Assembly (NCBI GenBank): GCA_963930775.1
Contig: OZ005691.1
Span: 9,731,000-9,794,999, forward strand
Length of the DNA stretch: 64,000 nucleotides
Origin: Cliona cf. orientalis
Lineage: Eukaryota; Porifera; Demospongiae; Clionaida; Clionaidae
Direction of reading: 5' to 3'
Each line of letters begins with the position of its first letter. Position 1 is the stretch's first letter. Below the pieces are notes generated by a model, which saw only the letters and a program-made list of their open reading frames with translations, had not been told where the DNA came from and ran no database searches. Positions 1 through 64,000 of the stretch are shown piece after piece. Both the position numbers and the translations under genes were made by a program.

Positions 1-230
1 TTATGGGTGTGGTTGGCATGCATATTTCATAATATTAAGTGGTAAGCATCGTTAGTTATGACGTTAGCTATGCTGCGAGAATGACATTATCAAATTTACA
101 ACACATAATATTATAATAGCTAGCTATACTTGAAAGATTAGTATAATTGGCAGTAAACCCTTAGTTGATGTGAATGTGAGATTCTGGTTATTAATAGTCT
201 ATACCTAACTATTGTATATCAGACGAAAGA
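1..230 (+). promoter_or_regulatory. RX1 5' flank, type A
   Basis: This upstream block is clearly similar to the sequence before RX2 (about 23233-23475), RX3 (31285-31515), RX4 (36950-37145) and the proximal part before AG1 (12206-12368). Shared landmarks include TTATGGGTGTGGTTG and AAGCATCGTTAGTTATGAC. I see no clear TATA box. It probably contains the promoter and 5' UTR; that is inferred from position and conservation only. Confidence 0.5.
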
Positions 231-1205
231 ATGGAGTGCTACTGGATGCTCATACTACTCTCAGTCTCTATGGTCTCTCCTGCTCTTTCCTTTCAAACTG
301 GAGCGCCACAAGCTGCCTGTCAAACCCTAGCACCAGATGCCACTCAACATGGAGCTCTGCCACAAGTTACAGACATACCTTATGTACTAGATCTGAGTGC
401 ACTCTATGATCCAACACTTGATCGGATGGTCTATACCCCGGACACAGTGTACAATGGTAGGATTTACACAAGGATTACTTGCCAAATGTGCATGAAAACA
501 GTTAGTTTTCGCACTAATCAAACTTGAATTCACTTCCAAGTTTATTATCACACAGTATAATAGTGCAAGTAGCTATGTAATTATTTCATTGCATGGTTAA
601 TGACACTAGCTACTGTGGCATCTGGATGTTTTCTTGATTTCCATCTTTTCACCTACTAAATGTCAATTGCAGCTATACGCATTGTAAAAATAAGACTATA
701 TCCTTGCAGTTGTCCTTGAGTCCGCAGCGGCTGCTCCATCATTTCGAGGATTCCTTATCCAGGCTAGACTGGTCGCTGACAACACGACTGTTGCAGGACA
801 ATTTGAGGAGCCACCAGCAGGAGGAGAGTATCGATATGGATCCTGTGCCAACATAGAGGTAGATAAGAAGTCTTGTTTGGTATTACAGAACATAGCCATA
901 CTTCATAAAAGTGCAGGGTTCAGTGACACACACTACTCGGAGTGAAAAATCCACACTAGTCATACCATGGAGGGCACCTTCAAGTGGTACTGGAACCATT
1001 CACTTTGGGTAGGTTTTACCATACTGTAATATTGTAGTATCTTGAGCAAACAATCATGCACTCCTGTTGTGCAAGTACCTGCATATACCGTAGTTAATCG
1101 AATACAACGTATGATCCAATCTAACGTAAGAAATTAGATTTTTACGAATTCTCATAATGTGCCCCTATTATACCATAACTATAGCAATTAATACATGTAT
1201 GTGGG

Positions 1206-2385
1206 TTGTGCCCTTGGTGCCCCTGGTGCCTCTGGTGCCTCTGGTGCCCTTGGTGCCCTTGGTGCCTCTGGTGCCCCTGGTGCCCCTGGTGCCTCTGGTG
1301 CCCTTGGTGCCCTTGGTGCCCCTGGTGCCTCTGGTGCCCTTGCACCAAAGGCACCAGAGGCACAAACGACACCAGGGGCACCAAAGGCACCAGAGGCACC
1401 AACGACACCAGGGCACCAAGGGCACCAAGGGCACCAGAGGCACCAGAGGCACCAGGGGCACCAAAGGCACCAGAGGCACCAACGACACCAGTGGCACCAA
1501 GGGCACCAAGGGCACCAGAGGCACCAGGGGCACCAGAGGCACCAGGGGCACCCCCTGGTGCCTCTGGTGGCCTTGGTGCCTCTGGTGCCTCTGGTGCTCT
1601 GGTGCCCTTGGTGTCCTTGGTGCCCCTGGTGTCATTGGTGTCGTTGGTGCCTCTGCCGGGTGCCCTTGGTGCCCCTGGTGCCTCTGGTGCCCTTGGTGCC
1701 CTTGGTGCCGCTGGTATCGTTGGTGCCCCTGGTGCCCTTGGTGCCCCCTGGTGCCTCTGGTGCCCTTGGTGCCTCTGGTGCCTTTGGTGCCCCTGGTGAC
1801 GTTGATGCCTCTGGTGCCCTTGGTGCCCCTGGTGCCTCTGGTGCCCTTAGTGCCCCTGGTGCCCTTGGTGCCCCTGGTGTCGTTGGTGCCTCTGGTGCCT
1901 AAGGTGCCCTTGATGCCTCCGGTGTCGTTGGGGCCTCTGGTGCCCCTGATGCCCCTGGTGCCTTTGGTGCCCTTGATGCCTCTGGTGTCGTTGGTGCCTC
2001 TGGTGTCGTTGGTGCCCCTGGTTCCATTGGTGCCTCTGATGCCCCTGGTGCCCCTGGTGCCCTTGGTGCCTCTGGTGTCCTTAGTGTTGTTAGTGTCGTT
2101 GGTGGCTCTGGTGTCCTTGATGCCTAAGATGCCCTTGGTGCCTCTGGTGTTGTTGGTGTCGTTGGTGCCTCTGAAGCCCTTGATGCCTAAGGTGCCCTTG
2201 GTGTCTCTGGTGTTGTTGGTGTCACCAACGGCACCAACAACACCAAGGGCACCAAGGGCACCAGTGGCACCGGGGGCACCAAGGGCACCAGAGGCACCAG
2301 AGGCACCAACGACACCAGGGGGCACCAGAGGCACCAACGACACCAGGGGCACCAAGGGCACCAGAGGCACAAACGACACCAAGAT
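1206..2385. repeat. 9-bp minisatellite with strand-switching blocks
   Basis: About 1.2 kb of a degenerate 9-bp unit, GGTGCCTCT / GGTGCCCTT / GGTGCCCCT. The unit runs in one orientation at about 1206-1340, in reverse complement (AGAGGCACC) at 1345-1550, forward again at 1551-2220, and reverse at 2221-2385. Blocks of opposite orientation could fold into long hairpins. It lies in intron 3 of RX1. RX2 and RX3 lack it at the matching site (after ATGTGGGTT), so it arrived with the adjoining 4.5-kb insertion or expanded afterwards. Confidence 0.95.
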
Positions 2386-2667
2386 AACTATATCACAATA
2401 CAATATATATACAGTGTGTAAATGCTGACTTTGCATGTTTCGTGACTCTTATCATAGAGTCGGTGGACTCTATAAGTAGGGATGGCCCGGATGTGCCATA
2501 TATATAATACATTACAAATACCCAAATATCTCAAAAACGGTAATTTTGTAAAATTTCTAAGTGTGAAAATCAGAATCTCCAGCAAATTGTGTATCTAGCA
2601 AGACCAAGATCATTCATCAAAACAATTGTACATGCCAGAACCAGATGTTTGAAAAATAGCCCATTTC

Positions 2668-2895
2668 TCATTCTTTCTTTCTTTCTTTTTTCATTATCAG
2701 GGCTAACTCAATACTGCCTTGATCGCTCATCTTAGTTTGAGTATAAATCAACTCCATTTTGTAGCGCGCAGGTCCATGACATGCGTTATCTCTACAGCTA
2801 CGTAATGGTGGGTGTGTACGGCGCTTAACGAAAAGGGTGTGTCTGATGTACGCCATTTTGTCACAATAATGCGCATGCTCATAATGTGTTGCCAT
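2668..2895 (-). other. Small ORF shared by both element copies (copy A)
   Basis: An open frame of 75 codons beginning MATHYEHAHY and ending in a Lys/Glu-rich stretch (KKERKKE). Copy B has a matching 80-codon frame at 43064-43306 with the same start and end. The Lys/Glu tail comes from a GAAA-type microsatellite. I do not recognise a domain. It may be coding or only homologous repeat DNA without a chance stop. Confidence 0.2.
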
Positions 2896-4756
2896 GGTGA
2901 AGTCATGTGACTAGTCAGCGGCGCGCGCCACCGCCGCTACCTAGTACCTAGTTCCGAGCGAAGCGAGGTCTCTACTCGGGCTCGAGAGTCGTTTCGTATG
3001 GCTTCTGGGCGTATCTTTCGCGTGCGTCAAAATAGCTATTTCTGATTCAGGGTATATCAGGCGGGCACAGGCGGGGGAGAGATAGCTATTGGGTGAGAGA
3101 TATTGATATTAATTTTATTCTGCAGCCTTGTCCCCATGCTTTCCCTCTCCCTCCCACTTTAGCTATGTACAAGTTGATAGGGTCCGCAATAAGAAATATG
3201 ATGTTGGCAAATTCGGCTAATCTCCAAGCCGCTGATAGCCCTCGATGGACTAATCTCATACGTGATGCAAAATCCGTGGCCACGCCCACCGTATTGTAGA
3301 AACGCGTAATTAATTGAATCGCTAAATTTTCCATTTTTCGCGAAAATATGGTCCAGTGCGCTATGTTACAGTATGGACTGCTCTCAGGGTTTTTCATGAT
3401 GCTGATTCGCATGATGCTAGCCTCAGAAAGTGGAAAACTCTACTTTTTATGAGTTATCTATCAGGAACTGAAGTGCTGAAGAGTCAGATTCTTAGCAGCT
3501 CCTAGCACCTTCATACAAAAGAAATGGGTTTGTAGCAATTATAGAGATGAGAAAATGGGTAAAGACCTCAATAGAATTATCACCACGTAAATCAGCGCCC
3601 CAGAAAACCTTAGATTGAGTAGGTAAAACAGCCATCATCATGCTCTTGACCATATTTTCTCCAAAAACACAAATATGTTGAAATTTTAAACAATGATTTT
3701 CTCTTTAATGAGGGGCGTGGTCACCAGTTTTGATATTGATTTTCAATCAGTCCATCAAGCCCTAATATCGGCCAGGATACCAGATGAATTCGTGCACATC
3801 CCCAATTTGAATTGCAGACCCTAAAGTTGATATCACACAATAATATAGCAAAATGAGAAAGCGGAAGGAAGGAGAGCATGGGGATAAAGCTTATCATTGT
3901 TGGGGGGGGGGGGGGGTGGGAGGGGGAGAAAGAGCTAGAATTTGAAATTACTTGCATCTTCTGCACATAATATTATAAGAGCTGACAGTGTATTAAGATC
4001 CTGAGGTGAATCACATACTTAGTGTACTTTATATTCCAATAATACAGGTTTAAATTACCAGTGCATCTATCCCTTATAATAACAAAAGTGAGTATAGCTA
4101 CAGCAGTAAAAGCCAGTGATCCGAGCAGCCCAGGTGTATTAAATTTAATACTGATCATTTCCATAATTATTATTATTAAGTGAAGACCCCAATATAGGCC
4201 TGAAATTAGCTTTTAAATTATCATCCTGCATGCAGAGCCTATCACACTGTCGATAGTCTGCCCCACCCAAAATTAATTGTGGTCCCCCAGACTGTCCACT
4301 GCGTTGTATTTGGTCCCCCCCCCCCCCCCCCCCCCCCCCAGGACAAACCCTGGAGATTAACCCTGCCGTGCAGACCCTGGAGTCTAACCCTGCCATACAG
4401 ATTCTTGAGACTAACCCTGCATGCTAACCATTAATTTATACCTGAAACCCAGCCCATGACCCCCCTCGTAAATGACCGGGGACCATGAACTGTCCGAGGG
4501 GACCACTAATTTTCTGCATTTCAGCAAACAATCTTGACCAGCCAATATAGTGCCATAAAGTGTTTGGGGGGGGGGGGGGTGGTTCTTGAGCATTTTGTTT
4601 GCCTCAGTGTGTGCATGCATAATAATATTATTGTGTAGCATCAATATTAAATTTGGAGATAATTATCTGAATACCAAGGAGAAGGCCGAGTCATGAGAAT
4701 AAATGCTCATACCTGATTATTACACGCCCGAGTACTATAGCTAGCTACAAATTTGG

Positions 4757-5076
4757 ATATTGGCATAAAGCATTTTCATCGTGAAGTAACACTATGATAA
4801 AATTTTATGCCAAATAGCTACATACCTATATCTAGGTTGAGGATACTCCTTTAATTATGACGGTTATTACCTTGGCATAAAATTTCCCCTTTAATAGAAA
4901 AAGCAAAATCATGTACATGAGGGAATTTTATGCCAATATCACTGGCATAAAGGCCTCCCTTGCTGTACAGCAAGGCAGACTTGGCATAAAATTTTCCCTT
5001 GATGCAGCAAGCAGGGATTGGCATAAAAATCTCCCTTAGTACAGCAAGACAAAAATTCCTATTTTATGCCATTGTC
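4757..5076. repeat. Cluster of TGGCATAAAA motifs in both orientations
   Basis: The motif TTGGCATAAAATTTTCCC and its reverse complement occur at least eight times in about 320 bp, for example near 4760, 4808, 4873, 4925, 4948, 4980, 5020 and 5065. Partial copies of a CCCTTGCTGTACAGCAAG-type palindrome lie between them. This is a local repeat inside copy A of unknown origin. Confidence 0.7.
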
Positions 5077-5389
5077 TGCATGACCGGATAAAGCGAACCT
5101 AGCGCTAGTACTGCGCTGGGATAGGCAGACTCGCGGCCTCAACGTACGGGCGCGGCACGGCCCTCGGCACGGTCGGCATAACAGCCAGCTTAGTAGTGAC
5201 AAAGATAGTCGATAATAGCTATACTATAACTAGTACTAGAGTCTCATCGCTACTTGGCCGCCTGGAACAGCTTTATCGGCTAGGCGAGTTAACGAAAGGC
5301 GTAGCTACTTGAACTTCGGCACCTCCCATCTATACTAGCTGTATATGACAATGTATACAGTTGCACTCATGCAATAAAAAAAGGAACAG

Positions 5390-5760
5390 AAACAAGTATA
5401 AAAACAATTGAATAAAATTGAAGGATGAAGTAGGGATGGCAATGCCAAAAAGTACACAAACAAGATTTTTAGGGATAAGAGATAATCACAACCACTATAC
5501 ATCCCTACACTTGCTTTTCTACAGACCTATATTGATGTCGACTTATCCAAGGCATGCTATACTTGGAGTGTTCTTGACTTACATGTGGGAGAAATTTACC
5601 CTGTCAGTCTTTTATGATCCCAATGCTACTCAAAAAAGCAAGCGTAGGGATGTATAGTGGTTGTGATTATCTCTTATCCCTAAAAATCTTGTTTGTGTAC
5701 TTTTTGGCATTGCCATCCCTACTTCATCCTTCAATTTTATTCAATTGTTTTTATACTTGT
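5390..5760. repeat. Long inverted repeat (hairpin) of copy A
   Basis: The left arm starts near ACAAGTATAAAAACAATTG and the right arm ends CAATTGTTTTTATACTTGT. The arms match almost perfectly over roughly 120 bp, with a spacer of about 125 bp. The same structure with a different spacer is at 42247-42625. It makes up one end of the element in both copies. Confidence 0.9.
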
Positions 5761-8700
5761 ATGAAATATTAACCGGTTTTTCTGTTGATTAGCCATCTAC
5801 TAATGATAATGAAAGGATCATGCACTTTAGACTATCGACCTTATAATAATTAGCTCTTGCTTTAACCATTGATCATCTTAGTACTGCGGCCAAATTAGTG
5901 ATTATGCAACAGATTAACACAATTATACCTGATGTACTTTTAGTTTAATTATTATGTGTAGTTATAGGTATGTACCTACTATAGGAATGGTGGGTGCAGC
6001 TGCATGGAGGGTACAGGATCTGGCCTAGTATAAACCAGCTTGTATGCAGAGTACCTCTATGCATGTATTACATGTATGGTTAGTATCATCTTCATTCTGT
6101 ATCATTACACAGGTATGTAGTCCATAGGTATGCTGTAGTTCAAACGAGACAGGTTTATTGGGCAAATCAATGAAGTGTTACAATAGAAGAAAGACGTAAG
6201 ATCATATTATGTGCTTAAAATAAGTGGCATGCAGGTGCAGTATTACGTTTAGTTTTAACCATTTTATTATTATCCATAATTTTGTTATTATCAAATATAT
6301 TGTGTAGCATGTGAACTGCCATCTTACTTGGATCGACAGTCTAACTCATGTGTAAGACAATGTCCACTCTTTTTCTTTGGAAACCATACAACAGGACTCT
6401 GTCAACCATGTAAGTTACCAGACAGAGCAATAATAATATAATAGTATTATTGTATTTGTATTCTTTGCAGTTCCGGATGTACTACCAAATGGTATACAGG
6501 CTGATGCCACTGCTTACTTTGGTAGAATTCTAACAAATGCTACAGTTGGAACACCAGTCTTTCCTTTCAGAATTGTCATAGATCCAAGTACATACGGTGG
6601 TAATCTTGATGCCATTATCACAGTTTTGCACCGTGATAACCAGGTTGCACGAACCTTTAGATTTGGTGACAATGGTCAGATTACAAGACCATATACATTT
6701 ATTGGCGGCATTAATGTAGCAAATGCTTCAGGCCAACTTCCCCGAGAAATCAGAATACTCGAAAATGGACTAGTAGTCCTTGAAGATTCTGTCATCTATA
6801 TAGCTCCTGATTTAGAATTTCCGCCCACTCTGGACTTTGATTTAAGTGTAATAGTTGTTGGATCAGGAGGAGCCAATACTATACAGACTAATTTTGCAGT
6901 TGGAACAGTTGAACTAATTCCAGGTGTGTATATATAATAATATGATCATTAAATTTAACAACCATGCATGTTAGTAATCAATCAGCTCCTTGTATATCAT
7001 TTCCTTAATTTGCAATGTCATAATAATGTACTGTTGTCATCTATGTAGACCCATGTGAAAGTGACCCCTGTCTGAATGGTGGTACATGCACCTCTAATGC
7101 TGACCAGACCTTCATCTGCAACTGTAATTCTGCATATACTGGAGATATGTGCCAAAATCTGACTGGCCCGTGTGCCCTTGATCCCTGTCTGAATGGTGGT
7201 ACATGCAGCAATATGGGAGAATCTGAATACATGTGTGATTGTGGTGTTGAATTCACTGGACAGGATTGTGACAGTGCCATAGACCACTGCACACAGTCTA
7301 GTGCCAACTGCAACAATGGAGTCTGTGTGGATGGAATTGGTACCTTCATCTGCGAGTGTGATCTGGGATATACTGGGGACTTTTGTGATGTTGAAATTAA
7401 CGAATGTTTAACAGCTGGGTGCCAGAATGGAACATGTGAAGATTTAGTCAACGATTTTCGGTGTCGATGCTACCCTGGATGGACTGGATCACTTTGTGAA
7501 GAAGACATTGACTATTGCTCATTTTATACTTCTCCTAATGGGCCATGTGATGATACTGGAGCAGTTGGTTGCAATGATGGAAATTCCACATATACGTGCA
7601 TGTGCGTCAATGGCTTCACTGGTGTCAACTGTTCAATGGATATTGATGACTGTGATCCCAATCCCTGTGAAAATGGTGGCAATTGTACCAACTTTTTGTT
7701 CAGTGCTTTTGAGTGTCAGTGTCCACAGGGATATTCTGGTGATACATGTGCAACAGACTCAACCCCATGCGACCCACAGCCTTGTCTGAATGGAGGAACT
7801 TGCAATGACCTCGGACAAGGCATGTACTCATGCATCTGTGATGAAGGATTTACCGGACAAGATTGTAGTACTGATCTTGACTTTTGTGATTCTGATACTT
7901 GCCTCAATGAAGGCACTTGTATTGAAGGTGTTGGTACTAGTACCACTTGTAACTGCACTCAAGAGTTTGCTGGAGATCGCTGTAACATGTCACTAATGTT
8001 TTGCACTCCACAGACCTGCCAAAACGGTGGTACATGTGATGACTCTGATGGTTCAATGATCACTTGCTCCTGTACCGATGGCTACGATGGAATGATTTGC
8101 GACCAAGATGATCCAGATTATGTTGCTTGTACCGCTGACCTCTGTCTGAGACTCTCAATGGAGGAACATGTTTGGAAGATTTTGGTCCTGATACTGTTTG
8201 TAATTGTTCAGCAGGATTTGAAGGAGTCCGATGTGAGGGAGATATTGATTTCTGTCGAGCAGACACATGCCTCAATGGAGGCACCTGCATTGACGGCTAC
8301 GGAAACACAGACAACTTGCAACTGTACAGAAGGCTTTGACGGAAATAACTGCGAGATAGATCATCCATTTTGTCAACCCGAGTCTTGTCTCAATGGAGGG
8401 ACTTGTGTTGAGGGATTAGGAACTCTAACAAGCTGTAACTGCACACAAGGTTTTGATGGAGATCACTGTCAAAACGATCTCAACTTCTGCCGAGCTGACT
8501 CCTGTTTCAATGGAGGCACTTGTGTTGAGGGTATTGGACCCTTAATTTCTTGCAACTGTACGGACAGCTTTGGTGGAAATAGCTGTGAAATCGATCTTCC
8601 ATTCTGTGAGCCAGATTCTTGTCTCAATGGAGGCACTTGTGTAGAGGGTAGAGGAGTTATGACAAGTTGTAACTGCTCTCAAGGCTTCGATGGTGACCAA

Positions 8701-9748
8701 TGCCAAAACGATCTCAACTTCTGCCAATCAGGTTCATGTCTCAATGGAGGTACCTGTGTTGAAGGTGTTGGTACTATGACAAGCTGTAACTGTACTGAAG
8801 GATTTGAAGGAGACAGATGTGAAAGAGACCTTCCGTTCTGCCAGCCAGATACTTGTCTCAATGGAGGCACCTGTGTTGAAGGCTATGGAAGACAAATATC
8901 GTGCAACTGTACAGACGGATTTGAAGGAGACAACTGTGAGAATGATCTTACTTTCTGTCAAGCAGATTCCTGCTTTAATGGCGGCTCTTGCATTGAAGGC
9001 TTAGGTACAAATATTGACTGCAACTGCACTCTTGGATTTGAAGGAGATAGATGTGAACTGGACGATCCCAATTACACAGCATGTAGAACAGATGTTTGTG
9101 ATAATGAAGGAATATGTGTGGAAGAGTTTGGACCAAACTTTACCTGTAGTTGCCAAAATGGATTCAGTGGAGTTTTATGTGAAATTGACCTCAACTTCTG
9201 TCAACCTTGTACTTGCCTGAATGGAGGAACATGTGTTGAGGGCATTGGATCCATAACCTGGTGCAGCTGTGTACAAGGCTTTACTGGCCAAAATTGTGGT
9301 ACTGCATTGGAAGGTAAGATTCTGATTCATTTAATTGATGCATATTACTTCAATATTTTACTGTGCTTACAGATGCAACAGAGAATCCTTCACGTGGAGT
9401 TGATCTTGACCCTATCATCTGGGCAGTAATTGGCTTTGCAGTTGGCGTGATTGTGACAGTGATTTTATGTCTTCTCCTAATCACTTGTTGCTACTTCACA
9501 TGCTTCTCATCAAGGATAGAGAAGAGAAAAAGATATGATGTCCAAGGCAAGTCAAGAATAATTTTTTCACAATCGCTGCAGCCATTCAATCACTTAGACC
9601 GTGTGTACTATAATTATGTTATGTAGGGACTGAGTCATTGACGGTTAAAAACTCTGGCATTTGGATGGGAAGCTTGGATGATAAGCATGGAAGCTTCTCA
9701 AAACAGGATCCTATAGAGCTTACTTCTGCTACTACTTTTAAGCAGTAG

Positions 9749-10560
9749 CAACATGCATACTATAGCTAGCTAAAAGTGTTGTGCCTGATGATGACATTAT
9801 GCAATTGTTTGTATTTTTTATTTCCTGTATGTTTCCTTAGCACTAATTTTCTTACCAGTTTCTGATATTTAGAGAGTGCCCTGTGCCAGCAGGACCCATA
9901 TATTGTTGTAAGCATCCTATACTTTTGTTTGCGTAGCTACTTATATTTATATTATATGTTATTCATGTTTAATTGATGTTGAATGAAGTGGAAACATGTA
10001 AGTTGGGTACAAAACTATGCAAGTACTAAGCATAAGAAGCAGGCAGAGAGATAATATCTACATATACATCGCAAGATGGGTTACGTAGTCCGGCGTAGAC
10101 TCCTTCTCGGCCCAATATTAGTATAATGCCATTGAGTCTGAGAAAGTATTTGAAGTAGCTATATTATTGGTTGAACATTCGTATTGCTTGTCACAAATTC
10201 ATAACTATGTAGTAATGTGCAAATATTAAGTTTGTGGCATCATTTTGTAAGTCTTTCTGCCGTTGTGGTCATCTTGTTGATTCTTGGGGTGTTGAGAGCA
10301 CACAGCGTAAATCAAAGTTTAACTGGCAAAGCAGAATGATAGTGGTTATCTCCCATTGTCTTGTTATTCCAAATAACATCGAATAACAAGAACTTTGAAT
10401 TGCTGTGGGTTAACATCTATTCATAGCAAACAGATGGGTCTTTTAATGATAATCGTTCCCATTCATTCTCCTGTTAATCATAGCTATATAGCAACCACTA
10501 TTTCACACACACATACACACACAACACTCACTTTCCCTCAGTGTCTCTCTCTTGATGATT
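9749..10560 (+). other. RX 3' flank block
   Basis: Non-coding sequence shared with the 3' side of RX4 (41852-42247 and 43679-44126) and partly with RX2, RX3 and RX5. A landmark is AGAGAGTGCCCTGTGCCAGC near 9871. The single copy of the later-duplicated 158-bp segment is at about 9970-10127, so this is the unoccupied form of the copy B insertion site. I see no gene here. Confidence 0.6.
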
Positions 10561-10796
10561 ATATCATGGATGTGTATCATGATAATTATAATATAAGTAT
10601 CATGGATCTCTCATGATGTATATCATGACGTGTATCATGATGTGTATCATGAGAGGATTTCTTCATGGATGTGCATCATGACAAGTATCATAATATTATG
10701 GTGTGTATCTTGACGTGTATCATGATGTGTATCATGATATTATGTATCATGGATGATCATGAATGTGTATCATGATGTTATCATGATATTAATAGT
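10561..10796. repeat. TGTATCATGA minisatellite
   Basis: A degenerate repeat of TGTATCATGA / TGTGTATCATGATG with many palindromic ATCATGAT cores. A similar array is at 44127-44352, in the same place relative to the downstream gene relic. The two arrays therefore belong to one duplicated block. Confidence 0.85.
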
Positions 10797-12022
10797 TGTT
10801 GGATGTGGCCCAGGAGCAAGTACTTAGATATAATATTATGCAATTGGAACAGTTGATCTAATTCCACTATCAACAGGTTTGTTTGGGTAACCATGCACGT
10901 TAACTTAGTAGCTAATCGATCACCATTCCTCCTTGCTGCCTGCATGTAACTTTTCCCATGCAATGTCATAATAACACACTATTGTAATCTATGCAGTCCC
11001 ATGTGGAAATGACCCCCGTCAGAACGGAGGTACATACACCTCTAAGCTGAACACTTACTAGCACTAAAGCTGTTTTCCAGTGTATACGGAAATAATATGT
11101 GCCAATGTTAGTGGACGCTCACTGACCCCTGTCTGAATGGTGGTACGATGCAGCAATGTGGGAGAATCTGAATAATATTATATGTACGACTGTGGTGTTG
11201 AATTTACTGGACAAGATTGTGACAGCATCATTGAGCACCGTGCATTGTCAGGGTTCTATCTAGAAATTTTGGTTTGGGGTGGAAGGGGGCGTGGCACTTT
11301 CATGCACAGCCCCCTCCTCCAAACCATTAAGTATTAGTTAGACACTGTTTAGGAGGTTTCTGTGTGACTTAGAAGACTGAAGGACTCCATAATATAGAAT
11401 CCCGAGCGAAGCGAGGGTTCTATGAGAGCCCTGAGGTCTTCTAAATCACATTGAACCCGACTAAACAATATCTAACAAGTTTAGATCATATAGATTTGTA
11501 TTGCTAGAGCCAGAGGGCAAAACTTGTAGGTGACGATGAAAATTTTGTAGGTAACTATGAGATATATATATACCTGTCAGTAGCCAATCAAATTGCAGTA
11601 TTTGTACATGTTGCAGCTCTGATCTAGTGTGTTTTAGGTACAACATGTATACTCTTTGACATAATTCAGAAGAATGCTATTGCTACTCTTCTTTGGGGGA
11701 GAAGCTGGGTGCTTTGGGAGGGAAGCTTCCCCCCTGCCCCCCCCCCCTATAGATAGAACCCTGATTGTCTAGTCCAAACTGCAATAATGGGATCTGTATG
11801 GATGGATTTGGTACATTTACCTGCGAGTGTGATCTCGGATGCTATTGCGACGTTGAGATTGATGATTGTTTAACAGCTGGATGCCAGAATGGAACATGTG
11901 AAGATTTAGTCAATGGCTTTCATTGCCTGTGCTACCCTGGATGGACTGGATCACTCTGTGTAGAAGACATAGATTATTGTGGATTTGATCCTTCCCCTAA
12001 TGGATCGCTTTGTTATTCATAA
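10797..12022 (+). pseudogene. Relic 1: truncated RX fragment split by a MITE
   Basis: The 3' end of a DomX exon (near 10797-10875, with the TTGGAACAGTTGATCTAATT stretch) is followed by its donor, a degenerate intron, and the start of an EGF exon at 10997. The EGF part is frameshifted several times, interrupted by an inverted-repeat element at 11249-11763, and resumes at 11769. It ends after the fifth EGF repeat start at 12022. It has no promoter, N-terminus or TM exon. Relics at 28459 and 44359 begin with the same remnant, so the truncation predates duplication of the block. Confidence 0.85.
11249..11763. mobile_element. MITE with CAGGGTTCTATCTA ends
   Basis: Terminal inverted repeats read CAGGGTTCTATCTA at both ends. 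The element is flanked by the 5-bp duplication ATTGT (11244-11248 and 11764-11768), and the interrupted EGF sequence rejoins exactly when it is removed. The centre has the palindrome-like CCGAGCGAAGCGAGGG. No ORF of note. Superfamily is uncertain; the CAGGG ends are hAT-like but the duplication is shorter than 8 bp. Diverged relatives appear near 37855-38215 and 46070-46265. Confidence 0.8.
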
Positions 12023-12205
12023 ACACATTAAAACATGTCTCAGTTTATGCCTAACTGGCATGCCCTATGTTGGGAATTCGATAACATAATATCTTAAAGT
12101 AAATTTGCTAGCTACGTACCACAGTGTGAAAATCGAATTTAAGTGCTAGTAAGTGTTCTGCGTAGTCAAATGAGATTTATATTTGAATAAAGAGCTCAAT
12201 TAAGT
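12023..12205 (+). promoter_or_regulatory. GPCR-type 5' flank stranded before AG1
   Basis: This stretch is closely similar to 59158-59318, directly upstream of AG2. Landmarks are CATGCCCTATGTTGGGAATT and AATAAAGAGCTCAATTA. The similarity stops at about 12200, where RX type A flank begins (GTGGTAAGCATCGTTAG). It marks a recombination junction between a GPCR-type upstream region and RX-type 5' sequence. Type A flank continues to 12368. Confidence 0.75.
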
Positions 12206-12368
12206 GGTAAGCATCGTTAGTTATGACATTAGCTACAGTATGATAATGCAAGAATTATCAAACATATAATAGCTATACTTGAATGATTTATAATGTGGCA
12301 TTAAACCTTTAGTTGATATGAATGTGAGATGTTGGTTATTAATTTGATAGTCCATATCAGACGAAAGA

Positions 12369-15300
12369 ATGGAGTGCTACTGGATGCTCATACTACTGCC
12401 AGTCTCTATGGTCCCTCCCAGTCTCTCCTTTGAAACTGGAGCACCACAAGCTGCCTGTCAAACCCTAGCACCAGATGCCACTCGACATGGAGCTCAACCA
12501 CAAGTTTCGGAAGTACCTTACATACTGAATCTAAGTGCATTGTATGATCAAGAAACTGATCGAATGGTCTACATCCCGGACATAGTCTACAATGGTAGGA
12601 TAAAAAATAATTATTAATATACAGTAATTATTATGACATTATACACAAGACAGTTCCTTGTGCCGTTGGTTTCCATAATAATATTATTACCGAATTTACT
12701 TTTAAATTATATAGGCATCATCATGTATATAGCTAGTGCTAGTATGTAATACTTTGTTAATCACTCGACACTATAGCTATTGTTGATTGTTGATACGTGG
12801 ATGTTCTCAAGCCACTGTTACAGTTGCCAATCTTTTCTCATACTTTATTTACCAAATTTTATATAATAATATTATTACTTGTGATTCTTGCAGTTGTCCT
12901 TGAGTCCACAGCAGCTGCTCCATCATTCCGAGGATTCTTGATCCAGGCTAGACTGGTCGCTGATGACACAACTGTTGTAGGACAATTTGAGGAACCACCA
13001 GCAGGAGGGGAGTATCGATACGGATCATGTACCAAAAGAGAGGTAGAGAATATGTTCACTAACTCTTAGAGTGTCTTACTCAAACCCTAATTCCGTGTAA
13101 CATTTTTAATGCCTAACATTTTGTTGATTTTTGGGATCATTAATTGCAGGGTTCAGTGACACACACTAGCCGGAGTGAAAAATCCACACTAGTCATACCA
13201 TGGAGGGCACCTTCAAGTGGTACTGGAACAATCCACTTTGGGTAGGTCAAAAGTATAATCAGTGGTGCAGTGATACTGTGGACACTATGGTAATTAACCC
13301 TCGCCACAAAGCGTAGGCAGAGGATTAATTGGCAATCGTTTGGTGATTTTTTGTCCCTCCTGTATTAAATGGTAAGGATCGAGGGAAAGTACGCATTTGA
13401 GGTATACCCGGGATCAATGAAGAGTGGTCATGTAAAGTCCTGCCCAGTGGTGTAGTGGTGTGCAGCTGTTGCCAGTCTGTGTTCACATGGCACCTACCTC
13501 ACTGAGTCAGCTACATGACTCATTAATTGCCATTCTGTGCCTTGCTAGTCACTCGTCAATGCAGTGACAGTGTAAACAGGCAGTGGCTCTCAAGTGCATA
13601 ATTCAGTTTACAGAGGCTGTCAGTGTATATAGTCGCATAGCCTGGGGTGCCTTTCCATCTACTCCTACATAAATCATGCACTGACTCTAAAGAAAACAGC
13701 AATAGAACCCTGTTCAGGTGCAGGGTATGTGGCTAGTTCAATACTCCTGATATTGAACAGGCATACACAGTGAGATATGAGGGCTCTGCACTCCTCTGCA
13801 TTCATTAATACAGCACTTTATCCATCAATAATCCATACTGAAAAGAACATGCAACTTGAACTGGCTACCTTAATTTAATGGTATTATGTAAGTATTATGG
13901 CCAAATAAAATTTAATGATGTCATGCAAATATATAGCTACTTAATAAATTGTCGATAATATGTGATACTTGAATGATGGTACACTGTAAACTGGCTCTAG
14001 CAGAACTATAATAATATTATGCAGCAGCACATGCACCGCAATCTTTCTTTGGGGACTGTTAGTATCATCTATACTCTGTATATTTATTATCATTGCATAG
14101 GTATGCTGTTGTTCAAACTAGACAACTTTATTGGGCAAATCAACAAAGTGTTACAATTGAAGAAAGACGTAAGTTCTCTTGCTTAAATAACAGTGGCATG
14201 ATGCAATATTTTCAATCATTGTTTGATTTTAACCAATAATTTCATTTTCATACTATTGAATAGCATGTGAGCTACCATCTTATGTTAATCGACGGCTTAA
14301 CTCCTGTGTAAGACAATGTCCACTCTTTTTCTTTGGAAATCATACAACGGGACTGTGTCAACCATGTAAGCTACCAGACTTTACGGTGAGGGATGACAAT
14401 AATTGCATTGAAGTTAGATATTATTTTTTGCAGTTCCGGATGTATTACCCAATGGTGTACAGGCTGACGCCACTGCCTACTTTGGTAGAATTGTAACAAA
14501 TGCTACACTTGGAACAGAAGCTTTCCGTTTCAGAATTGTTATAGATCCAAGCAGATATGGTGGTGATCTTGATGCCATTATCACAGTTATTAACCGTGAC
14601 AACACAGTTCTTTCAATCTTTAGACTCAGTGACGATCAAAGTGCAAGGACATTTACATTTATCGGCGGCATTAATGCAGCGAATGCTTCAGGTTTGCTCC
14701 CCAGTGAAATCAGAGTACTTGAAAATGGACTAGTAGTCTTTGAAGATTTTGTCATCTATCGACAAGCTCCACCTCCTGAGTTGGAGATACCGATCACTCT
14801 GGAATTTGATTTGATCATAATAGTTATTGGACGTGGAGGAACCACTACCATACAGACTGATTTTGCAGTTGGAACAGTTGATCTAATTCCACCATCACAA
14901 GGTGTGTATGATCATTATAATAATATTATAGCTATAATTATGCCCATTCCTCTTGATCTTTGCTGTCTGCATGTAAACTTTCCCATGCAATGTCATAACA
15001 ACACACTTAGTCTATTATCATCTATGCAGACCAATGTGCAAGTGATCCTTGTCTGAATGGAACATGTGAAAATTTAGTTAATGATTTTCATTGCCTGTGC
15101 TACCTTGGATGGACTGGATCACTCTGTGATACAGACATAGATTATTGTTCATTTGATCCTTCCCCTCACGGACCATGTGATGACACTGGAGCAGTTGGTT
15201 GCAATGATGATAATTCCACATACATATGCACATGTGTCAACGGCTTCACCGGTATCAACTGTTCACAGGATATTGATGACTGTGATCCCAATCCCTGTGA

Positions 15301-18300
15301 GAATGGTGGCAACTGTACCAACTTTTTGTTTGGTGTTTTTGAGTGTGAGTGTCCACAGGGATATTCTGGTGATACATGCGCTACAGACTCAACCCCATGC
15401 AACCCACAGCCTTGTCTGAATGGAGGAACTTGCAGTGACCTCGGACAAGGCATGTACTCATGCAGCTGTGATGAAGGATTTACTGGACAAGACTGCATTA
15501 TCGATCTTGATTTTTGTGATTCCGATACTTGCTTCAATGGAGGCACTTGTATTGAAGGTGTAGGTACAAGTATCACGTGTAATTGCACTCAAGAATTTAC
15601 TGGAGATAGCTGTAATATGCCATTAATGTTTTGCACCCCAGACACTTGCCAAAATGGTGGTACATGTGATGACTTTGGTGGTTTAATTATCACTTGCTCC
15701 TGTGCCAATGGTTATGATGGAACGATCTGCGACCAAGATGATCCAGATTATGTTGCTTGTACCGCTGACCTCTGCCTCAATGGAGGAACATGTGTGGAAG
15801 AATTTGGCCCAGATTCTAGCTGCAATTGTACAATGGGATTTGATGGAGACAGATGCGAGAACGACCTCCCATTCTGCCGACCAGATTCTTGTCTCAATGG
15901 AGGCACTTGTGTTGAAGGTCGTGGTGCCCTGACAAGCTGTAACTGCGCGGAAGGGTTCAAAGGGGATCAATGTGAAATTGATCTCTCATTTTGCCAACCA
16001 GACTCTTGCCTAAATGGAGGTATTTGTGTACAAGGTTATGGAACCTTGACAACTTGCAATTGTACAGATGGATTTGACGGTGATGAATGTGAAACTGACT
16101 TACTGTTCTGTCAACCAGACACTTGCCTCAATGGAGGCACTTGTGTTGAAGGCTATGGGACAGACACTACTTGTAACTGCACTCAAGAGTTTGCTGGAGA
16201 TCACTGCAATAAGTCGTTAGAGAATGGTGGAAATTGTACTAACTTTTTATTTGGTGCCAACTCGTGTGCTCCGTCTGAGCCGTGCAGTGATGAAATCGTA
16301 TGTTCCAGAGGAATGTATAATTGTAACTGTTTGTGCATTGCTCAGTGTCCACTTTTCACGTTCGGTAACCACACAACAGGATATTGCCAACCATGTAAGT
16401 TTGTCAATAATAGCATGAGTTTATGTATATATAGTTAGTCACGATACAACAATGTTATGGGAACAGTAATGGTAACAGTATTTCAGAGGTGCCCATTAAA
16501 AAAATCTTGTTTACTTTGAAATGCAGTTCCAGAACCCTATGGTGGGGTACAGGCTAATGCTACAGCTTATTATGGCAGCGTAAGTGTCAATACTGCAAAT
16601 GGAACTGTTGTCTTTGCATTTCAATTGATCATCAATCTTGGACGATTTGACAATGATCTTGAATACATTGATGTATCACTGGTACAGAGAAATTATCTTT
16701 CGGAGAAAATATTCAGCTTTAGTAATTACCAGCAGGAACGCCACTTCTCAATCAAAAAACATGGAGGTATTGATGCAGTCAATGCATCAAACACTTTCCC
16801 CGAAATTACACTTATCAACAACAGAACAGTGATCTATGAAGATTTCGTTATCTATAGCCAGGACAGTAATTTCTTCGTCAGTAGCATAAACCTCCCATCT
16901 AGGGTCGACATTGACCTTAATGTGGTGGTTTTAGGGATTAATACCGGAAATTTTGAAGAACGCACACCATTTGCAGATGCAATTGTAACATTAATCCAAG
17001 ATCTACCTCAAGGTTAATCTGAGTTCCTAGCCTATTATAGTGATATTAATAATAATATTAAATAATTTACCACAGATAGGATCTGGTGTCAATCAGATAT
17101 TGATGACATATGGGGTATTGCATGGCCTATCACTTTAAACAGCTCTAGTGCATCCCAGCCGTGTCCAGGAATCAACACTACAGGTAAATTTATAATTATT
17201 CCGTAGTACATTTCTCATCTAAATTAAACATAACTTTCCGATAGGGCTTGCTAATCGTTACTGTGACGGTGGTGGCTACTGGAGGGAGGTTGATGTGATA
17301 GAGTGCTCATCAATAGAGATCATGGAACTTCAAAATCAAGTGAGTTACCTATAATACAGTAGTCACTATTTTTGACACAATCGCCATAATAACAAAATAC
17401 CTATTAGTATAAGTTGAAGGTGTATACCATTTCACCAGTCCTAGCCTCTAAATACAGGCTGAGGTCATTTTAAGTTCAGAGGAGCAGGTGACAGAAATTG
17501 CTGAGCTTACGCAGCAGCTTGCTCAAGCCACTCAGCCACAAAATCTGTCACTGCTACCCCACGATCTTCAAACATCCAGCGAAATACTCTCTACAATAGT
17601 GGGTGTTCTAGAGGCAAATAATGTAACCAGCAATGTAAGGATAATCATAACAAATGAAGATGTTTAAACAATCTCTCTACCCTGTGTACAGAATGTGATC
17701 GATGTTTTCAACAATGTTTTGGATGACAGCAACAGAGAGGGATGGAGAGTTTTGCAAACAGTAAGCACCTCTGTATGCTCACAAATTTTGACCTTTTTTG
17801 GAAATGTGCTCTATAGAATGGTATGATGATGGCAAGTGAGATGTTACTCCAAAGTGCTGAGCAGTATGCATTGTTGGTGGCCATGTCAGCAAACATGACT
17901 GAGGAGGAGGAGGGAGTGCATGTGTTCAGACAGTCACGACAAAACATTGGTTTGTGACCACGTGACTATTAATAGTGTTAAGGTTTCATAAATTGAAGGG
18001 CTGACTACAGAAGTAAAGTGGTCTAGCATAAAATTAAAATCTTGAGTTACATAGACCCCCTAATCTTGAATAACACTATTCTAAATTTTGGACAATTTAG
18101 TAGAGTAAAGCATATTTTTTTGTACTATTTGGACAATTCCACATTTTCAATTTTGGGTTTGACCACTTTACTTCGCAGCCTTTCAATTTTCCATTCCTAT
18201 GCATGATACCAAATTTCCATTCCATTCCACAGCAATCACAGGCAGACAATACAACAGGCCACCATCAGCTGATATTCATTTCCCCAATCCTTCTGACCTG

Positions 18301-19245
18301 ATCAATTTCACCAAGGGTGAAGACACTTCAAACATTAGAATTCAACAAACTCCAATCAGGGAGAGATTTGAAGAGTTGAAGGAAGGTGGTAAGTCGTGTA
18401 GGGGAATACCTTAGTGTCACTAAAGTTAATTACACCTTAATTTAGCGAATTTGGCGACCTTTACCCAATTCGCTAAATTAAGATGAGGCCAAATATTTTT
18501 CGAGATGTATTATTCATGAAATTGTATTGTGGTACATGCAAAATCGCTAAATTAAAGTGCAGCTAAATCCTCTCTCCTGAAAATCGCTAAATTAAAGTGC
18601 AATTAACTTTAGTGACACTAAGGTATCAATCGTAAATTTAATATCTTAGAGAATCTTCCTGTTTCGTTTACTCTATTGCGAAATCTTCCCGTGAATAATG
18701 CCTTCTCCAACACACAAACTCAAGCAAGCAACTGTCCTAGTATTGAAAATATGCTGAAGACCAGTGCACAAAACGTGTCACCAACCGTGACCTCAGATGT
18801 GATCATTGGTCAAGTTGGAGCAACAAGAAAGGATTGGAATTCACCATCTTTGCAGACTAATCCAATCGGCTTAAACTTTACCTTTGAATCAACTCAAAAG
18901 AACATCTCTGACTACCACTATCATTGTGTCCATTGGAGCTTCTCAGACCCGTAAGTTATGTGCAGCTGTTGCACATTTTGGCTATCCAACTATCACTACA
19001 GTGAAATAAAATTTCATCTAACAATTACCGTATAGCGGGAAATTTTCGAGGGAGAAAACTTTCGCGGATCGGTAGGAAAGGAGCATTTCGCGGAGAAAAA
19101 TTTCGCGGAATGTTAAAACTGGTCGCATAATGGGTGTGGCATGCCTAGAATTTCGTGGAGAAAACTTTCGCGGATGGCTGAAAAATCGCGAAATTCGTGA
19201 AAGTTTTCTCCCTCGAAAATTTCCCGCTATACGGTATTAAAAAGT

Positions 19246-19276
<31 letters not shown>

Positions 19277-19972
19277 GCTAAAGCCCCCCAAGCCCCTCCT
19301 ACCTGTCCACACCTTTGGTGTATACATGGTTGTTTACCTAAGGCCTCCCTGAGTCAGCATTTCAGTATCACAATTAAGTAGCAACTAACTTAAGTATGCA
19401 ACGTTGACAAGCTGAGGGAGAGGGCCTAGGCTAGATAGCTATATACATTTTGCATCACAGAATTGGGAATGGAAGCTGGACCAATGATGGTATGATGACT
19501 AATGCTGTTGACATCATTGATGGGAATACTACCATGATTCAGTGCTCTAGCACTCACTTGACTAGCTTTGCTGTACTGGTCAGCGTAGCAAAAGGACTGG
19601 AGGTACATAGATCTAGATTATGGTCAAAACTATCATATTTTTAAAATTTAATGTGTATAATAGGATGTTAAAGAAGCTGAACGTACAGCACTCCAAGCTG
19701 TATCGTACATTGGCTGCTCAGTTTCTATTGTATGTTTGACGCTCACCGTGATATTCTTCATTTGGCGAGGGTATGGGCATTACTCAGCTAATAGTGTCGT
19801 TGTTATCTTATCTCCTTTTTCAGGAAACTGTTCAATTCAGAAAACGTCCTCTTTTTTATTCATTTTAACCTTGCTGTATCATTGTTAATTGCCATTCTTG
19901 TGTTTGTACTTGGTATTGAAACAGCTTCAAAGAATGCGGTTAGCTAGTGTATTGTGATCAAGTCCTCATCTT

Positions 19973-20044
<72 letters not shown>

Positions 20045-21872
20045 GTCTCCCTCTCTCTTCTTCCTTTTTCTCTTTATCTTTTTTCTCTTACTTTATGATA
20101 TCACATCACCTAGATTGGTTGTGCATTTGTGGCAGCACTGCTTCACTACCTATTTCTCTCTGCCTTTTGTTGGATGCTCTGTGAGGGAATTATGCTATAT
20201 CTATTGCTGCACATCGTATTCAGTAACATGGCCAAGAAGCGATGGCCCTTCCTTCTCATTGGATATCGTAAGTATTGTTACATATGGCCATAATATTAAA
20301 TTTTAATGATATCACTGTTTTGATTGATAACCACCATGCAGTGACTCCACTGCCAATAGTGATCATAACAGTTGGCATAAGGTTCAAAGACTACGGAGTG
20401 AAGGATACCTGTGGAACTCTCCTTTAGTGAGTCAATAATCTTCCTATTGCTTGTCATTTTGAAATTAGCATCTGTTATTGATTTTAAGTTGCTGGTTGTC
20501 AATACAAAATGGAACTATTTTTGGCTTTGTAGGACCCATGTTGATTATCATAGCAGTAAGTTTAATGCATATTATAATCTACTGTGGTTACAATCTTTCG
20601 ATTTTTATTTTGGGATGTCACAGATAAATGTTCAATTTATGATGCTTGCCTTGCGTGTTGGTTGGCGGTCAAAGCAGCGTTCACTCACTAAATTAGGAAG
20701 CAGTGACCATACTTTGAAAGATGTTCAAAAATTTGGAAAGTAAGTATAGCTACAATAACAATAACAGTACGTAGAAGAAGATTATTATATGGGGGGGGGG
20801 GGGGGAGGGGGGAGGGTGGAGGGGGGAGGAGTAACCTCGTCCCCAGACCATCCCATGTGACATTGAAAACATGGAGATGGCCTGGGGATGAGGCTAGGGG
20901 GGAGGGGGGGGAGGGGATCATTAAATTTAGGCCATAAATTTTTTTGTTCACTCCCACTAGTCTTACATTTACATGTAATACACATCCACACATGTAGCTA
21001 CCAACATTCATGGCAATTAAAGTAATGAATTCTCTCAGATTTAACTGTTCGTTTGTTTTGTCCATCGTACCCAGATTTGTGTTTATTGGATCACTAGTCC
21101 TTCTACCACTGCTTGGTCTAACCTGGGTCTTTGGTATCCTAGCTGTCAATGCTAACTCAACGTTGTTTGCATGGCTCTTCACCATCTTTAACTCTACTCA
21201 GGTAAATTAAATGTGCTAACTCACTTGTCATTACCACTGTGCTGTATGTACTACAACACAATTTGGTATGCACAGATCTTAAAATTTACAGTACGGCAGT
21301 AGCTAAGTTTGGCATAATAATAGTAACTGTTATTATGATACATACACCTTCATCTTTACATAGGGATTATTCATCTTTCTTTTTCATGTTGTTCAAAGCA
21401 ATGAGGTATGCTAATTAATAATTCACATTCATTAAAATTGTCAGCTTATATAATAATATCATAGCTGTCCGTGAGCTAACTATTACCATATAATATTCTG
21501 TAGTTACGAAGTAAGGTTGGTTCAAAACTGTCCTTCAAAAGAAAAGCGACTCAGAGGTCAATGACATATGCCAGATGGCGAAGCACGGTAAGAGTTATCT
21601 AAATTATTGCATTCGATTATCAATACAAAACTAATGGAATTTACAGCCACAAGGCAGTGTTGCTACACTCTCTGGTATTGGACTCAAGGAAACAAATATA
21701 GTAAGTTTTGATTACATTGCATGGGCATCTTTGTATAGTCACAACTTCTTCACAGATTGACCAAAGTAAAGTATCATCTTTTGCTCTTGCCACTGAGTGT
21801 GACAACCTTGATGACAACGATCTCAAAAGTGTTGAAATGGCTCTGGAAAAATCAGATCATGGTTTTGTTTGA
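12369..21872 (+). CDS. AG1: chimeric Reeler-EGF adhesion GPCR
   Basis: A 27-exon model of 1734 aa. Exons: 12369-12594, 12894-13042, 13150-13241, 14101-14168, 14264-14365, 14434-14901, 15030-16394, 16527-17012, 17076-17183, 17245-17339, 17458-17634, 17692-17760, 17817-17949, 18233-18388, 18650-18950, 19461-19602, 19664-19770, 19824-19938, 20114-20267, 20342-20426, 20489-20555, 20624-20739, 21075-21201, 21364-21405, 21504-21587, 21647-21700, 21756-21872. Order: signal peptide, Reeler (to ~178), Cys linker, DomX (213-368), ~10 EGF repeats, second linker (ends ~823), second DomX (824-985), HormR (986-1053; YCDGGGYW), GAIN, GPS, 7TM (~1379-1650), 84-residue tail. The GPS has CVHW, NGSWT and HLTSF; predicted self-cleavage follows Leu1365 (between 19560 and 19561). 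TM6 carries LLPLLGLTWVFGIL. The family couples adhesion to G-protein signalling at the plasma membrane. The RX half and GPCR half meet near 16215-16330. Exon 23 might start earlier, at 21039, in frame. Confidence 0.85.
18409..18623. mobile_element. TA-flanked MITE in an AG1 intron
   Basis: Terminal inverted repeats CCTTAGTGTCACTAAAGTTA / TAACTTTAGTGACACTAAGG, with TA on both sides. AG2 has the unoccupied site (GGGGAATATCAATCG at about 63666-63681), so the insertion is precise and later than the AG1/AG2 split. Internal direct copies of AATCGCTAAATTAAAGTGCA are present. No coding capacity. Confidence 0.9.
19028..19234. mobile_element. TA-flanked MITE with CCGTATAGCGGG ends
   Basis: Terminal inverted repeats start CCGTATAGCGGGAAATTTTC and continue for about 40 bp, with TA at 19026-19027 and 19235-19236. 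The interior repeats AAAACTTTCGCGGA in both orientations. It lies in the intron between the two GPS exons of AG1. Confidence 0.85.
19246..19273. repeat. Poly-G tract
   Basis: A run of 28 G just after the MITE, inside an AG1 intron. A second G-rich stretch lies in a later intron at 20791-20835. Both could form quadruplex-like DNA. Run lengths in raw sequence of this kind are unreliable. Confidence 0.9.
19972..20040. repeat. (TC)n microsatellite
   Basis: An almost pure CT dinucleotide run of about 68 bp in the AG1 intron between the exons for TM2 and TM3. It serves at most as a long pyrimidine tract far upstream of the acceptor at 20113. Confidence 0.95.
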
Positions 21873-22498
21873 GCTAACTTAAAACTTCATAACAAAAAAG
21901 CAAAGATATTATTATTATCTTTTAGTGTGCTTTCTTGTATGATAATATCAATACATCATAATCTGTATACTATTACGATATAAGCCTTATCACAGTCTTA
22001 TTAACCTATTTGATATATGTCAGTCAGACAGCAGAATATTATTATCGTGTCAGGCAAATTAAGGCATGCAAAAGTTAATTGTATAGTTGTTAATAAATTC
22101 CTTTTGGATGCAGTTAGCTAGCAGTGGGCAGTGGATATACTAAATTTTGGAGATGAATACATGGAAGATATCTGAACCATTGACCCAGGGGTGTGTAGGA
22201 ACCACAAGACGAGATTCACCGCTATTTCACGCTCCCGTGACCCTAAATTATACACATGCACACTAGGGGGTGGGGCTAATTAGCCAGCCACCGTGCAGTC
22301 AGTGTAGGTGACTCCGAGATTGGTTGCAAGCTGGAAGCTGGTTTTGCTACACTTTATAGCAGCTGCTATTTGCGTCTCTGCAGTATCTGGTCGCTCTACA
22401 GGTGCTCCTGCTCAGGCTTGATCTGATCTATCACAGCCCAGGCGCCCATGGAGCTTCTCCAAGGTCAAGTCAAGTGAGATAGACATGAGTGTTTTTGG
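21873..22498. other. AG1 3' flank
   Basis: The first 250 bases are AT-rich, with a possible polyadenylation hexamer AATAAA near 22092. From about 22185 to 22498 is a GC-richer stretch without a convincing ORF that I do not see elsewhere in the window. It abuts the orphan RX exon at 22499, so it may be filler or an insertion at a recombination junction. Confidence 0.4.
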
Positions 22499-22737
22499 CA
22501 AGGATAGAGAAGAGAAAGAAATATGATGTCCAAGGCAAGTCAAGAATATTTTTCACAATGGCTTCAGCCATTCAATCACTTAGACTGTGTGTACTATAAT
22601 ATTATTATGTATACTATAGGGACTGAGTCATTGACGGAAACCCTGGCATTTGGATGGGAAGCTTGGATGATAAGCATGGAAGCTCCTCAAAACAGGATCC
22701 TATAGAGCTTACTTCTGCTACAACTTTTAAGCAGTAG
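22499..22737 (+). pseudogene. Orphan RX exons 8 (3' end) and 9
   Basis: Bases 22499-22534 match the last 36 bases of the RX TM exon (RIEKRKKYDVQ), followed by the same GC donor. Bases 22620-22737 match exon 9 up to its stop. A 4-bp loss in exon 9 (GACGGAAACC versus GACGGTTAAAAACT) shifts the frame. There are no upstream RX exons here: AG1 lies directly before it. The fragment looks like the tail of the RX gene whose 5' half now forms the N-terminus of AG1. Confidence 0.85.
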
Positions 22738-23475
22738 CAACATGCATACTAGTGTCGTTCCTGATCATGATTTTGATAATTAGTGTACAGTAACTGTGCT
22801 TATTTTCTGTTAGTATTAATTTTCTTACCAGTTTCTGATATTTAGAGAGTGCCCTGTGCCAGCAGGACCCATTATTGTATGCATCTTGTACTTTTGTTTG
22901 TGTAGCTACTTATACTTCCAAAAATGATCGACGACTAGTTGTCTGAGCTGTTTGCCGCGTCAAGTGCTTCCTCCATTTGACCACAGACTCATGTCACATG
23001 ACACAAAGTTTTCTTTTTTAAGCACACATTGTGTATGCGCACTACTTCCTAGAGCAATTGAAAAGCCCTGAATCTTCAAGTAGCTGCCTATTATTCAAAA
23101 CATTATTCACGAATATAGTTGGCCAGGCCTAATGATGATGTTGTTTACCTTTTAATTGTATGTTGTAGAATATTCAAAGCATCACAATGAAATTATTGTA
23201 AATATTCATGTTTACACAACACTTGAATTTTCACTTTATGGGTGTGGTTGCATGGTATGGATATTTCATGACGTTAAGTAGTAAGCATCGTTAGTTATGA
23301 CGTTAGCTATGGTGCAAGAATGACATTGTCAAATTTACAACATATAATATAATAGCTAGCTTTACTTGAAAGATTAGTGTAGCTAATTGGCAGTAAACCC
23401 TCAGTTGATGTGAATGTGAGATTCTGGTTATTAATTCGATATAGTCTACCCAACTATTGTATATCAGACGAAAGA
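22738..23475 (+). promoter_or_regulatory. Intergenic block and type A flank before RX2
   Basis: Contains the shared 3' block (AGAGAGTGCCCTGTGCCAGC near 22846), a block shared with the spacers before RX3 and RX4 (CTTCCTCCATTTGACCACAG), and the type A flank from about 23233. No ORF here is conserved between the spacers. Confidence 0.5.
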
Positions 23476-26400
23476 ATGGAGTGCTACTGGATGCTCATAC
23501 TACTATCAGTCTCTATGATCACTCCCAGTCTCTCTTTTAATACTGGAGCACCACAAGCTGCCTGTCAAACCCTAGCACCAGATGCCACTCAACATGGAGC
23601 TCAACCACAAGTTACAGACATACCTTACATACTGAATCTGAGTGCATTCTATGATCCGACATTTGTTCCGATGGTCTATACCCCAGACACAGTGTACAAT
23701 GGTAGGATTCGCACATTAATTGCCACATGTACATGAGAACATTTAGTTTTCGCACTAATCAAAATTGAATTTACTTCCACGTTTATTATCACAGAGTATA
23801 ATAGTGCACATAGCTATGTAATTATTTCATTGCATGGTTAATGACACTAGCTACTGTGGCATCTGGATGTTTTCTTGATTTCCCTCTTTTCACCTACTAA
23901 ATATCAAATTGTAAGCATTGCAAAAATAAAACTATCCTTGCAGTTGCCCTTGAGTCCACAGCGGCTGCTCCATCATTCCGAGGATTCCTTATCCAGGCTA
24001 GACTGGTCGCTGACAACACGACTGTTGTAGGACAATTTGAGGAGCCACCAGCAGGAGGGGAGTATCGATATGGATCCTGTGCCAATAGAGAGGTAGATAG
24101 AAGTCTTGTTTGGTATTACAGAACATGATAGCGATACTTCATAAAATTGCAGGGTTCAGTGACACACACTACTCGGAGTGAAAAATTCATACTAATCATA
24201 CCATGGAGAGCACCTTCACGTGGTACTGGAACCATTCACTTTGGGTAGGTATAAACTATATTTACCATACTGTAATATTGTAGTATCTCGAGCAAATAAC
24301 CATGCACTCCTGTTGTGCAAGTTCCTGCATGTACCACATTTCAAGGGGTAACAGCTTTCATATTTATGGCCAGTATAACAATTATTATGAGTTACGCTTA
24401 AGCACCCATGAATGGGCCCCTATTTTACCATAACTATAGCAATACATATATGTGGGTTTTCCTGTTGTTTAGCTATCCACTAAAGAGAGGAACATGTACC
24501 TTAGACTATCGACCTTAAATCCATTGATCATCTAAGTCTGAGACCAAAATTAATTAATGATGATGCAACAGATTAAAATTACCGCAATTATACCTGCATG
24601 ATGTACTTTTAGTTTAATATGTGCAGTTATAGGTGTGTACCCTGAATGGTGGGCGTGGCTGCGGGATACAGGATCTGGCATAATATAACCAGCTTGTATG
24701 CAGAGTACCTCTATGCATGAATTATATGTATGGTTAGTATCATCTTTATTCTGTATCATTACACAGGTATGCTGTGGTTCAAACAAGACAATTTTATTGG
24801 GCAAATCAACGAAGTGTTACAATTGAAGAAAGACGTAAGTTCTCTTGATTAAATTTAATAAGAGTGGCATGATGCAATATTTTCAATCATTGTTTGATTT
24901 TAACTACACCAATAATTTCGTTTCTTACTATTGAATAGCATGTGAATTACCATCTTATTTCAATCGACGGTCTAACTCATGTGTAAGACAATGTCCACTC
25001 TTTTTCTTTGGAAATCACACAACAGGATTGTGTCAACCATGTAAGCTACCAGACTTTACAATGAGTGATATTAATATAATAGCACTTGAAGTTAGGTTTG
25101 ATTTTTTTTTTACAGTTCTGGATGTATTACCAAATGGTGTACAGGCTGATGCCACTGCTTACTTTGGTAGAATTCTAACAAATGCTACTGTTGGAACGCC
25201 AGTCTTTCCTTTCAGAATTGTCATAGATCCGAGTACATATGGTGGTGATCTTGATGCCATTATCACAATTTTGAACCGTGGTAACCGGGTTGCACAAACC
25301 TTTAGATTTGGTGATAATGGTCAGACTACAAGACCATATACATTTATTGGTGGTATTAATGCAGAGAATGCTGCAGGCCTGCTCCCCCCTGAAATCAGAG
25401 TACTCGAAAATGGACTAGTAGTCCTTGAAGATTCAGTCATCTATATATCTCCTGATGTAGAGATAATGGATCCTGACAGACTGGAGTTTGATTTAAGCAT
25501 AATAGTTCTTGGACGTGGTCCAGGAGCCAGGTCTAATCAGACTGATTTTGCAGTTGCAACAGTTGATCTAATTCCACCACCACCAGGTGTGTATTGGCAT
25601 TAATAATTAAAACCATATGCATGAATACTTAGTAATCAACCATTCTTCCTCCATAATATTATGCTCCCTGCATGTTTACAATGTCATATTAACACACTGT
25701 TGTCATCTATGCAGATCCATGTGCAAGTGATCCCTGTCTGAATGGAGGTACCTGCACCTCTAATGCTGACCAGACCTTTACCTGCAACTGTCATCCTGCA
25801 TATACTGAAGATACATGCCAAATTTTGGTGGATCCATGTACCCTTGATCCCTGTCTGAATGGCGGTACATGTAGCAATGTGGAAGAATCTGAATACATGT
25901 GTGACTGTGGTGTTGAATTCACTGGACAGGATTGCGGCAGTGCCATTGATCACTGTGCATTGTCTAGCTCCAACTGCACCAATGGAGTCTGTATGGATGA
26001 ATTTGGTACCTTTACCTGTGAGTGTGATCTGGGATATACTGGAGACTTTTGCAACATTGAGATTGACTATTGTTTAACAGCTGGATGCCAGAATGGAACA
26101 TGTGTAGACTTATTCAATGACTTTCATTGCCTGTGCTACCCTGGATGGACTGGATCACTCTGTGAAGTAGACATAGATTATTGTGGACTTGGTCCTTCCC
26201 CTAACGGACCATGTGATGACACTGGAGCAGTTGGTTGTGACGATGATAATTCCACATACACATGCACGTGTGTCAACGGTTTCACCGGTGTCAACTGTTC
26301 AGTGGATATTGATGACTGCGATCCCAATCCCTGTGAGAATGGTGGCACTTGTACTAACTTTGTGTTTGGTGCTTTTGAATGTGAATGTCCACAGGGATAT

Positions 26401-28301
26401 TCCGGTGATACATGTGCTACAGACTCAACCCCATGCCATCCACAGCCTTGTCTGAATGGAGGGACTTGCAATGACCTCGGACAAGGCATGTACTCATGCA
26501 GCTGTGATGAAGGATTTACCGGACAAGATTGTATTACTGACCTCGACTTTTGTGACTCTGACACTTGTCTCAATGGAGGCACTTGTGTTGAAGGCTATGG
26601 AGAAGAAACTATTTGTAACTGCACTCAAGAGTTTGCTGGAAATCGCTGTAACATGTCATTAATGTTTTGTACTCCACAGACCTGCCAAAACGGTGGTATA
26701 TACATGTGATGACTCTGGCGGTTTAATGATCACTTGCTCCTGTGCCGATGGCTACGATGGAATGATTTGCGACCAAGATGATCCAGATTATGGTGCTTGT
26801 ACCGCTGACCGCTGCCTCAATGGAGGAACATGTGTGGAAGAATTTGGCCCAAATTCTAGCTGCAATTGTACAATGGGATTTGATGGAGACCGATGCAACA
26901 ACGACCTTCCATTCTGTCTACCAGATTCTTGCCTCAATGGAGGCATTTGCATAGAAGGCTATGGAACTTCTGTATCGTGCAATTGTACAGACGGATTTGA
27001 AGGTGACAAATGCGAAGTCGATCGTCTTTTCTGCCAACCTGACTCGTGTCTCAGCGGAGGCACCTGTGTCGAGGGTCTCGGTACAATGATAAGCTGTAAT
27101 TGTACAGAGGGATTTGATGGCGATCGATGTGATAACGACCTTCTTTTCTGTCGATCAGACTCTTGTCTCAATGGAGGCACTTATGTGGAAGGCCTTGGTA
27201 CCATGATAAGTTGCAACTGTACCGATGGATATGAAGGTGATCACTGTGAATTTGACGACCTTTTCTGCCAACCAGATTCGTGTCTCAATGGAGGCACCTG
27301 CATTGAAGGTGTTGGTGCTATGACAAGCTGTAATTGCACAGAAGGATTTGAAGGAGACAGATGTGAAAGAGACCTTCCATTCTGTCAGCCAGACACCTGT
27401 CTCAATGGAGGCACCTGTGTTGAAGGCTATGGAAGACTAGTATCGTGCAACTGTACAGATGGATTTGAAGGAGACAACTGTGAGAATGATCTTACGTTCT
27501 GTCAAGCAGATTACTGCTTCAATGGCGGCTCTTGCGTTGAAGGCTTAGGTACAGATATTGACTGCAACTGCACTCTTGGATTTGAAGGTGACAGATGTGA
27601 ACTGGATGATCCCAATTACATAGCATGTGGAGTAGATGTTTGTGATAATGAAGGAATGTGTGTGGAAGAGTTTGGACCAAACTTTACCTGTAGTTGCCAA
27701 AATGGATTCAGTGGAGTTTTATGTGAAATTGACCTCAACTTCTGTCAATCTGGTACTTGCCTGAATGGAGGAACATGTGTTGAGGGCATTGGATCCATAA
27801 CTTCATGCACCTGTGTACAAGGCTTCACTGGCCAAAACTGTGGTACCGCATTGGAAGGTAAGATTCTAATTGATGCATATAATATTATTATACTTCAGTA
27901 ATCTATTGTGCTCATATATAGATGCAACAGAGAATCCTTCACGTGGAGTTGACCTTGACCCTATCATCTGGGCGTTAATTGGCTTTGCAGTTGGCGTGAT
28001 TGTGACAGTGATTTTATGCCTTCTCCTAATCACTTGTTGCTACTTCACATGCTTCTCAGCAAGGATAGAGAAGAGAAAAAAATATGATGTCCAAGGCAAG
28101 TCAAGAACATTTTTCACAATGGCTTCAGCTATTCAATCACTTAGTCTAAGATTGTGTGTACTATAATTATATTATGTAGGCACTGAGTCATTGACGGTTA
28201 AAAACTCTGGCATTTGGATGGGAAGCTTGGATGATAAGCACGGAAGCTCCTCAAAACAGGATCCTATAGAGCTTACTTCTGCTACTACTTTTAAGCAGTA
28301 A
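23476..28301 (+). pseudogene. RX2: Reeler-DomX-EGF single-pass receptor with one frameshift
   Basis: Exons 23476-23701, 23944-24092, 24153-24244, 24767-24834, 24939-25040, 25116-25586, 25715-27857, 27922-28095, 28180-28301. All splice sites and the Reeler, linker, DomX, TM and tail regions are intact. The EGF exon has 18 repeats. In the ninth, a 4-bp TATA insertion near 26698-26702 breaks the frame after QNGG; beyond it the paralog-like reading continues uninterrupted in another frame. Without the 4 bp the total length would be a multiple of three. Repeat 13 has Tyr for a conserved Cys (TAT at 27182-27184). A single small lesion in an otherwise clean gene suggests a recent null allele or a sequence error rather than an old pseudogene. 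The TM exon uses a GC donor at 28096. Confidence 0.75.
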
Positions 28302-28458
28302 CACCATGCATACTATAGCTAGCTATAAAGTTTTTTGCCTGATGATGACATTGACAATTAGTGTACATTTGTTTGTATTGTATTGTGTTTTTATTTCCTG
28401 TATGTTTCTTTAGTAGCTACTAATTTTCTTACCAATTTCTGATATTTAGAGAGTGCCC
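28302..28458. other. RX2 3' flank
   Basis: AT-rich sequence similar to the 3' side of the other RX genes, up to GAGAGTGCCCTG at about 28451. It then joins directly to a gene relic. Nothing coding is seen. Confidence 0.4.
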
Positions 28459-28740
28459 TGCCTAGGAGCAAGTACTTAGATATACAAAATAATTTTTGTA
28501 ATTGGAACAGTTGATCTAATTCCACTACCAACAGGTTTGTTTGGGTAACCATGCACGTTAACTTAGTAATCAATCACCATTCCTCCTAGCTGCCTGCATG
28601 TAACTTTTCCCACGCAATATCATAACAACACACTATTGTCATCTGTGCAGTCACATGTGGAAATGACCCCTGTAAGAACGGAGGTACATACACCTCTAAT
28701 GCTGACCAGACCTTCACTTGCAGCTGTCTTCCACAATATG
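28459..28740 (+). pseudogene. Relic 2: DomX exon end and first EGF of an RX gene
   Basis: Begins at the same remnant as relics 1 and 3 (AGGAGCAAGTACTTAGATAT), continues with the end of DomX (TTGGAACAGTTGATCTAATT), an intron, and the start of an EGF exon at about 28651 carrying one EGF. It stops near 28740, where an inverted-repeat arm begins shortly afterwards. Confidence 0.8.
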
Positions 28741-28768
28741 TGACCTCGCTACTATGAGAAAAGGAACC

Positions 28769-29205
28769 ACTCAGGTCAAACTTGGCTTCTGCCTCATTAG
28801 CTACACTGACTCATTGTACCTTAAAGTTTAGTGGGCCTGATGACATTGACAATAATTATTAGTGTACAATTGTACAATTGTTTATATTTATTCTAATTTT
28901 CTTATCTATTTCTGGTATTTAGAGAGTGCCCTGTGTAAGCATTCTGTAATTTTGTTTGTGTACTTGCATTGTTTAATTTCATGTGTGCATATTATTATAA
29001 TGCCATATTGAGTCTCAAAAAGTTTTCTACGCAGCTACGCAGCTATTGGATATGGACTCACAGTCAGCATAAACAGCTAGATAAGTATTGGAGAGAACAC
29101 AATAATAGTCTCAATTATAATTTTAAGTGGTAAATGTAATATGCTATTCATTAGGTACAATGAGTCAGTGTAGCTAATGAGGCAGAAAGTCAAGTTTGAC
29201 CTGAG
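28769..29205. repeat. 52-bp inverted pair around a 330-bp spacer
   Basis: The left arm (about 28769-28821) is the reverse complement of the right arm (29153-29205); the core is AATGAGTCAGTGTAGCTAAT. The right arm belongs to type B flank and occurs once before RX5 (about 44690-44742) and once, diverged, before RX6 (about 53528). The inverted extra copy is unique to this spacer, so it records a local inversion-duplication. The spacer contains part of the RX 3' block (near 28918). Confidence 0.8.
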
Positions 29206-29608
29206 CAACTTGCAATGAGAGGGCTAGCATAATTTGTGCAAATGAGCCTCTGGTTATAGGCCACACAATTTCTTTGAACTAATATGACCACTGAACACTA
29301 GTCTAGGGTCGGTCGATTGGGCAGGTGATAATTTTAATTACAAGTGTCAGTGTTCCTATGATTGTAAATTTGTAGTATTCCAGCTATTTATAGAGGCTTG
29401 TGTTGTGTGGTAGCTTAAAGTAATTTTAAGATAGTCCTATTAAAAGTCTAGTCGATATATTATTATATACCTGTAGTAAACTCAGCTAGCTATTAGATGC
29501 TTTAAATTTACAGTTGGTCGGGTTAGTTCAATTAATTCTGAATGGCCTTAGTATAAAATTATCTAGACGTACTATTGATATCAGCTATAGCTATATATAA
29601 TGTACATC
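29206..29608 (+). promoter_or_regulatory. Type B 5' flank of the RX pseudogene
   Basis: Closely similar to 44740-45148 before RX5 (shared CAGTTGGTCGGGTTAGTTCA and CGACTCTAAT-free AT-rich surroundings). It is unrelated to the type A flank. It ends directly at the first exon, so it is a promoter or 5' UTR candidate. Confidence 0.45.
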
Positions 29609-30745
29609 ATGGAGTGCTACTGAATGCTCATACTACTGTCAGTCTCTATGGTCTCTCCTGCTCTCTCCTTTAACACTGGAGCACCACAAGCTGCCTGTCA
29701 AACCCTAGCACCAGATGCCACTCAACATGGAGCTCAACCACAAGTTACCGACATACCTTATGTACTGAATCTGATGGCATTCTACAATCCAGTAATCTAT
29801 CGGATGGTCTACATCCCGAACACAGTGTACAACGGTAGGATTTACACACAATGCAGGCACCTGTGTTGAAGGCTATGGAAGACAAACATCTTGTAACTGT
29901 ACAGACGGATTTGAAGGAGACAACTGTGAGAATGATCTTATGTTCTGTCAAGCAGATTCCTGCTTCAATGGCGGCTCTTGTGTTGAAGGCTTAGGTGCTG
30001 ACATTGATTGCAACTGCACTCTTGGATATGAAGGAGAGAGATGTGAACTGGATGCATGATCCCAGTTACACAGCATGTGGAGTAGATGTCTGTGATAATG
30101 AAGGAATATGTGTGGAAGACTTTGGACCAAGCTTTACCTGTAGTTGCCGAAATGGATTCAGTGGAGCTTTGTGTGAAATTGACCTCAACTTCTGTCAGTC
30201 TGGTACTTGCCTGAATGGAGGAACATGTATTGAGGGCATTGTATCCACGACTTCATGCACCTGTGTACAAGGCTTCACTGGCCAAAACTGTGGTACTCCA
30301 TTGGAAGGTAAGACTCTTATTCATTTATTTGATGGCATATTACTTCAATAAATATCTACTGTGCTCACAGATGTAACAGAGAATCCTTCAAGTGGAGTCG
30401 ATCTTGATCCTATCATCTAGGCAGTAATTGGCTTTGCAGTTGGCATGATTGTGACAGTGATTTTATGTCTTCTCCTATTCGCTTGTTGCTACTTCACATG
30501 CTTCTCGTCAAGGATGGAGAAGAGAAAAAAATATGATGTCCAAGGCAAGTCAAAAATAAATTTTCACAATCACTGCAGCCATTCAATCACTTAGACCGTG
30601 TGTACTTTAATTATGTTATGTAGGGACTGAGTCATTGACAGTTAAAAACTCTGGCATTTGGATGGGAAGCTTGGATGATAAGCATGGAAGCTCCTCAAAA
30701 CAGGATCCTATAGAGCTTACTTCTGCTACAACCTTTAAGCAGTAG
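29609..30745 (+). pseudogene. RX pseudogene, internally deleted
   Basis: Exon 1 (29609 to about 29834) has TGA at 29621-29623 instead of the fifth codon TGG. Shortly after its donor the sequence jumps at about 29848 into the 3' part of an EGF exon, so exons 2-6 and most EGF repeats are gone. About four EGF repeats remain to 30307. A 4-bp GCAT insertion near 30053 shifts the frame. The TM exon (30371-30544) has TAG at 30418-30420 for TGG. Exon 9 (30624-30745) is intact. The deletion junction has short similarity (AATGCAGGCACC-like), fitting microhomology-mediated loss. Confidence 0.9.
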
Positions 30746-31515
30746 CAACATGCATACTATAAAGTGTTATTTCTGATGATGATTTTGACGATTAGTGTAC
30801 TAATGTTTGTATTCCAATGTGTTTATTTCCTGTATGTATGTTTCATTAATATTTAGTTTCTTATCAGTTTCTGATATTATAAATTTTAGAGAGTGCCCTG
30901 TGCCAGCAGGACCCATCATTGTATGCATCCTGTAGTTTTGTTTGTGTAGCTACTCATATTTCCAAAAATGATTGACAACTAGCTTGTTGTCTGAGCTGTT
31001 TGCTCAAATGCTTCCTCCATTTGACCACAGAGTTATGTCATGTGACACAAAATTTTCTTTTTTAAACGCACATTGTGTATATGCACTACTTCCTTGAGCA
31101 ATTGAAAAGCCCTTCTTCAAGAATTCGAAGCTGCCTATTATTCAAAACACTACTATTCACAAAAATAATATTAATTTTATTAATGATGATGTTGTTTACC
31201 TTTTAATTGTATGTTGTAGAATATTCAAAGCATTACAATGAAATTTTTATAGATATTCATGTTTACACAACACTTGAATTTCACTTTATGGGTGTGGTTG
31301 GCATGCATATTTCATAACATTAAGTAGTAAGCATCGTTAGCTATGATGTTAGCTACGGTGCAAGAATGAAATTGTCAAGTTTATAACTAAATATAATAGC
31401 TAGCTATACTTGGAAGATTAGTATAATTGGCAGTAAACCCTTAATTGATGTGAATGTGAGATTCTGATTATTAATTTGATAGTCTATTTAACTATTGTAT
31501 ATATGAGACGAAAGA
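30746..31515 (+). promoter_or_regulatory. Intergenic block and type A flank before RX3
   Basis: Homologous along its length to the spacers before RX2 and RX4: the GAGAGTGCCCTGTGCCAGC block near 30891, the CTTCCTCCATTTGACCACAG block near 31011, then type A flank from about 31285. No gene is seen. Confidence 0.5.
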
Positions 31516-34500
31516 ATGAAGTACTACTGGATGCTCATACTACTGTCAGTCTCTATGGTAACTCCCAGTCTCTCTTTTAACACTGGAGCGCCACAAGCTG
31601 CCTGTCAAACCCTAGCACCAGATGCCACTCAACATGGAGCTCAACCACAAGTTATAGACATACCTTACGTACTGAATCTGAGTGCATTCTATGATCCAAC
31701 ACTTGTTCCGATGGTCTATACCCCAGACACAGTATACAATGGTAGGATTCGCACATTAATTGCCACATGTACATGAGAACATTTAGTTTTCGCACTAATC
31801 AAAATTGAATTTACTTCCACATTAAATTTTATTATCACAGAGTATAATAGTGCACGTAGCTATGTAATTATTTCATTGCATGGTTAGTGACACTAGCTTC
31901 TGTGGCATCTGGATGTTTACTTGATTTCTCTCTTTTCACCTACTAAATTAAATATCATGCAAATTGTAAGCATTGCAAAAATAAAATTATCGTTGCAGTT
32001 GCCCTTGAGTCCACAGCGGCTGCTCCATCATTCCGAGGATTCCTTATCCAGGCTAGACTGGTCGCTGACAACACGACTGTTGTAGGACAATTTGAGGAGC
32101 CACCAGCAGGAGGGGACTATCGATATGGATCCTGTCCCAATAGAGAGGTAGATAGAAGTATTGTTTGGTATTACAGAACATAGCGATACTTCATAAAATT
32201 GCAGGGTTCAGTGACACACACCACTCGGAGTGAAAAATTCACACTAGTCATACCATGGAGAGCACCTTCATGTGGTACTGGAACCATTCACTTTGGGTAG
32301 GTATAAACTATATTTACCATACTGTAATATTGTAGTATCTCGAGCAAACAACCAAGTTCCTGCATGTACCACATTTCAAGGCGTAACAGCTTTCATATTT
32401 ATGGCCAGTATGATAATTATTACGAGTTACGCTTAAGCACCCATGAATTGTACCATAACTATAGCAATAAATGTATGTGGGTTTCCTGTTGTTTAGCTAT
32501 CCACTAATGAGAGGAACATGTACCTTAGACTATCGACCTTAAATCCATTGATCATCTAAGTACTGAGGCCAAAATTAATTAATGATGATGCAACAGATTA
32601 AAATTACTGCAATTATACCTGCATGATGTACTTTTAGTTTAATTATAATGTGCAGTTATAGGTATGTACCCTGAATGGTGGGCGTGGCTGCGGGATACAG
32701 GATCTGGCATAATATAACCAGCTTGTATGCAAAGTACCTCAGAGTCTATGCATGAATTACATGTATGATTAGTATCATCTTTATTCTGTATCATTACACA
32801 GGTATGCTGTAGTTCAAACAAGACAGATTTATTGGGCAAATCAACAAAGTGTTGCAATTGAAGAAAGACGTAAGTTCTCTTGATTAAATAAGAGTGGCAT
32901 GATGTAATATTTTCAAACATTATTTGACTTTAACTACTCCAGTAATTTCATTTCTTACTATTGAATAGCATGTGAATTACCATCTTATTTCAATCGACGG
33001 TCTAACTCATGTGTAAGACAATGTCCACTCTTTTTCTTTGGAAATCACACAACAGGACTGTGTCAACCATGTAAGCTACCAGACTTTACAATGAGTGATA
33101 GTAATATAATAGCACTTGAAGTTAGGTTTGATTTTTTACAGTTCCAGAAGTATTACAGAATGGTGTACAGGCTGACGCCACTGCTTACTTTGGTAGAATT
33201 CTAACAAATGCTACTGTTGGAACGCCGGTCTTTCCTTTCAGAATTGTCATAGATCCGAGTAGATATGGTGGTGATCTTGATGCCATTATCACATTTTTGA
33301 ACCGTGATAACCTGGTTGCACAAACCTTTAGATTTGGTGATAATGGTCAGACTACAAGACCATATACATTTTTTGGAGGCATTAATGCAGCAAATGCTTC
33401 AGGCCAACTCCCCCGAGAAATCAGAGTACTTGAAAATGGACTAGTAGTCCTCGAAGATTCTGTCATCTATATAGCTCCTGATTTAGTGTTTCCACCCACT
33501 CTGGACTTTGATTTAAGCGTAATAGTTATTGGACCAGGAGGAGCCAATACTATACAGACTAATTTTGCACTTGGAACTGTTGAACTAATTCCAGGTGTGT
33601 ATACATAATAATATGATCATTAAAATTTAACAACCATGCATGTTAGTAATCAATCAGCTCCTATAGCTATAGCTCCCTGTATATCACATCCTTAATTTGC
33701 AATGTCATAAAAAACGTACTGTTATCATCTATGTAGACCCATGTGAAAGTGACCCCTGCCTGAATAGAGGCACATGTACCTCTAATGCTGACCAGACCTT
33801 CACTTGCAACTGTCATCCTGCATATACTGGAGATACGTGCCAAATTCTGCTGGATCCATGTGCCATTAACCCCTGTCTGAATAGTGGTACATGTAGCAAT
33901 GTGGGAGAATCTGAATACATGTGTGACTGTGGAGTTGAATTCACTGGACAGGATTGTGACAGTGCCATAGACCACTGCACACAGTCTAGTTCCAACTGCA
34001 ACAATGGAATCTGTATGGATGGATTTGGTACCTTTACCTGCGAGTGTGATCTGGGATATACTGGCGACTTTTGTGATGTTGAAATGAACGAATGTTTAAC
34101 AGCTGGGTGCCAGAATGGAACATGTGAAGATTTAGTCAACGACTTTCGGTGTCGGTGCTACCCTGGATGGACTGGATCAGTTTGTGAAGAAGACATTGAC
34201 TATTGCTCATTTGATACTTCTCCTAACGGACCATGTGACAACACTGGAGCAGTTGGTTGCAGTGATGGAAATTCTACATATGCGTGCATGTGTGTCACTG
34301 GCTTCACTGGTGTCAACTGTTCAGTGGATATTGATGACTGTGTTCCCAATCCCTGTGAGAATGGTGGCACTTGTAGGAACTTTTTTTTTGGCATTTTTGA
34401 GTGTCAATGTCCACAGGGATATTCCGGTGATACATGTGAAACAGACTCAACCCCATGTGACCCACAGCCTTGTCTGAATGGAGGAACTTGCGATGACCTC

Positions 34501-36435
34501 GGACAAGGAGTGTACTCATGCAGCTGTGATCAAGGATTTACCGGACAAGATTGTCGTACTGACCTTGACTTTTGTGATTCTAATACTTGCCTCAATGGAG
34601 GCACTTGTATTGAAGGTGTTGGTACAAGTACCGCTTGTAGCTGCACTCAAGAGTTTGCTGGAGATCACTGTAATATGTCACTAATGTTTTGCACTCCACA
34701 GACCTGCCAAAATGGTGGTACATGTGATGACTCCGATGGTTCAATGATCACTTGCTCCTGTGCTGATGGCTATGACGGAATAATTTGCGACCAAGATGAT
34801 CCAGATTATGTTGCTTGTACCTCTGACTTCTGTCTCAATGATGGAACATGTTTGGAAGATTTTGGCCCAGATACTGTTTGCAATTGTTCAGCCGGATTTG
34901 AAGGAGTCCGATGTGAGAGTGATCTTGATTTCTGTCGAGCAGACACATGCCTCAATGGAGGCACCTGCATTGACGGCTACGGAACACAGACAACTTGTAA
35001 CTGTACAGAAGGCTTTGACGGAAATAACTGCGAGATAGATCGTCCATTTTGTCAACCCGACTCTTGTCTCAATGGAGGGACTTGTGTTGAGGGATTAGGA
35101 ACTCTAACTAGCTGTAACTGCACACAAGGTTTTGATGGAGATTGCTGTCAAAACGATCTCAACTACTGCCAAGCTGACTCCTGCTTCAATGGAGGCACTT
35201 GTGTTGAGGGTATTGGACCCTTAATTTCTTGCAACTGTACGGACGGCTTTGGTGGAAAGAGCTGTGAAATCGATCTTCCATTCTGTGAGCCAAATTCTTG
35301 TCTCAATGGAGGCACTTGTGTAGAGGATAGAGGAGTTATGACAAGTTGTAACTGCTCTCAAGGATTTGATGGAGACCGATGCGATAACGACCTCCCATTC
35401 TGTCGACCAGATTCTTGCCTCAATGGAGGCACATGTGTTGAAGGTTATGGAACTGCTGTATCGTGCAATTGCACAGACGGATTTGAAGGGGACCAGTGTG
35501 AAGACGATCGTCCTTTCTGCCAACCTGACTCATGTCTCAATGGAGGTACCTGTGTAGAAGGCTATGGAAGACAAATATCATGCAACTGTACTGACGGATT
35601 TGAAGGAGACAACTGTGAGAATGATCTTACGTTCTGTGAAGCAGATTACTGCTTCAATGGCGGCTCTTGCATTGAAGGCTTAGGTACCGACATTGATTGC
35701 AACTGCACTCTTGGATTTGAAGGAGAGAGATGTGAACTGGATGATCCCAGTTACAAAGCATGTGGAGTAGATGTTTGTGATAATGAAGGAATGTGTGTGG
35801 AAAAGTTTGGACCAAACTTTACCTGTAGTTGCCAAAATGGATTCAGTGGAGCTTTATGTGAAACTGATCTCAAATTTTGTCAACTTGATACTTGCCAGAA
35901 TGGAGGAACATGTGTTGAGGGCATTGGATCCACAACTTCATGCAGCTGTGTACAAGGCTTCACTGGCCAAAACTGTGGTACCCCATTGGAAGGTAAGATT
36001 CTGATTCATTCTATTGACGCATATAATAATATTATACTTCAATAATCTATTGTGCTCACAGATGCAACAGAGAATCCTTCACGTGGAGTTGATCTTGACC
36101 CTATCATCTGGGCAGTAATTGGCTTTGCAGTTGGCGTGATTGTGACAGTGATTTTATGCCTTCTCCTGTTCGCTTGTTGCTACATCACGTGCTTCTCGGC
36201 AAGGATAGAGAAGAGAAAAAAATATGACGTCCAAGGTAAGTCAAGAATATTTTTCACAATGGCTTCAGCCATTCAATCACTTAGACCGTGTGTACTGTAA
36301 TTATATTATGTAGGCACTGAGTCATTGACGGTTAAAAACTCTGGCATTTGGATGGGAAGCTTGGATGATAAGCACGGAAGCTCCTCAAAACAGGATCCTA
36401 TAGAGCTTACTTCTGCTACTACATTTAAGCAGTAG
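31516..36435 (+). CDS. RX3: intact Reeler-DomX-EGF single-pass receptor
   Basis: Nine exons: 31516-31741, 31999-32147, 32205-32296, 32812-32879, 32969-33070, 33142-33594, 33737-35992, 36062-36235, 36314-36435; 1213 aa. Signal peptide ~1-20 (start MKYYWMLILLSVS; others begin MECYW), Reeler to ~178 (SFRGFLIQAR, GSVTHTTRSEK), Cys linker 179-212, DomX 213-363, 19 EGF repeats in one exon (364-1115), TM ~1126-1150, and a cytoplasmic tail of about 60 residues with basic IEKRKK followed by YDVQ. Many EGF repeats have NGGTC and calcium-binding-like D-I-D spacing. It is probably a plasma-membrane adhesion or recognition receptor with no enzymatic part. This is the only copy whose TM exon has a standard GT donor (36236). 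Type A flank. Confidence 0.9.
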
Positions 36436-37145
36436 CAACATGCATACTATAAAATGTTGTTCCTGATGATGATTTTGACAATTAGTGTACTATTGTTTGT
36501 ATTCCAATGTGTTTATTTCCTGTATGTTTCTTTAGCATTAATTTTCTTATCAGTTTCTGATATTAAATTTAGAGAGTGCCCTGTGCCAGCAGGACCCATT
36601 ATTGCACGCATCCTGTACTTTTGTTTGTGTAGCTACTTATACTTCCAAAATGATCGACGACAGGTTGTCTGAGCTGTTTGCTAACATGCTTCCTCCATTT
36701 GACCACAGAATCATGTCACATGGCACAAAGTTTTTTTTCTAAGCACACACTGTGTCTGTGCACTACTTCCTTGAGCAATTGAAAAGCCCTTCTTCAAGAA
36801 GCTGCCTATTATTCAAAACATTATTCACGAATATTTGGCCCAGGCCTAATGATGATGTTGTTTACCTTTTAATTGTATGTTGTAGAATATTCAAAGCATC
36901 ACAATGAAATTTTTGTAAATATTCATGTTTACACAACGCTTGAATTTTCACTTTATGGGTGTGGTTGGCATGCATAATATTTCATAACGTTAAGTAGTAA
37001 GCATCGTTCAAGTTTGCAATTCATATTATTATAGCTATACTTGAAAGATTAGTATAATTGGCAGTAAACCCTTATAATTGATGATTCTGGTGATAGTCTA
37101 CCTAACTATTGTATAATATTATTATATATTATACTGGGTGAAAGA
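36436..37145 (+). promoter_or_regulatory. Intergenic block and type A flank before RX4
   Basis: Same block order as the spacers before RX2 and RX3, with the type A flank (CTTTATGGGTGTGGTTGGCATG) from about 36950. That flank is shorter here, lacking part of the proximal sequence present in the others. No gene is seen. Confidence 0.5.
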
Positions 37146-40100
37146 ATGGAATGCTACTGGATGCTCATACTACTTTCAGTCTCTATGGTCCCTCCCAGTC
37201 TCTCCTTTAACACTGGAGCGCCACAAGCTGCCTGTCAAACCCTAGCACCAGATGCCACTCAACATGGAGCTCAACCACAAGTTACAGATATACCTTATGT
37301 ACTGAATCTGAGTGAATTCTATGATCCAGCACTCAATCGGATGGTCTACACCCCAGACATAGTCTATAATGGTAAGATTTACAGATTGCCATGTGTTCTT
37401 GAAACTATTATCGAATGTAATTATAAGTTGTGAAGGGATCTCAAAAAATATCCTATTACAGAGTAGTGCCAGTATATAGCTGTTATTGTGTTGGTATCTG
37501 GGTATTCTCAAGCCGTTTCTTCAATATCTCTCTTGCTTGTTTTCAGAATCATCCACCGAATTTTGTACTCTAGCCTAATAGCTAACTGAATGTAGACTGA
37601 TAAGACTATATCCTTGCATTTCTTGTAGTTATCCTTGAGTCCACGGTGGCTGCTTCATCATTCCGAGGATTCTTGATCCAGGCTAGACTGGTTGCTGATG
37701 ACACAACTGTTGTAGGACAATTCGAGGAGCCACCAGCAGGAGGGGAATATCGATACGGATCCTGTGCCAACAGAGAGGTAGAAAATACACTAGATGTGTT
37801 GCTTGATTAGATTATCCTACTAATCATTTACTACTTGATATCCCAACATAATTGTTAGTTAAACACTGGTCATTAGGAGCTAGATTTGTATGTGATTTAG
37901 AAGGTCTAAGGACGTATAGTATATATGTAGGGATATTGAGTAGTGAATCCACTTGTTATCAATATTTTTTCTTGAAACTTGCACCATTGTATTCTGTATA
38001 GATAGTTTAATATTCATGAAAATTCTGGAAGGCACTTTTATCATAGCAGGTACTATAGAATCCCAAGTGAAGTGATGGGTTTTGGTTCATTAGACCTTGT
38101 TTAATTGAATTTAGAAGACTTTAGGGGCCTCAAGACTGAGGGAAAATCCGTGGGTCACTATAAAATCCTGTCAGAAGTATGCATGTGGGTGACTATATTA
38201 CACATAATATTTGTTGCATCTATGCTCTAAAATAAATAAATCTTCTTTGGTGTTGGGATTGTAATTGCAGGGTTCAGTGACACACACTAGCAGGAGTGAA
38301 AAATCCACACTAGTCATACCATGGAGGGCACCTTCAAATGGTACTGGAACTGTTCACTTTGGGTAGGTCTAAAATTACTATGGATGCTATGGTTCCGGCT
38401 GGTTATCCATCGATTATCTATACCGAAAGGAGCATGCACCTTTGACTGTCTATCTTATTCTTAAAATTAAGTTTGGTTGGTGAGAGAGATTTTAATTCTT
38501 GCTATGCACATGTATATGAAGGGTGGTACACCATTGATAATGGGATCTAGCAGAATTATGGCATCACCAGATTTCTACATGTACTTGTACAGGTATGCTG
38601 TAGTTCAAAATAGAAATATTTATTGGGCAAACCAACGAAGTGTTATAATAGAAGAAAGAAGTAAGTTAACATGCATTAAACAAGCATTAATTTTACCATA
38701 ACTTTCATCTCCATGATAATAATAATATTATGTTATATTATGCAGCATGTGAACTACCTTCTTATTTGGATCGACAGTCTTACTCATGTGTAAGACAATG
38801 TCCACTCTTTTTCTTTGGAAATCACACAACAGAACTATGTCAACCATGTAAGCTACCAGACTTTATAATGAGTGGTATAATGATTGTATTGAAATCATGG
38901 TATTAATTTTTTTTGCAGTTCCAGCTGTATTACGGAATGGTGTACAGGCTGATGCCACTGCTTACTTTGGTAGTATAGTAACAAATGCTAGGCTTGGAAC
39001 AGAAGTTTTTCGTTTCCGAATTGTCATAGATCTAAGTAGATATGGTGGTGATCTTGATGCGATTATCACAGTAATAGATCGTGATAACCTGGTTGCATCA
39101 ATCTTTAGATTCAGTAATGATCAATCTACAAGTCAATTTATATTTTTGGGCGGCATTAATGCAGCGAATGCTTCAGGTATGCTCCCCCGTGAAGTCAGAC
39201 TCCTTGAAAATGGACTAGTAGTCTTTGAAGATTTTGTCATCTATCGACAAGCTCCACCCGATAGTTTGGAGTTACCAATCACTCTGGACTTTGATTTAAG
39301 TATAATAGTTGTTGGATCAGGAGGAGCCAATGTTGCACAGACTGATTTTGCAGTTGGAACAGTTGCTCTAATTCCACCGCCCCCAGGTGTGTATGATCAT
39401 AATATTAGCTATAGCTATGCATGTTTAAACTTAGTAACCAATCACCATTCCTCCATGTAACTTCTCCCATACTGTCATTAATAACAATACACTATGCAGA
39501 CCCATGTGGAAATGACCCCTGTCAGAATGGAGGTACTTGCACATCTAGTAGTACTGACCAGAATTTTACCTGCAACTGTCACCCTGCATACACTGGGGAT
39601 ACATGCCAAATTCTGACTGACCCATGTGCTCTTGACCCCTGTCTGAATGGTGGTACATGTGACAGTGTGGGAGAATCTGAATACATGTGTGACTGTGGTG
39701 TTGAATTCACTGGACAGGATTGTGGATTTGCTATTGATCACTGTATACAGTCTAGTGCCAACTGTAACAATGGAGTCTGTGTGGATGGATTTGGTACCTT
39801 TACCTGCGAGTGTGATCTGGGATATACTGGAGACTTTTGCGACGTTGAGATTGACGAATGTTTAACAGCTGGATGCCAGAATGGAACATGTGAAGATTTA
39901 GTCAATGACTTTGAGTGTCTGTGCTACCCTGGATGGACTGGATCACTCTGCGAAGAAGATATAGATTATTGTGGATTTGATTCTTCCCCTCATGGACCAT
40001 GTGATGACACTGGAGCAGTTAGTTGCGACGATGATAATTCCACATACATATGCACATGTGCCAATGGCTTCACTGGTGTCAACTGTTCACAAGATATTGA

Positions 40101-41851
40101 TGACTGTGATCCCAATCCCTGTGAGAATAGTGGCAATTGTACCAATTTTTTCTTTGGTGCTTTTGACTGTGAGTGTCCACAGGGATATTCTGGTGATACA
40201 TGTGCAACATACTCATTTCCATGTGACCCACAGCCTTGTCTGAATGGAGGAACTTGCAGTGACCTCGGACAAGGCATGTACTCATGCAGCTGTGATGAAG
40301 GATTTACCGGACAAGATTGTAGTACTGATCTTGATTTTTGTAACTGCAATACTTGTCTCAATGGAGGCACTTGTATTGAAGGTGTTGGTGCTAGTACCAC
40401 ATGTAACTGCACTCAAGATTTTGCTGGAGATAGCTGTAACATGTCGTTAATGTTTTGTACTCCACAGACCTGTCAAAATGGTGGTACATGTGATGACTCT
40501 GGTGGTTTAATGATCACTTGCTCCTGTGCCGATGGTTATGATGGACTGATTTGTGACCAAGATGATCGAGATTATGTTGCTTGTACCACTGACCTCTGCT
40601 TCAATGGAGGAAAATGTGTGGAAGAATTTGGCCCAGATTCTAGCTGCAATTGTACAATGGGATTTGATGGCAACAGATGTGATAATGATCTCCCATTCTG
40701 TCGACCAGATTCTTGCCTCAGTGGAGGCACTTGCATAGAAGGCTATGCAACTGCTGTATCGTGCAATTGCACTGACGGATTTGAAGGGGACCAATGTGAA
40801 AACGATCGTCCTTTCTGCCAACCTGACTCATGTCTCAATGCAGGCACCTGTGTCGAAGGTCTTGGTACCATGACAAGCTGCAACTGTACCGACGGATTTG
40901 AAGGTGATCACTGTGAACTTGATCGCCTTTTCTGCCAGTCAGGTTCGTGTCTCAACGGAGGCACCTGCGTTGAAGGCTATGGTACTCAAATATCTTGTAA
41001 CTGTACAGATGGATTTGAAGGAGATAACTGTGAGAATGATCTTCCTTTCTGTCAAACAGATTCCTGCTTTAATGGTGGCACCTGCGTTGAAGGGTTAGGT
41101 ACCGACATTGATTGCAACTGCACTCTTGGATTTGAAGGAGACAGATGTGAACTGGACGATCCCAATTTCACAGCATGTGGAGCAGATGTTTGTGAAAATG
41201 AAGGAATGTGTGTGGAAGAGTTTGGACCAAACTTTACCTGTAGTTGCCAAAATGGATTCAGTGGAGTTTTATGTGAAATTGACCTTAACTTCTGTCAACC
41301 TTGTACTTGCCTGAATGGAGGAACATGTATTGAGGGCATTGGATCCACAACTTCATGCAGCTGTGTACAAGGCTTCACCGGCCAAAACTGTGGTACCCCA
41401 TTGGAAGGTAAGATTCTAATTCGTTAAGTGATGCATATTACTTAAAAAAATCTACTTTTAATTGCTCACAGATGCAACAGAGAATCCTTCACGTGGACTT
41501 GATCTTGACCCCATCATCTGGGCGTTAATAGGCTTTGCAGCGGGCGTGATTCTGACAGTGATTTTATGCCTTCTCCTATTCGCTTGTTGCTATTTCACAT
41601 GCTTCTCATCAAGGAGGGAGAAGAGAAAAAAATATGATATCCAAGGCAAGTCAAGAACATTTTTCACAATGGCTTCAGCCATTCAATCACTTAGTCTAAG
41701 ACTGTGTGTACTATAATTATATTATGTAGGCACTGAGTCATTGACGGTTAAAAACTCTGGCATTTGGATGGGAAGCTTGGATGATAAGAATGGAAGCTCC
41801 TCAAAACAGGATCCTATAGAGCTTACTTCTGCTACCACTTTTAAGCAGTAG
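37146..41851 (+). CDS. RX4: intact Reeler-DomX-EGF single-pass receptor
   Basis: Exons 37146-37371, 37629-37777, 38271-38362, 38593-38660, 38746-38847, 38919-39386, 39500-41407, 41472-41645, 41730-41851; 1102 aa, open throughout. Same architecture as RX3 but with 16 EGF repeats; the loss is in the middle of the array, not the ends. Its DomX is of the type also seen in AG1 and RX6 (VIYRQAPPDSLELP), whereas RX1, RX2, RX3 and RX5 have VIYI(A/S)PD. The TM exon ends with a GC donor (41646). Intron 3 is about 500 bp and holds a diverged copy of the 11249-type repeat near 37855-38215. Function is inferred to be adhesion or recognition at the cell surface. Confidence 0.9.
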
Positions 41852-42089
41852 CAACGTGCATACTAGCTAATAATAAAGTGTTGCATGATGATTATTTTGA
41901 CAATTAGTGTACTATTGTTAGTATTCCAATGTGTTTATTTCCTGCGTATTTCTTCAGTATTAATTTTCTTACCAGTTTCTGATATCTAGAGAGTGCCCTG
42001 TGCCAGCAGGACCCAATGTTGTAAGCATCCTGTACTTTTGTCTGCGTAGCTACTTATATTTATATTGTTTTAATATGTTATTCATGTTT

Positions 42090-42247
42090 AATTGATGTTG
42101 AATGAAGTGGAAACATGTAAGTTGGGTACAAAACTATATGCAAGTACTAGCGTAAGAAGCAGGCAGAGCGATAATATCTACATATACATCGCAAGATGGG
42201 TTACGTAGTCCGGCGTTAGACTCCTACTCGGCCCAATATTATTATTA
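42090..42247. repeat. Left copy of 158-bp direct duplication
   Basis: Identical by eye to 43521-43678 (start AATTGATGTTGAATGAAGTG, end CCCAATATTATTATTA). The element between them is absent from the homologous RX1 3' flank, where this segment occurs once (about 9970-10127). The pair therefore looks like a very long target-site duplication. Confidence 0.9.
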
Positions 42248-43520
42248 CAAGTGTAAAAACAATTGAATAAAATTGAAGGGTGAAGTAGGGATGGCAATGC
42301 CAAAAAGCACACAAACAAGATTTTTAGGGATAAGAGATAATCACAACCACTATACATCCCTACGCTTGCTTTTCTTGATTTAATATTGATGTCGAATCAT
42401 GCTATCCTTGGAGTGTTCTTGACTTGCATGTGGGAGAAATTAATGTTCTCCCTACCTATAATTATTGTTGACTATTTATGATCCCCATGCTACTCAAAGA
42501 GCAAGCGTAGGGATGTATAGTGGTTGTGATTATCTCTTATCCCTAAAAATCTTGTTTGTGTGCTTTTTGGCATTGCCATCCCTACTTCACCCTTCAATTT
42601 TATTCAATTGTTTTTACACTTGTTTCTGTTCTTTTTTATTGCATGAGTGCAACTATATACATTAAGTATAGATGGGAGGTGCCGAAGTTCGCGCGTGCGC
42701 TGCAAGCCAATGAGACTCTAGTACTAGTATAGCTATTATTGATTTTATCGACTATCTTTGTCACTACTGACACTGAGTACTAAGCTGGCTGTTCACCGAT
42801 TCGCGGCAGAGGGTCGTGCCGCGCGCGTACGTTGAGTCCTCGAGTCTCCATATCCCAGCGCAGTATTTATAGCGCTGCACACGCTAGTCTCTAGCTAGGT
42901 TTGCTTTATCTCGCTTGCGCTGGCCTAGCTCGCGCGGGAGAGCCTGGCGCTTAGCTATGGCTAGCTAGGCTAAGCTAGCTTGGTTCGAGGCGCTAGCTAG
43001 CTAGCTAGCTGGCTTGCTAGCGGCGGTGGCGCGCGCCGCTGACTACAGTCACATGACTTAACCATGGCAACACATTATGAGCATGCGCATTATATGACAA
43101 AAATGGCGTATCAGACACGCCCCCTATCTTTAACGCGCCGTACACACCCACCATTACGTGACTGTAGAGATAACGCAAAACTAGCGAGCCACTGCACTGC
43201 GCGCTACAAAATAGAGTGGATTTATATGAGAACCAAGGTGAGAGGTCCAGAGAGTCTTGAGTTAGCCCTGGAAATGAGAAAGAAAGAAAGAAAGAAGAAA
43301 GAATGAGAAATGGCTATTTTTTTGAACATCTGGTTCAGGCATATACAATTGAATTGATGGATGATCTTGGTCTTGTTGGATAGATAATTTGCTGTAGATT
43401 CTGATTTTGACACTTAGAAATTTCAAAAAGTTACCTGTTTTGAGATATTTGGATTTTTGTAATGTATTATATATATGGAGTATCCGTGCCATCCCTACTT
43501 ATAGAGTCTACCGACTCTAT
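42248..43520 (+). mobile_element. Hairpin-ended element, copy B
   Basis: A 1273-bp insertion. The left end is a long inverted repeat (arms about 42247-42361 and 42510-42624, AAGTAGGGATGGCAATGCC within the arms). The right end is the small palindrome ATAGAGTC-TACC-GACTCTAT. The middle is GC-rich, with a GCTAGCTA repeat (42950-43020) and GGTGGCGCGCGCC. Copy A (2454-5760) is its reverse complement with extra sequence. No transposase or RT is recognisable, so it is probably non-autonomous. Confidence 0.8.
43064..43306 (+). other. Small ORF shared by both element copies (copy B)
   Basis: An 80-codon frame starting MATHYEHAHY and ending with a Lys/Glu-rich tail, homologous to the minus-strand frame at 2668-2895 in copy A. 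Start and stop correspond, and the frame survives several substitutions and small length differences. I recognise no domain. It may be a real small gene of the element or chance. Confidence 0.25.
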
Positions 43521-43678
43521 AATTGATGTTGAATGAAGTGGAAACATGTAAGTTGGGTACAAAACTATATGCAAGTACTAGCGTAAGAAGCAGGCAGAGC
43601 GATAATATCTACATATACATCGCAAGATGGGTTACGTAGTCCGGCGTTAGACTCCTACTCGGCCCAATATTATTATTA
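43521..43678. repeat. Right copy of 158-bp direct duplication
   Basis: Partner of 42090-42247. Downstream sequence (ATAATGCCATCGAGTCTGAG) matches what follows the single-copy site at about 10128, showing that this side continues the ancestral locus. Confidence 0.9.
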
Positions 43679-44126
43679 TAATGCCATCGAGTCTGAGAAA
43701 GTTCTTGAAGTAGCTATATTATTGGTTGAACATTCGCATTGCTTGTCACAAGTTCACAACTATATAGTATGTAGTAGCTAATGTGCAAATATTATGTTTG
43801 TGGCATCATTTTATAAATCTTTCTGCCATTGTGGTCATCTTGTTGATTCTTGGGGTGCTGAGAGCACACAGCTTAAATCAAACTGGCAAAACAGAATGAT
43901 AGTGGTTATCTCCCATTGTCTTGTTATAATATTATTCCAAATAACATCGAATAACAAGAACTTTGAATTGCTATGGATTAACATCTATTCATAGCAAACA
44001 GATGGGCCTTTTAATGATAATCATGATTCCCATTCATTCTGCTGTTACCTATATAGCAACCACTATTTCGCACGTATACACACACACAACACTCACTTTC
44101 CCTCAGCTAGTGTCTCTCTCTTGATG
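43679..44126. other. RX4 3' spacer
   Basis: Homologous to 10129-10560 behind RX1 (GTTGATTCTTGGGGTG; CACACACAACACTCACTTTC). No gene is seen. The shared order of spacer, TGTATCATGA array and gene relic shows that the RX1 and RX4 downstream regions are copies of one segment. Confidence 0.5.
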
Positions 44127-44352
44127 AGTATATTATCATAAATGTGTATCATGATAATTATAATATGGATCTCTCATGATGTGTATCATGACGTGTATCA
44201 TGATGTGTATCATGAGAGGATTTCTTCATGGATGTGCATCGTGACAAGTATCATAATGGTGTGTATCTTTAATTATATATTATATTAATTGATGTGTATC
44301 ATAATGTGTATCATGGATGATCATTAATGTGTATCATGATGTTATCATGATA
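44127..44352. repeat. TGTATCATGA minisatellite, second array
   Basis: Same unit and palindromic core as 10561-10796, with a different copy number and some AT-rich interruptions near 44270-44290. Confidence 0.85.
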
Positions 44353-44358
44353 TTAATA

Positions 44359-44568
44359 GTTGTTGGATGTGGCCTAGGAGCAAGTACTTAGATATATGCA
44401 TTTGGAACAGTTGATCTAATTCCACTACCAACAGGTTTGTTTGGGTAACCACGCACGTTAACTTAGTAATCAATCACCATTCCTCCTAGCTGCCTGCATG
44501 TAACTTTTCCCACGCAATGTCATAACAACACACTATTGTAATTTGTGCAGTCACATGTGGAAATGACC
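44359..44568 (+). pseudogene. Relic 3: DomX exon end of an RX gene
   Basis: Starts with the same truncated remnant as relics 1 and 2 (AGGAGCAAGTACTTAGATAT), then the DomX end, its intron, and about 18 bases of an EGF exon from 44551. It is then replaced by type B flank sequence (TAGCTATTGGATATGGACTC). Confidence 0.75.
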
Positions 44569-45148
44569 TACATAGCTATTGGATATGGACTCACAGTCAG
44601 CATAAACAGCTAGCAGGTAGTGGAGAGAACACAATAATAGTCTCAACTATGATAACTTTAAGTGGTAAATATAATATGCTATTCATTAGGTACAATGAGT
44701 CAGTGTAGCTAATGAGGCAAAAAGCCAAGTTTGACCTGAGAAACTTGCAATGAGAGGGCTAGCATAATTTGTGCAGATGAGCCTTTGCATGGTTAGGCCA
44801 TACGGTTTCTTAAATTTAAACTATTATTGTGATTACTGATAGTGTAGGGTGGTCGATTGGGCAGGTGATAATTTTAATTACAAGTGTCAGTGTTCCTATG
44901 ATTGTAAACTTGTAGTATTCCAGCTGTCTAGAGGCTTGTGCTGTGTGGTCGCTTAAAGTAATTTTAAGATAGTCCTATTAAAAGTCTACTTGATATATAT
45001 ATTATATACCTGTAGTAAACTCAGTTAGCTATTAGATGCTTTAAATTTACAGTTGGTCGGGTTAGTTCAATTAATTCTGAGTGGCCTTAGTGTAAAAATT
45101 ATCTAGACGTACTATTGGTATCAGTTATAGCTATACATAATGTACATC
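44569..45148 (+). promoter_or_regulatory. Type B 5' flank of RX5
   Basis: Matches the flank of the RX pseudogene (about 29020-29608) and, more weakly, the flank of RX6 (53390-53692). Shared landmark AATGAGTCAGTGTAGCTAAT. An in-frame ATG at 45140 lies three codons before the start conserved in the paralogs. Confidence 0.45.
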
Positions 45149-48100
45149 ATGGAGTGCTACTGGATGCTTATACTACTGTCAGTCTCTATGGTCTCTCCTG
45201 CTCTCTCCTTTAACACTGGAGCACCACAAGCTGCCTGTCAAACCCTAGCTCCAGATGCCGCTCAACATGGAGCTCCACCACAAGTTACAGACATACCTTA
45301 TGTACTGAATCTGAGTGCATTCTATGATCCAGCACTTGATTGGATGGTCTACACCCCGGACACAGTGTACAATGGTAGGATTTACACAAGATTACCACAA
45401 TATAAATTAAATGTGCATGAGAACATGCAGTTATTTGTGCCATTGTGAAGGTATCATAATAGCTTATCATCACCCAGTTGATAGTATATGTATAGTGTCA
45501 CTACGCATTTATAATAATAATATTGCGACCCTGATCCTATATTATATGTGTACTTCCTTTATCGTGGTTATTTCATGAATATCTGGATGTTCTGAAGCGA
45601 TTACTTCTAAGAATAGTCATAATTGTGTGCCTAAATGTTTACACTTCAATGTTAGTATCATAATACTAACACTTAGGTGTAAACACTTGTGAATAAAAAG
45701 GAGAGTGGAAAGGTATAATAGCTTAACTGTTATTAATTCATAGAAGAAACGGCTTCAGAACATCCGGATATTAATAATTTAATAAGTGTATTATAATATT
45801 ATATTCTTGCAGTTGTCTTTGAGTCCACAGTGATTGCTCCATCATTCCGAGGATTCTTGATCCAGGCTAGACTGGTCGTTGATGACACAACTGTTGTAGG
45901 ACAATTTGAGGAGCCACCAGCAGGAGCAGAGTATCGATATGGATCCTGTACCAACAGAGAGGTAGAGATTACGCTAAAATAATATATAGTTATCCTATAC
46001 ACTCAAAGCCAGTATGAATTGTTTGATATTAGATCACAGCTGCAGCTGTAATAAATACTGCAATTTTATTAGCTACTGATAGCAAGCTTTTCATAGTCAC
46101 CTACATGATTTTCATAGTGACCTTCATGTTTTACGCTAGCAATACATACAAAAGTATAATAATTAGTATATGATCTAAACTAGTTAGACACTATATAGTC
46201 GGTTTCTATGTGATTTAGAAGACTTCAGGGCTCTCATAGAACCTTACTTCACTCATGATTCTATATCTATGCAGCATACTATACTGGCTCCGTGCTAGAA
46301 TGGCTCGCAAGAACTTACAAGTGAAAAGAAAAAAAAAATTAAAGCATAAAGCGAGATTTGAACCCACTACATTCTGTTCCACACACAAGAGCCCCACCGC
46401 TGTTGTCGCTGCTGCCAATCATTATTTCCCCCCTTTCATAGACAAACCCTAGAGACTAATTAGCCCTGCTAACCATTGGCAACCCATCCCCAACCCTCCA
46501 GCCCCTCCCATCCATATCACGTATATATAGCAAAATCCTAGAGACTAGCCATTGGCAACCCATCCCAAAACCCCCCAGCCCCGCACCTGCATGGTATATT
46601 ATACCGCGTATACCGTATACGCGGTATAGGTGGGTGGGGCTGGGGCGTATATAATATCATGAACGAACCATTGCCTCCATATGGCCATTCCCCAGCACGT
46701 CGCACGGAGCCATTGTGGCATGCTCGTTTGATCGTATAGAAACCTCCTACTATTAAATTAAATTTTAGGGACCATTAATATCATAATTGCAGGGTTCAGT
46801 GACCCACACCACTCGGAGTGACAAATCCACACTAGTCATACCATGGAGGACACCTTCACTTGGTACTGGAACTATTCACTTTGGGTAAGTCGTACGTAGT
46901 ACCTTGGGCAAGTATGCAGGTAAGTACCATATACTCCATTTCAAGGAAGAACTTCCATAATAATTATATTATGTAAGTCACTATGCATCTTAAGATAAGG
47001 TCAATAACACGCATTGCCGGCGCGCCATAATATTATAATATATGGTGTCCATTAGCATGGTGGCTTAAAAGCTCTCCCTTATATCTAAGTATTATGGCCA
47101 AGTGAAACAATTATTAATGGTTGTACCACGGGTTGCACTATTTCGTTACTGTGCATGTGTACCCCGAATGGAGGGTCTAGCATAATACAATTTGAATCAC
47201 CCTATAATATTATGCAGAGTAGTTACCTATTGTCTATTATTACACAGGTATGCTGTAGTTGAAACTAGAACAGTTTATTGGGCAAATCAACGAAGCATTA
47301 CAATTGAAGAACGACGTAAGTTCACTTATTTAAATAAGACACCGGTAGGTGCAATAATAATATTATTAATTATCACAATAAGCCCTTTTAATCGATGATT
47401 GTACTACTTTTGAATGTTATGCAGCGTGTCAACTTCCATTTTATTTGGATCGACAGTCTAACTCATGTGTAAGACAATGTCCACTCTTTTTCTTCGGAAA
47501 TCACACAACAGAACTGTGTCAACCATGTAAGCTACCAGACTATACAATGAGTGATAATAATAATTGCATTAAAGTTAGATATTAATTTTTTTGCAGTTCC
47601 AGATGTATTACCAAATGGTGTACAGGCTGACGCCACTGCTTACTTTGGTAGAATTCTAACAAATGCTACAGTTGGAACGGAGGTCTTTCCTTTCAGAATT
47701 GTCATAGATCCGGGTAGATATGGTGGTGATCTTGATGCCATTATCACAGTTTTGAACCGCGATAACCGGGTTGCACGAACCTTTAGGTTCGGTGACAATG
47801 GTCAGACTACAAGACAATATACATTCACTGGCGGCATTAATGCAGCTAATGCTTCAGGCCAGCTCCCCCCTGAAATCAGAGTACTTGAAAATGGACTAGT
47901 AGTCCTTGAAGATTCTGTCATCTATATATCTCCTGATTTCGAGTTTTCGACCACTCTGAACTTTGATTTATGTGTAATAGTTGTTGGACGTGGCCCAGGG
48001 GCCACTGCTAATCAGACTCATTTTGCAGTTGGAACAGTTGATTTAATTCCACCACCATCAGGTGTGTATTGACATTAATAATTAAAACAATGCACAATAA

Positions 48101-50180
48101 ACTAGTAATCAACCACTCTTCCTCCATGCATGCTCCCTGCATGTTAACAATGTTATAACAACACACTATTGTCATCTATGCAGACCCATGTGCAGGTGAC
48201 CCCTGCATGAATGGAGGTACCTGCACCCCTAATGCTGACCAGACCTTCACCTGCAACTGTACTTCTGCGTATACTGGAGATATGTGCCAAATTCTGATGA
48301 ATCGGTGTGCCATTGACCCCTGTCTGAACGGTGGTACATGCAGCAATGTGGGAGAATCTGAATACATGTGTGACTGTGGTGTTGAGTTCACTGGACAGGA
48401 TTGTGCCAATACCATTGACCACTGCATACAGTCTACTTCCAATTGTAACAATGGAGCCTGTGTGGATGGATTTGGTACCTTTATCTGCGAGTGTGATCTG
48501 GGATATACTGGGGAATTTTGTGATGTCGATATTGACGAATGTTTAACAGCTGGATGTCAGAATGGAATATGTGAAGATTTAGTCAATGACTTTCATTGCC
48601 TGTGCTACTCTGGATGGACTGGGTCACTCTGTGAAGTAGACATAGATTATTGTTCATTTGATTCTTCCCCTAATGGACCATGTGATGATACTGGAGCAGT
48701 TAGTTGTGACGATGATAATTCCACATACATATGCACGTGTGCCAATGGCTTCACTGGTGTCAACTGTTCACAGGATATTGATGACTGTGATCCCAATCCC
48801 TGTGAGAATGGTGGCAATTGTACCAACTTTTTCTTTGGTGCTTTTGACTGTGAGTGTCCACAGGGATATTCTGGTGATACATGTGCAACGTACTCATTTC
48901 CTTGTGACCCACAGCCTTGTCTGAATGGAGGAACTTGCAGTGACCTCGGACAGGGCATGTACTCATGCAGCTGTGATCAAGGATTTACTGGACAAGATTG
49001 TAGTACTGATCTTGATTTTTGTGACTGCGATACTTGCCTCAATGGAGGCACTTGTATTGAAGGTGTTGGTACAAGTACCACATGCAACTGCACTCAAGAG
49101 TTTGCTGGAGATCGCTGCAACATATTGTTGATATTTTGTACTCCACGGACCTGCCAAAATGGTGGTACATGTGATGACTCTGGTGGTTTAATGATCACTT
49201 GCTCCTGTACTGATGGTTACGATGGAATGATGTGCGACCAAGATGATCCAGATTATGTTGCTTGTACTGCTGACCTCTGTCTCAATGGAGGAACATGTGT
49301 GGAAGAATTTGGCCCAAATTCTAGTTGCAATTGTGCAACGGGATTTGATGGTGATAGATGCGAGAGCGATCTCCCATTCTGTCAACCAGATTCTTGTCTC
49401 TATGGAGGCACGTGTGTCGAAGGTGTTGGTATCATGACATCTTGCAACTGCACCCTTGGATTTGAAGGAGATAGATGTGAACTGGATGATCCTAATTACG
49501 TAGCATGTGGAGCAGATGTTTGTGATAATGAAGCAATGTGTGTGGAAGAGTTTGGACCAAACTTTACCTGTAGTTGCCAAAATGGATTCAGTGGAGCTTT
49601 ATGTGAAACTGATCTCAAATTTTGTCAACTTGATACTTGCCAGAATGGAGGAACATGTGTTGAGGGCATTGGATCCACAACTTCATGCAGCTGTGTACAA
49701 GGCTTCACCGGCCAAAACTGTGGTACCCCATTGAAAGGTAGCTAAGATTCTGATTCGTTTAATTGATGCATATATTATATCACTTCAATAATCTACTGTA
49801 CTCACAGATGCAACAGAGAATCCTTCAGGTGGAGTTGATCTTGACCCTATCATCTGGGCAGTAATTGGCTTTGCAGTTGGCGTGATTGTGACAGTGATTT
49901 TATGCCTTCTCCTAATCACTTGTTGCTACCTCACATGCTTCTCGGCAAGGATAGAGAAGAGAAAAAAATATGACATCCAAGGCAAGTCAAGAACATTTTT
50001 ACAATGGCTTCAGCCATTCAATCACTTAGACCGTGTGTACCATAATTATATTATGTAGGGACTGAGTCATTGACAGTTAAAAACTCTGGCATTTGGATGG
50101 GAAGCTTGGATGACAAGCATGGAAGTTCCTCAGAACAGGATCCTATAGAGCTCACTTCTGCTACTACTTTTAAGCAGTAG
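45149..50180 (+). CDS. RX5: intact short-array Reeler-DomX-EGF receptor
   Basis: Exons 45149-45374, 45813-45961, 46793-46884, 47248-47315, 47425-47526, 47597-48061, 48184-49737, 49808-49981, 50059-50180; 983 aa, open throughout. Start chosen as MECYW to match paralogs; translation from 45140 would add three residues. 13 EGF repeats, the fewest of the intact copies, mainly from loss in the C-terminal half. DomX is of the VIYISPD type. The TM exon ends in a GC donor (49982). Intron 3 holds several repeats (46030-46790). The last EGF, ending LKGS/LKD, is Lys where most copies have Glu. The 3' flank was later invaded by an LTR element. Probably a cell-surface adhesion or recognition receptor. Confidence 0.9.
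46030..46790. repeat. Repeat cluster in RX5 intron 3
   Basis: From left to right: a diverged reverse copy of the 11249-type element (about 46070-46265); a minus-strand piece near 46330-46430 with a B-box-like tRNA T-arm (GGGTTCAAATCTCGC on the minus strand; arms can pair), suggesting a tRNA-derived SINE remnant; two direct copies of CATTGGCAACCCATCCC (about 46475 and 46550); and a perfect 12-bp-arm hairpin at 46601-46627 (ATACCGCGTATA-CCG-TATACGCGGTAT). The SINE reading is tentative. Confidence 0.5.
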
Positions 50181-50299
50181 CAACATGCATACTATAGCTA
50201 GTTATAAAGTGTTTTGCCTGATGATGACATTGACAATTAGTGTACAATTGTTTGTATTGTATTGTATTTTTTTTTATTTCCTGTATGTTTCTTTAGTAC

Positions 50300-50512
50300 T
50301 GTAACGGAGCCACGGAATCCTAGCCCTGGCCAGCCAATCCAGTCCTGAGAACACTAAACTGTCTAATTAGAACTGAATAGATGTTGTGTGAACATGATAT
50401 TGTACATAGACAGCTAGGGCTGTTACACTACTTGCACTACTATTTAAGCTGCTTCCACATTGTGCAATAAAGGCAGAATATAACATTCTTACAAGTCACA
50501 CAACTCGTGACA
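50300..50512 (+). repeat. 5' LTR
   Basis: 213 bp, TG...CA ended, identical by eye to 53005-53217. Contains AATAAAGGCAG near 50466, a likely polyadenylation signal. Confidence 0.92.
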
Positions 50513-53004
50513 TATTTGGTGGCAGGGGTGGGATCTGCAATATCCCCACCAAGGGCAGGATAGCCATCAGGCATGGCTACTGAGGAAGATTTGCGAGGCT
50601 ATACAATTGAAAGGCTGCGAGAGCTATGTGCTGAAAGGCATATTAGCATCTCGGCAAGAAAGAAAGAAGAGCTGATATCTGCACTACTGGAGACTAGCGG
50701 ACCTGAGCCAGTCAGCAAGGTGCCTAAGGCCAGTGGTACAGCTACAGGTCCCTCATCTGCAGAAATGTTTGAACTCCTCCTCACCATGCAAAAGCAGCAG
50801 CTGGCATGGATGGAAAGTCAGCAGAAGCGCCAGGAAGAGTGGATGCACTCGCAGCAACAGGCGCAACTAGAAATTATGGAGAGGATGAGGGAGCAGCAGG
50901 AGAGAGGTTGTAGGGCAGCGGAGGAAGCACGCAGAGCAGCGAAGCTTCCTAAGCCCATGCTGCAGAAGCTCACTGAGAAGGACGACATGGAAAGCTACTT
51001 GGACATGTTTGAGCGGGTTGCAGCCCAGCAGGAGTGGCCTAAGGAAACCTGGGCTACCCAGCTCGCTGGTCTCCTCTCGGGCAATGCCTTGGAGTGCTAC
51101 TCTTCTTTGACCCTTGCATGTGCAAAAGACTATGATGTTGTCAAGGCAGCTATCTTGAAGCGTTATGATGTGAATGCTGAGGTACAATGTGTGCACGGAG
51201 ATGTTATTGCCTACCCCTCAGCCAACGTAGATGTGGAGATTGATGGCTGGGAGAGGGAGATCACAGTTGCTCTGATCCCAGAAGTGCCTGTTGATGTGGT
51301 TCTGGCCTGGAGTGATCACTGCCCAACAACAGGACTAAGTCTTGTCACCACCAGGGCCCAGAAGAGACGACTGCAAGAGATGGAGCAGGGTGAAGCTGAA
51401 GCAACACCCAGTAACTCTTCCCAAGTTACCGAGGACCTGGAGGTTGAGGTGGAGGGGGAAGACGATCCACTCCTGGCTAGAGGGCCTGTGAGTGAATACC
51501 CTGACCAGCAGGAAGGGGGAAACGGTCCAGTTGGTAGTGGATTGCACCCCTCTGGTACTCCCTCTAGGGAACCTCATACACACACTCTTGCAGCTCTGCA
51601 GGCTACTTCTCAGCAGCTGAGAGATTGGCAGCAAACGGATCCAACACTGCAGAAGATCAGAGAGCTGGCATCTAGTGACTCTGCTGAAGAGAGGCAGGGC
51701 GGAGCTACGTTCTTCTACCGTGGTGGGCTGATCTTCAGAAGGTGGTCACCTAAGGGGAGAGATGCCCTATCCTGGGATCAGCTAGTACTGCCACAGGAAT
51801 GTCGGCAACTTGTCAACTTGAATGATCTTGAGGAGCTTGATACAGTGTACTTGTTGGAAACCAGCAGCACACAACAGAAGCTCACACCTGAGGCACTATC
51901 TCACCTAACTACCAGTCAAGCTGCCCAGATAGAGCAACTTCTGCAAGAGTTCTCCGATGTTGCAGGAGCTCAGCTGGGTCATACCACAGTGACTGAGCAC
52001 ACAGTGGAGGTAGGGGATACCCCTCCCATCAGACAGCACCCCTACCGAGTCCCTCTGGCAATGAGAGAAACGGTGAGAAAGGAGATAGACAAGATGTTGG
52101 AATTAGGAGCAATTCAGCCTTCATCTAGTCCCTGGGCATCGCCTGTAGTCCTGGTCGAGAAGAAAGACGGGGATGTTCGCTTCTGTGTCGACTACCGCAA
52201 AGTCAACCAGGTAGCCAAGTTTGACGCCTACCCTATGCCCAGAGTAGAAGATGTCCTGGAAGATGTAGGTCCAGCCAAGTATATATCTACTCTTGACTTG
52301 GCAAGAGGGTACTGGCAGGTGCCCATGGCGCAGGAGTCAAAGGAGAAAACAGCCTTCACGACCCCCTTTGGTCTGTATGAACTCAATGTGATGCCCTTCG
52401 GACTCCACACGGCACCTGCTACTTTCCAGAGGCTGATGAACTGGGTGCTCAAGGAATGTCGAGGATTTGCTCAATCCTACATCGATGACGTGGTAGTCTA
52501 CAGCAACAGCTGGGAAAAGCACCTACAACATCTGCGCGAAGTACTCTGCCGTCTACAGAAGGCAGGTCTGACGCTCAAGCTATCCAAGTGCCAGTTTGGA
52601 CCGAACAAAGTCCATTACCTCGGACATGTCATTGGCAATGGGGAGCTCCTTCCTGACCCTCGGAAATTAGAAGCAGTGCTGAGCCAGGTGGGGGAGGATG
52701 GTGAAGAACATCCCATCGCTTACGCCAGTCGAAAGCTCAAACCCAGAGAGGTCCGCTACTCTACCATCGAAAAAGAGTGCCTTGCAGCAGTATGGGGGCT
52801 GAAGTACTTTGAGCACTACCTCTACGGACAGCCCTTCACACTGATCACTGATCACAGACCACTGGCTTGGCTGAAAACTATGAAGAACTCTAACCAAAGA
52901 CTGACTAGATGGGCAGTATTCATGCAGCAATTCAAATTTGAAGTCCATCACAGACCAGACAGCCAGCACAAGAATGCTGATGGTTTGTCTCGAGGTTGGA
53001 GGGA

Positions 53005-53217
53005 TGTAACGGAGCCACGGAATCCTAGCCCTGGCCAGCCAATCCAGTCCTGAGAACACTAAACTGTCTAATTAGAACTGAATAGATGTTGTGTGAACAT
53101 GATATTGTACATAGACAGCTAGGGCTGTTACACTACTTGCACTACTATTTAAGCTGCTTCCACATTGTGCAATAAAGGCAGAATATAACATTCTTACAAG
53201 TCACACAACTCGTGACA
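53005..53217 (+). repeat. 3' LTR
   Basis: Partner of the 5' LTR, followed directly by the AGTAC target duplication. Confidence 0.92.
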
Positions 53218-53222
53218 AGTAC

Positions 53223-53692
53223 TATAATTTTCTTACCAGTTTCTGATATTTAGAGAGTGCACTGTGCCAGCAGGACCCATTGTTGTAAGCATCCTGTACA
53301 TTTGTTTGTGTAGCTACTTGTATTGTTTTGTGTAGTTCAGTGTGCGTAATAATAATTATTATAATGCCATTGAGTCTCAGAAAATTGTCAAAGTATAGTA
53401 TTGTATTGGATACAGTGGACTCACATTCAGTATAATTATAGCATAGCTAGTGGAGAAAATGCTACAAAAGTCAATTATTAAGGAATTTAATACCTTTAAG
53501 TGGTAAACACATGTAAGCTATTCATTAGCTATAATGAGTCTGTGTAGCTAATGTGGCAGAAAGCCAAGTTTGACCCAAGGAACTTGAGAGAGCTAGCATA
53601 ATTTGTGTAGATTAGCCTTTCAAATTGGTTAGTAGCTATAAAGTTATCCAGGTATATTATTATTGAAACCAGCTATAATATATAGCTACATC
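53223..53692 (+). promoter_or_regulatory. RX5 3' block and type B flank of RX6
   Basis: The RX 3' block resumes after the LTR element (AGAGAGTGCACTGTGCCAGC near 53253). A diverged type B flank follows (AATGAGTCTGTGTAGCTAAT near 53531). No gene is seen. Confidence 0.45.
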
Positions 53693-55069
53693 ATGGAGTG
53701 CTACTGGATGTTCCTACTACTGTCAGTCTCTATGGTCTCTCCTGCTCTCTCCTTCAATACTGGAGCACCACAAGCTGCCTGTCAAACCCTAGCACCAAAT
53801 GCCACTCAACATGGAGCTCAACCACAAGATACAGATGTACCTTACGTACTGAATCTGAGTGCATTCTATGATCCAGCACTTGATCGGACAGTCTACACCC
53901 CAGATACAGTGTACAATGGTAGGATTTACACAAGATTGGCCACAATATCATGTGCATGAGAACAGTTCTCCGTGCCATTGTGAAGGTATCATAGCTTATC
54001 ATCACACAGTAGTACCGGTAGTGCCACTATGCATTAGCTATTGTGACTCTGATCTCATTTTATAGGCGTTTCTTTTGTTGTGGTTAATTCATGACATTGT
54101 ATTTTATTATCTGGGTGTTCTGAAGCTATTTGACTAAGAATAGCTACTAGCTAGATAGCTATAATATACCTTTCTATTGTGTGCCCAAGTGTTTACACTT
54201 TAATGATACACTGCAAAAAATGAAGGATGAACGTCACTCTTTTTTTGCCACAGGGAGCACTCTTTTTGCTAAAAGAGTGACGTTCATCCTTCATTTTTTG
54301 CAGTGTATAGTATTGTTATGTAATATTAACACTGAAGTGTAAATACTTATGTATAAAAAGGGAGAGAAAGGTATAATAGCTTAACTGTTATTCATAGATT
54401 CTGAAGCAATGGCTTCAGAAGATCCAGAAAATAATTTAATAAGCATATATTATATCCTTGCAGTTGTCCTTGAGTCCACAGCGGCTGCTCCATCATTCCG
54501 AGGATTCTTGATCCAGGCTAGACTGGTTGCTGACAACACGACTGTTGTAGGACAATTTGAGGAGCCACCAGCAGGAGGGGACTATCGATACGGATCCTGT
54601 GCCAACAGAGAGGTAGCAAGTACACTGGATTATGTTTGATCATGCACCTTATTTATTCTACTGGAAATTATAATTTACTAGTCCTCCTTGCTCTTAGGAG
54701 ATATACGGAAAATTTCGTAGTCACCTAGTACATGTTTTGCCTCCTTGAAAGCCCTAGTTTAGGTACTTTCGAATTGCTCCTTGTTTGGGATTTTATATAC
54801 CTAGAGTCACCCCGGCCTTCGGCCTTCAAAATCATATAGAAACCTTTAAGGTGTTTTGGATCATAATTGCAGGGTTCAGTGACACACACTAGCAGAAGTG
54901 ACAAATCCACACTAGTCATACCATGGAGAGCACCTTCAAGTGGTACTGGAACTATTCACTTTGAGTAAGACTCACCTTTCTCTACACTATCATGTTATTG
55001 TCTCGAGCAAGCATCCACTCCTGCATATTTAACCCTCGGCGCATGCGCGAGGGTTACGGTAGTTAGTCG

Positions 55070-55103
<34 letters not shown>

Positions 55104-58100
55104 TACCACGCTAGCTGCTACATACCTCGTTTGCGAGTCCAATTTGCGGTGTTGCAAGATTCCTTATGGCGTTCCCAATTCATGATTTGAGTGGATTTCT
55201 CCGAAAACGCTTTGTTCGCCAGTTTTGGCGTCATTTGTCGATTCTAAGCTTCTTGACTTTGCCCGAGCTAGCGATAGCACTGACTTAACGTATAAATAGG
55301 TTGCACGCTATATACGGTATGTACGTCTATCACCCTCAGCGCATGCGCGGTTGCATCAATCCCACCGCTCGAGCTCAGTCCACCAGCTAGCTTTTGACGA
55401 TCGTGGCTTCTTTTCAATTCTAAGGGTTAGCTGCCTGTATTCTTGTGGTACCCTTTGACTCTCTGGCTTGTATGCATGCATGGAATTACAGTGCTTGAAA
55501 CCAAGTGAGTTGCGATGATACTGGACATGCAATATTGCTCAGTGTACTTTAGTCTTGTGCCAAGGCTTTGCATCATAGTCCTTCAAGTTAAGATGTAGCA
55601 AGCTAAGTCACCAAGAATTGGAGGTTAGGCTACAATGAGGAAGGTTGAGTTCAGATGTCAACACTACAGTGTGGACTTGGATACAGCATGCTTAGGGTTG
55701 TTGCTGCTATGAGCTGTTGAACCGTCTTGAATAAAACTGCTGTGCAAGTATAACATTAGCGGCTAATTAGCCTCATCCCTGTCTTGTCCTGGCCCCAGCC
55801 TTTTAGCTACCCCCTTTCTGTGTACAACTGTTGAAGCATGTAGCTAATGCCATGCAGCGCGCCGAGGGTTTTGTGCTCGAGAGAGCTCTAGTTGTATAAG
55901 TACCCATACCATAATTATCAGCCATGCTTTATATAGGTATGCTGTAGTTCAAACTAGACAAGTTTATTGGGCAAATCAGCAAAGTGTTACAATTGAAGAA
56001 AGACGTAAGTTTACATGGTTAAAAAGAGTTTGATTACAGCAAAGGGAACTGCTTTGCTTTTAGCCAAAACTATTGTCTCCATATATTTATGCAGCATGTG
56101 AACTACCATCTTATTTGGATCAACGCTCTAACTCATGTGTGAGACAATGTCCACTCTTTTTCTTTGGAAATCATATAACGGGACTATGTCAACCATGTAA
56201 GTTATACCAGACTTTACAATGAGAGCTAGCTTTAACGATTACATTGAAGTTAAGTATTTAATTTAGTTTTTTTTTGTTTTACAGTTCCAGATGTATTACC
56301 CAATGGTGTACAGGCTGATGCCACTGCTTACTTTGGTAGTATTGTAGCAAATGCTATTCTGGGAATGCCAGTCTTTCCTTTCAGAATTGTCATAGAACTA
56401 AGCAGATACGGTGGTGATCTTGATGCCATTATCACAGTTATGAATCGTAATAGGCTGGTTCTATCAATCTTTAGATTCAGTGATGATCAATTTAACAGTC
56501 AATTAACATTCAATGGCGGCATTAATGCAGCGAATGCTTCAGGTATGCTACCCCCTAAAGTAACACTCCTTGAAAATGGACTAGTAGTCTTTGAAGATTT
56601 TGTCATCTATCGACAAGCTCCACCTGATAGTTTAGAGTTACCGACCACTCTCGATTTTGATTTAAGCATAATAGTTGTTGGACGTGACGGAACCAATACC
56701 ATGCAGACTGATTTTGCACTTGGAACGGTTACTTTACTTCCACCACCACCAGGTGTGTATTTGTATGCTAATAAAATTTAATTATAGCTAATCATGCACA
56801 TTAGTAATCTATCATCATTTTTCTTGCTCCCTGCATGTCATTTCTCCTTACAATGTCATAATAACACACTATAATTATCGTCTGTGTAGACCCTTGTGAA
56901 AGTGACCCCTGTCAGAATGGAGGTACATGCTCCTCTAATAGTACTGATCAGACCTTCACCTGCAACTGTCATCCCGCATATACTGGGGATACGTGCCAAA
57001 TTCTGACTGACCCATGTGCTCTTAAGCCCTGTCAGAATGGAGGTACATGCGTGTCTAGTGCTGACCAGAATTTCACCTGCAACTGTCATCCTGCATATAC
57101 TGGGGATACATGCCAAATTCTGACTGACCCATGTGCTCTTGACCCCTGTCTGAATGGCGGTACATGTAGCAATGTGGGAGAATCTGAATACATGTGTGAC
57201 TGTGGTGTTGAATTCACTGGACAGAACTGTGGTAATTCCATTGATCACTGTGCATTGTCTAGTTCCAACTGTAACAATGGAGTCTGTGTGGATGGATTTG
57301 ATACCTTTACCTGCGAGTGTGATGTGGGATATACTGGAGACTTTTGCGACGTTGAGATTGATGACTGTTTAAGAGCTGGGTGCCAGAATGGAACATGTGA
57401 AGATTTAGTCAATGACTTTGAGTGTCTGTGCTACCCTGGATGGACTGGGTCACTCTATGAAGAAGACATAGATTATTGTTCATTTGATACTTCCCCTAAT
57501 GGACCATGTGATGACACTGGAGCAGTTGGTTGTGACGATGATAATTCCACATATATATGCACGTGTGTCAATGGCTTCACCGGTTTCAATTGTTCACAGG
57601 ATATTGATGAATGTGATTCTACTCCCTGTGAGAATGGTGGCAACTGTACTAACTTTTTGTTCGGTGCTTTTGACTGTGAGTGTCCACAGGGATATTCTGG
57701 TGATACATGTGCAACGTACTCATTTCCATGCGACCCACAGCCTTGTCTGAATGGAGCAACTTGCAGTGACCTCGGACAAGGCATGTACTCATGCAGCTGT
57801 GATGAAGGATTTACAGGACAAGACTGTAGTACTGACCTTGATTATTGTGACTGTGATACTTGCCTCAATGGAGGCACTTGTATTGAAGGTGTTGGTACAA
57901 GTACCACATGTAACTGCACTCAAGAGTTTGCTGGAGATTGCTGTAATATATCATTAATGTTTTGTACTCCACAGACCTGCCAAAACGGTGGTACATGTGA
58001 TGACTCTGGTGGTTTAATGATCACTTGCTCCTGTGCCAATGGTTACGATGAAATGATTTGTGACCAAGATGATACAGATTATGTTGCTTGTACCTCTGAT

Positions 58101-59005
58101 CTCTGCCTCAATGGAGGAACATGTGTGGAAGAATTTGGCCCAGGTTCTAGCTGCAATTGTACAATGGGATTTGATGGCAACCGATGTGAGTTTGACCTTC
58201 CATTCTGTCAACCAGACTCTTGTCTCAATGGAGGCACCTGTGTTGAAGGTGTTGGTATCATGACATCTTGCAACTGCACTCTTGGAATTGAAGGAGACAG
58301 ATGTGAACTGGACGATCCCAATTACATAGCATGTGGAGTAGATTCTTGTGATAATGAAGGAACGTGTGTGGAAGAGTTTGGACCACACTTTACCTGTAGT
58401 TGCCAAAGTGGATTCAGTGGAGCTTTATGTGAAACTGACCTCAACTTCTGTCAACCTTGTACTTGCCTGAATGGAGGAACATGTGTTGAGGGCATTGGAT
58501 CCACAACCTCGTGCAGCTGTGTAGAAGGCTTCACTGGCCAAAACTGTGACACCCCATTGGAAGGTAAGATTCTCAAAATTTAGTAATTATTGATGCTTGG
58601 TAATTTAATTGTGTAGTATAGCATGACAATGTGTATACAAATACAACAGAGAATCCTTCAAGTGGAGTGCAACTCGAGCCTGTTATTTGGGGAATAATTG
58701 GCTTTGCAATTGGTGTGACTCTGACAGTATTCTTATGTCTTCTCCTATTCGCTTGCTGCTACAAAGTAAAAAGGAAAAGATATGATGTCCAACTGGGTAG
58801 GTAAAAACCTGTTTTCAGAATGGGTACAGTAATATGCATGACCATTTAGACTGTGTATTATTTGCATTTAATTGTAGGAGCAGAGTTAACGATGGTTGAA
58901 AACCCTGGTGCTGCAGGCATTTGGACAAGCGATTTAGATGACAAACACGGAAGCTCCTCAAAACTGGATCCTATAGAGCTTAGTACTTCTACTACCACTT
59001 TTTAA
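53693..59005 (+). CDS. RX6: intact Reeler-DomX-EGF receptor with divergent 3' end
   Basis: Exons 53693-53918, 54464-54612, 54873-54964, 55937-56004, 56095-56196, 56285-56752, 56890-58563, 58650-58796, 58878-59005; 1017 aa, open throughout. 14 EGF repeats; the first is duplicated in tandem (DPCALKPCQNGG unit at about 57010-57126). EGF 5 has Tyr for a conserved Cys (TAT at 57456-57458). Exons 8 and 9 differ clearly from all other copies: the usual acceptor before GATGCAACAGAG is gone and the best acceptor lies 9 bp downstream (ends at 58649), the TM/juxtamembrane part reads FACCYKVKRKRYDVQLG with a normal GT donor, and the tail ends STSTTTF. The conserved tail core DDKHGSS and DPIELS is kept. 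Next to AG2, it may keep the older form of the RX tail. Start as in paralogs. Confidence 0.87.
54209..54305. mobile_element. 97-bp TA-flanked MITE
   Basis: Nearly perfect hairpin: ends CACTGCAAAAAATGAAGGAT / ATCCTTCATTTTTTGCAGTG, with TA on both sides (54207-54208, 54306-54307). It sits inside a weaker palindrome (GTGTTTACACTT ... AAGTGTAAA) that RX5 also has at 45630-45690 without the insert, which gives an empty site. Tc1/mariner-like by its TA target. Confidence 0.88.
55033..55875. repeat. Insertion with CCCTCGGCGC ends in RX6 intron 3
   Basis: Bounded by AACCCTCGGCGCATGCGCGA at the left and GCGCGCCGAGGGTT at the right, suggesting inverted termini. It includes a (GTCT)n microsatellite (about 55067-55101) and a second internal CCCTCAGCGCATGCGCGG (55332). 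No convincing ORF. A related TTAACCCTCG start is seen in the AG1 intron near 13295. Class is unknown. Confidence 0.5.
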
Positions 59006-59333
59006 ATTGCACACTTTATGTGGGTACCAAATTTGTAGAAAGAGATAATTATTATTAACAGTTATCATGTAGTTAAATAATATTATGTTTGTGGCATCAT
59101 GAAGTATTTAGTTACTTACTTGAGTTTATTTTGCTATAATGCATTTTGTTGTTCATAAGTCTATCTCAGTTTATGCATAACTGACATGCCCTATGTTGGG
59201 AATTCGACAACATCTTAAACTATAATTTGCTATCTACGTACCACAGTGTCAAAGTGCTATTAAGTGTTCTGCATGCATAGTCAAGTGAGATTAACATTTG
59301 AATAAAGAGCTCAATTAGAGCAAGCCAAAAAAT
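59006..59333 (+). promoter_or_regulatory. AG2 5' flank (GPCR type)
   Basis: AT-rich flank whose second half (59158-59318) matches 12023-12200 before AG1. It ends at the AG2 start. No RX flank sequence is present, so this is the pure GPCR-type upstream region. Confidence 0.55.
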
Positions 59334-62300
59334 ATGAGCTCCACTCTAATAATTTGTCTTATCTTCATGACATTTCAGTCAATACTGGTGAATTGCTACT
59401 CGTCAGGAGTACTGTCACAATCCTGTGATACACTTTCACCAAACTCAAGTTACCACAGAGAACTGGAACAGATGAATAATGTACCCTTTGAAATCGACAC
59501 TAGTGTGTTTAGAAGTCCATTCACTGATGAACTGCACTACAGCCCTAATTCAACCTACTGGAGTAAGCCAAAATTTATATCGCTTTGAGCTCAGCATGCA
59601 GCTGCAGAGTATGAGGAGTAGTATTCTCTAAATTTTCTCACTTGCAGTCACGCTCAGACCAAAAAGATGTTCCATATCCTTTCAAGGGTTTCTGATCCAG
59701 GCTACACTGGCTGAGGATAACTCAACCATTGTGGGGTCATTTGCTTCGCCAAGTCATGGAGATGACTATCAACTTAGTTCATGCCCAATACAAGAGGTAC
59801 ATCAATATTATAATCATTGTTCCAAGAATTCAGCATTAGAATACAATTATATAGCTACGTGATGTAGCACAAGATGAGTGGCTTAGCTATATGATAATAT
59901 AGTAATTACTTTTCCTTTAGGGCACAGTGACTCATTCATCAGACTCAGACAAGACATCGGTCAGTATTTTATGGACATCACCACCTGCTTCTACTGGGAG
60001 CATCAAGTTTAGGTAATCAGAAAAATTAATATTATTACTGATTAATAATTATCATTTTGGTATTAATTTTAAGTTTTACTGTTGTGCTATCAAACAATGT
60101 GTACTGGACTGATCAGGTGACAGCTGTACTGGTTGAAAGACGTAAGCCTTGCTCTTCGATTATTATAATATTATATCCTTTGCACGATTAAAATGTTCAT
60201 AGAATGTCCCGTGCCACTCTTTTGGGATAACACAAGCAGCTCCTGTGTCACTCAGTGCCCACTTTTCACATTTGGCAACCACACACTAGCACATTGTCAG
60301 CCATGTAAGTAGCTAGTATAGCTAATTTAACTTTAAATCTGTGGGATTAGCACAATTTTTGAATATTATCCTATGCAGTTCCCAGTATCTTACATAAACA
60401 TGTGCAAGCTGATGCCACAGCCTATTATGGTAGTATTGAAATTGGAGCTCCACTGGGGACAGATATCTTCAAATTTAGGATAGTCATTAATGTCAGCAAT
60501 TTTGGAAATGACCTCGATGCCATTGTAACTAGCTTGGTACGTAGCAACCTCGTTGAGAAGACATTCAGTTTCAGTGATGGTCACAACCAGAGAACATTTT
60601 CCATTGCCTTCAATGGAGGTATTGACGTGGTGAATGCATCACGAGTGTTCCCGGAAATCAGGCTCATTGACAACAGACTGGTAGTGTTTGAAGACACAGT
60701 CATCTACCAAGAGCCACCCTCGACCAATTCCGAGTTGGAGCTACCTATAACACATAATTTTGATTTAAACTTGATTGTCATCGGAAGAGGTTCTGTTGCT
60801 ATTCAGCAGTTCTTTCCATTTGCCGTTGGCACCGTAGCACTGACTCTACCATCCGGTGAGAGCCAAATGTTTAACAACAGTTTTGCACCAGGGAATGCTA
60901 ATTTCGGGGACCTTAATTGCTCCCAAATCAACGGTTGTGAGCCTAACCCTTGTCAGAATGATGCTGAATGCACAAATAATGACTTCTTTGAGTGCTTCTG
61001 CAATGAAAGCTGGATGACAGAACAATGTGAAGCCATCTTGGACTATTGTGCCTCAGATATGCCTATCCATGGACTATGCAATGAAGACTCAGGGCCAGGC
61101 ACTGTTGGCTGTATTGATGAAAGTCCAATGTATTCATGCACATGTGTTACTGGTTTCACAGGATATAATTGCTCTGAAGATATTGATGAATGTGATCCTA
61201 ATCCCTGTCAAAATGGAGCAGGCTGCACAAACCTCTTGCACGGATCATTCGAGTGTTCTTGTAATGTTGGATGGACTGGTGAATTGTGTAATGTAGATAT
61301 TGACTACTGTGCATCTGATTCATCTTTCCATGGCCCTTGTGACGATATTGGGGCCACAAAGTGTACTGACAGCAATTCAACTTACTTTTGCACCTGTGCA
61401 TCTGGATTCACTGGCTATAACTGTTCAGAAGATATCAATGAATGTGATCCTAATCCGTGTCAAAATGGTGCAGTTTGTATAAACCTGTTACATGGCTCAT
61501 TTGAATGTTCTTGTAATGTTGGATGGACTGGTGAACTATGTGAGGTTGACATTGACTACTGTGCATCTAATTCATCTCTTCATGGGCCTTGTGACGATAT
61601 TGGAGCCACCAATTGTACTGACAGCAACTCAACATACTTTTGCACCTGTGCATCTGGATTCACAGGCTATGACTGCTCAGAAGATAATAACGAATGTGAT
61701 CCTAACCCTTGTCAAAATGGAGCAGTTTGCTCAAACTTCTTACATGGCTCATTTGAGTGCTCTTGTAACATCGGATGGACTGGTGCACTATGTGATATAG
61801 ATATTGACTACTGTGCATCTGATTCATCTCTTCACGGCCCTTGTGACGATAATGGAACCACCAACTGTACTGATAGCAATTCAACCTATTTATGCACCTG
61901 TTCTACTGGGTTCACAGGCTACGACTGCTCTGAAGACATCAATGAATGTGAACTCAATCCTTGTCAAAATGGAGCAGTTTGCACAAACCTCTTACATGGA
62001 TTATTTGAGTGTTCTTGTAATGTTGGATGGACTGGTGAATTATGTGAGATCAATATCGACTATTGTGCATCTGACTCATCCCTCCATGGACCTTGTGATG
62101 ATATCGGAGCAACTACTTGCACAGATGGAAATTCAACCTACGAGTGTTCCTGTGCTGTCGGGTTCACTGGCTATAATTGTTCAGAAGATATTGACGAATG
62201 TGATCCAAATCCTTGCCAGAATAGCATAAATTGTACAAATCTTCCGTATGGGTCATTAAATTTTGAGTGTCACTGTTATCCTGGATGGACTGGTCAGCTT

Positions 62301-64000
62301 TGTGACATAGATATTGACTACTGTGCTTTTGACTTGACTCCTAATGGCCCTTGTCATGCTCTTGGAGCAAGCAATTGTACAGATGGAAATTCAACGTACT
62401 CATGTACATGTGCTGTTGGTTTTACTGGCTACAACTGCTCAGAAGACATCAGTGAATATACCACAGATAGGATCTGGTGTCAGTCAGATATTGACGATAC
62501 ATGGGGTATTGAATGGCCTATCACTTTAAACAGCTCAAGTACATCCCAGCCATGTCCAGGAATGAATACCACAGGTAAAAAATTAATTATTCTGTAGTGT
62601 ATTTCTCATCTAAACTAAACATAATTTTCCAATTAACAGGATTTGCCAATCGTTACTGTGACGGGGATGGTTACTGGAGGGAGGTTGATGTAATGGGTTG
62701 CTCATCAGTAGAGATCATGGAACTTCAAAATCAAGTGAATTACCTATATACTTATATACAGTAATTTAGCACAATGGCCATAATAATAGTGTATGCCTAT
62801 TACTTAGTTTAAAGTGTATACCATTTCATTGGTCCTCTAAATTGCATATACAGGCTGAGATCATTTTTTTAAGTTCTGAGGAGCAGGTGACAGAAATTGC
62901 TGAGCTTACGCAGCAGCTTGCTCAAGCCACTCAGCCAGGCAATCTGTCACTGTTACCCCACGATCTTCAAACATCCAGCGAAATACTCTCTACAATAGTG
63001 GGTGTTCTAGAGACAAACAATATAACCAGCAATGTAAGGATTATCATAGCAAATGAAGATGTTTAAATACTAACATGTGTTCACAACAATCTCTCTACCC
63101 TGTGTACAGAATGTGATCGATGTTTTCAACAATGTTTTGGATGACAGCAACAGAGAGGGATGGAGAGTTTTACAAACAGTAAGCACCTCTGCTCACAAAT
63201 TTTGACCTTTTTAGGAAATGTACGAGACATTATTTGCTCTATATAGAATGGTATGATGATGGCAAGTGAGATGTTACTCCAAAGTGCTGAACAGTATGCA
63301 TTTCTGGTGGCCATGTCAGCAAATATGACTGAGGAGGAGGGAGGAGTGCATGTGTTCAGACAATCACGACAAAACATTGGTATGTGACCATGTGACCATC
63401 AATAGTGAAAATATTATCCAGCTTTCACAAATTTTTCATTGTCCACCCTCCATTCCAATGCATGATAACAAATTTCAATTCCATTCCACAGCAATCACTG
63501 GCAGACAATACAACAGGCCACCATCAGCTGATATTCATTTCCCCAATCCTTCTGACCTGATCAATTTCACCAATAGTGATAATAATATATCAAACATTAG
63601 AATTCCACATATTCCAATCGGGGAAAGATTTAAAGAGTCGAAGGAAGGTGGTAAGTCATGTAGCTGGGGGAATATCAATCGTAAATTTAATATCTTAATT
63701 TTATATAGAGAACCTTCCTGTTTCATTCACCCTTTTACGAAATCTCCCCGTTAGTAATGCCTTCTCCAACACACAAACTCAAGCAAGCAACTGTTCTACT
63801 ACTGAAAATAATATGTTGGAGACCAATGCACAATATGTGGCACAAACTGTGACCTCAGATGTGATTATTGGTCAAGTTGGAGCAACAAGAAGGGGTTGGA
63901 ATTCACCATCTTTGCAGACTAATCCCATCGGCTTAAACTTTACCTTTGAAACAACTCAAAAGAACATCTCTGACTACCACTATCATTGTGTCTACTGGAG
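59334..64000 (+). CDS. AG2: Reeler-EGF adhesion GPCR, cut by window end
   Basis: Exons 59334-59562, 59648-59796, 59921-60012, 60074-60141, 60203-60304, 60379-62574, 62640-62734, 62854-63033, 63110-63178, 63247-63379, 63492-63650, 63709 to beyond 64000. Order: signal peptide, diverged Reeler (SFQGFLIQAT, GTVTHSSDSD), Cys linker (TQCPLFTFGNHT), DomX, 12 EGF repeats in about five and a half two-repeat units, HormR (RIWCQSDIDD, YCDGDGYW), GAIN, and the first GPS Cys (HCVYW); the 7TM part lies outside. Exon 6 fuses DomX, EGF and the start of HormR, which are separate exons in AG1. A donor (CCG|GTGAGA, 60856) and the ancestral acceptor (62466) lie inside it, in frame, 1611 bp apart, so the EGF array may be spliced out in some transcripts. 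From HormR on it closely matches AG1. Confidence 0.85.
61180..62450 (+). repeat. Tandem 252-bp EGF-pair units in AG2
   Basis: About five copies of an 84-codon unit that encodes two EGF repeats: one of NECDPNPCQNGA type and one of DYCASDSSLHGPC type ending FTGYNCSEDI. Units are close enough at DNA level to suggest recent duplication and possible copy-number variation. Confidence 0.85.

What the first reader, a model, noticed from the sequence alone, without database searches (positions are those of the whole stretch)
12023..22737. AG1 is a natural chimera: an RX receptor whose 3' half was replaced by an adhesion GPCR
Seen: GPCR-type flank (12023-12205, as before AG2), then RX-type flank and RX exons 1-7, then a junction at about 16215-16330 where the last EGF is followed by a stray ENGGNC piece and the GPCR linker (CPLFTFGNHTTGYCQPC), then a second DomX and the whole GPCR half, then orphan RX exons 8-9 at 22499-22737. 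The 27-exon model still totals 5205 bp in frame (1734 aa). The result has two linker-DomX modules and couples the single-pass receptor ectodomain to 7TM signalling.
Basis: seen in the sequence. Interest (0 to 1): 0.85.

Follow-up and report, generated by a model that had tools for sequence, protein, structure and literature searches.

The report
Mosaic adhesion receptor with swapped ectodomain
One gene in an animal (probably sponge) receptor cluster is patched together from at least three neighbouring gene types, so that a sensing head typical of simple single-pass receptors is read in one frame with the signalling half of an adhesion GPCR; a comparable patchwork receptor is known in mammals.

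Summary
AG1 is a real mosaic gene. Exons 1-6 are RX-type: dS 0.23-0.30 to 9 of 9 complete RX copies, 1.71 to AG2. Exons 9-27 copy AG2's GPCR half: dS 0.22, dN/dS 0.23.

Three corrections. (1) The stretch after the RX EGFs (16220-17063, linker and second DomX) did not arrive with the GPCR half: synonymous sites are saturated against AG2. EGFs plus linker in one exon is the ordinary module boundary in a third gene, MM. (2) The recent join to AG2-type DNA lies in 63-nt intron 8, before the HRM exon. (3) AG1 keeps an AG-type 5' flank found at three places in the genome and, at 22311-22496, a broken copy of the first exon of the gene that follows AG2. It is better read as a copied AG2 block with a replaced ectodomain, set inside an RX gene.

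RX EGFs and linker 2 share one open exon. The GPCR halves show 0 frame-breaking indels in 2249 bp, against 21 in 1157 bp of intron. No transcript data existed. Closest precedent: EMR2.

The parts
10784..12004 (+). Fragment of an RX gene (end of DomX exon, start of EGF exon), cut off at about 12004; RX likeness is interrupted at 11239-11763
   Evidence: blastn pieces to RX1 and RX5, 68-87%
12038..12202 (+). AG-type 5' flank; 3 places in the whole genome, the other two before AG-type exon 1 (AG2 and an AG relic)
12199..12368 (+). Truncated RX-type 5' flank; switch from AG-type at about 12198-12202 with a short shared ATTA(A)
12369..14901 (+). Exons 1-6, RX-type: signal peptide (by eye), Reeler domain, linker 1, DomX1
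   Evidence: model; Reeler E=2e-22; dS 0.23-0.30 to 9 of 9 complete RX copies, 1.71 to AG2 on the 4 exon pieces compared
15030..16394 (+). Exon 7: RX-type EGF run to about 16217, then a one-cysteine remnant of an EGF (ENGGNC), a six-cysteine EGF, and linker 2, all in one open frame
16220..17063 (+). Middle segment: end of exon 7 with linker 2, intron 7, exon 8 (DomX2, 16527-17012) and most of intron 8; old against every partner tried
17064..21872 (+). AG2-like signalling half with exons 9-27: HRM, GAIN, GPS with HLT, 7TM, tail
21873..22310 (+). AG2-like 3' flank
   Evidence: 82% over 412 aligned bases
22311..22496 (+). Relic of exon 1 of RL, the Reeler gene that follows AG2; start codon absent, stop in frame, indels of 2 and 7
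22497..22917 (+). RX tail: last codons of exon 8 (after the TM), exon 9 and 3' end; not part of the AG1 model
59164..64000 (+). AG2, source-type gene for the signalling half (24 exons, 1661 aa, ends 2727 bases past the window end)

Best explanation
AG1 is a working, mosaic adhesion GPCR gene made by recombination inside a cluster of Reeler/DomX/EGF receptors. Shown: segment borders, reading frame, splice sites, relative divergences, and constraint on the GPCR half. Inferred: order and mechanism. A block reaching from just before AG2 into the start of the next gene (RL) was copied into the array and landed in an RX gene, leaving RX pieces on both sides. Within this copy the part coding for the ectodomain, from just before exon 1 to the intron before the HRM exon, was exchanged for an RX-type Reeler-linker-DomX-EGF run joined to an old linker-DomX module of the kind seen in MM. 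The frame survived because one join is EGF to EGF inside an exon and the other lies in a phase-1 intron between the DomX and HRM exons. The product should work as other adhesion GPCRs do (recalled mechanism): the GAIN domain cuts itself at HL/T, the extracellular part stays bound, and when a ligand or a pull on the RX-type head removes or shifts it, the tethered segment (TSFAVL...) activates the 7TM. So what RX receptors sense through a single-pass protein is given G-protein output, possibly under the AG-type promoter flank that AG1 keeps.
For: Frame and splice sites. Segment map. Source of exons 1-6: dS 0.23-0.30 to 9 of 9 complete RX copies; 1.71 to AG2, on exons 1, 2, linker and DomX only. 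Source of exons 9-27: aa identity 90%, dS 0.218, dN/dS 0.23 to AG2. Independent age of the middle: pS 0.79 against 0.19; the DNA search beyond the first 70 nt finds only MM; EGF-linker exon as in MM. AG flank: 3 places in the genome, 2 of them followed by AG-type exon 1. RL relic. RX pieces on both sides. Constraint: 3 coding indels in 2249 bp, 0 frame-breaking; 26 indels in 1157 bp of intron (13 of 18 introns, those of similar length), 21 not multiples of three, so about 41 frame-breaking ones would be expected in the coding stretch without constraint, both branches together (arithmetic mine). One exon carries both RX EGFs and linker 2, and introns 7 and 8 are 132 and 63 nt, so splicing at the modelled sites cannot part them and there is little room for a second promoter with a signal-peptide exon. 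Domains. A phase-1 intron before the HRM exon fits the 3 outside relatives looked at, judged from AG dinucleotides (in the third, one of two possible acceptors).
Against: No RNA evidence was available. The junction leaves an EGF remnant with a lone cysteine, which could harm folding. The DomX tree does not reject DomX2 with AG2's DomX (p-AU 0.28), and a 60-base stretch of linker 2 matches AG2 at 83%, scoring about the same as its 86-base, 77% match to MM (60 and 62 bits), so the middle could be an old AG-lineage module. The MM likeness is itself split: the shortened linker is like MM module 1, the DNA hits are to module 2, and parts of DomX2 score best against RX. The RX tail is 93-95% identical to 7 of 7 RX copies compared, as alike as RX copies are to each other (93-96%, 15 pairs), although AG1/AG2 introns are 84% identical; so the tail was joined later, or homogenised, or is conserved, which a one-time story does not explain. 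DomX2 is a long branch (1.13 against 0.26 for AG2's), which could mean relaxed constraint.
Confidence: 0.6

Rival explanations
1. One reading: one RX gene whose 3' half (last EGFs, TM exon) was replaced by an AG2-type linker-DomX-GPCR block at about 16217, leaving its own exons 8-9 downstream.
For: RX flank, RX exons 1-7 and the rest of RX exons 8-9 lie in order around the block. Linker 2 has an 83% match to AG2 over 60 bases.
Against: DomX2 does not share AG2's recent ancestry. The AG-type flank upstream and the truncated RX flank at 12199 are unexplained. An RX fragment ending at 12004 already offers a left half for the RX tail.
Confidence: 0.15
2. AG1 is an old two-module GPCR gene; its two ends are kept similar to RX and to AG2 by continuing gene conversion, as reported for EMR2, and only the middle shows its true age.
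For: The middle is old against every partner tried (pS 0.67-0.79). Exons 1-6 are about equally distant from all 9 complete RX copies (dS 0.23-0.30), and the tail is homogenised. Known precedent.
Against: A conversion tract would have to span 5.4 kb with introns, the 3' flank and part of the next gene's exon 1, plus a separate 160-bp flank tract of similar divergence (5' flank 89%, 3' flank 82%, RL relic 88%, introns 84%).
Confidence: 0.18
3. AG1 is a pseudogene or dead recombinant.
For: Lone cysteine in the EGF remnant; long branch of DomX2; MITE-like inserts in introns 14 and 15.
Against: 27 open exons and 0 frame-breaking indels in the GPCR half against about 41 expected, while the RL relic of the same copy is broken.
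Confidence: 0.05
4. Assembly error in a repetitive array.
For: Tandem array with many similar copies.
Against: No 150-base window of AG1 exceeds 97% to another copy, the middle occurs once, no Ns, and reading frame and splice sites hold across the joins.
Confidence: 0.02

Closest known systems
EMR2/ADGRE2, the EGF-TM7 receptor chimera of mammals
   Same: An adhesion GPCR whose parts evolve in concert with different family members (CD97 and EMR3), per passages of PMC2720389 citing Kwakkenbos 2006; that paper itself was seen only as a reference entry
   Different: EMR2's partners are all GPCRs (recalled); AG1 joins a single-pass receptor's ectodomain to a GPCR half, with Reeler and DomX parts and an older module between
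Sponge adhesion GPCRs with HRM (Amphimedon queenslandica)
   Same: HRM, GPS and 7tm_2 in one protein; 40 Adhesion members, HRM in at least eight (passages of PMC4302439)
   Different: The Figure 4 legend lists EGF, Ig, fn3, SRCR and others; the word Reeler was not found in the main text
Ectodomain shuffling above a kept HRM/GAIN/7TM unit
   Same: PMC12716839 (passages) says HRM/GAIN/TM associations survived while new architectures arose, perhaps by duplication and domain shuffling; AG1's join is at that border
   Different: Here the pieces, relics and border sequences can still be read in one locus

Membership tests
Adhesion GPCR (7tm_2 with GAIN) | Seven-transmembrane domain of the secretin/adhesion class | tested here: met
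   PF00002 E=8e-48, residues 1388-1640
Adhesion GPCR (7tm_2 with GAIN) | GAIN domain and GPS motif | tested here: met
   PF16489 E=2e-14 and PF01825 E=5e-7
Adhesion GPCR (7tm_2 with GAIN) | Self-cleavage at HL/T and tethered agonist | not testable with these tools
   HLTSFAVL is present in AG1 and AG2; its meaning is recalled; cleavage needs an experiment
Adhesion GPCR with HRM | Hormone receptor motif before GAIN | tested here: inconclusive
   PF02793 E=1.2e-5 at 26.0 bits on the cut-out piece, just under the curated 26.2; not listed for the whole protein at E 0.001
RX-type single-pass receptor of this cluster | Reeler-linker-DomX-EGF ectodomain | tested here: met
RX-type single-pass receptor of this cluster | Own TM exon in frame | tested here: not met
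   The TM part of exon 8 is missing in AG1
EMR2-like chimera kept by gene conversion | Same mosaic borders in several species | not testable with these tools
   No relatives of this genome are held; DomX not found in genome contigs or viral contigs

The most novel reading that the evidence does not exclude
The 130-kb cluster is a receptor-building locus: phase-1 modules (Reeler, linker-DomX, EGF runs) are repeatedly recombined and capped with different outputs (single TM, a LamG-like end, or 7TM), in the manner of an allorecognition or immune receptor array, and AG1 is a rewiring event caught with its scaffolding in place, in which an existing recognition head gained G-protein output and an AG promoter. 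DomX would be a new extracellular domain family.
Probability: 0.2. Interest if true: 0.78.

Novelty: new variant of a known kind. Interest (0 to 1): 0.5.

Why it matters
New adhesion GPCRs are believed to arise by putting new ectodomains on a kept HRM/GAIN/7TM unit, but usually only the end product is seen. Here donor-type genes, joins, a truncated bystander exon and a leftover promoter flank sit close together, with a divergence clock (introns, synonymous sites) for each piece. That makes the steps of ectodomain exchange testable in one living species, and it asks directly whether a single-pass receptor's ligand can drive a GPCR.

Tried and rejected
DomX identity: no Pfam hit at E up to 5 for 4 of the window's 9 aligned DomX copies and linker 2; a PDB profile search gave 2 hits at E 0.5 and 0.97, taken as chance; the AlphaFold2 model had mean pLDDT 49.6, so no fold search was made. 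Relatives elsewhere: DomX alignment scans of genome contigs and viral contigs found none. DomX tree: the place of DomX2 is unresolved; grouping with DomX1 is rejected (p-AU 0.0005), grouping with AG2's DomX (0.28) or with AG2 and MM D1, D2 (0.42) is not. Assigning the RX tail to an RX lineage failed: 5' and tail identities among 6 RX copies are uncorrelated (15 pairs, rho -0.18), and the tail tree has no supported branch. In one search the exon-6 ends of the RX copies were set by hand and are not exact, so its indel counts are not used and I rely; the EGF alignments for RX3 and RXb (dS 1.4-1.6) are probably repeat misalignments, and the linker rows for RX5L, MM_a and MM_b are out of register; none of these are used. 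Microhomology at 22496/22497 is too short to argue from. In one search the AG1-MM comparisons are saturated too, so MM kinship of the middle rests and is not firm. Literature: searches 39 (53 papers with two of three terms, 20 listed), 40, 47 and 48 covered open PMC papers only; 'reeler domain' with 'GPCR' gave 3 papers, of which I read passages of PMC6208332 alone; there the Reeler gene and the GPCR are separate genes. Whether a Reeler-bearing GPCR is in print elsewhere I cannot say.

Full report
WHAT WAS CHECKED. The window lies at G000:C3:9731000-9794999 of an unnamed 216.8-Mb genome in 149 contigs. That it is a sponge is my inference from gene content; it was not tested. The exon model of AG1 was rebuilt from the sequence: 27 exons, 5205 bp, 1734 aa, every intron GT-AG. 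Pfam finds Reeler, EGF, GAIN, GPS and 7tm_2; HRM reaches E=1.2e-5 on the cut-out piece, 0.2 bits under its curated cut-off.

THE NEIGHBOURHOOD. Two genome searches with DomX1 and DomX2 each gave the same 16 places, all in one cluster, C3:9692531-9819934; a more divergent DomX-like stretch at two further places in the cluster was found by reading and tblastn. The cluster holds RX genes (Reeler, linker, DomX, EGF run, one TM), AG2 (such a head with HRM-GAIN-7TM), MM (Reeler, then EGF-linker exon and DomX exon three times, then EGFs and a LamG-like part read by eye), and genes in L033 and after AG2 (RL) with the divergent DomX-like part. Only AG1 and AG2 carry close copies of the GPCR half; the further matches on C6, C18, C7, C9 and elsewhere on C3 are pieces of 32-67% identity. 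Three of these outside relatives were looked at for up to about 3.5 kb upstream of HRM; reading their open frames I saw no Reeler or DomX, and some Ig-like stretches; no domain search was run on them. Reeler matches also occur on C7, C15 and C10; the nearest 7tm_2 match in the list is about 160 kb away (C15), but that list is cut and 150 of 271 candidates were scored.

SEGMENT MAP OF AG1. In 150-base steps against RX, MM, AG2, RL, L033 and other cluster sequences, and by blastn: AG-type flank 12038-12202; RX-type 12199-16219, with parts of introns 1 and 3 matching little or nothing; a middle 16220-17063 with only weak partners; AG2-type 17064-22310, apart from inserts in introns 13-15; RL exon-1 relic 22311-22496; RX tail from 22497. 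Upstream, an RX gene fragment ends at about 12004.

THE MIDDLE HAS ITS OWN SOURCE. Synonymous differences per site between AG1 and AG2 are 0.19 (0.155-0.228) over exons 9-27 and 0.79 (0.69-0.90) over DomX2. The last 17 codons of the linker have dS about 0.9 to AG2 (few sites), and a 60-base stretch there is 83% identical to AG2. A genome DNA search with 16150-17080 gives, besides itself, 11 EGF matches (10 RX, 1 MM) confined to the first 70 nt and two matches in MM module 2. In 3 of 3 MM modules one exon runs from EGFs into a linker; module 1, though not module 2 or 3, shares with AG1 the loss of the linker's first half. So the stray ENGGNC piece is the rest of an EGF standing before an ordinary module boundary; RX EGFs were joined to it at about 16217. 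The tree cannot say whether DomX2 is nearer AG2's DomX or MM's. That the middle is older than both halves is firm; that it is of MM origin is not.

WHICH GENE WAS THE RECIPIENT. The AG flank occurs at three places in the genome: before AG2, before an AG-type exon 1-2 relic at window -6374 to -5989, and in AG1, where RX-type flank takes over 167 bases before the start codon. Downstream, the AG1 copy of RL's exon 1 has no start codon, a stop in frame and two indels, while RL's exon 1 beside AG2 is open. This marks AG1 as the copy and AG2-RL as source-type. RX pieces on both sides of the block suggest that it landed in an RX gene. The order of block copying and ectodomain exchange is not known.

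THE JOIN BEFORE HRM. AG1 keeps an intron before the HRM exon, phase 1, and the outside relatives can be read the same way (acceptors judged by AG dinucleotides; the third has two candidates of different phase). AG2 does not: its EGF run reads in frame into what is the end of intron 8 in AG1. AG2 thus has a derived join at the same place, and the sharp start of AG1-AG2 likeness at 17064 may be owed to AG2's own change.

IS IT ALIVE. Between AG1 and AG2, coding exons 9-27 have 3 indels in 2249 bp, all of three bases; 13 of the 18 introns between them, those of similar length, have 26 in 1157 bp, 21 of them not multiples of three (5 introns with large length differences were left out). dN/dS is 0.23. 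Exons 1-6 against RX copies have dN/dS 0.37-0.52 in 9 of 9 comparisons. These figures mix both branches of each pair. As RX EGFs and linker 2 share exon 7, and introns 7 and 8 are 132 and 63 nt, upkeep of the GPCR frame is most simply explained by fused transcripts. RNA was not available.

LITERATURE. Passages read: PMC4302439, PMC12716839, PMC2720389, PMC6208332. PMC2720389 names EMR2 with CD97 and EMR3 as a case of concerted evolution by gene conversion; Kwakkenbos 2006 itself was not read. In the passages I read, none describes a Reeler-bearing GPCR; searches covered open PMC papers only.

VERDICT. The chimera is real and probably working.

Noticed in passing
60379-62574 (AG2 exon 6): A GTGAGA donor at 60856 and an acceptor ending at 62466 stand where AG1 has its exon 8/9 borders (sequence; positions counted by hand). 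The 1611 nt between them (the EGF run) are open and a multiple of three, so AG2's EGFs could be a retained, in-frame intron (exitron) that is spliced out in some transcripts.
   Followed up: partly
window -6603 to -5989 (L011): Relic of an AG-type gene: AG flank, exon 1 (53% aa) and exon 2 (45% aa), followed by an RX gene.
   Followed up: partly
L009 7159 to L010 5553: Multi-module gene MM: Reeler, three EGF-linker/DomX modules, EGFs and a LamG-like part.
   Followed up: partly
18400-18632 and 19021-19241: Two stretches with about 50-base inverted ends in AG1 introns 14 and 15 that have no AG2 match: MITE-like elements.
   Followed up: partly
1208-2382: Dense inverted and direct repeats within RX1's third intron (self-blast).
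   Followed up: no
29609-30742: RX exon 1 followed closely by RX TM and cytoplasmic exons, with no Reeler exon 2-4 or DomX match between: a shortened RX copy.
   Followed up: no
61109-62457: AG2's EGF run is built of repeats about 252 bases apart, unlike the RX EGF run (about 117-base steps).
   Followed up: no
22497-22740: The orphan RX tail in AG1 is as similar to RX copies (93-95%) as they are to each other, less diverged than the AG1/AG2 introns.
   Followed up: partly
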